Shown: positions 1 through 41,387 of the stretch, in pieces
How positions within the stretch are numbered: the stretch's first letter is position 1
Layout: each line of letters begins with the position of its first letter
Source of the DNA: Caldifarciminota bacterium
Lineage (GTDB): Bacteria > Hydrothermota > UBA3072
Assembly: GCA_016930175.1 (NCBI GenBank)
Contig: JAFGHJ010000046.1
Coordinates: 65,073 to 106,459 of the forward strand
Direction of reading: 5' to 3'
Length of the DNA stretch: 41,387 nt
Program-made: the position numbers and the translations under genes
The notes under the pieces: model-generated
The model's input: only the letters and a program-made list of their open reading frames with translations
What the model was told of the DNA's origin: nothing
The model's database searches: none

Positions 1-420
1 TAAAATCAAAACTTTCCACTCATCTTTTTTCAAGGCAATCTTATTCCCTTCCGGGGTCTTCGAAGACTTCTGCGGAGTAATTGAATCAGGAGGAAGATCT
101 TTCTTGAACTCTTCAACCTGAGCTTCTCTTGTCTCTATTTCATCTATCAATTCTGCAAGTGGTTGAAAAATTGTATTCACGGTAGGTTTTTCGTCAGGTT
201 GAAAAACAAATTTTCCTTCTTTTTTCATCCCAATGGAAAAAAAAGCTTCGAGTCCCTCTAACTTATCCATTTCAGCATGTAGGACCTTACCATCTGAAAC
301 ATAAACATTCCCGTGCTCCTTAATAATCAACCGTCCAGTTTTTTTGAACCTTGAAAGCAAATAAAAAATCTCTTTTATGGAGAAATATAATAAATCCCCC
401 TCTATGGCAACATCTTTCAT
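1..420 (-). CDS. DUF4388 (PATAN-like) domain protein, 3' end outside window
   Basis: The reading frame starts at ATG 420 and runs off the left edge with 140 codons and no stop, so the C-terminus is missing. Residues 1-100 match the DUF4388 pattern: a hydrophobic LLYFSIKEIFYLLSRF helix, then KKTGRLIIKEHGNVYVSDGKVLHAEM, split here as KKTGRLIIKE and HGNVYVSDGKVLHAEM, and a glycine-rich GKFVFQ strand. A charged linker follows, and the last visible residues (KKDEWKVLIL) resemble the winged-helix-like segment often found after DUF4388. The family occurs in two-component and gliding or GTPase signalling settings; its biochemical role is not established. There is no Shine-Dalgarno sequence, and a good promoter ends 6 bases before the ATG, which suggests a leaderless transcript. 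Confidence 0.8.
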   Translation of the reverse strand, partial: MKDVAIEGDLLYFSIKEIFYLLSRFKKTGRLIIKEHGNVYVSDGKVLHAEMDKLEGLEAFFSIGMKKEGKFVFQPDEKPTVNTIFQPLAELIDEIETREAQVEEFKKDLPPDSITPQKSSKTPEGNKIALKKDEWKVLIL

Positions 421-425
421 ATCAG

Positions 426-454
426 TATATTATTGAAAATATAACGATTGTCAA
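426..454 (-). promoter_or_regulatory. Sigma-70-type promoter for the DUF4388 gene
   Basis: On the minus strand TTGACA (454-449), a 17-bp spacer and AATATA (431-426) lie directly before the ATG at 420. A start 6-7 bases past the -10 box falls at 419-420, on the start codon itself. Confidence 0.6.
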
Positions 455-496
455 GACTTTATTAGTTTCCATTAACCCTCCGATTTTTAAACAAAT

Positions 497-1720
497 TTAT
501 ATTACTATTGTTTCCTTTATAAGTTCTTTATTTCTGATACGCTGAACATTGAGCTGCTTAACTTCGGGTATTGTTCTAACCTCTCCGCTTTCTATTATTT
601 CGGCAATTGACAAACCTGCAGCCGGAGCTTCCATAGCGCCATGTCCGCTGAAACCTGTACATATAAATAAATTTTTAAAATCGGGATGTTCTCCTATAAG
701 AGCATTGTGGTCTTCAGTGTTAATAGCGTATAAACCACCCCACATATTTTGAATCCTGCAATACTCGGATCCCGGAATTCTGACCTGCAAATAAAGATTC
801 ATTAAATTTTCATAATATGATTTACTGGGTTTTGTATCAAACCCAGGACCCTGTTTATTATCTGCTCTTCCGGCAACCAGATTATCTCCTTCCGGTCTAA
901 AATAAACCCCATCATCTATAATAGTTAAAGGAACCTTACTGTAGTCATTATTATTCTTTGGAGGAAAAATAACATAAAGAACCCTTTTTATGGGAACAAC
1001 AGGAATAGACAAATCTTCGGGAACGTTAGAGTTATCTAATAACTGTCTCGACCATGCTCCTGCAGTTAATAAAACTTTATCAGAAAGGATCTCTTCACCG
1101 CCTCGAACGACTACACCTTTAACTTCTCCATTACCAAAGATTATCTTTTCCACTTCTTTATTTAGTTTTATATCAATTTGGCTGGAATATCTTTCTTTAG
1201 AAAAAATGAAGTAAGTTTGAGCAGGAGTTGTAGCATTAAATATAGCACAATCTTTGCCGAAAAGACCTCCGACAATAGGAGAAACAGGCAGAGTCTTCAA
1301 TATCTCATCCTTAAGATGTTTAATCCCTGGTTTAAAATCAGGAACAAAATGTTTAATATTTTCAGGCGGAATCAACTCAACATTAACACCTGCTTGATCC
1401 CATTTAGGTTTGAAATCTACAATATTATGCCAATTGTTTTCATAATAAGTAAATAAATATCCGTTCTGCTCAAATCCAATAGAAACACCAAAATTCTTTT
1501 TAAAGTTCTTAAAATGGTCTATTGAATAACAAGTCATCTTCATATTAACTTCTGTAGACCATATATTTCTCATCCCTCCCGCACAAAGAGAAGTCGATTC
1601 CTGTGCGAGAGCATTGTTCCTTTCTAAAACTAAAATCTTACCCTTATATCCTTTCTCGAGAAGATTGTAGACTGCAGAGCCCGCAATAATCCCTCCGCCT
1701 ACAACAATAATATCATGCAT
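497..1720 (-). CDS. FAD-dependent oxidoreductase, DAO family (sarcosine/dimethylglycine/glycine oxidase-like)
   Basis: This 407-residue protein has the N-terminal dinucleotide-binding segment IIVVGGGIIAGSAVYNLL, then STSLCAGGMRNIW, which corresponds to the STGxSAGGxR segment of FOXRED1 and dimethylglycine dehydrogenase-like enzymes. It also has LTAGAWSRQLL in the middle, DGVYFRPEGDNLVAGRAD, and the C-terminal FAD contact GFSGHGAMEAPAAGLSIAE. Members oxidise secondary or primary amines such as sarcosine, dimethylglycine, proline or D-amino acids; the substrate cannot be read from sequence. The third glycine of GxGxxG is Ala, followed by Gly. GGAGGG lies 3 bases before ATG 1720. It is divergent from formate-tetrahydrofolate ligase across 124 bp, so a role in one-carbon-yielding amine catabolism is possible but inferred. 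Confidence 0.85.
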   Translation of the reverse strand: MHDIIVVGGGIIAGSAVYNLLEKGYKGKILVLERNNALAQESTSLCAGGMRNIWSTEVNMKMTCYSIDHFKNFKKNFGVSIGFEQNGYLFTYYENNWHNIVDFKPKWDQAGVNVELIPPENIKHFVPDFKPGIKHLKDEILKTLPVSPIVGGLFGKDCAIFNATTPAQTYFIFSKERYSSQIDIKLNKEVEKIIFGNGEVKGVVVRGGEEILSDKVLLTAGAWSRQLLDNSNVPEDLSIPVVPIKRVLYVIFPPKNNNDYSKVPLTIIDDGVYFRPEGDNLVAGRADNKQGPGFDTKPSKSYYENLMNLYLQVRIPGSEYCRIQNMWGGLYAINTEDHNALIGEHPDFKNLFICTGFSGHGAMEAPAAGLSIAEIIESGEVRTIPEVKQLNVQRIRNKELIKETIVI

Positions 1721-1748
1721 TATCCCTCCAATAATATTAACTACACAC

Positions 1749-1777
1749 TTGCAAAATCTAATAAAATCTTTAATATA
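1749..1777 (+). promoter_or_regulatory. Predicted promoter of fhs
   Basis: TTGCAA (1749-1754), 17 bp, AATATA (1772-1777; TAATAT if shifted by one). The expected start near 1784 leaves a leader of about 60 bases that ends in an AGAGGG Shine-Dalgarno sequence before ATG 1845. Confidence 0.45.
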
Positions 1778-1844
1778 AAAAAGCTTTTAATTAATAATAA
1801 AGAAATTTATATAGTCAAGTGTGAAAGCTTTTTAAGAGGGTAAT

Positions 1845-3512
1845 ATGAATAATGATATAAAAATAGCGAAATCAATAAAATTAAAAAATATTTCAGAAAT
1901 AGCTCTGAGTTTAGGTCTTAAAAATGAAGATATCGAATTATACGGCAACAACAAGGCTAAAATCAAAATTAAAGCAATTAAAAGTAAGAAACAGCGTAAG
2001 GACAGTAAATTAATTTTAGTTTCAGCAATTACTCCGACTCCTGCAGGTGAAGGAAAAACCACAATTTCCATAGGTTTATCCCTCGGCTTGAATAGGCTCG
2101 GGAAATCTTCAATCGTAACCTTAAGAGAACCTTCACTTGGACCCCTATTCGGAAGAAAAGGAGGAGCAACCGGCGGAGGTTATGCACAGGTTCTTCCAAT
2201 GGAAGAAATTAATATGCACTTTACCGGTGACATGCGCGCTGTAGAGACCGCCCATAACCTTATCGCTGCGGTTTTAGACAACCACATATACCATAGAAAA
2301 GAACCGAGACTTGACCCGAGAAGAACAAAATGGTGCAGGGTAATGGACATGAATGACAGGGCTCTCCGAGACATTGTAATAGGTCTTGGAGGCAGAATAC
2401 ACGGCATCCCCAGAGAATCTTTCTTCCAAATTACTGCCTCATCAGAAATTATGGCTATTCTTTGCCTTGCCGAAAATTATCATGAATTGAAAGAAATGCT
2501 TTCCAATATTTTATTAGGTTTCACTTATGATGAAAAGCCCGTTTATTTAAAGGATCTAAAAATCGAAGGTGCAGCCACTGCATTGCTTAAAGATGCTTTA
2601 AAACCCAATCTAGTCCAAACAACAGAAGGCACACCCGCTCTCGTTCATGGAGGACCTTTTGCAAATATCGCACAGGGTACCTGTTCAGTTCTTTCTATGA
2701 AACTGGCCCTTAAACTTTGTGAATATGTTGTTACCGAAGCGGGTTTCGGGTTTGACCTGGGCGCAGAAAAATTTTTCGACATCGTTGCAAGAAAATCCGG
2801 CCTGAGCCCCCAAGTCGTAGTTCTTGTGGCAACCGCGCGAGCACTAAAAAACCATGGTGGAAAGGAACTCAAAAATATTGAAAAGCCGGACGCTAAAGCA
2901 GTCCGAAACGGCTTACCAAACCTCGAAAAGCATCTGGAAAATATTAAAAAATTCGGTGTTCCTGCAATAGTTGCCATAAATAAATTCACTCACGATACAA
3001 AAGAAGAAATCGAAATCATAAAAGAATTTGCCGACTCGAAAAACATAGAATCTTCAGTCGTAGAAGTTCATCAGAAAGGTGGTAAAGGAGCGATAGACCT
3101 AGCCGAAAAAGTAATAAAGAAAACAAATCAAAAGAGGAAATTCAAACCTCTTTATTCCGTTAAAGAATCAATCGAAAAGAAGATTAAGATTGTCTCAAGT
3201 GAAATCTATGGAGCTGCAGCCGTAGAATTTACAAAAGAAGGAAAATCAGACCTAAAACTAATCAAAAAGTTAGGATTAGAAAACCTCCCCATTTGTATTG
3301 CAAAAACTCAAAAGTCTCTCTCCGACGATCCTAAACTTTTATGCAGACCTGAAGATTTCATAGTAAATGTAAATAGAATCGAAATTTCAAGAGGAGCCGG
3401 TTTCTTAATCCCCATAACCGGGGATATCCTTCTTATGCCCGGTCTTCCAAAGGATCCCGCAGCAGAAAACATCGATATAGACGCAGAAGGAAATATAACG
3501 GGACTATTCTAA
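1845..3512 (+). CDS. fhs: Formate-tetrahydrofolate ligase
   Basis: At 555 residues this is the usual family length. The P-loop-like TPTPAGEGKTTISIGLSLGL lies near residue 65, followed by REPSLGPLFGRKGGATGGGY and EINMHFTGDMRAVETAHNL, all hallmarks of the enzyme. It makes 10-formyl-tetrahydrofolate from formate, ATP and tetrahydrofolate in the cytoplasm. In anaerobes this is the entry step of the methyl branch of the Wood-Ljungdahl pathway or, reversed, an ATP-yielding step. No other folate-pathway gene is adjacent, so direction and pathway stay open. AGAGGG precedes the ATG by 5 bases. The gene is monocistronic and ends in a repeat-rich spacer. Confidence 0.97.
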   Translation: MNNDIKIAKSIKLKNISEIALSLGLKNEDIELYGNNKAKIKIKAIKSKKQRKDSKLILVSAITPTPAGEGKTTISIGLSLGLNRLGKSSIVTLREPSLGPLFGRKGGATGGGYAQVLPMEEINMHFTGDMRAVETAHNLIAAVLDNHIYHRKEPRLDPRRTKWCRVMDMNDRALRDIVIGLGGRIHGIPRESFFQITASSEIMAILCLAENYHELKEMLSNILLGFTYDEKPVYLKDLKIEGAATALLKDALKPNLVQTTEGTPALVHGGPFANIAQGTCSVLSMKLALKLCEYVVTEAGFGFDLGAEKFFDIVARKSGLSPQVVVLVATARALKNHGGKELKNIEKPDAKAVRNGLPNLEKHLENIKKFGVPAIVAINKFTHDTKEEIEIIKEFADSKNIESSVVEVHQKGGKGAIDLAEKVIKKTNQKRKFKPLYSVKESIEKKIKIVSSEIYGAAAVEFTKEGKSDLKLIKKLGLENLPICIAKTQKSLSDDPKLLCRPEDFIVNVNRIEISRGAGFLIPITGDILLMPGLPKDPAAENIDIDAEGNITGLF

Positions 3513-3566
3513 ACCCCACTCCACAACACCAAATTAATCTCACACAGAGACACAGAGTACACAAAG
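3511..3566 (+). repeat. CACAGAG-family 3' repeat, copy 1
   Basis: This degenerate unit begins with an AACCCCACTCCACAACACC-like part, then AAATTAATCTCACACAGAG, then ACACAGAGTACACAAAG. It starts at the fhs stop codon and reads in the same direction as fhs. Related units lie at 5953-6009, 15507-15564 (reverse) and 31348-31403 (reverse). Confidence 0.6.
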
Positions 3567-3816
3567 AAAAAACAATTTATTTAACCACGAAACACACAAA
3601 ACACACGAAACACCTCCACTCTCTTTTTTATTGTGTTTAAAAAACACACTAAAAAAACACATTCTTCCACGGAGACAACATAGAATTTTATAGTTTTTTT
3701 ACTTGAACCCTAGAAACCTCGAGACCTTAATTAATACAAAAAGCGCAAAGTTTTTTATTTGTTTCCCAAGCTAACAGCTAAAGGTCAAAAGCTAATAGTT
3801 TTATCTAAAATAAAAA
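3567..3816. other. Non-coding spacer with CACGAAACACAC-type low-complexity sequence
   Basis: No credible gene was found on either strand. The left half continues the degenerate repeat with TTTAACCACGAAACACAC and CACACGAAACACCTCC. The right half is plain AT-rich sequence with an AGCTAACAGCTAAAGGTCAAAAG-like stretch (about 3770-3800) and then the hairpin of the next entry. Confidence 0.5.
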
Positions 3817-3848
3817 AGCCGTAGAAAAAACAATTAAGTTCTACGGCT
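3817..3848 (-). terminator. Rho-independent terminator of the DUF2914 gene
   Basis: A 10-bp perfect stem (AGCCGTAGAA at 3817-3826, TTCTACGGCT at 3839-3848) with a 12-base loop is followed on the minus strand by TTTTTTATTTT. It lies 24 bases past the stop at 3873. The other side has a weaker T-run, so it may also stop rightward read-through. Confidence 0.85.
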
Positions 3849-3872
3849 CTTATTTTAGACTTTAATCAGTAT

Positions 3873-4451
3873 CTACTCTTCTTCGGCTGCCTCGGGAGTT
3901 TCCTCTTCTGTAGGTTCTTCAACTTCTTCGTCTGCTGCTTCTTCGGCTTCCTCAGCTTCTTCTACTGCCTCGGGAGTTTCTTCGGCTTCTTCTGCTGCTG
4001 CCTTTATCTCAAATTCAGCCTTCCCCAATAAATCTCCGTCTTCCGTAACGATTTCGACGCGCCCTTTACCTAAACTCATGCCGATCGTTTTTGAGCTCCA
4101 GGTACGCCATGATGCTGATTTTATCGGCAGATTTACACTCGCCAACTGAGTATCGCCCATATACCATACATGATTTACGGATGTAGTATCGGCAGCTCCG
4201 GCAATCTTCGTAAAACAGTATATTTTTTCTACATCATTAGAAAAAACAGTTCCCGCACCTACCGGCTCCCTTTCCTCTATAGCAGTACAAATCGCAATTT
4301 CTTCTAAACTCAATGCCGGCTCTTCCGCTACGACTTCACTCGTTTCCTCCATCGGTTCTTCCATCGGTTCCTCGGCTGCCTCTTCCTGGGCAAAACAAAC
4401 ACCTGCAACAATCAATACACTCAACAATAACAATAAGGTTTTCTTAAGCAT
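3873..4451 (-). CDS. Secreted DUF2914-domain protein with acidic tail
   Basis: The start chosen is ATG 4451, because AGGAGGG lies 5 bases before it and the signal peptide begins there; upstream in-frame codons have no such support. The 192-residue product has a signal peptide (MLKKTLLLLLSVLIVAGVC) with a likely cut after CFA. An Ala/Glu-rich stretch follows, then a DUF2914 domain at about residues 50-140, recognisable by VFSNDVEKIYCFTKI, NHVWYMGD and WRTWSSKTIGMSLGKGRVEI. The last 45 residues are almost only Glu, Ala, Pro and Thr. DUF2914 has no established activity; export to the periplasm is inferred. The gene stands alone and ends in a strong terminator. Confidence 0.8.
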   Translation of the reverse strand: MLKKTLLLLLSVLIVAGVCFAQEEAAEEPMEEPMEETSEVVAEEPALSLEEIAICTAIEEREPVGAGTVFSNDVEKIYCFTKIAGAADTTSVNHVWYMGDTQLASVNLPIKSASWRTWSSKTIGMSLGKGRVEIVTEDGDLLGKAEFEIKAAAEEAEETPEAVEEAEEAEEAADEEVEEPTEEETPEAAEEE

Positions 4452-4566
4452 ATTTCCCTCCTGTTTCCTTTGTTTAACATAATAAAAACCTATAATTAAT
4501 AACCAAAAACCCACACTTTATAAAGCAAATCGAATCAAATCAATGGGTTAACATGGGCAACTCAAT

Positions 4567-4692
4567 TTACGGATTTAGTACACTCCTTACTATGGGCGTA
4601 GAAAGCGAGTATATATTATTAGTAAAGTTAATTATATTATATACACTTTTAAAGTAAAAATATATATCTGAATAACGTTCCGCCTTTTTCAT
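4567..4692 (-). CDS. Candidate 41-residue small protein, leaderless
   Basis: ATG 4692 opens a 41-residue frame beginning MKKAERYSDIYFYFKSVYN and ending in VRSVLNP. It is basic and rich in Tyr, Asn and Ile, with no recognisable domain. The case for it is the promoter: a perfect TTGACA-17-TATAAT ends 8 bases before the ATG, which puts the transcript start 1-2 bases upstream of it, as for the other suspected leaderless genes here. There is no Shine-Dalgarno sequence. The same transcript could instead be a long leader for the DUF2914 gene at 4451. Inverted 10-mers TTTACGGATT (4566-4575) and AATCCGTAAA (4727-4736) bracket the unit. Confidence 0.35.
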   Translation of the reverse strand: MKKAERYSDIYFYFKSVYNIINFTNNIYSLSTPIVRSVLNP

Positions 4693-4699
4693 AATTCTG

Positions 4700-4728
4700 A
4701 TTATAATAAAAAAGCCGTCTTTTGTCAA
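4700..4728 (-). promoter_or_regulatory. Perfect-consensus sigma-70 promoter
   Basis: On the minus strand TTGACA (4728-4723), exactly 17 bp, and TATAAT (4705-4700). This is the only perfect match to consensus noticed in the window. It drives the 41-residue frame at 4692 and probably the DUF2914 gene about 240 bases further on. Confidence 0.75.
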
Positions 4729-4736
4729 TCCGTAAA

Positions 4737-4950
4737 AACCACCCCACCCCGAACTAAACCACAGAGCACACAAAAAGAGTCATGTGTTATGAGTCTCGTG
4801 TCGAGAGTCAAAAAAAAAGCCCCCACAAAACCTCAAAGAAAGATGCTCAAATTAAATGAATACAAAGAATGATTTTATTGTTTTTTGTTTTGACTCAAGA
4901 CCTACGACGCACGACTCGTGACCCGGTTCTGATGCGAAGCATCTATACTA
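4737..4950. other. Non-coding spacer of degenerate repeats
   Basis: No gene seen. It holds a short CACAGAGCACACAAAAAGAG segment (about 4759-4778), a near-palindrome GAGTCTCG-TGT-CGAGAGTC near 4790-4810, and an ACGACGCACGACTCGTGACC segment near 4900-4921. Similar word-like CTCGTAAC/ACGAAC runs appear at 37480-37560. Confidence 0.4.
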
Positions 4951-4978
4951 TTGACATTTCCTGCGGAAACTTTAGAAT
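4951..4978 (+). promoter_or_regulatory. Promoter of the Fe-S nuclease gene
   Basis: TTGACA (4951-4956), 16 bp, TAGAAT (4973-4978). The longest open frame of the nuclease would start at this TTG, so the box argues for the downstream start at 5002. Confidence 0.65.
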
Positions 4979-5001
4979 TCAATAATGAAAAGGGGTTTAA
5001 A

Positions 5002-5877
5002 TTGATTGAAAAATTTGAATATACGCCTATCCTAGGATGGTCACTAAGCAGATATGAAACTTTTAAAATTTGCCAAAGACAATACTTCTACGCCTATTAT
5101 CCAAAATTCGACCCTGAATATTCAGAATATAAAATAAAAGAACTCAAAAGTCTCACTTCGATCCCTCTCGCTGTCGGAATAATCACACACGACGTTATTG
5201 CCGCCCTGCTTGGAAGGCTTTTAAAATCTGAAAGTACAGTCAATCGTGAACGTTTTTCAGGATTCGCAGAAAAAGAATTGGAAAAATATTGTAAGCATAA
5301 TAAATTTTCAGAAGTATATTATGAAGAAGTGAAGAAAATAAACGTGGAAGAAATTTTCTCATCGATAAAAAAGAATCTCGAAAATTTATTAAACAGCAAA
5401 CGATTCAAATGGATAAAAGAAAAAGCGGTAAAAAACAAAAACAAATGGATTATCGAACCGCCGGGATACGGAGAGTTCCGTCTCGACGGCATGAAGGCAT
5501 ACTGCAAAGTCGACTTTCTCTTTCCTTTTGACGAAAAAACTTACATAATCGACTGGAAAACAGGCAAAGAAGACAGAAAAAAACACGATAAGCAGCTAAT
5601 GGGATATGTCTGCTGGGCTTCCTATCACTTTAAAAATAAACCCGAAAATTACATCGCAATCTCGGCATATCTCGACCCAACTTACAGGGAGAAAGAGCTG
5701 CAATTCAAAAATTACCAGATAGAAAATTTTATACATACAGTTCAAAAAGAAACAGAAGAAATGCATAAGTTTTGCGAAGACGTTTCGGAAAATATACCAA
5801 TACCAAAAGAAAATTTCAAAAAAACCACAAGCGAAAAGATTTGCAATTATTGTAATTTTAGGGAAATCTGTATTTAG
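5002..5877 (+). CDS. PD-(D/E)XK nuclease with 4Fe-4S staple (AddB/Cas4-like)
   Basis: The frame stays open from TTG 4951, but that codon is inside the -35 box. TTG 5002 has AAAAGGGG 6 bases upstream and gives MIEKFEYTPILGWSLSRYE, a typical start for this family, so 291 residues are proposed. The nuclease core is visible late: KVDFLFPF (Asp), YIIDWKTGK (the D-x-K half of the motif) and KQLMGYVCWA (the QxxxY motif). One Cys in FKICQRQYFYAYY near the N-terminus and three in KICNYCNFREICI at the end make the four-cysteine arrangement that holds a 4Fe-4S cluster in AddB and Cas4. A DNA end-processing or repair role is inferred. No cas gene or helicase is nearby. Confidence 0.8.
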   Translation: MIEKFEYTPILGWSLSRYETFKICQRQYFYAYYPKFDPEYSEYKIKELKSLTSIPLAVGIITHDVIAALLGRLLKSESTVNRERFSGFAEKELEKYCKHNKFSEVYYEEVKKINVEEIFSSIKKNLENLLNSKRFKWIKEKAVKNKNKWIIEPPGYGEFRLDGMKAYCKVDFLFPFDEKTYIIDWKTGKEDRKKHDKQLMGYVCWASYHFKNKPENYIAISAYLDPTYREKELQFKNYQIENFIHTVQKETEEMHKFCEDVSENIPIPKENFKKTTSEKICNYCNFREICI

Positions 5878-5952
5878 CCACAAAGAATTTCACCACAGAG
5901 GACACAGAGTAAGAAAAACTCACTGAGCACACAGAGAAAAAATTTTGTTTTG

Positions 5953-6009
5953 TTAAAACCCAACCACACCCAAAAATTAATCTCACACAAAGACACAGAG
6001 AACACAAAG
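5953..6009 (+). repeat. CACAGAG-family 3' repeat, copy 2
   Basis: This is the cleanest forward copy: TTAAAACCCAACCACACCC, then AAAAATTAATCTCACACAAAG, then ACACAGAGAACACAAAG. It lies 76 bases past the nuclease stop and reads in the same direction. Looser CACCACAGAGGACACAGAG sequence fills the gap from 5878. Confidence 0.6.
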
Positions 6010-6061
6010 CCCCACCACACATCAATTTTTTTTGTTTTAACTAAATCCCAAATCCTAAATC

Positions 6062-6778
6062 CTAAAACTTTATTTTCACATCCACAGCATCAACCATTTC
6101 TTCGTACTGGATTATAAGTTCAATTATAGTATCTTTCTCGGTAGGTTCAAATAAAATTTTACTAATTTCAAACTCAATATCCCCACCTTCATCAGTATAA
6201 TAGATTTTTTGGAAATCCGTACTTTTATTGATAATCTTTACTTGTTCATTCATTAATGGAGCACTATTTGTACATATTACACCATCCTTAACATAATATG
6301 GGGCAGCTTTGTAAGGCTTAACTAAATGCAAAACTCCATTTGCAAAAAAACATGAAGCCCCGATTAACCCAGCTAACAAATAAGTTGCCGATTCAAAATA
6401 ACTATTCACGTCATCAGACGGGTCGAAATAAAAGAGGTAATTAAGAAATCCAGCAATACAACCACCCCCGGCAGCCGCACAACCACCGAGCATACTATAA
6501 TTACCAACCCTGATATTTCTTGCGTAATCATCCTTCAACTGAAATTCACTTTTATATATTTCTTTTAATTTAGCAGAATCTCCAACTTTTACAAAATCCT
6601 TAATTTGAACGTTCAAAAAAATCTCTTCTTCATATCGCTTAGCAATATCGGCATCCAACTCCTTCCAGGAAGCAAGAACTCCCCTGTCAGCTAAATCTTC
6701 CTCGCTTAAACCAACATACTTCTGACTACACCCGGATAAAACAACAACAAATAAAATCAGTATTTTCAAAGCTTTCAT
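6062..6778 (-). CDS. Tandem envelope lipoprotein paralogue 1 (unknown function)
   Basis: 238 residues, last gene of the four-gene paralogue operon. The signal peptide MKALKILILFVVVLSGCSQK ends in the lipobox LSGC, with Cys17 as the acylated residue and Ser next, which is compatible with outer-membrane sorting. A short helical part (SEEDLADRG, SWKELDADI) follows. A glycine-rich hydrophobic hairpin comes next (GGCAAAGGGCIAGFLNYLF and YLLAGLIGASCFFANG), with an acidic loop FDPSDDVNSYF between. The C-terminal domain is conserved in all four copies: DFQKIYYTDEGGDIEFEIS, EPTEKD and a final strand VDAVDVKIKF. The first gene codon overlaps the previous stop as ATGA. No known family was recognised. 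Confidence 0.8.
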   Translation of the reverse strand: MKALKILILFVVVLSGCSQKYVGLSEEDLADRGVLASWKELDADIAKRYEEEIFLNVQIKDFVKVGDSAKLKEIYKSEFQLKDDYARNIRVGNYSMLGGCAAAGGGCIAGFLNYLFYFDPSDDVNSYFESATYLLAGLIGASCFFANGVLHLVKPYKAAPYYVKDGVICTNSAPLMNEQVKIINKSTDFQKIYYTDEGGDIEFEISKILFEPTEKDTIIELIIQYEEMVDAVDVKIKF

Positions 6779-7461
6779 AAACGCCTAACCTCCATAGTGT
6801 CAACCAATTCATAATAACGGATTATTAAATTAATCATCGAATCAGCCTTTGTAGGTTCTGGAATAATTTCATTGATCTTCAATTCGATATTTCCCTCTTC
6901 ATCAGTATAATATATCTTCTCGAAATCCGACTCTTCAACAAAGACTTTTACTTTACCGTAGAATAATGACTTGCTATCTATACATTTTTGACTTTTACGA
7001 ATATAATACGGTTCTATCTTGTTATAACTACCACTCCCAGAAAACTCTTTTATTATAAAATACAAGGATATGAGCCCTAAACCAGCACCACAAGCCCACA
7101 TTGAATACACAGGTTCATCAAAAGGAATATCAATATGCGAAACACCAAGCCAACACGCGGTCAAACCAGCACAACCAGCCAAAGTCTTTTTAATATCTGC
7201 CCTCTTTTTTCTAATTCCGTTATCATGCTGAACAACAACATCTGAATTAACAGAATCCATAACCTCAACAAAATCTTTAACCTTAAGATTTAAAGTAAAA
7301 CCTACATTATCCTGTTCAACGATTTCAGCATCTAAAACACTCCGTTCTCGGTCAATCAGCTCTTTTTCCGAACTCTCTATATACTTATTACTACACCCCG
7401 ATAAAACAATAACTAATAAAAAAATAACAATTATTCCAAAATCATTTCCAAACTTACTCAT
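6775..7461 (-). CDS. Tandem envelope lipoprotein paralogue 2 (unknown function)
   Basis: 228 residues. The signal peptide has lipobox LSGC (IVIFLLVIVLSGCSNKY). The family core follows: SSEKELIDRERS, QDNVGFTLNLKVKDFVEVMD, then a glycine and cysteine-rich hairpin (TLAGCAGLTACWLGVS and WACGAGLGLISLYFI) separated by IDIPFDEPVY. The C-terminal domain has DFEKIYYTDEEGNIELKINE, EPTKADSMINLIIRYYELVD and a final strand. It shares 4-bp ATGA overlaps with the genes on both sides, so translation is probably coupled and the products are made together. The TDExGxI pattern recalls regulatory beta-sandwich domains of the carboxypeptidase type, but this is only a resemblance. Confidence 0.8.
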   Translation of the reverse strand: MSKFGNDFGIIVIFLLVIVLSGCSNKYIESSEKELIDRERSVLDAEIVEQDNVGFTLNLKVKDFVEVMDSVNSDVVVQHDNGIRKKRADIKKTLAGCAGLTACWLGVSHIDIPFDEPVYSMWACGAGLGLISLYFIIKEFSGSGSYNKIEPYYIRKSQKCIDSKSLFYGKVKVFVEESDFEKIYYTDEEGNIELKINEIIPEPTKADSMINLIIRYYELVDTMEVRRL

Positions 7462-8174
7462 CTAATCCCCCTTTCCTTCACCTTCACCTCAACAGTATCA
7501 ACCAACTCATAATAGCGAATTATAATATCAAGTATTGAATCAGCATCCGTAGGCTCAGAGATTATTTCATCAAACCACAATTCAATATTCCCGTTTTCAT
7601 CTGTATAATAAGATTTTTCGAAATCTGAATCTACAATCGAAATTTTTAATTTTTGCTTTATAAGAAACATACTATCTACACAGACAGTATCTGTTTTAAT
7701 AAAACTGGGTAAAACTTTTGTAAATTCATAGCCTTGATAACTACTCTCTTTGATCAACCCTAAACCCAAAAGAGCGGAAACAACCGACATCATACACCCC
7801 GTTACCAACTTATCGCTACCATCGTGCATGCAATCCTCGGATTTTGCATAATTTTGCCCAATCATACAGCCACCGTATCCAACAACAGCTCCCAAAAGAG
7901 CTACAACAAGGTCCCCCCTTTCCTCTGAACCATGCACATAAAGCTCTTTGATACTTACGGAATCCCTGACAAAAGCAATATTCTTAATTTTTACGCTTAA
8001 AGAAAAACCCTGCCCATCCTTCGAAACGACCTTAGCATCCAGCTCACTCCGCAAGGGAGAAGCCTCTCGACCAACCAGCTCTTCTTCACTTCGAATAAGA
8101 TAATCTTCAGCACGCCCGAAAAAAGAAATAAAAAGCGTAAAGATAATAATTACTTCAAAAACTTTTCTAAACAT
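7458..8174 (-). CDS. Tandem envelope paralogue 3, lipobox Cys replaced by Arg
   Basis: 238 residues with the same layout as its neighbours: SEEELVGREAS, DGQGFSLSVKIKNIAFVRDS, a glycine-rich hairpin (ALLGAVVGYGGCMIGQNYA and MSVVSALLGLGLI) and the C-terminal DFEKSYYTDENGNIELWFDE. The signal sequence is MFRKVFEVIIIFTLFISFFG followed by RAEDY. Where the others have GCS, this one has GRA, so it cannot be a lipoprotein. A cut after GRA by signal peptidase I would release it into the periplasm, or the helix may stay as an anchor. GGAGGTTAT precedes ATG 8174, which lies inside the last 25 bases of paralogue 4. Confidence 0.78.
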   Translation of the reverse strand: MFRKVFEVIIIFTLFISFFGRAEDYLIRSEEELVGREASPLRSELDAKVVSKDGQGFSLSVKIKNIAFVRDSVSIKELYVHGSEERGDLVVALLGAVVGYGGCMIGQNYAKSEDCMHDGSDKLVTGCMMSVVSALLGLGLIKESSYQGYEFTKVLPSFIKTDTVCVDSMFLIKQKLKISIVDSDFEKSYYTDENGNIELWFDEIISEPTDADSILDIIIRYYELVDTVEVKVKERGIR

Positions 8175-8884
8175 ATAACCTCCACAGTATCGACTAACTC
8201 ATAATAGCGAATTATGAGATTAAGCACGGAATCTACTTCTGTTGACTCTGGAATTATTTCTTCAAACTTAAGATTAACATTCCCCTCTTCATCAGTCCAA
8301 TATCTTTCTTCGAAATCCGAATTCTCAATTGAAATTTTTATTTTTTGCTTTGAGAGAGACACACTCTCCACGCAAATATTATCTCCTTTCCCAAAACAAT
8401 GCATCGCTTTAGAACCTTTGCTCCTATAAGATTTACGATTACGTTCAATTCCCGCAAATATCATACCAGCACCGGTAACACAAGAGGCAAAAGATATAAG
8501 GGTTGCCCTATCAAACTCCTCCTCATCAGAACCATCCCAAGAAATATTCGATAATCCATAATAACACCCCCCAAGACAACCTCCAACCCCACCCAAAAAA
8601 CCCAAAGCAATCCAAGCATCCCCTTCCCCGGGAGATTTTAGCATATAAAGATTACCAGATTTTAGAGAATCCCCAACGACAATAATATCTTTAACTTCAA
8701 CACCCAAAGTAAAACCCCGCTCATCTTGCTCGACGATTTTACAATCTAATTCTTCCCAGGAATCGACAACTTTCCCGTCAAGCGATTCTCCCTCAGCATC
8801 GACATACTTATGGCTGCACCCAAAAAGAAAAAACAAAAACAAAAACAAAATAACCGTTTTAAAAATTTTCCCCTTTTCACACAT
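8150..8884 (-). CDS. Tandem envelope lipoprotein paralogue 4, first gene of the operon
   Basis: ATG 8884 is preferred over ATG 8920 because GGGAGG lies 7 bases before it and the signal peptide starts there (MCEKGKIFKTVILFLFLFF); 244 residues. The lipobox is LFGC, followed by SHKYVD as in the other copies. The core has SWEELDCKIVEQDERGFTL, VKDIIVVGDS, a glycine-rich hairpin (GFLGGVGGCLGGCYYGLS and ISFASCVTGAGMIFAGI) split by a DGSDEEEFDR loop, and DFEERYWTDEEGNVNLKFEE near the end. The promoter at 8924-8951 fits the operon start. Function unknown; envelope location is well supported. Confidence 0.8.
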   Translation of the reverse strand: MCEKGKIFKTVILFLFLFFLFGCSHKYVDAEGESLDGKVVDSWEELDCKIVEQDERGFTLGVEVKDIIVVGDSLKSGNLYMLKSPGEGDAWIALGFLGGVGGCLGGCYYGLSNISWDGSDEEEFDRATLISFASCVTGAGMIFAGIERNRKSYRSKGSKAMHCFGKGDNICVESVSLSKQKIKISIENSDFEERYWTDEEGNVNLKFEEIIPESTEVDSVLNLIIRYYELVDTVEVICLEKFLK

Positions 8885-8900
8885 ATTATATCCTCCCTTA

Positions 8901-8923
8901 CAAAGTACTTTTATATACAAAGT
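8901..8923 (-). promoter_or_regulatory. Shared ACTTTG element, copy at the lipoprotein operon
   Basis: On the minus strand: ACTTTGTAT, three variable bases (ATA), AAAGTACTTTG. It begins directly after the -10 box, so it covers the transcription start and early leader. It contains the palindrome AAAGTACTTT and two ACTTTG direct repeats 17 bp apart. A copy with 20 of 23 bases identical sits at the same spot before the gene at 14539. Confidence 0.6.
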
Positions 8924-8951
8924 AATATACGCATTTTCCCGAATTTGTCAA
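8924..8951 (-). promoter_or_regulatory. Promoter of the four-paralogue envelope operon
   Basis: TTGACA (8951-8946), 16 bp, TATATT (8929-8924) on the minus strand; expected start near 8917. The -35 box and the five bases after it (AATTC) are identical in the promoter at 14472. Confidence 0.75.
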
Positions 8952-9006
8952 GCCCTTTTTTCAACCTTTGGTCTGCTACTGCCTATTAAAAACCCAAAAC
9001 GGCCAC

Positions 9007-9034
9007 TGGACAAAACCGCAATTTGTTATATAAT
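9007..9034 (+). promoter_or_regulatory. Promoter of the TauE/SafE permease gene
   Basis: TGGACA (9007-9012), 16 bp, TATAAT (9029-9034). A second AT-rich box (TTATAATTTATG) follows about 17 bases later. Confidence 0.55.
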
Positions 9035-9106
9035 CGTAACGTTATAATTTATGGTTTAAATTAATGTTCGGGCATTGGTCGATTAAATTTAAAAATGGAG
9101 GGCTTG

Positions 9107-9907
9107 GTGTTTTATTTATATATGTTATTTGCTTTTGCTTGCGAGTATGTTGATTCTTCTTTAGGTATGGGATTTGGTACTATCCTGACTCCTCTCTTGC
9201 TGCTCTCCGGTCTTACTCCTCTGCAGGTAGTTCCCGCGATTCTCTTCTCGGAATTTGTAACAGGGATTTTAGCAGCGACGTTTCATCAAAGGTTCGGTAA
9301 TGTTTTTTTTGACTTTAGTAAAGATGAAAAAATTGTAAGCAGCAAATACCATTTTCTGGGGTATCTTCCGCGTTCTCAGGATGCTAAAGTCTCTTATGTT
9401 TTGACTGTCTTGGGAACTTTAGGCGTAGTTTTTGCGGTTTTATTCTCTTTGAACGTTCCAAAGATAGTTTTAAAACTTTATATAGGCTTTATGATTTTCT
9501 TTATAGGTGCCTATATAATATTCAAGATTAATAGACCTTCAAGATTCAACTGGAAGAGTTTTAGTCTTATCGCAGTTTTGAGCGGCTTTAACAAAGGAGT
9601 TTCAGGGGGCGGTTATGGTCCGCTTGTTACCGGCGGGCAGGTGGTAACCGGCAGGGGTGCAAAGAATGCGATTGGAAGCACTTCTCTTGCGGAAGGAATC
9701 ATATGTCTTGCAGGCTTTATTTTATATTTATTGTCAAAAGGTACTATAGAATGGAAACTGGCCATACCCCTTGTCATAGGCTCAGTTCTCTCTACCCCAC
9801 TCTCAGCATTAACAGTAAAGAAAATCCAGGAAAGAAAAATGAAATTAATAATAGGGTTGGCTACAATAGGTCTCGGGATACTTACAATTATTAAGACATT
9901 TATATAA
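9107..9907 (+). CDS. TauE/SafE (TSUP) family membrane permease
   Basis: A protein of 266-270 residues with about eight hydrophobic segments and two related halves. The first holds EYVDSSLGMGFGTILTPLLL and the second SGFNKGVSGGGYGPLVTGG, the paired glycine-rich motifs of the TSUP family. Members export sulfite, sulfoacetate or other small organic anions through the inner membrane; the substrate here is unknown. ATG 9095 has nothing like a Shine-Dalgarno sequence, whereas GGAGGG at 9097-9102 sits 4-5 bases before GTG 9107, so GTG is preferred. The gene has its own promoter and precedes the acyl-CoA synthetase gene by 200 bp, which has a separate promoter. Confidence 0.85.
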   Translation: MFYLYMLFAFACEYVDSSLGMGFGTILTPLLLLSGLTPLQVVPAILFSEFVTGILAATFHQRFGNVFFDFSKDEKIVSSKYHFLGYLPRSQDAKVSYVLTVLGTLGVVFAVLFSLNVPKIVLKLYIGFMIFFIGAYIIFKINRPSRFNWKSFSLIAVLSGFNKGVSGGGYGPLVTGGQVVTGRGAKNAIGSTSLAEGIICLAGFILYLLSKGTIEWKLAIPLVIGSVLSTPLSALTVKKIQERKMKLIIGLATIGLGILTIIKTFI

Positions 9908-9974
9908 TTAGAAAAAATGCGAAATAACCTCAAATTTACCCGCAGAGGGATTAATATTCCTGTGTTTTATCTTC

Positions 9975-10002
9975 TTGACATAAATGTTTTTGGTATTAAT
10001 AT
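9975..10002 (+). promoter_or_regulatory. Promoter of the acyl-CoA synthetase / CoA-transferase operon
   Basis: TTGACA (9975-9980), 16 bp, TAATAT (9997-10002). The predicted leader is about 100 bases. AATGTT (10080-10085) and AACATT further on could pair just before the start codon. Confidence 0.6.
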
Positions 10003-10108
10003 TAGCTGAGAGTTAACTATGTTTAAGAAATCTTTAGTTATTATTTTTTATTTAAAAGGCATAAAATCCTAGATTTGGGAATGTTAATTCTATACAAACA
10101 TTGGAAAT

Positions 10109-12214
10109 ATGGGTTTTAAAGAGTTATTATATCCGAAAACTATAGCAGTAGTAGGCGCTTCAAGTAACCCGCAAAAAGTAGGGTATGCGGTGTTAAAGAA
10201 TATTCTGGATGGGGGATTCGAAGGTGGTGTTTATCCTATAAACCCAAAAAGCGAATCTATACTCGACACCAAATGTTATCCTTCGGTACAGGATGTCCCT
10301 GATAGTATAGACTGCGCAGTAATTATTGTAAACCGAGATATAGTTCTTTCTGTAATGAAAGATTGTGCAAAAAAAGGCGTCAAAGCTGCAATTGTCATAT
10401 CCTCAGGGTTCGGGGAAACCGACGAAGAAGGCAAGAAAGCTCAAAAAGAACTCGTACAGCAAGCTAAGCTGTCTCAAATCACCATGATGGGTCCCAATTG
10501 CCTTGGGTTGATAAATCCATGGCAAAAACTAAACGCCGCATTCGGCCAATCACTAGACGAACCCGGTGAGATAGCATTAATATCTCAATCCGGAGCTCTT
10601 ATTACATCCATTCAGGACTGGGCTAAGGAAACTAAAGTAGGTTTTTCACTCATAGCTTCGATTGGCAATAAAGCGGCTATCGATGAAGTAGACTTTTTCG
10701 AATACCTTAAGAGTGATAAAAAAACAAAAGTTATAGCCGCATATCTCGAAGATATTTCTCGCGGACAGGAATTTATGCGTATAGCCGAAAGAGTCGGCAA
10801 AGTTAAGCCTATAGTTATTTTAAAATCCGGCAGAAGTCTTGCCGGAGCTAAAGCAGCTTCCTCTCACACGGGAAGCCTGGCAGGATCCGATAAAGCATAC
10901 GATTGCGCTTTTCAGAGATTAGGCGTAATCAGAGCTGAGTCCATAGAACAACTATTCGACATAAGCACTGCTTTAGCATACCAGCCTTTACCCAAAGGTA
11001 ACCACATAGCTATTATAACAAACGCAGGCGGACCCGGCATAATGATGTCTGATGCCGTTGAATTGTCGGGACTCGAAGTGGTTGACATCGACGATAAAAC
11101 CAAGGCAAATCTTTCAAAACTGCTTCCGGTATCTGCATCAGTCAACAACCCTGTAGATGTTCTTGGTGACGCAAGCAGTAAAAGATATGGAGACAGCCTT
11201 AAGTGCGTTCTCGAAAGCAAATCCGTAGACGGAGTAATTGTCATTTTAACACCTCAGAAAATGACCGACGATTCCGCAATAGCAGAAGAATTGGTAAAAG
11301 TTACAAAAAATTATTCAAAACCTGTGATTACCTGTTTTATGGGCGCGGATACCGTCAAAAACGGAGTAAATATTCTAAGAGAAAATAACATACCACAGTA
11401 TTCTGTACCCAGGAGAGCGGCAAATGCAATGCTCGAAATGTTTAAATACAACGAGTACAAATCCCGACCTCTTCGTATTATTGAACGTTTTGCCGTAAAC
11501 AAAAATCCCGTAATTAAGATTATAAAGTCGTACCGCTCAAGAAATCTGCTCGAAATTGGAGAATTCGATGCCAAAACAATAGTGGAATCATACGGCATGA
11601 CCTTACCAGAGGGACACTTCGCCTCTACTTCACAGGAAGCGGTTAAAATTGCAAATGAAATGAGGTATCCCCTGGCCATGAAGATATCAAGTCCCGATAT
11701 TCTTCATAAATCAGATATCGGCGGTGTCAAAATCGGTCTTGGCAGCGCAACCGAAGTTGAGGATGCTTTTGACCTGATGATGCTGCGGATAAAAAAGAAA
11801 ATGCCCGAAGCAGATATTAAAGGCGTACTTGTAGAAGAAATGGTAATGACCGGCAAAGAAGTAATTTTGGGGATGAAAAAGGACCCACAGTTTGGACCGA
11901 TGCTCATGTTCGGTCTCGGAGGTATTTTCGTAGAGGTGCTTAAAGATGTCAACTTCAGCCTCGCCCCAATTACCGCAGAGGAATGCAAAGAAATGATGGA
12001 GGGGACAAAAACCTACAAACTTCTTACAGGAGTTCGCGGACAAAGAGCTGTTGATATACAAGCTATCGTTACCAGCTTGTTACAACTTTCACAGCTGGTA
12101 ATGGATTTCCCCGAAATCGATGAAGTTGATATCAACCCTTTAAAAGTCGGCAATCCCGGAGAGGGAGCTTTTGTTGTTGACGCACGAATAATTTTGTCAA
12201 AGGAGTCAAACTAA
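10109..12214 (+). CDS. Acetyl/acyl-CoA synthetase (ADP-forming), fused alpha-beta subunits
   Basis: 701 residues in the order CoA-binding domain (1-130, with TIAVVGASSNPQKVGYAVL), succinyl-CoA-synthetase-like domains (about 145-450, including ISQSGALITSIQDWA) and a C-terminal ATP-grasp domain (from about 480). His253 in SSHTGSLAGSDKAYD matches the phosphorylated His of the alpha subunit, and ILHKSDIGGV has the second conserved His of the beta part. The enzyme turns acyl-CoA, ADP and phosphate into acid, CoA and ATP, a substrate-level energy step of anaerobes. Both catalytic parts look intact, unlike Pat-type acetyltransferases where this core is dead. The stop is followed at once by the next ATG, so the two genes are co-translated. 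Confidence 0.92.
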   Translation: MGFKELLYPKTIAVVGASSNPQKVGYAVLKNILDGGFEGGVYPINPKSESILDTKCYPSVQDVPDSIDCAVIIVNRDIVLSVMKDCAKKGVKAAIVISSGFGETDEEGKKAQKELVQQAKLSQITMMGPNCLGLINPWQKLNAAFGQSLDEPGEIALISQSGALITSIQDWAKETKVGFSLIASIGNKAAIDEVDFFEYLKSDKKTKVIAAYLEDISRGQEFMRIAERVGKVKPIVILKSGRSLAGAKAASSHTGSLAGSDKAYDCAFQRLGVIRAESIEQLFDISTALAYQPLPKGNHIAIITNAGGPGIMMSDAVELSGLEVVDIDDKTKANLSKLLPVSASVNNPVDVLGDASSKRYGDSLKCVLESKSVDGVIVILTPQKMTDDSAIAEELVKVTKNYSKPVITCFMGADTVKNGVNILRENNIPQYSVPRRAANAMLEMFKYNEYKSRPLRIIERFAVNKNPVIKIIKSYRSRNLLEIGEFDAKTIVESYGMTLPEGHFASTSQEAVKIANEMRYPLAMKISSPDILHKSDIGGVKIGLGSATEVEDAFDLMMLRIKKKMPEADIKGVLVEEMVMTGKEVILGMKKDPQFGPMLMFGLGGIFVEVLKDVNFSLAPITAEECKEMMEGTKTYKLLTGVRGQRAVDIQAIVTSLLQLSQLVMDFPEIDEVDINPLKVGNPGEGAFVVDARIILSKESN

Positions 12215-14065
12215 ATGCCAAACTGGAGAGAACTTTATAAAAGCAAATTAAGAAGTGCAGCACAAGCAATAAAGACAATAGACTCGGGCTCGCGTATTTT
12301 TATCGGTACGGGATGCGGCCAACCTCAACTTCTTGTAGAAGAACTTGTAAATGAAAAAAGTGATATACAGGATACCGAAATATATCATCTTCTTACACAG
12401 GGAAACGCACCCTACATCCAGAAAGAGTTTTGCGAAAAATTCAGAACCTGCAGTTTTTTCCTGGCTCCTAATGTAAGACAGGCAATAGTAAGCGGCAGAG
12501 GAGACTATACACCGATTTTTCTCTCCGAAATACCTCATTTGTTCAAACGAGGAATAATACCCCTCGATGTCGCTCTTATTCAAACAAGCCCCCCGGATAA
12601 AAACGGTTATCTCAGTCTTGGAGTTTCAGTAGATATTGTAAAATCGGCTGTAGAAAACAGTTTGATAGTTATAGCAGAAGTCAATGAAAAAATGCCCAGA
12701 ACTCTCGGAGATTCATTCATTTCTATAGATATGGTCGACATAATAGTAGAAAGTGAGAAAGATATTCTCGAATACAAAATACCTGAACCCGATGAAAGCG
12801 TCGACGCCATAGCAAAAAATGTGGCTTCGCTTATATCAAACGGAGACACAATCGAAGTGGGCATAGGGAATATTCCGCAGACGGTCCTTAAGTATCTTAA
12901 CGAGAAGAAAGACATCGGCATTCACACCGAAATGTTCAACGATGCTATTATTCCCTTAATCGAAGACGGAATCATAAACGGCAGCCGCAAAACTATCAAC
13001 CAGGGAAAAGTAACTGCGAGTTTCTGCTACGGCACAAGAAAACTGTATGATTACATCCATGAAAATCAAATGTTTGAATTCAGACCCTCTGAATATGTAA
13101 ACGATCCTTTTGTAATAAGCCAGCACAACAATATGGTTGCAATAAATGTAGCATTGGAGATCGATATGACAGGTCAGGTTTGTTCCGATTCTATCGGATA
13201 TGATTTTTACAGCGGTATAGGAGGGCAGGTCGATTTTAACAGAGGAGCAGCACGCGCAAAGAACGGCAAAGCCATAATAACTTTACCTTCAACCGCAAAG
13301 AACGGAACAATATCAAGAATAGTCCCGAAATTGACGGAGGGCGCAGGTGTGGTTACGACACGCGGCGATGTTCATTATGTCGTAACAGAATTTGGAATAG
13401 CATACCTTTTTGGCAAAAGTATACGAGAGAGAGTTCTTGCGTTAGCTGAAATTGCACATCCGGATTTTAGAAATGAAATACTGCGAGAAGCTAAGTTAAG
13501 GAATTACATATACTCAGATCAAAAAGAACTCCTTCCGAAAGAAGCGAAGTATCCAAAAGAATTTGAGAGGAAAGTGCCCCTTAAAGACGGTACAGCATTG
13601 CTTTTCAGACCAATAAAGCCAACCGACGAGAAAATGTTGCGGGATATGTGTTATGCTTGCTCAGAAAAATCTATCGCATTTCGCTTCTTCAAGAATATCA
13701 AAACCTTTCCGCACGAATTTATTCAAGAGTTTTCTAATGTCGATTTTTCAAAAGATATGGCAATTATCGGTCTAACCAAAGGTACCGGCGGAGAAGAAAT
13801 TGTCGGAGTGGGAAGATACTATCTGATCGAATCAAAGAATCGCGCTGAAGTCTCCTTCCTTGTGAGAGACGACTGGCAGGCAAAAGGCATAGGAACATAT
13901 TTGCTTAATTTATTGACCGAGATAGCAAAAAATCGTGGAATAGAAGGATTCGAAGCGGTTATGCTTTCCGATAATCAACATATGCTCTCGGTTTTTCACA
14001 ACTCAGGATTTGCGGTTACTACAAAAAGAGAAGGAAATACTTTCGAAATCAGTTACGACTTTTAA
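12215..14065 (+). CDS. Acetyl-CoA hydrolase/CoA-transferase fused to a GNAT acetyltransferase domain
   Basis: 616 residues. Residues 1-440 are a class I CoA-transferase of the acetyl-CoA hydrolase or 4-hydroxybutyrate CoA-transferase type. VALIQTSPPDKNGYLSLGVS, the catalytic Glu239 in GIHTEMFNDA, and GGQVDFNRGAARAKNGKAI are diagnostic. Residues 455-616 are a GNAT domain starting ERKVPLKDGTALLFRPIKPT, with the acetyl-CoA loop DDWQAKGIGTYLLNLL (Q-x-x-G-x-G). The first part would move CoA between acyl groups and acetate; the second would acetylate a protein or small amine. AAGGAG lies in the end of the upstream synthetase gene and there is no gap between them, so the pair probably works on the same acyl-CoA pool. 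Confidence 0.9.
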   Translation: MPNWRELYKSKLRSAAQAIKTIDSGSRIFIGTGCGQPQLLVEELVNEKSDIQDTEIYHLLTQGNAPYIQKEFCEKFRTCSFFLAPNVRQAIVSGRGDYTPIFLSEIPHLFKRGIIPLDVALIQTSPPDKNGYLSLGVSVDIVKSAVENSLIVIAEVNEKMPRTLGDSFISIDMVDIIVESEKDILEYKIPEPDESVDAIAKNVASLISNGDTIEVGIGNIPQTVLKYLNEKKDIGIHTEMFNDAIIPLIEDGIINGSRKTINQGKVTASFCYGTRKLYDYIHENQMFEFRPSEYVNDPFVISQHNNMVAINVALEIDMTGQVCSDSIGYDFYSGIGGQVDFNRGAARAKNGKAIITLPSTAKNGTISRIVPKLTEGAGVVTTRGDVHYVVTEFGIAYLFGKSIRERVLALAEIAHPDFRNEILREAKLRNYIYSDQKELLPKEAKYPKEFERKVPLKDGTALLFRPIKPTDEKMLRDMCYACSEKSIAFRFFKNIKTFPHEFIQEFSNVDFSKDMAIIGLTKGTGGEEIVGVGRYYLIESKNRAEVSFLVRDDWQAKGIGTYLLNLLTEIAKNRGIEGFEAVMLSDNQHMLSVFHNSGFAVTTKREGNTFEISYDF

Positions 14066-14117
14066 AAACTTTCCGAACAGGAACCACAGATTACACAAGA
14101 TTACCATAAAGGAAATT

Positions 14118-14199
14118 CACCGCAAAGACGCAAAGCACGCAGAGAAAAAATATTTAACCACAAAACACACTAAATACACTAAATGTTTTTTGTTTTAAC
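14118..14199 (+). repeat. 82-bp spacer repeat, first copy
   Basis: Starts CACCGCAAAGACGCAAAGCA and ends AAATGTTTTTTGTTTTAAC. 79 of 82 bases are identical to 14362-14443. It lies 52 bases after the CoA-transferase stop. Confidence 0.85.
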
Positions 14200-14361
14200 C
14201 TCCTAACCTACCAACTTCCCAACATTCTAAAAATTTTATTAACAACAAATAGCACGAATTAAACGAATTATTTTTAAGACTGAACCACAGATTACACTGA
14301 TTAACACAAGATTTTTTTGTTTTTTTCTGAATTCCAATCCCTAAACCCCAAATCCTAATTA
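14200..14361. other. Spacer between the two 82-bp repeats, no gene
   Basis: AT-rich with word-like runs such as AGCACGAATTAAACGAATTA and ACCACAGATTACACTGATTAA. The latter also occurs in looser form just before the first copy (14081-14105), so the duplicated block may be larger than 82 bp. No coding signal seen. Confidence 0.4.
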
Positions 14362-14443
14362 CACCGCAAAGACGTAAAGCACGCAAAGAAAAAACATTTA
14401 ACCACAAAACACACTAAATACACTAAATGTTTTTTGTTTTAAC
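14362..14443 (+). repeat. 82-bp spacer repeat, second copy
   Basis: Same length as 14118-14199, with three single-base differences. It ends 28 bases before the promoter at 14472. Confidence 0.85.
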
Positions 14444-14471
14444 ATCTTGTGGCTAAAATAAAAAAAAGGGG

Positions 14472-14499
14472 TTGACAAATTCAAAAAAATTATTATAAT
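14472..14499 (+). promoter_or_regulatory. Promoter of the orphan outer-membrane-like gene
   Basis: TTGACA (14472-14477), 16 bp, TATAAT (14494-14499). TTGACAAATTC is identical to the lipoprotein operon promoter, and spacing to the element that follows is the same. Confidence 0.8.
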
Positions 14500-14522
14500 A
14501 CTTTGTATGATAAAGTACTTTG
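14500..14522 (+). promoter_or_regulatory. Shared ACTTTG element, copy at 14539 gene
   Basis: ACTTTGTAT, three variable bases (GAT), AAAGTACTTTG, placed directly after the -10 box as at 8901-8923. It may be a repressor site overlapping the start or an RNA structure in the leader. Confidence 0.6.
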
Positions 14523-14538
14523 AAATATATAAGGAAAA

Positions 14539-15138
14539 ATGAATAAAAATTATCAAACTAAAAGTCGAAATGTACGGTATGGATTTAAGAAAACGATTTG
14601 CCTTTTTTTCTTTCTGCTTTTAGCGGTTCAGGGATCTTGCCGGGTTTCCGCAGCTGAAAAACCCTTTGAGTTTGAGTTCAACTCGTTTGGGTTTGAACTG
14701 GGGAAAGGAAATGATATCCATATATTGGCAGAAATAATTTCCCTTGGATTTAGTTATAAAATGTCGGAAAAACTACATATACAATTATCAACGAAAGCCT
14801 TCGAGATGTTCCCTTCCGGATTTTCGGGTGACTACATGTTTGCAGGCTCCTCCTATCCTTTATATTTGTCTTTGATTTTTAAAACTAAAGAATATACCTC
14901 TTTTTATTTTGCCGCAGGAACCAGTTATTGGGTCGAGGTTTATGATATGCATTATATTTCATCGGCGATTGGATATAAATTAAGCTTCGATGACTCAGGA
15001 TTTTTTAATATTTCATATTTCGGCTGCGAACTTCAGTGGATAAATATATCTCAGTCCTCAATGCCAAATGACATTATTAGCTTCAATCTGATAGTTGGAT
15101 TAGGTGGTGTTAAGAAAATTTTTGGTACAAAAACTTAA
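14539..15138 (+). CDS. Predicted outer-membrane or secreted beta-rich protein
   Basis: 199 residues. A basic N-terminus and hydrophobic core (TICLFFFLLLAVQGSC) form a signal peptide, with a likely cut after RVSA. The mature part is made of short alternating hydrophobic/aromatic stretches (FEFEFNSFGFELG, LIFKTKEYTSFYFAAGTSYW, FFNISYFGCELQWINI) and ends in SFNLIVGLGGVKKIFGTKT, which resembles a small eight-strand barrel or porin-like fold. No family was recognised. AAGGA lies 4 bases before the ATG. It stands alone but shares its promoter design with the four-paralogue envelope operon, so both probably answer to the same regulator. Confidence 0.7.
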   Translation: MNKNYQTKSRNVRYGFKKTICLFFFLLLAVQGSCRVSAAEKPFEFEFNSFGFELGKGNDIHILAEIISLGFSYKMSEKLHIQLSTKAFEMFPSGFSGDYMFAGSSYPLYLSLIFKTKEYTSFYFAAGTSYWVEVYDMHYISSAIGYKLSFDDSGFFNISYFGCELQWINISQSSMPNDIISFNLIVGLGGVKKIFGTKT

Positions 15139-15186
15139 AATGAATTTTAATATTAGTATGCTTTTTCGTCCTCCTTTCTTCAGTGC

Positions 15187-15257
15187 TTGATTGGTTGTGG
15201 GCTTGTTGGGTTACAACCCTTTCCAGTCGTAAAACCCTGCAGCCCACAACCAATCAA
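15187..15257. other. Perfect 17-bp inverted repeat with 37-base loop
   Basis: TTGATTGGTTGTGGGCT (15187-15203) and AGCCCACAACCAATCAA (15241-15257). The loop has its own small GGGT-TACA-ACCC hairpin. There is no T-run on either side, so it is not a standard terminator. It lies 48 bases after the stop of the 14539 gene; the rest of the spacer to 15506 has no gene signal. Confidence 0.75.
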
Positions 15258-15506
15258 CAAAAAGCTCTTCGCTATTTGCTTTTAGCTGTTTGCAGAAAAC
15301 AAAAAAATAAGCTCGTAACTTATCAATAGCTTCTTTGAATCTAAGTTGAGTTGTTAAGTCGTCGAGTAGTTAAGTTGAAAAAATGAAAAAAATATTTGTG
15401 TGCTTTGTACAAATGATTTAGTCATTGGTCATAGTCACTGGTCAAAAAAATTTATTCGTGTAATTCGTGCAATTTGTTGTTCCTCTGTGATCTCTGTGTG
15501 TTTTTT

Positions 15507-15564
15507 CTCTGTGTTTTTTGTGTCTCTGTGTGAGATATAAATTTTGGGGTTGTGGTGGGTCTTA
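15507..15564 (-). repeat. CACAGAG-family 3' repeat, copy 3 (reverse)
   Basis: Read on the minus strand: TAAGACCCACCACAACCCC, AAAATTTATATCTCACACAG, AGACACAAAAAACACAGAG. It lies 62 bases past the stop of the last hydrogenase-operon gene and reads in that gene's direction. A second CACAGAG-rich part extends left to about 15480 and another right to about 15620. Confidence 0.6.
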
Positions 15565-15625
15565 CAAAAAAAATGAAAATGGCTGGGTGTGCTGTGGCTC
15601 TGTGTTCTCTGTGTCTAATTAACTT

Positions 15626-16246
15626 TTACTGGAAGTTTTCCTTCATCCAGGCGGCTCTTCGACAGTCAGGGCAAAGAATTTTATACCAGTCTTCCCTATT
15701 GAATTCACAGCTTTCCCTTGTTTTTTCTTCTTTATCCGCGATATCCATAGGAATATGCTTCGCCAATACAATCGTAGGGTTGGCAAAGGCTTTTTCTCCT
15801 AGTCGTTCAGCTATCCATTCGAGATGGCGTCTTGTGGTTATAACCTTACCGCACTTCTCGCATTCAACCAACTCGTCTTCTACTTCCTGAATCGCTTCAC
15901 TCCTATCGAAAGTATTTTTCGCGTACTTATTTGTATATTCGATACCCTCGCCCGTGGTACACAAAGCTCCGCATTGACCGCAGAGCAGACATATATCGTA
16001 ACGGAAACGCATTATTCTGAAAGATTTCCCGTCCTTTTTGTATTCCTCCACCTCGATTGCTCGCGCGGGGCAAACTTCAGCGCATGCGCCGCACCTCACG
16101 CAACCATCGTCCTGATACTCGGGAAACCCGCGAAATTCAGGAATAATATTCGCAGGTTCAAAAGGAAACTTAGTGGTAAAAGGTCCTTTTACTAAAGCCC
16201 TTATTGCTTCGCCCAGTTCTCTTATTTTGGGTTTTTTAATTGCCAT
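15626..16246 (-). CDS. Polyferredoxin subunit of membrane hydrogenase (NuoI/HycF-like)
   Basis: 206 residues. Two 4Fe-4S motifs (GCVRCGACAEVCPARAIEV and ICLLCGQCGALCTTG) follow an N-terminal arm typical of NuoI-type subunits. Beyond the core, ECEKCGKVI and LCPDCRRAAW form a likely four-cysteine zinc-ribbon-like pair, an extension also seen in HycF/HyfH-type proteins. It should carry electrons from the donor subunits to the NuoB-like subunit at the membrane surface. AGGGA precedes ATG 16246, which follows the mrpG stop with no gap. It is the last gene of the 17-gene operon. Confidence 0.85.
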   Translation of the reverse strand: MAIKKPKIRELGEAIRALVKGPFTTKFPFEPANIIPEFRGFPEYQDDGCVRCGACAEVCPARAIEVEEYKKDGKSFRIMRFRYDICLLCGQCGALCTTGEGIEYTNKYAKNTFDRSEAIQEVEDELVECEKCGKVITTRRHLEWIAERLGEKAFANPTIVLAKHIPMDIADKEEKTRESCEFNREDWYKILCPDCRRAAWMKENFQ

Positions 16247-16579
16247 TTATTTTTCCCTGTCCTTTTTTAACTTATCCACTACACTTTCCTCCCACAATTT
16301 AAAGCCTCTTATATGAGAACCTCTTGCTAAAGCGTGAGCTGCCGTCGGAGAAGTAAACATAACGAATAAAATACAAATTAAAGCCTTTATCCCTCCAGAA
16401 TTAATAATGCCGAACTCCAGCGCCACTCCAAATAGTATAGCGCAGGTCCCTAGTGTAACGGACTTAGTTGCAGCCTGAAGTCTATTATAGATATCCGGAA
16501 GCCTGATTAAACCCAGGCAACCCAGCAAATCGAAAGTCACTCCTATGATTATAAAAGCAACAGCAAAACTATTACTCAT
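16247..16579 (-). CDS. mrpG: Na+/H+ antiporter subunit G
   Basis: 110 residues from ATG 16579, which has AGGGGG 4 bases upstream and lies inside the mrpF stop region (8-bp overlap); a longer frame to 16627 is inside mrpF and less likely. Three membrane segments and the MrpG/PhaG signature are clear: VTFDLLGCLGLIRLPDIYNRLQ and a TSPTAAHALARGSHIRG region. It is a small membrane subunit of the Mrp-type antiporter module. The charged C-terminus (LWEESVVDKLKKDREK) faces the cytoplasm by the positive-inside rule. Confidence 0.9.
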   Translation of the reverse strand: MSNSFAVAFIIIGVTFDLLGCLGLIRLPDIYNRLQAATKSVTLGTCAILFGVALEFGIINSGGIKALICILFVMFTSPTAAHALARGSHIRGFKLWEESVVDKLKKDREK

Positions 16580-16829
16580 CAAACCCCCTGCCTTCAAGAA
16601 ACTTAACAAGCGCAAGAGTGCCGACAAAAGAGAGTATAGACCAGGAAATAGCTATATATAGATAGAAGTCTCTCTTCGTTTGAGCTGCGAAAAGAGCACA
16701 CATACCTACTACAATAATTCCAAGTATATCTATAGCCACCATTCTGTCAGGCGGCGTCGGGCCGACCATAACCCTGTATAGACACATAAAAGCCGCTATA
16801 ATTAAAAAGAAGAATAAAAATGTGAACAT
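16572..16829 (-). CDS. mrpF: Na+/H+ antiporter subunit F
   Basis: 85 residues with three membrane segments. VMVGPTPPDRMVAIDILG is the MrpF signature, followed by TKRDFYLYIAISWSILSFVGT. Length is normal for the family. Its ATG is one base inside the mrpE stop, so translation is coupled. It belongs to the Mrp block that links the hydrogenase to cation movement. Confidence 0.92.
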   Translation of the reverse strand: MFTFLFFFLIIAAFMCLYRVMVGPTPPDRMVAIDILGIIVVGMCALFAAQTKRDFYLYIAISWSILSFVGTLALVKFLEGRGFDE

Positions 16830-17317
16830 TATTCGAATACCCTCCTGAGCATTCTTTCAAATCTACCCAATATCAATTCTCTCTGAATCTCGGGGTCGTC
16901 GCTTGAAACATTTATCCAGTGCACGTAAAAATAATCGCCATCAACTTCTACAGTAAGGGTTCCCGGAGTAAGAGTAATAGAATTGGCAAGAATAGTCTTT
17001 GCAAAATCATTTTTTAAACTTGTTTTAACCTTAACGATCCCGGGCCTTATTGGAAGAAAAGGATTCAGAACTCTATAAGCCACATCCAGATTAGCGAGAA
17101 GGATATAATAAAAAAGATAGGGTATATAGAAAGCCCCAAGCAAAAAACGTCTCGGGTTCAGCAATTTAAGAAAATCGTCCGGGAAGAGTCGACGTGTGAG
17201 AATTGTTACAAAAAAAGCCACTACCAATCCGGCAAAAAGATCCTGAATCTTTACAGACCAGGTAAGAAGAATCCACATTGAAAAAATCACAATAAATTCA
17301 GCTAATCTCTTCTTCAT
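16829..17317 (-). CDS. mrpE: Na+/H+ antiporter subunit E
   Basis: ATG 17317 is preferred because TAGGAGATTTT precedes it and MKKRLAEFIVIFSMWILLTW is the expected start; 162 residues. The core has FFVTILTRRLFPDDFLK, then ILLANLDVAYRVLNPFLPIR and NSITLTPGTLTVEVDGDYFYVHW, which is the diagnostic MrpE segment. MrpE is a small subunit of the antiporter complex with a cytoplasmic C-terminal domain. It lies 8 bases after the mrpD stop. Confidence 0.92.
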   Translation of the reverse strand: MKKRLAEFIVIFSMWILLTWSVKIQDLFAGLVVAFFVTILTRRLFPDDFLKLLNPRRFLLGAFYIPYLFYYILLANLDVAYRVLNPFLPIRPGIVKVKTSLKNDFAKTILANSITLTPGTLTVEVDGDYFYVHWINVSSDDPEIQRELILGRFERMLRRVFE

Positions 17318-17325
17318 AAAATCTC

Positions 17326-18810
17326 CTATATCCCCAGCACAGACGAAATATAACCTAATTGATTTGTTATTATACCTTGAGCCGGAATAATAATGTTGCT
17401 TATAATCCAACCATTAAAAATCCCGATAAGAAGACAAAAAACAGCAAAAACAACCATCGGCATAACCATCATAAACGGAGCTTCTCTAACGTTTTTCAAC
17501 AGTGAAGTTGGTTCTCCAAAAATAACATTTTTCTGAAATCTTAAATAGTAGGCTAACGTTAAAAAAGCAGTAAAAACAAGTATCGCTCCGAGCCAGAAAT
17601 ATCCGGCTGAAAAAGCCGCAAGAATAATTATCAACTTACTCCAGAAACCATTAAAAGGCGGCACTCCCGCAATCGAAAGAGCCCCTATAACGGATGTTGC
17701 CGAAGTAACCGGCATTTTTTTTCTTAAACCGCCTAATTCAGATAAATTTCTCGTTCCCGTAGAAGTCTGGATGGCTCCTGATGAAAGGAAAAGTAAAGAC
17801 TTGAACCCGGCATGGTTAAGAAGATGAAATAAAGCTCCGATAATAGCAAGAGGTGTACCAATACCTATTCCAACAGCAATATAACCCATCTGACTTATAG
17901 AAGAGAAAGCAAACATTCTCTTCATATCATCCTGCCCAAAGCCCATGAAAGCTCCAACCAGCATCGAAATAACGCCCATCGTTATAAATATATAAGAAAC
18001 AACCGGTGTGATTCCGATCACGCTATAGAAAATTCGTATAAGCGAATAAATACCCAGAACTTTTATCAAAACACCGGAGAGCATTACGGAAATAGGAGCG
18101 GGAGCCGAAGAATGTGCATCGGGCAGCCAGGCATGGAAGGGAACCAGTCCTGCCTTAAGTCCAAAACCTACTATAAATAAACCCGTCGCCATCAAGAGCG
18201 CATTATTACCGCCTAAATTATTCTCCACAATAAATCTCGCAACATCAGCCATATTAACGGAACCGGTTATAGAATAAATCATTCCGATACCAAATAAAAT
18301 AAATACCGAAGCAAGCGCTCCCAATATCAAATATTTAAACGAAGCTTCCAATTCTTCAGCGTCTACCCCGTAACCCACCAGAGCATAAGACGCAATAGAT
18401 GCAATTTCAAGGAATACAAAAAGATTAAATAAATCTCCTGTCAAAACTACTCCATTCATACCTGCAAGCATAAATAAGAAAAGTGTAAAAAATCTTAAAT
18501 AATCCTCAAACTTTACTATATAAACATACGAATAAATTATAGTTAGAAATGCGACGACGTTAACTATTAAAAGCATCATCCTCGAAAGATTATCCTTGAC
18601 CAGCACCACACCAAAAGGCGGTTTCCATCCTCCCATTTCGTGTATAATTGTTCCTTTATCCCAGACAACCACAAGGATAAAAAGCAAAGAAAGAGACGTA
18701 AGAAGTGACCAAATTCTGGGAAAATTTTTCTTATCAAATTTTCCAATGATCAATATCAGAACCGCGCTGCATATTGGAATAGCTGTAAATAATGGCAGTA
18801 AAGTATTCAT
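17326..18810 (-). CDS. mrpD: Proton-translocating antiporter subunit D (MrpD/MbhH, NuoN-like)
   Basis: 494 residues with about 14 membrane segments. LTGDLFNLFVFLEIASIASY holds the TM5 Glu; GLKAGLVPFHAWLPDAHSSA holds the TM7 Lys and the discontinuous-helix sequence; GVPPFNGFWSKLIII holds the late Lys of TM12. These are the proton-path residues shared with NuoL/M/N. It is one of two large antiporter-like subunits in the operon, so two ion paths are expected. It starts 2 bases after the mrpC stop. Confidence 0.92.
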   Translation of the reverse strand: MNTLLPLFTAIPICSAVLILIIGKFDKKNFPRIWSLLTSLSLLFILVVVWDKGTIIHEMGGWKPPFGVVLVKDNLSRMMLLIVNVVAFLTIIYSYVYIVKFEDYLRFFTLFLFMLAGMNGVVLTGDLFNLFVFLEIASIASYALVGYGVDAEELEASFKYLILGALASVFILFGIGMIYSITGSVNMADVARFIVENNLGGNNALLMATGLFIVGFGLKAGLVPFHAWLPDAHSSAPAPISVMLSGVLIKVLGIYSLIRIFYSVIGITPVVSYIFITMGVISMLVGAFMGFGQDDMKRMFAFSSISQMGYIAVGIGIGTPLAIIGALFHLLNHAGFKSLLFLSSGAIQTSTGTRNLSELGGLRKKMPVTSATSVIGALSIAGVPPFNGFWSKLIIILAAFSAGYFWLGAILVFTAFLTLAYYLRFQKNVIFGEPTSLLKNVREAPFMMVMPMVVFAVFCLLIGIFNGWIISNIIIPAQGIITNQLGYISSVLGI

Positions 18811-18812
18811 AT

Positions 18813-19163
18813 TCAGCCCCTAAGTCTGTTTATTTCATCCATATCAAAGGTTCCGTATCTTTCATAAAGTCTAATAGCCATTGCCACCATAAGAGCAAGA
18901 GTTCCGAGACCAATAACAATAGAAGTAAGAACCAGCGCCTGCGGAAGAGGATCGACTGCCGTATGAATGAAAGTCGCCAAATCCATATCTTCGGTAAGAA
19001 TAGGAGCGATACCGGATTTCCGGAAACCAAGAAGTATCAAAAACAAATTTACGGCATATTCCATTATTGCGACTCCGAGAATTTTTTTGACGATATGCCT
19101 TTTTACCACAAGAGCATATAATCCTATAATTAGCAGCACGAAATTCAGAAAGTACAGAGTCAT
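18813..19163 (-). CDS. mrpC: Antiporter subunit C (NuoK-like)
   Basis: 116 residues with three membrane segments. VKKILGVAIMEYAVNLFLIL carries the conserved membrane Glu of NuoK/MrpC, and DPLPQALVLTSIVIGLG is the diagnostic end of TM3. AAGGAGG lies 7 bases before the ATG, which overlaps the mrpB stop by 4 bases. Confidence 0.93.
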   Translation of the reverse strand: MTLYFLNFVLLIIGLYALVVKRHIVKKILGVAIMEYAVNLFLILLGFRKSGIAPILTEDMDLATFIHTAVDPLPQALVLTSIVIGLGTLALMVAMAIRLYERYGTFDMDEINRLRG

Positions 19164-19636
19164 TTTTTATCCTCCTTAGTTTCGTCCCTAGTTGTCACAA
19201 CTCTCTGGAGTATGGCAAGCGCAAGGAAAACGATATAAAGACTCATACCTACTTTTAACATTATCGCAAGATTATAAATAATAATATACCCGGCAGAAAA
19301 TAGTTTGAAAGGTGTCCCCTTCGGCAAGAAATTAAACAGAAATGTTCCTCCTATATACAATCCGATAAAACCTAATATCAGAATCACAAGGGCACCTATA
19401 TCATCTGCAATAGAACCCGTAACTCCCGAAATCATACTTTCCACAACCCTTCTACCGTAAGCAAGGGTCACCAATATATATGCAAGAGCAATCATAACTC
19501 CACCCGGAAAACCACCACCTGGAGTTATATGGCCGTACAAAACAATATAGGCACCGAATACCAACATAAATCCGATTATCAAATTAGTTATCGTTTTTAC
19601 TATAAAAGTCATTCCGGATTGTTTTTCTTTCTTCAT
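19160..19636 (-). CDS. mrpB: Antiporter subunit B (MnhB/MbhF domain)
   Basis: 158 residues with four membrane segments. YIVLYGHITPGGGFPGGVMI is the hallmark of the MnhB domain, and GRRVVESMISGV and LKVGMSLYIVFLAL fit as well. In Mrp complexes this domain sits beside the MrpA C-terminus. A Lys/Glu-rich tail ends the protein. The start lies 2 bases after the previous stop. Confidence 0.92.
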   Translation of the reverse strand: MKKEKQSGMTFIVKTITNLIIGFMLVFGAYIVLYGHITPGGGFPGGVMIALAYILVTLAYGRRVVESMISGVTGSIADDIGALVILILGFIGLYIGGTFLFNFLPKGTPFKLFSAGYIIIYNLAIMLKVGMSLYIVFLALAILQRVVTTRDETKEDKK

Positions 19637-19638
19637 AA

Positions 19639-20202
19639 TTAATGCTCCCTGTCTATCCTTAAAAAATCTTTATGCTGTTCGCGCTTCCATCTCCGCAAGA
19701 TCGCGAAGGCTCCGCTTATAGAAACAAACAGCACCATAGCTTCTCCAAAAGTATCATAAGCCCTGAAATCAAGAATAACAGAAGTTACAAAATTAGTTGC
19801 GCCAACCATGATAAGCCCATTATTTAGATAGTAATCAGATACTCTCATTAACGGCTCTCCAAAAGGAGCGAGTGACTGAAACGCGAACCAGGCAAAGACA
19901 AGTATTATCCCCACAAAAATTAAAGCCGTCCTGTTATGAAAAACAGATTCCCCTTTCTCCTCGATAGCAACATTATCGACATTAACGGTCGCCCTGATCA
20001 AAAGAATCAAAGATAAAATCTCAACTATTACCTGGGTAATAGCTATGTCGGGCGCTCCAAGGAAGAGAAAAGCCATCGAGAGAGTGAATCCAACTGCTCC
20101 GATAGATATAACAGCTGAAAGCATATTCTTTATTTCTACTGTTATAAAAGCACCTATTATCATAAATACGAGAAGTAAGTGCAACAAAAATACCACATCC
20201 AT
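19639..20202 (-). CDS. Fused MbhD-MbhE-type subunit (MrpA C-terminal domains)
   Basis: 187 residues. Residues 1-80 are a DUF4040/MbhD domain (AVGFTLSMAFLFLGAPDIAI, TQVIVEILSLILLI). Residues 95-180 match MbhE (NFVTSVILDFRAYDTFGEAM, VLFVSISGAFAILRR). In Mrp antiporters both are the C-terminal part of MrpA, while in Pyrococcus Mbh they are two separate genes. Here they are one gene, separate from the NuoL-like subunit. It should form part of the ion channel next to subunit B. Confidence 0.88.
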   Translation of the reverse strand: MDVVFLLHLLLVFMIIGAFITVEIKNMLSAVISIGAVGFTLSMAFLFLGAPDIAITQVIVEILSLILLIRATVNVDNVAIEEKGESVFHNRTALIFVGIILVFAWFAFQSLAPFGEPLMRVSDYYLNNGLIMVGATNFVTSVILDFRAYDTFGEAMVLFVSISGAFAILRRWKREQHKDFLRIDREH

Positions 20203-20210
20203 TCAGCCAC

Positions 20211-22076
20211 CTACCTGTTCATAAGAACAAACATAATTATCATTAACCCAACAATACACCAGGACAAATAAGTAGAAAGAATACCATCATGCAGATTTTT
20301 CAATTTTTCGACTATCGTCTTCCAGCCGGCTTTTTTAACAACATCATAGATATCATAAGCGCCCTTATCTCTATCTTTAAGATAAGTTCCTATAAATGGA
20401 AGTTCAAGTATCGTAAGATAAAGACCGGTTCCCGGAAATCTTCTTTCCTCAAGCTCAAACCTTTCACCGCACGTAAATACGGGCTGCTCCCTGTAATTGA
20501 ACACTTTACTAACAAAATAAAACACTATACCAATTATGAGTCCGAAAATCATCGCCACAGTAGCAAGACCTGGATCCCATAAAGTGTTAGCAAAACTGAG
20601 CTTGGAGAGAACATCAGAAGGAGTTAGCCCTGCGAAAGCTCCAAACTCCATGGGAATGAATAAACGATTCACAATAAACGCGGCTAAGATTCCAAAGAAT
20701 AAGCATAATATAGCCAGAACGGCAACAGGTGTCGTCATAAATAAAGATGGCTTTCTTGCCTTATTATATATCTTAGAAGCCCCGCCAAAATAGATCGAGT
20801 AAATAACTTTTAAGAAAGAAGCAAGTGTAAGGGCACTACCGAAAATTGCCAGAATCAGAAATACCGGCTGGCCCGCGCTTAAAACACCCTGGTAAACCAT
20901 CCACTTTGAAGCAAAGCCATTAAAAGGCGGAACCCCGGAAATAGCAAGTGCAAGAATCAGATTAGAAACCATCAAGAAAGGCATTTTTCTATATAATCCG
21001 CCTAATTCTTCCAGTTCAGTTGTACCGGTTTCCTTCTCGACTGCACCGGCACAGAGGAATAAGCCTCCTTTATATACCGCATTATTCAACATATGAAACA
21101 ATCCGCCTAAAATCCCAACAGGATTTCCGCTCGCAATTCCGAGAACCATATATCCAACCTGACTGACCGCGTGATAAGAAAGCAATTTTTTAAGATTATG
21201 CTGAACGAGAGCCATAAGAACACCGATAATAATTGTAAGAGCTCCTATCAACATAACTATAAAACTTAAAATGGGTTCCACATTAAATAATTTCAGCATT
21301 GTTATAGCCAGAAGGTAAATACCAAGTAATTTATCCAGAGAACCGGGTATCAATGACATCACCGATACAGGAGCTTCTTCGGAAATTGCAGGTATCCAGG
21401 TATGGAAAGGTATTGCTCCTGCTTTTGCGAGCGCAGCAACCACAAATCCGAAAAAGACCACTCTGGGTAGAACCCCCTGCGCCGTCGAAATTGAGATCAA
21501 ATCTATATCGAGAGTTCCTAAAGTCACCCAGAGATATCCTATACCGAACAACAGAAAAGCATCCGCAAAGCCTAGTATTACATAGGTTTTACGCGCAGCA
21601 TCAGAAGCAGCTTTGCCTTCACCTAAATTAATATAAAGAAAGAAAACAGCCGTAACCATTTCCCAGAAAATCAGTAAGGATAACAAATTAGAAGAAAGAA
21701 ATACACCCGATGCTCCCGCAAGAGTCCAGAAGAAATAAGTCATGAATTGATTGTCCCCTGTTTTAACTTCGCTGCGGGAACCGAAAAGATATATTGAAAT
21801 TAAAAAGCCAAAAAGATAAGTAAACAAAAGCATAAAACCGCTAATATGGCTCAGACGAAGCATTAAGTCCGCACGGTAATGGAGGAAATTGAAAGAAAAT
21901 AAACCTTCAACCTCACCCGTCAAATTAAATAAACGATAAGAAAAAATAAGAAGATACGCAGTTACGGCAACGGCTACTAGTTGTTTCAATTTCTTCAATC
22001 GCGGAACAATAAGGGTAAAAAGTCCTGCCAGGAATGGAATTATAATCGGATATAATAATATATTCTTAAACATCAT
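20211..22076 (-). CDS. Large proton-pumping subunit (NuoL/HyfB/EchA-like)
   Basis: 621 residues, about 16 membrane segments. LLSLLIFWEMVTAVFFLY has the TM5 Glu, ALAKAGAIPFHTWIPAISEE the TM7 Lys, SLDKLLGIYLLA the TM8 Lys, and GVPPFNGFASKWMVY the TM12 Lys. The C-terminal part (PVFTCGERFELEERRFPGT and a final amphipathic helix and membrane anchor) resembles HyfB/HycC-type hydrogenase subunits more than MrpA, which would carry DUF4040 here. The ATGA overlap with the large-subunit gene places it in the hydrogenase core. Confidence 0.9.
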   Translation of the reverse strand: MMFKNILLYPIIIPFLAGLFTLIVPRLKKLKQLVAVAVTAYLLIFSYRLFNLTGEVEGLFSFNFLHYRADLMLRLSHISGFMLLFTYLFGFLISIYLFGSRSEVKTGDNQFMTYFFWTLAGASGVFLSSNLLSLLIFWEMVTAVFFLYINLGEGKAASDAARKTYVILGFADAFLLFGIGYLWVTLGTLDIDLISISTAQGVLPRVVFFGFVVAALAKAGAIPFHTWIPAISEEAPVSVMSLIPGSLDKLLGIYLLAITMLKLFNVEPILSFIVMLIGALTIIIGVLMALVQHNLKKLLSYHAVSQVGYMVLGIASGNPVGILGGLFHMLNNAVYKGGLFLCAGAVEKETGTTELEELGGLYRKMPFLMVSNLILALAISGVPPFNGFASKWMVYQGVLSAGQPVFLILAIFGSALTLASFLKVIYSIYFGGASKIYNKARKPSLFMTTPVAVLAILCLFFGILAAFIVNRLFIPMEFGAFAGLTPSDVLSKLSFANTLWDPGLATVAMIFGLIIGIVFYFVSKVFNYREQPVFTCGERFELEERRFPGTGLYLTILELPFIGTYLKDRDKGAYDIYDVVKKAGWKTIVEKLKNLHDGILSTYLSWCIVGLMIIMFVLMNR

Positions 22077-23287
22077 ATCTCCATATTATATAGAGGAGGA
22101 GTTTTTCCCAATTTTTTCATAATGCTCTTCGTTTTATCCACGCTTAACTTCAATAAGTCTTTCTCTCTGAGTATCTTTTCATTATTGTTTTTATCGACAA
22201 CAGCGACTCTTTCAGTACAGCAGTAGCAGGGATCGATAGAAGCCGTAATCAAAGCAACATCGGCAATTGTTTCTCCCTTACAAGAGGCTTTAAAAGTAGG
22301 AAGGTTGTTAAAAGTTGGCGCCCTAACCTTATGACGGTAAGGCATATTGGAACCATCGCTGCGTACATAATGAAAAACCTCACCTCTCGGAGCTTCATAA
22401 CGCCCGCATCCTTCTCCGGGCGGAACTTCCCTTATATCGGCATCTATAGCTCCTCCTTCCGGTAAGCTTACAAGAGCTTGTTTTATTAAAGAAATAGATT
22501 CAAAACATTCAAGAAGACGAACCACACCCTTACTGAATACATCACCATCTTTTTGAACGATAACTTTCCATTTAAGGTCTTTAAAACCATCGAGAGGTTC
22601 ATCATAGCGAACATCCCACGGCACCCCTGACCCACGAGACGTAGGACCGAGAGCGGAATAGTCGACAGCTTCTTTTTTCGTTAATACTCCTATGCCTTTG
22701 AGCCTTTTATGTATTACGGGGTCATCGAGAATGGCATCTGTAAGTAAACGAATAGGCTTTTCCATTTCAACGATTCGTTCTAAACCGTAATCTATTTGCT
22801 CCTTATTAAAATCTCTTCTTACTCCGCCGGGTTTGAACATAGCGTAGTGGTTTCTATTTCCGGTCAATTTCTCGCATATTTCCAGAATCGTTTCCCTATA
22901 CTTCCAAGCCCACATCCAGACCGTATTATAACCGATAAAATGTCCTGCGAGACCGACCCACAACAAATGAGAATGTATTCTTTCCAGCTCGCAGACAACA
23001 ACTCTGATAAGCTGCGCCCGTTTTGGAATATCGCAGCCCACAAGATCCTCCACAGCCAGACAGTAAGCCATCGGATGTGAAGTGGAACAAATTCCACAGA
23101 TTCTCTCAACGAGATAAGGAACCTGGTCCCACGTTTTGCCTTCGGATAATTTTTCTATACCCCTGTGATTGTAGCCTATTTCAACATCGAGTTCCACAAC
23201 CCTCTCTCCTTCGACGTAAAGCTTAAAATGTTCAGGCTCTTCAAGAAGAGGATGGTAAGGACCAAGAGGAATTATTGTCTGCTTCAT
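22073..23287 (-). CDS. Group 4 [NiFe] hydrogenase large subunit (NuoD-like)
   Basis: 404 residues. The two metal-binding motifs are intact: RICGICSTSH (Cys64, Cys67) and DPCYCCTER (Cys354, Cys357). They show this is a true [NiFe] hydrogenase and not a complex I subunit, where these cysteines are lost. The rest (IGYNHRGIEKLSEGKTWDQV, AGHFIGYNTVWMWAW, EAPRGEVFHYVRSDG) matches CooH/Ech/Mbh large subunits. The enzyme should make or use H2 at the cytoplasmic face. No hyp maturation genes or processing peptidase gene are in the window. It overlaps both neighbours by ATGA. Confidence 0.95.
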   Translation of the reverse strand: MKQTIIPLGPYHPLLEEPEHFKLYVEGERVVELDVEIGYNHRGIEKLSEGKTWDQVPYLVERICGICSTSHPMAYCLAVEDLVGCDIPKRAQLIRVVVCELERIHSHLLWVGLAGHFIGYNTVWMWAWKYRETILEICEKLTGNRNHYAMFKPGGVRRDFNKEQIDYGLERIVEMEKPIRLLTDAILDDPVIHKRLKGIGVLTKKEAVDYSALGPTSRGSGVPWDVRYDEPLDGFKDLKWKVIVQKDGDVFSKGVVRLLECFESISLIKQALVSLPEGGAIDADIREVPPGEGCGRYEAPRGEVFHYVRSDGSNMPYRHKVRAPTFNNLPTFKASCKGETIADVALITASIDPCYCCTERVAVVDKNNNEKILREKDLLKLSVDKTKSIMKKLGKTPPLYNMEI

Positions 23288-23766
23288 ATTCCAGACCTCT
23301 CATAATCATAATCTTCATCCGTTACATCGGAATGCTTAAAATCTTTTCTTAAAGGATACTTACCTTTGGGAAAAGAATCGGCAAGAAGAAGTCTTCTCAT
23401 ATCCGGATGTCCTATAAATTTAACTCCAAACATTTCATTTATCTCTCTTTCTATCCATCTAAAAGCCTTTATTTTCTTTCCTATAGACCCAATTTCTAAT
23501 TTGGAATAAGGTATAAGAGTTTTAACGTTGATAACCATATTTTTATCTTCTCTAGCAAGATGATAAATTATTTCTATACCCTCTCTCATATCTATACCGG
23601 TAGCCGTACAAAATTTACATTTATATTTTAAGAATAAAAACTCCACGACTTCGGGAGTCTTATCCGGTTCTACTCTTATATATATTCTCTTCTCCCTGGG
23701 TTGCGCCATATCGGTTATTTTCTTTCCTAATTTCTTTTTTAAGTCTTTCATAATTTCCTTACTCAT
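23284..23766 (-). CDS. Hydrogenase subunit, NuoC/HycE-N-like 30-kDa type
   Basis: 160 residues from ATG 23766, whose A is the last base of the upstream TGA; the longer frame lies inside the NuoB-like gene. The signature is RWIEREINEMFGVKFIGHPD followed by RRLLLADSFPKGKYPLRKDF, as in NuoC and in Ech/Mbh counterparts. It packs against the large subunit and completes the soluble arm of the enzyme. Confidence 0.92.
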   Translation of the reverse strand: MSKEIMKDLKKKLGKKITDMAQPREKRIYIRVEPDKTPEVVEFLFLKYKCKFCTATGIDMREGIEIIYHLAREDKNMVINVKTLIPYSKLEIGSIGKKIKAFRWIEREINEMFGVKFIGHPDMRRLLLADSFPKGKYPLRKDFKHSDVTDEDYDYERSGI

Positions 23767-24197
23767 CAGATAGCCCCCAGTCCCATAACTATGCCTTCTA
23801 TCATTGCTTCCGGTTTGGGAGGACATCCCGGGATATAGACAATTTTAACGTCCGGGTCTTCTTCTTTTAAAACTTTATCAAGCGGTCCGACAATCGAGTA
23901 GCTATCTCTGAATATGCCGGAAGAACATCCGCAGGAACCAAAAGCTACAACGAGGCAGGGCTTAGGCGTCTGACGGTAAACTTCAAGAAGTCTTGGTTTC
24001 GCGTGAGCGTTTACAGAACCGCAAACAAGCAAAGCATCCGCGTGCCTCGGACTTCCGACCAATTTAATACCAAATCGCTCGACGTCATATCGGGGTGTAA
24101 GAAGTTCTAAAACTTCAATATCACAGTTATTACAGGCAGCCGTCGATAAATGAAAAACCCATATAGACTTTTTGAAAGATTTCTTCAGAATATCCAT
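23766..24197 (-). CDS. Hydrogenase small subunit (NuoB-like)
   Basis: 143 residues. Four cysteines expected to hold the proximal 4Fe-4S cluster are visible: Cys22 and Cys25 in TAACNNCDIEVLELLTPRYD, Cys89 in GSCGCSSG, and Cys125 in YIPGCPPKPE. C-x2-C spacing is the hydrogenase form, not the CC of complex I. It carries electrons from the ferredoxin-like subunit to the NiFe site. It begins directly after the upstream stop. Confidence 0.94.
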   Translation of the reverse strand: MDILKKSFKKSIWVFHLSTAACNNCDIEVLELLTPRYDVERFGIKLVGSPRHADALLVCGSVNAHAKPRLLEVYRQTPKPCLVVAFGSCGCSSGIFRDSYSIVGPLDKVLKEEDPDVKIVYIPGCPPKPEAMIEGIVMGLGAI

Positions 24198-25103
24198 CTA
24201 AACTCCGAAATAAGCAAGAATTCCCGCTAAAATCGCGGCTCCGCTCATCCAACCCCAAAAATATTTCATAGCATGGTCGATTCTAACCCTGGGGTTAGTG
24301 TTTTTAATCAATATAAGCAATACCATTATTAACAAATACAACAAAATACCACCAATAATTCCCTTACCCCAGAAAAGTATAATTAAAAACATGGGTAAAC
24401 CAAAAAGCATTATGGCTTTACTTAATTCATATGCTGCGAGTACCCCTCCTGAAAGCTCCATCAAGATTCCTGAACCGAGCTCGGTTTCCGCTTCAGGCAA
24501 ATCAAAAGGGACTCTACCGAGTTTTGCCTGAATACAGAATATAGCTACGGCAAAAGATATGATACCATACCAGTTAGATATATTTGAACCGTTAATTCTC
24601 TGCCAATCCATTATAGACTGAATAGAAAAACTACCGGCTTTGGAAGCCATCATCACAATTATTATAATCATCGGCAAATCATACGATAAAAGCAGTTTTA
24701 TCTCCCTTGACACACCTACTGAACTTAAAGGATTACCGGAAGTTGAACCTATATAAATAAGAGCTATTGCAGGTATAGCAAACAGGTACCATACGACTAT
24801 TATATCTCCGATAAATCCTTCACTCATACTAAAGAAAGAAACACAAAGAATTGTAACCGCAAGAACAACCGAAGCAAGTCCAAATAGAGGAGCAGCTATG
24901 AATCCCGACCCGAAAGCCTCCTCGGGTATTATAACTTCCTTATAAAGTAACTTACCTATATCCGCAAATCCCTGATACCATGGAGGACCCTGCCTCCACT
25001 GAACTCTGGCGGAAACTTTCCTGTCGAGCCAGACCGTCAAAAGCCCGATTACGGAAGCGAATATAAAACCAGGAAAAATAAGATAATAAAATAACAATTT
25101 CAT
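24198..25103 (-). CDS. Membrane anchor subunit (NuoH/HyfC-like)
   Basis: 301 residues from ATG 25103, which overlaps the previous stop as ATGA and has GGAG 6 bases upstream; an ATG four codons earlier lacks this. Eight membrane segments. LDRKVSARVQWRQGPPWYQG, GNPLSSVGVSREIKLLLSYD, GRVPFDLPEAETELGSGILM and NTNPRVRIDHAMKYFW are the family landmarks, with the acidic residues that gate proton entry in NuoH. It joins the soluble hydrogenase arm to the ion-pumping subunits. Confidence 0.94.
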   Translation of the reverse strand: MKLLFYYLIFPGFIFASVIGLLTVWLDRKVSARVQWRQGPPWYQGFADIGKLLYKEVIIPEEAFGSGFIAAPLFGLASVVLAVTILCVSFFSMSEGFIGDIIVVWYLFAIPAIALIYIGSTSGNPLSSVGVSREIKLLLSYDLPMIIIIVMMASKAGSFSIQSIMDWQRINGSNISNWYGIISFAVAIFCIQAKLGRVPFDLPEAETELGSGILMELSGGVLAAYELSKAIMLFGLPMFLIILFWGKGIIGGILLYLLIMVLLILIKNTNPRVRIDHAMKYFWGWMSGAAILAGILAYFGV

Positions 25104-25597
25104 AATCTTCTCCATGGTCTTGCCTTAATACGAGCATCCACGCGGTCTCTCTCGACCTCCTCCTCGTAAGTTATTTCTTCAAATGATAGCGCCCCGCTCG
25201 TACAGGTCTGCACACATCGAGGGTCTTTCCCTTCTTGTAGCATATCATAACAAAGATCGCACTTGGAAACAATATGACGTACTCTTTTAGCCGTTAGCAC
25301 ACCAAAAGGACAGGCAATCGTACAGGAGAGACAACCGATACATCTAAAATTATTATGATATACCAGACCGTCTTCCCTTTTCTCAAGAGCCTCAACAGGA
25401 CAAACTGCAACACACGAAGCATCTGTACAATGCTTACAATGAAGCGGTAAATCTACCGTTATATCGAAATTCGAGCGTGAAAGGCAGAATTTTTCCGAAT
25501 GACTTTCATAACAGGCAACGTCACATGCGTGACAGGAAATACACCTGTCTACATTGAGGACGACTCTTTTTTCTCTTTTCGCTTTTCGATTTTTCAT
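25100..25597 (-). CDS. Four-cluster ferredoxin subunit (CooF/HycB/HydN-like)
   Basis: 165 residues with 16 cysteines in four groups: DRCISCHACDVACYE, HCKHCTDASCVAVCP, RCIGCLSCTIACP and KCDLCYDMLQEG with RCVQTCTSG. This is the layout of electron-transfer proteins that link formate dehydrogenase or CO dehydrogenase to hydrogenase. Here it lies between the molybdopterin-like gene and the hydrogenase core and should connect the two. It overlaps both neighbours by 4 bases. Confidence 0.92.
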   Translation of the reverse strand: MKNRKAKREKRVVLNVDRCISCHACDVACYESHSEKFCLSRSNFDITVDLPLHCKHCTDASCVAVCPVEALEKREDGLVYHNNFRCIGCLSCTIACPFGVLTAKRVRHIVSKCDLCYDMLQEGKDPRCVQTCTSGALSFEEITYEEEVERDRVDARIKARPWRRL

Positions 25598-27252
25598 TTC
25601 ACTATTCTCGCTTTCTCTGCTCCCGGAGATATTATACCATCAGAATCAGAACTGCACAAGAAGAGCTGCGCGCTCTCGGGAAAATGTACCGGTACGGCTA
25701 TTATATCCCTGGGTATATCAAAAGGCAAATCACTGCAAGTCCCTATTCTAAAAACAGAAGAGCCATTAGGCGTTTCAATAGCAACTTTATCTCCTAGCGA
25801 AAGTTCTTTAACTATATCGGGATTAATAAAAACATAAGGTTCGTTTTTTTGCTCATTCCATTTTACTCTTCTAGTTATCTCTCCCCTATCGTGATGGAAA
25901 GGAAGTCCAATTCCGACAGCAGTAAAAGGATATTTTTTGTTAATTACAGGAGAAGACTTTTTACTATCTGTTTCCTCAACAAAAGGAAGTACTTTCGGAA
26001 CCGAAACCCGCGCTTTAGTTTCGGAGCCGGTTAAATAATACAGTAGATCACTAATAAAATCTCCATCGGAAACTGCGTCACCAACAGGGGGGACGGGCTC
26101 GCCTAAATTTACAATTTTTTCTTCCAACGAAATAAAAGAACCTTTCTTTTCAAAAGAAAAAGCTGAAGGGATAATACACTCGGACGAATTCGAACCCTTA
26201 AAGAAAGCGGTAGAGAGAACGAAATTCAAATACTCGAATATATCCTTAAAGTTCGGAATAAACTCAAAAGGGTTTCCACCAAGAACAATAAGACCTTCTA
26301 TCTTCTTTACCTTCAAGGCATCAATAATTTTTTTGTTATTAAAATTCCCTATTACTCTACCTACACCAAGTGAATTTTGTCCCACAGGTATAGCAGCAAA
26401 TCTGTTTTCAGTTATTTCTGAAATTCCGGAAAGTTTGCTGACAATAGAATACGGGTTAGCAAAGTGTCCATAAATATTGGAAAATAGTATCTGTCCGTTC
26501 TCCGATTTAATAAGTGCTTCTGCCAAATCTTTTATTTTCGCTCCGGAAATACCAGAAAAAATCTCATCTGGCTTCAATTTACTTTTACCTTCGAGATAGT
26601 TTAAAAGAAGCGACAGAAAATAAGACATATGACCTACTTCAACATTAAAATGCTCCGCGAAAAGCGAAACTCTGCCACCGGTAATATCCAGAGAAATCAA
26701 ACGATTGCCCCTCTTCTTATTACGAGCATCGAGGATCGGCTTTGCAAGAGTGGGAGAAAGAGAAAATACATCCCCAACACAAACGACAAGATCTGATTCA
26801 CTTAAACTATTAAAAGAAAATTTATTTTTAACAGATAATAATGCCTCATCCTCAAAAGGAAAGATACCCAGAAGTTCCGTATTCAACTCGCCGGAAAGCG
26901 TTTTTGCCAGATAAGCTTCCTCCAGCGTATGATTGCCACTCATCAAAATTGCAATATTGTTTTTTTTCTCAATAATTCTTTTTATTTCCGGAATAGCGCC
27001 TTTTATTGCTTCTTCGATAGAACATTCTTCTCCGAAGAGCTCTGACTTTTTAAGTCGATAGGGAGAATTTAAAAGGTCAAGCGTAAAGTTGCCCCTGGGG
27101 CACAAACCTCTTCCGCTTTTCTCGTCATAATAAAGTTTAAACAGAGAACCTTTTTCGAAAAATGCCGATTTCGAGGATTTTCTCTTCAGAATTATATCAT
27201 CCTGAACAGAGCAGAATGTACATTTTGTTCTATATTCCTCAACCGAAGACAT
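25594..27252 (-). CDS. Molybdopterin oxidoreductase-like subunit (NuoG/formate dehydrogenase-related, degenerate)
   Basis: 552 residues, shorter than formate dehydrogenase alpha (about 700 or more). The N-terminal cluster motif is KCTFCSVQDD then GLCPRGNFTLDL: Cys11, Cys14 and Cys51 are present, but the third position of CxxCxxxC is Asp18. The middle has GQILFSNIYGHFANPYSIV and IEGLIVLGGNPFEF, as in molybdopterin-guanine-dinucleotide folds. The C-terminal part (FINPDIVKELSLGDKVAIET) is the dinucleotide-binding beta-barrel domain. No active-site Cys or selenocysteine of formate dehydrogenases was found. It may be a structural or electron-transfer relic like NuoG, or oxidise an unknown donor. 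It overlaps the upstream gene by 14 bases. Confidence 0.75.
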   Translation of the reverse strand: MSSVEEYRTKCTFCSVQDDIILKRKSSKSAFFEKGSLFKLYYDEKSGRGLCPRGNFTLDLLNSPYRLKKSELFGEECSIEEAIKGAIPEIKRIIEKKNNIAILMSGNHTLEEAYLAKTLSGELNTELLGIFPFEDEALLSVKNKFSFNSLSESDLVVCVGDVFSLSPTLAKPILDARNKKRGNRLISLDITGGRVSLFAEHFNVEVGHMSYFLSLLLNYLEGKSKLKPDEIFSGISGAKIKDLAEALIKSENGQILFSNIYGHFANPYSIVSKLSGISEITENRFAAIPVGQNSLGVGRVIGNFNNKKIIDALKVKKIEGLIVLGGNPFEFIPNFKDIFEYLNFVLSTAFFKGSNSSECIIPSAFSFEKKGSFISLEEKIVNLGEPVPPVGDAVSDGDFISDLLYYLTGSETKARVSVPKVLPFVEETDSKKSSPVINKKYPFTAVGIGLPFHHDRGEITRRVKWNEQKNEPYVFINPDIVKELSLGDKVAIETPNGSSVFRIGTCSDLPFDIPRDIIAVPVHFPESAQLFLCSSDSDGIISPGAEKARIVK

Positions 27253-28072
27253 TTGGATAATCCTTTATATCCGCATAACACATATCAGGTCCATCTTTGC
27301 AAAGATAATAAGGTCCGATATTGCAGCGTGCGCATTTGCCGACACCACAGCTCATCCTTCTGTTCATTGAGAGATAAATCTGTTCCGGTTTGAAACCAAC
27401 ATCAAGCAGCTTAAATGTAACAAACTTTAACATCACTTCCGGACCGCAAGAAACAACATATGAATTCGCGATATCGGCGTTCATTTTCTTCAAATAATCT
27501 TTTTCGAGAAGGCAGGTTACAAGACCCACTCTGCCCTTCCAATCAGGATGGGGCTTATCGATTGTAAGATTTACAGAAACTTTTTTTCTGCTTTCCCATT
27601 CCTTATACTCATCTTTAAAACACTGATCGGCAGGACTCTTGGCTCCGTAACAAATGTGAATTTTTTTTATCTTTTCTATTTTATCGAATAAAGCGTAAAT
27701 AAGAGCCCGCAGAGGTGCAAGACCCACGCCACCGCCTACGACAAGCACCTCTTTTCCATCAAATTTATCCATAGGATAACCTTTACCAAAAGGCCCACGA
27801 AGAGCAATCGTATCTCCGACCTTTACCTCATCGTGCAGCTTATCGGTTACTTTACCGGTTTTCATAATGGTTATTTCCATTTCACCAACATCACCGGGAG
27901 CAGAAGAAGGCGTAAAGGGTGCCTCACCTATACCCGGAACTGTAAGCTGCATAAACTGACCGGCTTTAAACTTCAATTTTTTATCCAGTTTAAATCGATA
28001 GGTTTTTATCGTCGGAGTTTCTTCCTTAATATTTTTTAAGGTTGCCTGCCTGGGATAATATATGTTTTCCAT
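27239..28072 (-). CDS. FAD/NAD(P)-binding diaphorase subunit (HydG/AsrB-like)
   Basis: 277 residues from ATG 28072, one base after the upstream stop, with GGGAAG in the end of that gene. Domains in order: flavin-binding barrel with GEAPFTPSSAPGD, NAD(P)-binding domain with VLVVGGGVGLAPLRALIYAL, and a C-terminal [2Fe-2S] site of the dihydroorotate dehydrogenase electron-transfer type (MSCGVGKCARCNIG, then YYLCKDGPDMC). It matches the gamma subunit of sulfhydrogenase and AsrB of anaerobic sulfite reductase. It should move electrons between NAD(P)H and the Fe-S subunit encoded upstream. Confidence 0.9.
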   Translation of the reverse strand: MENIYYPRQATLKNIKEETPTIKTYRFKLDKKLKFKAGQFMQLTVPGIGEAPFTPSSAPGDVGEMEITIMKTGKVTDKLHDEVKVGDTIALRGPFGKGYPMDKFDGKEVLVVGGGVGLAPLRALIYALFDKIEKIKKIHICYGAKSPADQCFKDEYKEWESRKKVSVNLTIDKPHPDWKGRVGLVTCLLEKDYLKKMNADIANSYVVSCGPEVMLKFVTFKLLDVGFKPEQIYLSMNRRMSCGVGKCARCNIGPYYLCKDGPDMCYADIKDYPNVFG

Positions 28073-28073
28073 A

Positions 28074-29150
28074 TTATTTATTCTTCCCAGAATAAGCATA
28101 AGCGCCGGAGAGGACTTCTCTCATATCGATATCCCCTAGACAATTATCGATACATCTACCGCATCCGGTGCATTTATAAATATTGTACCTTTTAAAAAAT
28201 CGAAAGAATTTATGATAATATCTATTTTTAAACTGGTCCATTTTCGAAAAACGCGGATTCATCCCCCCCGCCATCTGAGAGAATCCCTTAAACTGGCATG
28301 AATCCCATACCATATATCTTTCATATTGCTCTTTTTTCTTGCCTTCCCTATCAAAAAGCGTGAAGCAATAACAAACAGGGCAAACATTCGTACAGGCACT
28401 GCAGGAAACACAAGTGCTGCCAAGATCCCATCCTGCATCCGAATCGAAAGCACCCGAAACAAGAATATCGGGTCCGGAAAACGCTTTTTCAAATTCAGAA
28501 TTGGTTTTTTGCAATTTTTCCAGTACTTTCTTCCTTTTTTTATCTCTCTCCGAAATTTGGTTCTCTTTTGCATCCGGAAGTGATAATCCTTCTAAAACTT
28601 TATTTCCTAAAGAGCTTCCACTCTCTATTAAATATCCTCCATCAATTTCCGAAAGATTTATATCAAAACCTTTAAGAGCATAAGGATAATTACCCAAAAG
28701 ATTACAGAAACAATTATCACTCGAATACGTACAATCCGAAGACACCAGAATCAAAGACTCCCTTCTTTTTTTATAGAATGGATCAACAAAATCGGCATCA
28801 TCAAGAAAAACTTTATCAAGAATGGCAAAAGAAGCGAGATCACACGCCTTAAGCCCGACAAGGATGGTTTTATCTTTCCCTTTTTTTATATCAATCCACT
28901 TCTCATCAGGATAATCCGCGACTTTTGCTCTTGCCGGCAGAACAAATGATTTAAAATTATCGAAGGCTCTGAATCCGGGAATACGATAACTGTTCAAATA
29001 CTCCTTAGTTAGCTCGCGCACAAATATACCGGATTGGGAGTTTCTGTTCGAAGCAACCTCTCTCTCCGTAGAGGCAAATACCCTGCCATATCCTAACAGA
29101 ATACGCATCAGACCACTTAATTTTGAATCATCTAAAAAGTAAATATTCAT
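28074..29150 (-). CDS. Fe-S diaphorase partner subunit (HydB/AsrA-like), first gene of the hydrogenase operon
   Basis: 358 residues. GLKACDLASFAILDKVFL is the family landmark near residue 105, and two 4Fe-4S motifs follow: TCVSCSACTNVCPVCYCF and YKCTGCGRCIDNCLGD. CTYSSDNCFC lies between. It matches sulfhydrogenase beta (HydB) and AsrA, which always pair with the flavoprotein of the next gene. Together they form a diaphorase module without the cytosolic hydrogenase that usually goes with it. AAAGGAAAG precedes ATG 29150, and the leader holds a CRP-like palindrome. Confidence 0.9.
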   Translation of the reverse strand: MNIYFLDDSKLSGLMRILLGYGRVFASTEREVASNRNSQSGIFVRELTKEYLNSYRIPGFRAFDNFKSFVLPARAKVADYPDEKWIDIKKGKDKTILVGLKACDLASFAILDKVFLDDADFVDPFYKKRRESLILVSSDCTYSSDNCFCNLLGNYPYALKGFDINLSEIDGGYLIESGSSLGNKVLEGLSLPDAKENQISERDKKRKKVLEKLQKTNSEFEKAFSGPDILVSGAFDSDAGWDLGSTCVSCSACTNVCPVCYCFTLFDREGKKKEQYERYMVWDSCQFKGFSQMAGGMNPRFSKMDQFKNRYYHKFFRFFKRYNIYKCTGCGRCIDNCLGDIDMREVLSGAYAYSGKNK

Positions 29151-29173
29151 TCTTTCCTTTATCTTTAGATTTT

Positions 29174-29187
29174 GTGATTTGAATCAC
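29174..29187 (-). promoter_or_regulatory. CRP/FNR-family-like palindrome in the hydrogenase operon leader
   Basis: GTGATT-TG-AATCAC is a perfect 14-bp palindrome within TGTGA-N6-TCACT. It lies 6-20 bases downstream of the predicted start of the hydrogenase operon, a position more typical of repression. Resemblance to CRP-type sites is by eye only. Confidence 0.45.
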
Positions 29188-29199
29188 TAATTATTTTAT

Positions 29200-29227
29200 A
29201 TGATATACGACAAACCCCATTTGTCAA
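29200..29227 (-). promoter_or_regulatory. Promoter of the hydrogenase operon
   Basis: TTGACA (29227-29222), 16 bp, TATCAT (29205-29200) on the minus strand. Start expected near 29193, leaving a 43-base leader. It is back to back with the promoter of the barrel gene. Confidence 0.7.
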
Positions 29228-29311
29228 CCCCTCATTAGAATTTATTTCACTATTTTAAAAACATTGCAGTTCTCTTTGAAAGACAAACCCCAATTAAAAA
29301 TGTAAAAAGTA

Positions 29312-29339
29312 TTGACAAATCTAAAAAATTACTTATTTT
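29312..29339 (+). promoter_or_regulatory. Promoter of the outer-membrane barrel gene
   Basis: TTGACA (29312-29317), 16 bp, TATTTT (29334-29339). The leader would be about 83 bases and ends in AAGGAGGT, a full Shine-Dalgarno match. Confidence 0.5.
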
Positions 29340-29428
29340 CATTGGTAACTAAACAAGACGGATAAATTTTTGCTACAAAATAATGCATTAGCAGTATAGA
29401 AAAAAAACAAAACTCATAAGGAGGTCTT

Positions 29429-31120
29429 ATGAAAAAGTTAGTAGTATTGTTGTGTGCTTTGTTTCTCGTCCAGGGAGTAGCAGCACAAGTGTGGATACCT
29501 ATAGCAACCGATTATCTAAATCTCGAATCATTTAGGCATCAAGCCACTCAGACTATTGAAGACGATCTTGACAATGGTATAGACGGAACCGATATTTTCG
29601 CAGTAGAAGGTGCTCGCATATATACAAACCTGAGCAACCTTGTATCGGGCGGAGAACGCCAGGGTGACAATATGTACTCCGAAGAAACAGTTCTAATCGG
29701 TGGTACAACCCCAATCTTCTATAAAGGATTAAAAGTAACTGCATTTTACGGCAACACAAACCAGACCAACTCCATGGAATACTTACTGGATTCAACTTAC
29801 CTAGAGGATTTTAATTCAGATGAAGAGTGGGATTACAGGAGCATCACTCACAATAATGAGTATGGAAAAGAACAGGCAACCGGAAACAGTATCCTGCTTA
29901 ACATCGGTAAAATTATGAGCAGAGGCAGAGAGGTAGCTCTCACATACAAACGTTCCGGATATACAGAAAGCGCAGAAGAAGAAGATTCTGCTCATTACAT
30001 TGCACAAGACCTTACTCCTTCACTCGTTACAAATGTACTCTGGGACGAATTCGGAAATGCAAGCGGAAAAGGACAAGCACCTGTAACCACTTACGCGCTA
30101 TCATATTCTTCGCCCTTCAGAACCTGGGATTTTAGAGGAGATGTTTTCTTCGCAACAAGCGGAGAAACGATCGAAGAAAACGAGTTCAACTACAGATGGC
30201 AGAATAATGACCCTGACGATATAGCTACTACTTTTGAGACTCTTGACAGCGTTGACTTTGCCGGTAAATATTCAGCCAATGCAAACATAATTGGCATTAA
30301 TGGTCGACTCAGCGACTTAAATAAGAAAACAGGACTTTTATGGGAAGTCGGCGGTAATTATGCCTTAATCACCGGAGGCGGAGACAACAACTATGAGGAA
30401 AACTCTCATTATATCCGCCAGGAAGAATGGATTTCAAACCAAGTAGAAGTTCTTGACACTAACTATACAGAAAATCTCACCGCTCCCATATCCGTTTCCG
30501 GTAATGCAATGGGTTTAAACGGCAGAATCGAATGGCAGATTAGCGAAAATGTACGCTTTGGACTGGGCTGCATGGTTAACACTTTCTCGGCTACTTTAGA
30601 AGAAGATAGAGCCTATACAGAAGAAATAAATTCCTCATTCAACGATGATGACAATCTTGTAATAGACGCAGATGATTACACAATTGTGGCAACGGGTGGC
30701 TGGGACGCAACCTATACCCGTAAGATGAGCGGTAACAGAATCGCTATACCGGCCGGAATTGAAGTAAATTTCGGTAAAAACAAAGACTGGTTCCTGAGAC
30801 TCGGAGCTGTGTCAGTCGGTTCAACAATGGAAATGACCGAAGCTTACGCAGTCGATTCAGTACATCTATACGAGAGAGTAGTAACAGACGGTACCGGTGC
30901 CCGGACTAGAACTTTTGACACCAGCATGGCTGATCCGGACGGAGAATATACTTCTTCTTCAACCTACCAGGACGTAAACTATACATACGGTCTCGGTTGG
31001 AAACCTTCAAAGAACTTATCAATTGATCTTTTGGGTATGTTTGATCTTAGCGGCGTAGAACTTCTATCCACAGATTGGCTAAGATCTTTGAAGCTTTCAG
31101 CCACGATCAACTTATATTAA
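29429..31120 (+). CDS. Probable outer-membrane beta-barrel protein
   Basis: 563 residues. The signal peptide MKKLVVLLCALFLVQGVAAQ has a clear AxA-type cut. The mature protein is acidic, rich in Thr, Asn, Ser and Tyr, with alternating strands (TYALSYSSPFRTWDFRGDVF, FGLGCMVNTFSATLEE, YTYGLGWKPSKNLSIDLLG) and ends in LKLSATINLY, an aromatic C-terminal strand of the kind recognised by BamA. No specific family was recognised. AAGGAGGT before the ATG and a strong terminator after the stop suggest high expression, as for a major surface protein. The DNA between this gene and the hydrogenase operon holds both promoters. Confidence 0.75.
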   Translation: MKKLVVLLCALFLVQGVAAQVWIPIATDYLNLESFRHQATQTIEDDLDNGIDGTDIFAVEGARIYTNLSNLVSGGERQGDNMYSEETVLIGGTTPIFYKGLKVTAFYGNTNQTNSMEYLLDSTYLEDFNSDEEWDYRSITHNNEYGKEQATGNSILLNIGKIMSRGREVALTYKRSGYTESAEEEDSAHYIAQDLTPSLVTNVLWDEFGNASGKGQAPVTTYALSYSSPFRTWDFRGDVFFATSGETIEENEFNYRWQNNDPDDIATTFETLDSVDFAGKYSANANIIGINGRLSDLNKKTGLLWEVGGNYALITGGGDNNYEENSHYIRQEEWISNQVEVLDTNYTENLTAPISVSGNAMGLNGRIEWQISENVRFGLGCMVNTFSATLEEDRAYTEEINSSFNDDDNLVIDADDYTIVATGGWDATYTRKMSGNRIAIPAGIEVNFGKNKDWFLRLGAVSVGSTMEMTEAYAVDSVHLYERVVTDGTGARTRTFDTSMADPDGEYTSSSTYQDVNYTYGLGWKPSKNLSIDLLGMFDLSGVELLSTDWLRSLKLSATINLY

Positions 31121-31150
31121 ATTCGAGTGTAAGTTAATTCACTCGTAATA

Positions 31151-31183
31151 AAAAACCCTGCTCACTCCCGAGCAGGGTTTTTT
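31151..31183 (+). terminator. Rho-independent terminator of the barrel gene
   Basis: CCCTGCTC (31156-31163), loop ACTCCC, GAGCAGGG (31170-31177), extended by A/T pairs and followed by TTTTTT. It lies 30 bases after the stop. Confidence 0.93.
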
Positions 31184-31347
31184 ATTATTACAAAAACGTA
31201 ATCCGTGCTTATTCGTATAAGTCCTTGGTCGGCTTATTGTTGGGAGATTAGGAGGTTAAAAAATTATTTGTGCTATTTGTGTGATTTGTTGTTTCTTTTT
31301 TTTAGGGGATGTGTGGTTTTAAAAAACAAATTATATTTTTGTTGTTA
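31184..31347. other. Non-coding spacer, left part
   Basis: AT-rich with GTGCTATTTGTGTGATTTG-like runs (31270-31290) that resemble the reverse of the CACAAAT/CACAGAG spacers elsewhere. No gene seen. Confidence 0.4.
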
Positions 31348-31403
31348 CTTTGTGTTCTCTGTGTCTTTGTGTAAATAAATTTGGTGTGTGGGTTGGGTCT
31401 TAA
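31348..31403 (-). repeat. CACAGAG-family 3' repeat, copy 4 (reverse)
   Basis: Read on the minus strand: TTAAGACCCAACCCACACACC, written as TTAAGACCCAACC and CACACACC, then AAATTTATTTACACAAAG and ACACAGAGAACACAAAG. It begins 49 bases past the tolB stop and reads in the direction of tolB. Confidence 0.6.
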
Positions 31404-31451
31404 ACAATAAAAAAATCCTGTTAAATCTGCGTTTATCTGCGTCCTATTATT

Positions 31452-32708
31452 TTATTCTAAATAGGGGGACCAATCGGGAGCAAAAGCTATAAGATTACGG
31501 GTGAGTTTTCTCTGTCTTGTGCCATCCCAATTCATCGTCCAGATTTCATACCTATAGGTACGGTTGGAGATAAACACTATATGTAATCCATCAGGCGACC
31601 AGGATGGCTCTTCGTTATTGCCGTAATAAGTCAGTTGGATAGGCTCAAAATCACTCGGATCGGTCACACATATTTGCTGGGAATAATCGGATTGACGTGA
31701 AACATACGCAATCATACTTCCCTTCGGCGACCAGGCCGGTGAGGTATTATAATCTCCATGAAAAGTCAGTCTGCGGAGATTACCGCCATAAATGTCCATA
31801 ATATAAATCTGTGGCATACCGCTGCGGTCGGAGACAAAAGCGATTTCCCTACCATTTGGCGAAAAAACCGGTGAACAATCAACTGCCCAGTTATGAGTGA
31901 GACGGTTTAATTTCTTTTTTTCCAGGTCTAAGAGGTAAATCTCGGAATTACCATCTTTGGACATTGTAAGGGCAATTTTCGTACCATCCGGAGAGTAATC
32001 CGGAGCAAAATTTAACCCCTGGTAAGAAAATATCGCTCTGGAATCGTTTGTTGTAAGATCGAAGAGATTGAGAAGAAGACGGTCACCACCATAGTTCGAA
32101 TACAATATTCTTTTGCCGTCAGAACCCCAACAGGGAAAAAGATTGAAATTGCCGTTTTTCGTAAGAGGTGTAAAGTTATAACCGTCATAGTCAATTAAAG
32201 CCAATTCCTTTTTCCCGTTCTTAAGGTAGGAAAAAACAATTTTTGTTGAAGTAATCCCTTTTTCTCCCGTTAGCATCTCAATAATATAATCCGAAATTTC
32301 ATGAGCTAACTCCCTTAAATTACCGGAAAGCGGAAAAATAAATTCACCGATTTTTTCTTTGGACCTGAAATCCTGCAAAACAACCGTCAAATTCGGTTCC
32401 ACAGCCGACATTTTAAGTAATACACCGCTTTTTGCGTCATCACCGGTAAAAACAGCAGTATCTGAATAAAGGGCAAAATACAACGAATAATCCAGGTCAT
32501 ATTTTATTATCTTATCGACGCTTTTTACGTGTCTTATAAATTTAGGAGTACCCTGGATATCGAGGGAATCAACTACAAGATTAATTTTACCTCCCGCGTA
32601 GTCAGTAAGCCTCAGGAAAACATCCTGACAGAAAATCATCGAAGGTACAGCAAGAAAAAATAGTACTTTTAAAAAAGTAAATTTATTGATTGGTAAAAAA
32701 CTTTTCAT
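31452..32708 (-). CDS. tolB: TolB, periplasmic beta-propeller of Tol-Pal
   Basis: 418 residues with a signal peptide (LKVLFFLAVPSMIFC, cut near QDV). An N-terminal alpha/beta domain spans about 30-150. A WD40-like propeller follows, with repeats containing CWGSDGKRILYSN, DYSPDGTKIALTM, FSPNGREIAFVSDRSG, WSPKGSMIAYVSR and WSPDGLHIVFISNR. TolB binds Pal at the outer membrane and TolA from the inner side. It is the last gene of the operon and overlaps the tolA-like gene by 4 bases. Confidence 0.93.
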   Translation of the reverse strand: MKSFLPINKFTFLKVLFFLAVPSMIFCQDVFLRLTDYAGGKINLVVDSLDIQGTPKFIRHVKSVDKIIKYDLDYSLYFALYSDTAVFTGDDAKSGVLLKMSAVEPNLTVVLQDFRSKEKIGEFIFPLSGNLRELAHEISDYIIEMLTGEKGITSTKIVFSYLKNGKKELALIDYDGYNFTPLTKNGNFNLFPCWGSDGKRILYSNYGGDRLLLNLFDLTTNDSRAIFSYQGLNFAPDYSPDGTKIALTMSKDGNSEIYLLDLEKKKLNRLTHNWAVDCSPVFSPNGREIAFVSDRSGMPQIYIMDIYGGNLRRLTFHGDYNTSPAWSPKGSMIAYVSRQSDYSQQICVTDPSDFEPIQLTYYGNNEEPSWSPDGLHIVFISNRTYRYEIWTMNWDGTRQRKLTRNLIAFAPDWSPYLE

Positions 32709-33289
32709 CGGGCAGTTAAAAATTCCAGATGCACCTTTAAATAATCATCAGAAAATTCCTGGGGCAAAGGCGGTAATTTTTTGGTTAGAGCTACAGCCCG
32801 AAGTGTTGATTCATTATAAACCTCATCGCCGGAATCGTCTTCGATACGGATATTCGTGATTAAACCGTCTTCTCCGACCTCAAAATATACGATACTTTTT
32901 AAAATCACATCTTTGTTTCTGTACGGATTGTTCCAATTTTGAGCAATTTTGTTCAAAAGAATATTCAAATAATAAGAATAATTGAATCCCCTACCACTCC
33001 CCGTATAAATTTCGGGTCTGATATCGGGTAAACCGTCGGGCAATTTTTTCCAGGAAGAGCTCTTACTCTTATTTTCTTTCTTCGGTGCCGATTTCTCTAA
33101 ATTTTTCTTCACCTTAGTTTCAGGCCTGTTGATTGCTTTTCCGGAAACTTTAGGCTGTGGAAGGGGTGCAATACTTACCTTGTAAATCTCGATTTGGGGT
33201 ATTTTTGTGAAACTATTTCTTGTGCTAATTCCAAGAGTAGAGAACAATACGGTATGAAGCAAAAATGAAAACAAATAAAAACGGTTCAT
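32705..33289 (-). CDS. TolA/TonB-type energy transducer
   Basis: 194 residues. One N-terminal membrane segment (RFYLFSFLLHTVLFSTLGI), a Lys- and Pro-rich periplasmic linker at about 40-85 (KVKKNLEKSAPKKENKSKSS), and a C-terminal TonB/TolA domain (ILLNKIAQNWNNPYRNKDV, IVYFEVGEDGLITNIRIEDD, STLRAVALTKKLPPLP). Its place between tolR and tolB makes it the TolA counterpart, though the end domain and short linker look like TonB. It would pass inner-membrane force to TolB and Pal. Confidence 0.88.
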   Translation of the reverse strand: MNRFYLFSFLLHTVLFSTLGISTRNSFTKIPQIEIYKVSIAPLPQPKVSGKAINRPETKVKKNLEKSAPKKENKSKSSSWKKLPDGLPDIRPEIYTGSGRGFNYSYYLNILLNKIAQNWNNPYRNKDVILKSIVYFEVGEDGLITNIRIEDDSGDEVYNESTLRAVALTKKLPPLPQEFSDDYLKVHLEFLTAR

Positions 33290-33693
33290 TTTCCGGATGA
33301 AAATTCTGCGACCAGCCCCAGTTCCTTTACACCTGCCTTTCTCATTTTACCTACAATTTCAACCACAAAACCATAATCTATGTTTTTGTCAGAGCGAAGA
33401 TAAACGGTTATACCCGGTGGTTTACTCGTCAAGATATCTTTTAATCTCGATTCAAACTTTTCCGAGTCGATTTTCTCGTCCTCGATGAATAAAGTTTTAT
33501 TACTTTTGATTGTTACAGTAATTCCCTCTTCGTCATGCGGTAATGAAGCATCTGTCTTAGGTAAAGATACATCTATTCCGGGTGTCATCATCGGAGCGGT
33601 AATAATAAAAACTACGAGGATCGTCAACGCGACATCCACAAGATTAGTTATGTTCAAATCTTGAATAAGCCCCCTGTCTTTATTCTTTTTCAA
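33286..33693 (-). CDS. tolR: TolR/ExbD-type proton-channel subunit
   Basis: TTG 33693 is proposed as the start: AAAAGGGG lies 5 bases before it and 14 bases overlap tolQ. A GTG at 33726 has no Shine-Dalgarno sequence and would overlap tolQ by 47 bases. The 135-residue protein has a short cytoplasmic arm, then NITNLVDVALTILVVFIITA with the membrane Asp needed for proton flow, then a periplasmic ExbD domain (VYLRSDKNIDYGFVVEIVGK). It works with TolQ. Confidence 0.88.
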   Translation of the reverse strand: MKKNKDRGLIQDLNITNLVDVALTILVVFIITAPMMTPGIDVSLPKTDASLPHDEEGITVTIKSNKTLFIEDEKIDSEKFESRLKDILTSKPPGITVYLRSDKNIDYGFVVEIVGKMRKAGVKELGLVAEFSSGK

Positions 33694-34342
33694 CCAATCC
33701 CCTTTTAAGATTTGCAAATGCCTCACTGATGAAATTGTCGAGCTGTGATTCTAAGTTGATTATTCTACTGCGTAAAAGGTTATTGAAAACTAATGACGGG
33801 ATTGCGACAAGGAGTCCATAAACAGTAGAAATAAGAGCGTCGGTAATACCGGGCGCAACAACCATTATATGGGCTGACCCCCTGGCTCTTATCTCCAGGA
33901 AAGCCTCCATAATTCCCCATACAGTTCCTAAAAGTCCCAAAAAAGGGCTTGCTGCGACAATCGTTCCCAAAACAGGTAAACCATTCTCTAAGTTCTCTAT
34001 TTCTGCTGCTTTCGACCTGTCCATTGCAAGCTTTATATTATCAGCTATTCCCAGCGCCTTGTCACCAGCATTTGCCTTTAGAAATTTAAACTCGTCGAGT
34101 CCGCTCTTTAATATCCTTCCGTAAATATTATTGCTTAACACATATCCAAGATTATACATTTTTTCGATATCGCTATGAAACCTGAAATTTTGTAAGAATT
34201 CCTGCGCCTTTCTTTTAATAGACCTCAAATCAAATATTTTTTTGAAGAAAATTGCCCAGGACCAGATGGAAAAAAACACCAGAATAACCATTATAATTTG
34301 AACTGCAATTCCGGACTCAAAAAAGATTCTAAATATATTCAT
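33680..34342 (-). CDS. tolQ: TolQ/ExbB-type proton-channel subunit
   Basis: 220 residues with three membrane segments. The family core is plain: VLGTIVAASPFLGLLGTVWG, IMEAFLEI, then PGITDALISTVYGLLVAIPS. This is the MotA/TolQ/ExbB domain. With TolR it forms the proton-driven motor of the Tol system. It overlaps the cpoB-like gene by ATGA and ends inside the start of tolR. Confidence 0.93.
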   Translation of the reverse strand: MNIFRIFFESGIAVQIIMVILVFFSIWSWAIFFKKIFDLRSIKRKAQEFLQNFRFHSDIEKMYNLGYVLSNNIYGRILKSGLDEFKFLKANAGDKALGIADNIKLAMDRSKAAEIENLENGLPVLGTIVAASPFLGLLGTVWGIMEAFLEIRARGSAHIMVVAPGITDALISTVYGLLVAIPSLVFNNLLRSRIINLESQLDNFISEAFANLKRGLVEKE

Positions 34343-35019
34343 TGACTTAACCTGTTACCTGCAAGCACTGCTTCGGGTGAATTAGGATATTCTTTTATCA
34401 CCCTGTCGAAATACATTCTTGCAATCTTTATTTCATTAGCCTCCTCATATATGATACCGGTTTTAAATATTGCGGTTGGCTTTTTATTGCTTTGGGGATA
34501 TTTATTTATCAATTCATTGAAGGTATTAACCGCATCCTGTCTTTTACCCATTGCATAGTAGCATTCTCCAATCCAGTAAAGAGCATTGTCAGAAAGTGCG
34601 GACTCCGGAGCAATTTTGATGTAAGATTTGAAACCATCGATAGATTCATTATAATTGCCTTTAACATAATTCAGATAAGCCGATTCATATATCATACGCG
34701 CTTCAGGACTAAGAGAAGAGACTTCACCGGAATCGGCATCCGGCTTTCTTCCCTTTACTAATTTTTCATTTATTTGAGTTAATTGTGTTTCGGACTCGCT
34801 CAATCGGGTATTGAGCATTTCTATCTTCTCAGCTATCTCAGCCGATTTTGTATATAAATCTACCCTGAGCTGAGCAATCTCTTTAGATTGCTTTTTGGTA
34901 TAATATTTTAGACTATCCAGCTGCCAGTAATAACTCTCAAAGTGCTTTGGTTTGAAACAACCTCCAAATATCAGAGATAAAAATACCACACCAAAAAGCA
35001 ATCTAAGTTGCTTAGTCAT
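34339..35019 (-). CDS. CpoB/YbgF-like TPR lipoprotein
   Basis: 226 residues. Signal peptide with lipobox FGGC (RLLFGVVFLSLIFGGCFK). Residues 35-90 form a coiled coil (EIAQLRVDLYTKSAEIAEKI, EMLNTRLSESETQL), as in the trimerising part of CpoB. Residues 105-226 hold three TPRs (YESAYLNYVKGNYNESIDGF, YYAMGKRQDAVNTFNELINK, ARMYFDRVIKEYPNSPEAVL). In E. coli CpoB links Tol to septal peptidoglycan synthesis. No Shine-Dalgarno sequence is seen before the ATG, 30 bases after pal. Confidence 0.88.
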   Translation of the reverse strand: MTKQLRLLFGVVFLSLIFGGCFKPKHFESYYWQLDSLKYYTKKQSKEIAQLRVDLYTKSAEIAEKIEMLNTRLSESETQLTQINEKLVKGRKPDADSGEVSSLSPEARMIYESAYLNYVKGNYNESIDGFKSYIKIAPESALSDNALYWIGECYYAMGKRQDAVNTFNELINKYPQSNKKPTAIFKTGIIYEEANEIKIARMYFDRVIKEYPNSPEAVLAGNRLSQ

Positions 35020-35049
35020 ATTTTGTTTGTTTAACTAATGGAGCTGTTT

Positions 35050-35520
35050 TTACTCTGCTACAAACTCGCAGCGACGGTTCTTTTCCAGGTTTTCCGGATC
35101 GAGAGGTCTTTCTTCCCCGTAGCTTACTGTTGATAATTGCGCGGCAGGAATACCAAGTCCTACAAGATAATCAACAGCCGCTTTTGCTCTTCTCTCACCA
35201 AGAGCCATATTATATTCAGAAGTACCTATTCTACAACAATGACCCTCAATAACCACATTTACTTCCGGATATAACTCAAGCATCTCGCTGTTCGCGTCTA
35301 AAATCGCCGCGGCATCAGGCCTAATATCGGATTTATCAAAGTCAAAGAATATCCTGTCCAATACTAGCTCGGGCCTTTCAGGCTCGACTACTTCAGTTGT
35401 ATCTTCTTCGACAACTACCGGCTCCTCTATTGGCTCTTCCTCTACTACTGGTGCGCCGCCGCAACCGATCAACAAAACAACAATCAACAGTACAGGTAAA
35501 AATAGTTTCAAATAACGCAT
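35050..35520 (-). CDS. pal: Pal, peptidoglycan-associated lipoprotein, with altered binding motif
   Basis: 156 residues. Lipobox LIGC with Cys20, then an acidic, Val-rich linker, then an OmpA-type domain from residue 53 (LDRIFFDFDKSDIRPDAAAI). The binding stretch is VVIEGHCCRIGTSEYNMALG followed by ERRAKAAVDYL. In most family members the motif is GH[TC]D; here Cys96 replaces the Asp that contacts meso-diaminopimelate, while the partner Arg (Arg111) is kept. Pal is normally last in the operon; here it is first. AGGAGG lies 5 bases before the ATG. Confidence 0.9.
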   Translation of the reverse strand: MRYLKLFLPVLLIVVLLIGCGGAPVVEEEPIEEPVVVEEDTTEVVEPERPELVLDRIFFDFDKSDIRPDAAAILDANSEMLELYPEVNVVIEGHCCRIGTSEYNMALGERRAKAAVDYLVGLGIPAAQLSTVSYGEERPLDPENLEKNRRCEFVAE

Positions 35521-35541
35521 CCTTGCCTCCTTTTTTGTTTA

Positions 35542-35569
35542 ATGATAATAAAAAACCCATAATTGTCAA
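35542..35569 (-). promoter_or_regulatory. Promoter of the tol-pal operon
   Basis: TTGACA (35569-35564), 16 bp, TATCAT (35547-35542) on the minus strand. The leader is about 15-20 bases and holds the pal Shine-Dalgarno sequence. Confidence 0.75.
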
Positions 35570-35625
35570 GCACCTTTTTTTATTTTTATAATTTTTTTAT
35601 TCTACACCTTTGTTTTTTTTATCTC

Positions 35626-36117
35626 TTAATCAACAAATTTTTCTTTATAAACCTCAAGCAAAAGGTCATATGCATCGTCGATAGATATAGGCACAACTTT
35701 GGTCTGACCAATTATAGGCATAAAGTTCGTGTCTCCGCTCCATCTGGGAACAAGATGATAGTGGAGATGATTTTCGAAACCGGCGCCCGCAATTCTACCG
35801 AGATTCATACCGATATTAAAACCCTCCGGCTTCATGGCTTTTTTTATAACCCTCTGCCATTCCTGAATGAGAGTAGACATCTCAAGCATCTCTTTATCGC
35901 TCAATTCTTCAAAATCCCCTGTATGATTGTAAGGTGCTATCATTATATGTCCGTTATTATATGGATATTTATTCATTATAACAAAAGTAAATTTCCCGCG
36001 AAACAGAACTCCTGATTTCCTGTCGTCATTAGACGAGGCGGCGTTACAGAAAATACAGCCCTCGGAATTTGGATTACTAATGTATTTATACCGCCAGGGA
36101 GCAAATATTCTTTTCAT
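35626..36117 (-). CDS. HIT-family nucleotide hydrolase/transferase (Ap4A phosphorylase-like)
   Basis: 163 residues. The histidine triad is NHLHYHLVPRWSGDTNFMPI near residue 116, and the N-terminal WRYKYISNPNSEGCIFCNA and IMIAPYNHTGDFEEL fit the HIT branch that includes diadenosine tetraphosphate phosphorylases. It cleaves nucleotide phosphoanhydrides or adenylated substrates; the exact one is unknown. Its ATG shares the last base of the upstream endonuclease stop, so the two are translated together. Confidence 0.9.
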   Translation of the reverse strand: MKRIFAPWRYKYISNPNSEGCIFCNAASSNDDRKSGVLFRGKFTFVIMNKYPYNNGHIMIAPYNHTGDFEELSDKEMLEMSTLIQEWQRVIKKAMKPEGFNIGMNLGRIAGAGFENHLHYHLVPRWSGDTNFMPIIGQTKVVPISIDDAYDLLLEVYKEKFVD

Positions 36118-37361
36118 CAGAAAAGAGACTGCTGTGTTACCACTTTAGCAGGATTTTCTTCCGGAATCAAAATCTGACCGTATACACCGTCGTAACCTGG
36201 TTTTATCTCCACATTTTCATTTCTGACTTTTATAACCGATCGAGCTATTTTCTCTTCAGCGCAAGAAAGCAAAATCTTTTCCGGCAAATCAAGCAATATT
36301 CTAAATTCATTACCGAAATAAGTTGTTAGTTTTATATATGACTCTTCTACAGCCCGCGTCTTACTTCCTACCCTTAAAGAATCAGCAATTATTTCTCGTA
36401 AAGGAACAAGTCTCTTATAACCCACTCTTCCTTCGCTTTTAGCTTTGTCTCTATCCGCAAGGTCATAAACACGATGCAGCACACCAAGGGTCAGGGGCCT
36501 GCCGCACTCCGGGCATATGTTATTATGTTTCTTTGAATCATAAGGGTGAAAAGTCACGTTACATTTTCTGTGTCCGTCATAATGGTACTTGCCTTCCTGT
36601 GGGAAAAACTCCACTGTATAATCGAAAATATTTGTATCCTGATTTTTTAAAATATTCAAAAGTGACGAATAATCGATTTCTTCTTTAAAACAGTTAGCTT
36701 CTCTTCCTATGTTAGCGGGTGAATGCGCATCCGAATTTGAGATCAGTGTTATATTATCAAGAGAAGATAAAAGCCAGTTCATGGGAGGATCAGAAGAAAG
36801 TCCGGTTTCTACAGCGTAAATTTTTTCTCTGTAATTTCCAAATGCTTCTTCTATAGAATCAAATCCTGACTGAGAACCAAAAAGGCCAAACCAGGGCGTC
36901 CAGAGATGAGCTGGAATCAAAATCGCATCTTCATATACAGAAAAAAGGCTTTCCGCAAGGTCACGCAAAGAAAAAGAAAGAATTGGTCTCCCATCGGCTT
37001 CTAACTTGCCGAATTTCCTGACACTTTTATTAAAACTCCTGACCATTTCAAAATTCGGCAGCATTATAAGTGAATGTATTTTCTTTGTCTGTCCTCCCTC
37101 ATTATATATATTGCATACTTCAGAAGTCAAAATGAAATCAACTTCTTCAAACCTATAAATGCCTTCCCTCTGGGTTTCTTTTAATGCTTCCTCCAGAAGA
37201 TAAAGCCAGCCAGGGTTTGTAAAATCGCCGGTACCAACAAGATTAATACCCTTTGCCTTTGCTTCTTTCGCAATAAAAGGAAGTTCCATTTGCTTACTGG
37301 TCGCCATCGAATATTTGGAGTGAATGTGAAAATCAGCGTAATATTTTTGATCACTATCCAT
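36117..37361 (-). CDS. Endonuclease Q-like PHP-domain DNA repair enzyme with C-terminal clamp motif
   Basis: 414 residues. The PHP metal site starts at YYADFHIHSKYSMATSKQM and closes with LISNSDAHSPANIGREANC. A four-cysteine zinc module (KCNVTFHP, NNICPECGRPLTLGVLHRVY) and RVGYKRLVPLREIIADSL follow, the full layout of archaeal EndoQ, which cuts 5' of deaminated bases in DNA. The last residues, VTQQSLF, fit the QxxLF beta-clamp-binding or PCNA-type motif. The start has no Shine-Dalgarno sequence but a promoter ends 7 bases upstream of the ATG, so the mRNA may be leaderless. Confidence 0.88.
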   Translation of the reverse strand: MDSDQKYYADFHIHSKYSMATSKQMELPFIAKEAKAKGINLVGTGDFTNPGWLYLLEEALKETQREGIYRFEEVDFILTSEVCNIYNEGGQTKKIHSLIMLPNFEMVRSFNKSVRKFGKLEADGRPILSFSLRDLAESLFSVYEDAILIPAHLWTPWFGLFGSQSGFDSIEEAFGNYREKIYAVETGLSSDPPMNWLLSSLDNITLISNSDAHSPANIGREANCFKEEIDYSSLLNILKNQDTNIFDYTVEFFPQEGKYHYDGHRKCNVTFHPYDSKKHNNICPECGRPLTLGVLHRVYDLADRDKAKSEGRVGYKRLVPLREIIADSLRVGSKTRAVEESYIKLTTYFGNEFRILLDLPEKILLSCAEEKIARSVIKVRNENVEIKPGYDGVYGQILIPEENPAKVVTQQSLF

Positions 37362-37367
37362 AAAGTG

Positions 37368-37395
37368 AAGATAAAACGCTTAAGAAAAAAGTCAA
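37368..37395 (-). promoter_or_regulatory. Promoter of the EndoQ-HIT operon
   Basis: TTGACT (37395-37390), 16 bp, TATCTT (37373-37368) on the minus strand. The predicted start falls at about 37361, the A of the ATG. Confidence 0.55.
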
Positions 37396-37580
37396 GGAGC
37401 CCCCCTCTCACCCATAAAAAAATTTACCACAGAGAACACAGAGATTTTAACCGTTAGTCTGTTGGTCAGTTAGTCCGTTGGACTGTTTTTTTACTCGAAA
37501 CTCGTAACACTAAACCCGAAACACTAATTGTCTACGAACTAAGAACTAGGCACGACGAACTAAAATCTAAAACCTAAAAT
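37396..37580. other. Spacer with partial CACAGAG repeat and word-like runs
   Basis: TACCACAGAGAACACAGAG lies at about 37425-37444. ACTCGAAACTCGTAACACTA and ACGAACTAAGAACTAGGCAC runs fill the rest up to the histidine kinase stop. No gene and no clear terminator. Confidence 0.4.
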
Positions 37581-39698
37581 CTATTTTACCGTTAATCTCC
37601 GGAGCGCATCTAAAAGTCTTTCTTTTTTTACGGGCTTTGTAAGATAATCACTGCAACCAACGCCCATCGTTTTATTTCTATCTTCCTTCATGGCGTAAGC
37701 AGTCAAAGCCAAAATGGGCGTCTCGCTCCTGTGGTTTTTCTTTTCCCAGTCTCTAATAGTTTTTGTAGCTGTAAACCCGTCCATTACCGGCATCTGCATA
37801 TCCATCAAAACAATATCATATTTATTATCTTTAAATTTATCCACTGCTATCTGACCATTCTCTGCCGCATCTATTTCTACCGGAAATTTCTTTAGGAACG
37901 CCTCGATAAGTAAACGGTTGTCGGTATTATCTTCAACAAGTAATATTTTAAGATGAGGTATTGAGACTGCGGTTTTCTTTCTTTCTTCTAATTTTTCCTT
38001 TTTTATTTGAGCTTTCCATAAACCAAGTGTAGTCAGGATAGCATTCTTTAATTCTTTTCTTTTAACAGGTTTCAAGAGATATGCCCCAATTCCGTACCTA
38101 TCTATCTGTTTCAAATCGTTCGGTTTATAATCGGAAGATAAAATTATAATTGTAGTCGCATCAGAATTCTTTTGTTCTCTTAAAAACTTCGCGACTCCTA
38201 TACCGTCAACCTCGGGCATACGATAATCGAGAAGAACCAGATCAAACGGTTTATTTTTTGAATAAGCCGACTTAATTATGGAAATAGCTTCTTTGCCACC
38301 TTCAGCTTCTGTTATTTTTGCATCCCACACCGAGAGAATTTCCCTTAAAATCAATCTGTTCGTTGCATTATCATCCACAATTAAAGTCGACATACCTTCG
38401 ACATCTATTTCTCCGGGTTTAACAAAGGTCTCCCTACCCTTTTTTTCCTGGAGTCCAAACGGTGCAGTGAAACAAAATTTACTCCCTCTTCCTAATTCAC
38501 TTTCGACCCACATCTTACCACCCATCAATAACGTAATTCTTTTAGAAATACTTAAACCCAAACCCGTCCCCCCATATTTTCTGGTGGTTGAAGAATCGGC
38601 TTGCTTAAAGGTTTCAAAAACTTTATCTTGCTTATCCTTCGGTATCCCGATACCTGTATCTTTTACAAAGAAAAGCAAGTACACGCTATTCTCTTCTTTC
38701 GGTTCAATGTACTCAGGATCCTCCTCATGTAAAAGATTGACATTGAGAACAATTTCGCCTTCATCGGTAAATTTTATCGCATTTCCAATAAGGTTAACGA
38801 GTACCTGTCTGAGTCTTGAGGGATCTCCGATTAGATTCACCGGAACATTAGGTTCTATTCTGCTCAAAAATTCTATATTCTTTTTGCGAGCGCGAACCGC
38901 CATAACATCACAGGTCCCTTCAATTAATTCTCCGAGATCAAAATTCGTTTTCTCAAACTCCACGTCACCCGCTTCTATTTTCGAGAGATCCAGTATATCA
39001 TTTATCAAAGAAAGCAAAGTATCTCCAGCTTTCTCTAAAGTTTTCACAAAACCTTTCTGTTCTTTGGAGAGAGGCGTATCGGAAAGAAGTTCCGCCATAC
39101 CAACAATTGCATTCATAGGTGTTCGTATCTCATGACTCATTGTAGCCAGAAATTCGCTCTTAGCCTCATTTGCTCTTTCGGCTTCAACTTTTGCTTTTTG
39201 CAGTTCATCTTCAGTTTTTTTATGAGCCTTAATTTCTTCTTTAAGTTTTACATATGATTTCTTGAGTTCTTCATAAAGCTCATCCCGCGTAAGTCTCGAT
39301 ATTTTTTCTTGTTCATAATTAATGAAATATTCGGTTGGTTTAAAATCGTAATCTGCGATGAATTTAAACGCATCCAGAGCGTTTAAACCATTTCCAAGGT
39401 TATAATAATCGATTTCGTCAAATATTCCGTCCAGAATTTTAGAGTTTTCAGAAATATCATTACCAGAAAAGAAACGAATCAACAAACCAAATCTTTCTTT
39501 TCTCTGATCTATAAAAAATTCCAAACCACATTTTTCTTCTATCCCAGCTACCTTTCGTATTACTTCGGAAGCAGCAGTCGTTAATCTCGTAGCAGTGACT
39601 TCACCAAATCCAAGATCGGTTGCCAACTCGAGCACCTTGTTTCTTTTCTCTACAAGGTAAGTTTTATCCTTTAAAGAAACTTTACCGAGTTGAACCAT
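37581..39698 (-). CDS. Hybrid histidine kinase with RsbT-like degenerate N-terminal domain and two receiver domains
   Basis: 705 residues. Residues 1-120 align by eye with the stressosome kinase RsbT (LGFGEVTATRLTTAASEVIR against its LGFG...RITTAISELAR), but the N-box Asn is Lys49 and the glycine boxes are absent. A coiled coil (130-180) leads to the HisKA domain with His189 in TMSHEIRTPMNAIVG. The HATPase has NAIKF, DTGIGI and GTGLGL. Two REC domains follow, with Asp491 (LVLLDYRMPEVDG) and Asp633 (IVLMDMQMPVMDG). The kinase core looks active; no transmembrane segment or DNA-binding output is present. The ATG shares one base with the upstream STAS stop. It is the last gene of the operon. Confidence 0.9.
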   Translation of the reverse strand: MVQLGKVSLKDKTYLVEKRNKVLELATDLGFGEVTATRLTTAASEVIRKVAGIEEKCGLEFFIDQRKERFGLLIRFFSGNDISENSKILDGIFDEIDYYNLGNGLNALDAFKFIADYDFKPTEYFINYEQEKISRLTRDELYEELKKSYVKLKEEIKAHKKTEDELQKAKVEAERANEAKSEFLATMSHEIRTPMNAIVGMAELLSDTPLSKEQKGFVKTLEKAGDTLLSLINDILDLSKIEAGDVEFEKTNFDLGELIEGTCDVMAVRARKKNIEFLSRIEPNVPVNLIGDPSRLRQVLVNLIGNAIKFTDEGEIVLNVNLLHEEDPEYIEPKEENSVYLLFFVKDTGIGIPKDKQDKVFETFKQADSSTTRKYGGTGLGLSISKRITLLMGGKMWVESELGRGSKFCFTAPFGLQEKKGRETFVKPGEIDVEGMSTLIVDDNATNRLILREILSVWDAKITEAEGGKEAISIIKSAYSKNKPFDLVLLDYRMPEVDGIGVAKFLREQKNSDATTIIILSSDYKPNDLKQIDRYGIGAYLLKPVKRKELKNAILTTLGLWKAQIKKEKLEERKKTAVSIPHLKILLVEDNTDNRLLIEAFLKKFPVEIDAAENGQIAVDKFKDNKYDIVLMDMQMPVMDGFTATKTIRDWEKKNHRSETPILALTAYAMKEDRNKTMGVGCSDYLTKPVKKERLLDALRRLTVK

Positions 39699-40225
39699 TA
39701 ATCAATATCCTTCTCATCTTGTTCCGCAAGAAAGTCTTCTTCATCTTCAACATTCCCATCTTCACCATCTCCGGTTTCTTCCCCGGTATCAACTTCTTCT
39801 ATAACCTCATTTTTTTCAACTTCTTCTTCCGCTTCTTCCGATTTTTCCTCGACTCTAACTAAAGGCTGAAGTTTTTTAACTCCCTCTTCAAAAGTTCCTG
39901 CAGTTTCATATATCTCTTTAAAATCGAAATTGGAATCCGTAAGAGCAATAGCAACTCCGGGTTTTATACCCGTTAACACAGTTTTAGCTCCCAACAAAGA
40001 AATCATTTTTGCTGTTTTATCGATAATACCGGCATGGTAAGGCTCAATTATTCGAACCCCGGAAAGATCAATTACTACTCCCTTTACTTTACTGTCTTCG
40101 ACTCCTTTTAAAATTTGACATTGTATTTTACTCATTCTTTCATCATCAATCTCTCCCTGAATCGGAACCACAAGACATCCCTCTGAAATATGAATAGACA
40201 AATCAGATAAACTTTTCTCCTCCAT
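39698..40225 (-). CDS. RsbS-like STAS protein with acidic tail, phosphosite replaced by Pro
   Basis: ATG 40225 is preferred over GTG 40237 because GAAGGTG lies about 9 bases upstream; 175 residues. Residues 8-118 match the RsbS type: ISEGCLVVPIQGEIDDERMS, VVIDLSGVRIIEPYHAGIID, then LLGAKTVLTGIKPGVAIALT. The Ser phosphorylated in Bacillus RsbS (IDS) corresponds here to Pro62 (IEP), so phosphorylation at this site is not possible. Residues 125-175 are almost entirely Glu, Asp and Gly. It lies directly before the RsbT-like kinase gene, the same order as rsbS-rsbT. Confidence 0.88.
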   Translation of the reverse strand: MEEKSLSDLSIHISEGCLVVPIQGEIDDERMSKIQCQILKGVEDSKVKGVVIDLSGVRIIEPYHAGIIDKTAKMISLLGAKTVLTGIKPGVAIALTDSNFDFKEIYETAGTFEEGVKKLQPLVRVEEKSEEAEEEVEKNEVIEEVDTGEETGDGEDGNVEDEEDFLAEQDEKDID

Positions 40226-40263
40226 AATTGCCGGCACCTTCTAATGACTTAACTTTTTCTTAT

Positions 40264-41034
40264 TCAATCTTTAATATTACGCATCATAACCAGATACGCT
40301 CCGTCACCCTCCCACTCGGTTTCGGTAACTCTCATCTCTGCCCGTTTTTTCTCTTTTCCTTTACTCCGTACTTCGATTTCTTTTAGTTGTCCAACCTCTA
40401 AAGGAAATTCGAATTTCTCACCTATAAGATCCTCAGGGACGGCTTCCAGGAAATTTTGTGAAGAGCTATTTGCAAACTGTACTATACCCTTCCTGTCTAC
40501 AACTACCACAGCAAAATGAATTCTCTCTATTATGTTTTTAAACCTTGATTTACTCCTTTCAAGTTCCCGAATTTTCTCTTCCAACTTCATTAAGATTTGA
40601 TGCCGCTCAACCGCAAAGAATATCGCCTGCAAAAGCGCATTGACACCCATCTGCCCCTTAACAAGGAACCCCTCTGCCCCTCTTTTCATTGCTTCAAGAG
40701 CCAAACCTTCATCACTTAATGCAGTTATCACGACAACCGGGACATTATGAGCATTCTTCCTTATACTATCCAGAGTAGCTAATTCTTTACTATCCGGCAG
40801 ATTAAGGTCAAGCAATATAAGATCAAATTCATGTTCAGAAATACATTTAAGAGCCTCTCCCAGAGTTTCTACATTAGTTAACGCAAATTTAGTATCTTTG
40901 ACTAATTCGGCTTCCTCACAATAAGCAAGAGTTTCCCTAATAAAAGTAACTGCAAACGATGCGTCTTCAATAAGAAGAACATTCATTATCGTGATATCAG
41001 CATTCTTTTCACTGTGTTTCCCTTTTTCATTCAT
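40264..41034 (-). CDS. Response regulator with REC and PAS domains
   Basis: ATG 41034 has GAGAGG 7 bases upstream; a further ATG at 40986 opens directly on the REC core and is the main alternative. 256 residues. REC at about 17-140 with acidic pair IED, phosphoacceptor Asp76 (LILLDLNLPDSKE), Thr104 region VVITALSDEG and Lys126. A short coiled coil (145-165) joins a PAS domain (165-256, FAVVVVDRKGIVQFANSSSQ). There is no DNA-binding or enzymatic output, so it probably signals by protein contact, perhaps with the hybrid kinase or STAS proteins. Confidence 0.88.
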   Translation of the reverse strand: MNEKGKHSEKNADITIMNVLLIEDASFAVTFIRETLAYCEEAELVKDTKFALTNVETLGEALKCISEHEFDLILLDLNLPDSKELATLDSIRKNAHNVPVVVITALSDEGLALEAMKRGAEGFLVKGQMGVNALLQAIFFAVERHQILMKLEEKIRELERSKSRFKNIIERIHFAVVVVDRKGIVQFANSSSQNFLEAVPEDLIGEKFEFPLEVGQLKEIEVRSKGKEKKRAEMRVTETEWEGDGAYLVMMRNIKD

Positions 41035-41131
41035 TTGAATACCTCTCAGATATACTTTTAAATATACGAACATTATTTATGAGACGATTGCCTTTGTTTA
41101 AGGTCGAATAAACGCTAAAGTTATTACTCAC
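41027..41131 (-). CDS. Candidate 34-residue upstream open reading frame
   Basis: GTG 41131 has AAGGAGG 5 bases upstream, the best Shine-Dalgarno match in this operon. The frame reads VSNNFSVYSTLNKGNRLINN and ends in FKSISERYSNE with a TGA that lies 8 bases inside the REC-PAS gene. Such an overlap suits translational coupling, so the product or the act of translation may set the level of the response regulator. No homology was recognised, and the frame could be chance. Confidence 0.35.
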   Translation of the reverse strand: MSNNFSVYSTLNKGNRLINNVRIFKSISERYSNE

Positions 41132-41154
41132 AAAAGCCTCCTTTATACCGAAAC

Positions 41155-41200
41155 TTTATCAGATTCCGAATTCGAAAAAAATCTCATTTCTCCTGATAAA
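41155..41200 (-). other. Inverted repeat in the spacer of the signalling operon
   Basis: TTTATCAG (41155-41162) and CTGATAAA (41193-41200), 8 bp, with smaller inner pairing around TTCGAATTC. On the minus strand a second start-like set (CAGGAG, ATG) opens a 14-codon frame inside it that ends just before AAGGAGG at 41143. It may be a leader RNA structure between the RsbR-like and REC-PAS genes. Confidence 0.3.
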
Positions 41201-41254
41201 TATTTCTTAAAAAATAATAATCTGTATTATACCTTAAATAAAACTTCTCTATAC

Positions 41255-41387
41255 TCAAATATTTTTTCTTGAAATAACGTACCTCAATCCGTCTTTCAAG
41301 GTTGACATCGTCTTAAGCCCCTCCATGTCGATTCCGAGATCGGCAATTGTCTGGGCTATCTCCACTCCGACTCCGGTTAATATAGCC
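41255..41387 (-). CDS. RsbR-type STAS protein, 5' part outside window
   Basis: The last 43 residues are visible and end at TGA 41257-41255. ILTGVGVEIAQTIADLGIDM followed by EGLKTMSTLKDGLRYVISR matches the end of the STAS domain of RsbR paralogues (LTGIxPEVAQTL, LGIDL, TLxxGL). RsbR proteins form the stressosome shell with RsbS and carry a sensory N-terminal domain, which is not in the window. It reads in the same direction as, and 110 bases before, the small frame and REC-PAS gene. Confidence 0.85.
   Translation of the reverse strand, partial: AILTGVGVEIAQTIADLGIDMEGLKTMSTLKDGLRYVISRKNI

Follow-up and report, generated by a model that had tools for sequence, protein, structure and literature searches.

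An RsbT-fold domain lacking its ATP site is a probable adaptor between a stressosome and a hybrid histidine kinase in Caldifarciminota

Four genes at the end of a contig from a Caldifarciminota bacterium are probably the output genes that fill the distal half of a complete stressosome operon, in which a pseudo-RsbT adaptor docks a histidine kinase to the stressosome. The window (the whole stretch of DNA analysed, 41,387 nucleotides) stops where its contig, C10, stops, inside an rsbR gene. On the minus strand, the C-terminus of an RsbR-type STAS protein is followed by a REC-PAS protein, an RsbS-like STAS protein and a 705-aa kinase of RsbT-like-HisKA-HATPase-REC-REC architecture, an order proposed by the initial annotation and borne out by Pfam and translation of the contig end.

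The rsbR gene, probably the operon's third, is cut by the end of C10, leaving its C-terminal 43 codons (41255..41386, minus strand; translation AILTGVGVEIAQTIADLGIDMEGLKTMSTLKDGLRYVISRKNI followed by a stop), which are near-identical to RsbR1 and RsbR2 on contig C13 of the same genome. The REC-PAS protein (40264..41073, minus strand; 269 aa; Pfam Response_reg 1e-16, PAS 5e-5) carries the phosphoacceptor motif LLDLNLP and has an orthologue in the same place in a second species of the genus (G001). The RsbS-like protein, a pseudo-RsbS or pS (39698..40237, minus strand), is assigned by its STAS domain (Pfam 4e-14), phosphosite alignment and a tree. It bears Glu-Pro at the Asp-Ser phosphosite, as does its G001 orthologue, so the predicted replacement of the RsbS Ser by Pro62 is correct (Pro62 from an internal Met, Pro66 from the GTG). 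The protein ends in an acidic tail of about 50 residues, and its gene and the start of the kinase gene overlap by 1 nt.

The kinase (37581..39698, minus strand) comprises an RsbT/RsbW/SpoIIAB-fold domain without an ATP site (residues 1-120, 39339..39698), a linker (residues 121-178, 39165..39338), HisKA (residues 179-244, 38967..39164; Pfam 1.5e-23), an HATPase_c catalytic domain (residues 291-414, 38457..38828; Pfam 5e-28) and two receiver domains (about residues 436-560 and 585-700, 37599..38393; Pfam Response_reg, 2 stretches, 6e-49). AlphaFold2 of residues 1-250, at low confidence (pLDDT 68, alignment of two sequences), predicts a helix at 138-205 that runs through the linker into HisKA. 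A T-R-D/E-E-L motif in the linker is common to this kinase and an Aeromonas kinase. Judged by its motifs, the protein is a hybrid histidine kinase with its own catalytic parts intact: it has the His (SHEIRTP188), the N, G1 and G2 boxes (NLIGNA302, DTGIG347, GTGLGL377) and both receiver Asp residues (in DYRMP491 and MDMQMP632).

The rest of the operon probably lies elsewhere in the same genome. Contig C13 holds an intact rsbR-rsbR-rsbS-rsbT-rsbX series (L002 5051-8924) followed by an incomplete third rsbR, whose N-terminal part terminates the contig (L002 9036-9590). Its RsbS keeps D-S, and its RsbT keeps the N-box Asn, DEGPGI and LGIGL (motif alignment). C13 and C10, which both terminate within rsbR, are putatively joined by synteny with G001, about 170 bp being absent between them, with no overlap. 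There, a single contig (L095) reads rsbR-rsbS(Ser)-rsbT(intact)-rsbX-rsbR-REC/PAS-STAS(Pro)-kinase, and the upstream genes PBP1, OmpA-like and D-3-phosphoglycerate-dehydrogenase-like are common to the C13 and G001 operons. On C13 and in G001, RsbR, RsbS with a phosphorylatable Ser, RsbT with an intact ATP site and RsbX are thus encoded together. Because intact rsbS, rsbT and rsbX are encoded upstream, the conclusion of the initial annotation that both halves of the phosphoswitch are lost does not hold. On the evidence of these genes, the RsbS/RsbT phosphoswitch is retained at system level, and the Pro-bearing STAS protein and the ATP-less RsbT-like N-terminus are extra copies, the output arm. 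That pairing itself was read correctly, and both features are kept in the second species.

Several lines of evidence assign the kinase N-terminus to the RsbT family. A genome-wide search with it retrieves the RsbT genes of relatives (E down to 8.5e-7), and hhalign against an RsbT profile gives E 1e-8. Alignments for structure prediction used this DNA and related-locus rows only and are therefore shallow; with 3 rows, the AF2 model of the domain reaches pLDDT 77 and pTM 0.71. The best 11 Foldseek and best 10 VIA-align matches to this model all belong to the RsbW/SpoIIAB/UsfX group (Z 12.2-14.0), and the next VIA matches are SiaB (10.0), LvrC (9.3) and sensor kinases (<=7.4), so a fold unrelated to RsbT, raised beforehand as a refutation, is not what is predicted. 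Scanned against Pfam and NCBIfam, residues 1-133 give no meaningful match, RsbU_N is absent there (Pfam, E<=10) and the predicted fold is alpha/beta and RsbW-like; phmmer of the domain against PDB gives no match. A BTB_2 hit to residues 1-133 (E 0.003) was rejected, as it falls below its cut-off and disagrees with the fold. Profile searches suggested for both proteins thus succeeded for the STAS domain of pS and found no Pfam model for the kinase N-terminus, and since no Pfam or NCBIfam model detects the latter, its identity is drawn only from profile, fold and context.

The catalytic features of RsbT are gone. Alignment to RsbT places Lys49 at the N-box Asn, as the initial annotation had it, and reveals no G1 box, while Arg19 and Ser44 are kept. 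The annotation's absence of glycine boxes is right for G1 and overstated for G2, of which LGNGL (101-105) is a remnant, itself absent in G001. The domain thus has the fold and sequence kinship of RsbT and lacks the N-box Asn, G1 and G2 motifs of its ATP site. Because that site is lost, phosphorylation of RsbS or RsbR by the fused domain is unlikely.

Fused RsbT-like domains are widespread on stressosome outputs. They occur directly after rsbX in Vibrio, Aeromonas, Nitrospira and other Pseudomonadota, and an RsbX-type gene immediately precedes 24 of the 25 loci that the domain sequence alone retrieved. A contig search with the whole kinase mostly returned unrelated hybrid kinases through HisKA/REC, but also Aeromonas (L067) and Methyloceanibacter (L075) loci. 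One output kinase that follows an R-S-T-X module (L194) is without the domain. The fused domain spans at least three phyla and four effector kinds (HisKA hybrids, HisKA_2, GGDEF and PAS-GGDEF-EAL), and because output types vary, the shared part would be an adaptor, not an enzyme. The motif table scores the ATP site as intact in 9 of 26 fused domains and degenerate in 17, with the N-box Asn in 9/9 of the former vs 0/17 of the latter; the site is intact in all 24 stand-alone RsbT proteins. All 26 fused domains keep the Arg that aligns with SpoIIAB Arg20, and all 17 degenerate ones keep Ser44. The contacts of Arg20 in SpoIIAB are with the sigma factor and STAS partners and not with the dimer interface. 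Decay of the ATP site with retention of a partner-facing Arg fits a dead enzyme with a live interface.

Alternatively, the domain could be no more than a remnant in decay or a simple aid to dimerization, with neither partner nor signalling role: relatives have the intact form, and between the two species of the genus no part of the kinase is less conserved (47% identity, against 68-91% in the catalytic and receiver domains). Yet the decay is specific to the ATP site, the orthologue retains the domain with frame and fold preserved at that 47% identity, and frame, fold and a single invariant Arg persist across phyla and different output enzymes, making a relic very improbable. The homologues bear on the same point. 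Fused domains with intact ATP sites exist, which goes part of the way to what the initial annotation would have expected of a simply decayed copy. That idea was rejected because G001 shows the same decayed state and decay also took place separately in other lineages. The decayed Nitrospira pair, for example, is nested in an intact clade (100/100 in the tree). Common descent of the degenerate fused domains is uncertain because they form long branches, and the tree is compatible both with a single origin of all fused domains and with several.

The association of adaptor decay with Ser loss is less secure. Across 21 operons, the RsbS-type Ser is lost in 9/14 beside decayed fused domains vs 0/7 otherwise (Fisher p = 0.007). 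On the RsbT tree, each trait changes only 3 times, giving at most 3 independent pairs; because the changes are few and the operons not phylogenetically independent, the correlation is not established. Nor is Ser loss required, since decayed adaptors accompany an intact RsbS Ser in Nitrospira moscoviensis, G623, G911, G347 and three Vibrio. The conserved interface that the initial annotation proposed as a non-phosphorylating switch is consistent with the invariant Arg, but Ser loss does not prove such a switch, because V. brasiliensis RsbS, without the B. subtilis sites, is still thiophosphorylated (PMC4976288).

Known stressosomes offer close parallels. In V. vulnificus (PMC9237108) and V. brasiliensis (Jia et al., 2016, PMC4976288), rsbR-rsbS-rsbT-rsbX is followed by a HisKA-HATPase-REC-REC kinase, D1, and a REC protein. 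G001 shares this order of an RSTX module and then a hybrid kinase, as do V. maerlii and other Vibrio. An RsbT-like N-terminus on D1 goes unmentioned in the available text of either paper, and degenerate ones are present on D1 in the close Vibrio relatives of these operons that were compared. Since Aeromonas downstream kinases carry the same degenerate domain too, the fusion is not what distinguishes this locus from Vibrio-type modules, contrary to the first reading. Several close Vibrio RsbS proteins and PDB 7o0i are likewise without the D-S site. Unlike the Vibrio modules, the operon here has PAS-STAS RsbRs instead of globin sensors, an rsbX with its own RsbT-like domain, a second, Pro-bearing STAS beside an intact RsbS, and a REC-PAS gene before the kinase. 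The Nitrospira operons (N. moscoviensis L106, G549 L127, G623 L128) place an RsbT-HisKA-REC-REC kinase after rsbR-S-T-(T)X and agree in fusion, position and length class (about 720 aa). Their ATP site is intact in G452 and G549 and lost in N. moscoviensis and G623, and they have no second RsbS-type STAS.

The latter point bears on a further alternative, in which the S/T pair was duplicated and the copies, pS and the kinase, now act only on each other as a separate sensor outside the stressosome, with REC-PAS input. In this genus the two genes are adjacent with their 1-nt overlap, both are degenerate and both are extra to the intact S/T pair. In Nitrospira and most other genomes, however, the fused domain follows rsbX without a second RsbS-type STAS, so the domain can generally do without a pS of its own, and a closed pair of this kind is improbable.

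The fused domain could instead be a receptor for free RsbT, which on leaving the stressosome would pair with the domain and switch the kinase, as with RsbU_N. RsbT and the fused domain are co-encoded in nearly every case. SpoIIAB and RsbW pair with themselves. RsbT is known to activate outputs through an N-terminal domain, to which it binds, bringing order to a coiled-coil linker (PMC12143880), and the Ser39-bearing helix of V. brasiliensis RsbT is predicted to have a role in dimerization (PMC4976288). Against this, the available text of PMC9237108 reports negative interaction tests between V. vulnificus RsbT and D1, with no test of D1 with the assembled stressosome described there, and the Arg kept in 26/26 domains aligns with a sigma- and STAS-partner contact, not a dimer interface. 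A receptor for RsbT appears unlikely, though likelier than the other alternatives.

Under the favoured reading, docking to the stressosome, the RsbT-like domain would sit on the STAS surface used by RsbT (on RsbS/RsbR or the Ser-less pS) and hold kinase dimers there. Upon a stimulus, the real RsbT would phosphorylate RsbR and RsbS and depart, and the docked kinase would be released or re-oriented. This change would reach the His-containing helices by way of the continuous helix predicted at about residues 138-205, and phosphotransfer to the kinase's own receivers and to the REC-PAS protein would shift as a result. As a binding module, the fused domain would need no ATP, and pS would need no Ser if phosphorylation is not supposed to break its bond. 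The adaptor would replace the RsbU_N route of Bacillus. In RsbU_N outputs (Bacillus RsbU, Moorella MtG, RsbU_N-NreB kinases; PMC12143880), an N-terminal adaptor and helical linker likewise join the stressosome to interchangeable effectors (PP2C, GGDEF, kinase), but the adaptor here is of the RsbT-type alpha/beta fold, not a helical bundle. With RsbT, RsbW and SpoIIAB it shares fold, sequence kinship and a gene that follows a STAS gene; unlike them, it is part of a multidomain kinase.

The stressosome-output link outside Bacillus is unsolved in the primary literature; most Gram-negative outputs considered by Heinz et al. (2022) are without RsbU_N, and those authors give the link as unknown (PMC9237108). 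The shared RsbT-like N-terminus is a concrete, testable candidate. It is plausible, at somewhat less than even chances, that RsbT-fold pseudo-switch-kinases are a general and so far undescribed adaptor from stressosomes of Gram-negative bacteria and other phyla to histidine kinases and c-di-GMP enzymes. Such adaptors may have arisen when a third, active RsbT copy was fused to an output and its ATP site was repeatedly lost, with several lineages pairing it with a Ser-less RsbS-type STAS and switching by docking instead of phosphorylating the docked partner. The fused domains also offer, at one and the same place in the operon, a natural gradation of switch-kinase domains that runs from active to dead.

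The gene order described by the initial annotation is borne out on the minus strand, read from the right edge of the window: an RsbR-type STAS protein (41386-41255), a REC-PAS protein (41073-40264), a second STAS protein (40237-39698) with Glu-Pro in place of the RsbS Asp-Ser, called pseudo-RsbS here, and a hybrid kinase of 705 aa (39698-37581) whose start shares one base with the STAS stop. The window spans 65073-106459 of contig C10, which ends at the window edge, so the RsbR gene is truncated by the assembly to its last 43 codons. By sequence motifs, the kinase is intact at its phosphoacceptor His, in its ATP site and at the Asp residues of its receivers. Pseudo-RsbS has a C-terminal tail, about 50 residues long and strongly acidic (39698-39850; EEKSEEAEEEVEKNEV...DEEDFLAEQDEKDID); its orthologue in G001, a relative of the same genus, also has an acidic tail, but a shorter one. 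The mechanical ORF of the G001 Pro-STAS (locus L095, 5125-5517) starts later than in the window and lacks the first STAS strand, for which the start site, a frameshift or a sequence error may account. In G001 the gene after the kinase encodes a REC protein that has a HisKA-like helix (L095, 2336-3055). The window has no such gene after the kinase, the next gene there being a PHP-type protein (36117-37361), and a Tol-Pal-like cluster (TolQ/ExbB, ExbD, TonB/TolA-like, TolB-like, YbgF-like, Pal) lies left of the kinase on the minus strand (31452-35520).

The proposal that both halves of the RsbT-RsbS switch are lost fails, because the same genome has ordinary rsbS and rsbT on contig C13. There (locus L002) the order is rsbR1, rsbR2, rsbS, rsbT, rsbX and a third rsbR running off the contig end; rsbS has a VDS phosphosite, rsbT has SELTRN, DEGPGI and LGIGL, and rsbX has its own RsbT-like domain at its front. 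G001, the only other genome of this genus found, carries rsbR-rsbS-rsbT-rsbX-rsbR-REC/PAS-STAS(Glu-Pro)-kinase-REC/HisKA. C13 and C10 very probably adjoin, because G001 has this whole order on a single contig and the same three genes precede the operon in G001 and on C13; about 170 bp of repeated STAS code is missing between C13 and C10. On sequence evidence, the window's STAS/kinase pair reads as the second of two S/T-like pairs, itself degenerate and lying downstream of the intact pair, and the Ser-less STAS of this genus is additional to a normal RsbS. In the RsbX of the genus (L002, 7935-8924; L095, 7328-8317), the RsbT-like domain precedes the PP2C domain and has its N-box Asn and G2 intact and its G1 box (D.GxG) gone. 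T-PP2C fusions with G1 intact are present in Nitrospira and many Pseudomonadota, and an operon can therefore hold up to three RsbT-type domains. Contig C12 bears an orphan PAS-STAS RsbR paralogue (L003, 6206-7039), a fourth RsbR beside the operon's three.

The kinase N-terminus matches no family model in Pfam and NCBIfam scans. Compared with 150 relatives, residues 1-150 match the G001 orthologue (E 1e-29); most of the other matches are RsbT-type genes, led by one in an rsbR-S-S-T operon (E 8.5e-7). Four such N-termini, compared profile to profile with RsbT-type proteins, score a probability of 95.6 (E 1e-8). AlphaFold2, run on an alignment of three sequences, predicts the order beta-alpha-alpha-beta-beta-alpha-beta-beta (pLDDT 77, pTM 0.71). 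RsbW, SpoIIAB and UsfX account for all of the top eleven Foldseek matches, and VIA-align places this family (Z 14.0-12.2) ahead of SiaB (10.0), LvrC (9.3) and sensor-kinase domains (at most 7.4), supporting the RsbT-type fold proposed earlier over an unrelated one. In a low-confidence model covering residues 1-250, one continuous helix (138-205) leads into HisKA.

This fusion was thought to set the locus apart from Vibrio-type modules. A scan of genome contigs, together with surveys using domain profiles A1, A3 and A5, shows that Aeromonas dhakensis (L067), Vibrio maerlii and Nitrospira moscoviensis also carry this domain on proteins encoded downstream. It occurs in 4 of 198 Nitrospirota genomes (N. 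moscoviensis counted), about 16 of 299 Pseudomonadota, 2 of 274 Gammaproteobacteria (V. maerlii counted) and up to 13 of 148 further Vibrio, at least seven of which were read in detail; in the window's own phylum it is confined to this genus's two genomes. Loci were retrieved by the domain alone, operon context playing no part in the search, and 24 of 25 lie directly 3' of an RsbX-type gene in R-S-T-X order, some cut by contig ends. The sole exception is in G911, where an RsbT-HisKA fusion whose ATP site is intact (L184, 3558-5018) adjoins an RsbR-type STAS, and the 7.5 kb read revealed no rsbT or rsbX. Attached to the domain are hybrid HisKA kinases, one HisKA_2/HWE kinase, plain GGDEF and PAS-GGDEF-EAL proteins; these effectors have the front domain and its operon position in common.

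In each operon read, Asn, DxGxG and GxGL are all present in stand-alone RsbT. Fused domains keep the ATP-site motifs in nine cases (G452, G549, G676, G680, G731, G734, G762, G770, G911a) and have lost them in 17, the window's among them. In the degenerate set, the N-box Asn and G1 residues stand at 0-18% and the two G2 glycines at 12% and 41%; column by column, Ser44 is kept in 17 of 17, and the Arg at window Arg19 is kept in all 26 fused domains. Arg19 aligns with SpoIIAB Arg20, which contacts sigma-F and SpoIIAA. The tree places the decay in N. moscoviensis and G623 within an intact Nitrospira group (support 100/100), and the window's domain falls in a separate group of 14 degenerate domains (100/99), a grouping of long branches that may be partly artefact. 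Homologues with an intact ATP site do exist, as expected of a simply decayed copy, but decay has occurred more than once, and its product is conserved between species. Three Vibrio genomes of one small group (L210-L212) offer a close view of ATP-site drift: the N-box residue of the fused domain is Lys, Asn and Lys, and all three have lost the G boxes; their RsbS retains D-S.

Where the fused domain is intact, the RsbS site is D-S or D-T in 7 of 7 operons; where it is degenerate, the Ser is lost in 9 of 14 (DH, DM, DI, DH, DY, DY, DC, DR, DQ) and kept in five. The association (Fisher p 0.007) is suggestive and not phylogenetically independent, because the RsbT tree shows only about three changes of either trait. 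Further Vibrio operons agree, with D-R or S-R where the kinase is PAS-bearing (about 1050 aa) and D-S in three others; these PAS-bearing kinases resemble D1, the hybrid kinase downstream of the RSTX genes in V. vulnificus. The RsbS of PDB 7o0i (115 aa, equal to the length given for VvRsbS), taken to be from V. vulnificus, has LDGESM at the phosphosite. V. brasiliensis RsbS, according to Jia et al., does not share the sites of B. subtilis RsbS and is nonetheless thiophosphorylated (PMC4976288), and a missing Ser is therefore no proof of an unphosphorylated subunit. The paired loss stands insofar as a Pro-STAS lies beside an ATP-less domain, but Ser loss does not establish the non-phosphorylating switch drawn from it (PMC4976288).

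Stressosome-linked hybrid kinases are already known. Heinz et al. place RsbU_N, the RsbT-receiving adaptor of Bacillus RsbU, on only some Gram-negative stressosome outputs, detect no RsbT-D1 interaction and leave the link open (PMC9237108). In RsbU, a partner bound at the N-terminal adaptor acts via a helical linker of a type common to phosphatases, kinases and GGDEF enzymes (2025 eLife; PMC12143880). The RsbT-like domain occupies exactly the same place on the output protein as this adaptor. The main rival, that it likewise receives free RsbT, draws on this shared position, faces the negative RsbT-D1 result and seems rather unlikely. We lean modestly towards a docking adaptor: the RsbT-like domain would bind the STAS surface of the stressosome, pseudo-RsbS included in this genus, and once docked would hand the stressosome's state on to the kinase. 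The data show the domain's operon position, its fold, how it decayed and the range of its effectors; binding and switching are inferred throughout. In G903, a kinase immediately following an R-S-T-TX module (L194, 1646-2524) is without the domain and counts against the adaptor idea. In the open-access literature searched, no account turned up of stressosome-linked hybrid kinases bearing an RsbT-type domain. The RsbT-domain fusion reaches more widely than the initial annotation claimed.
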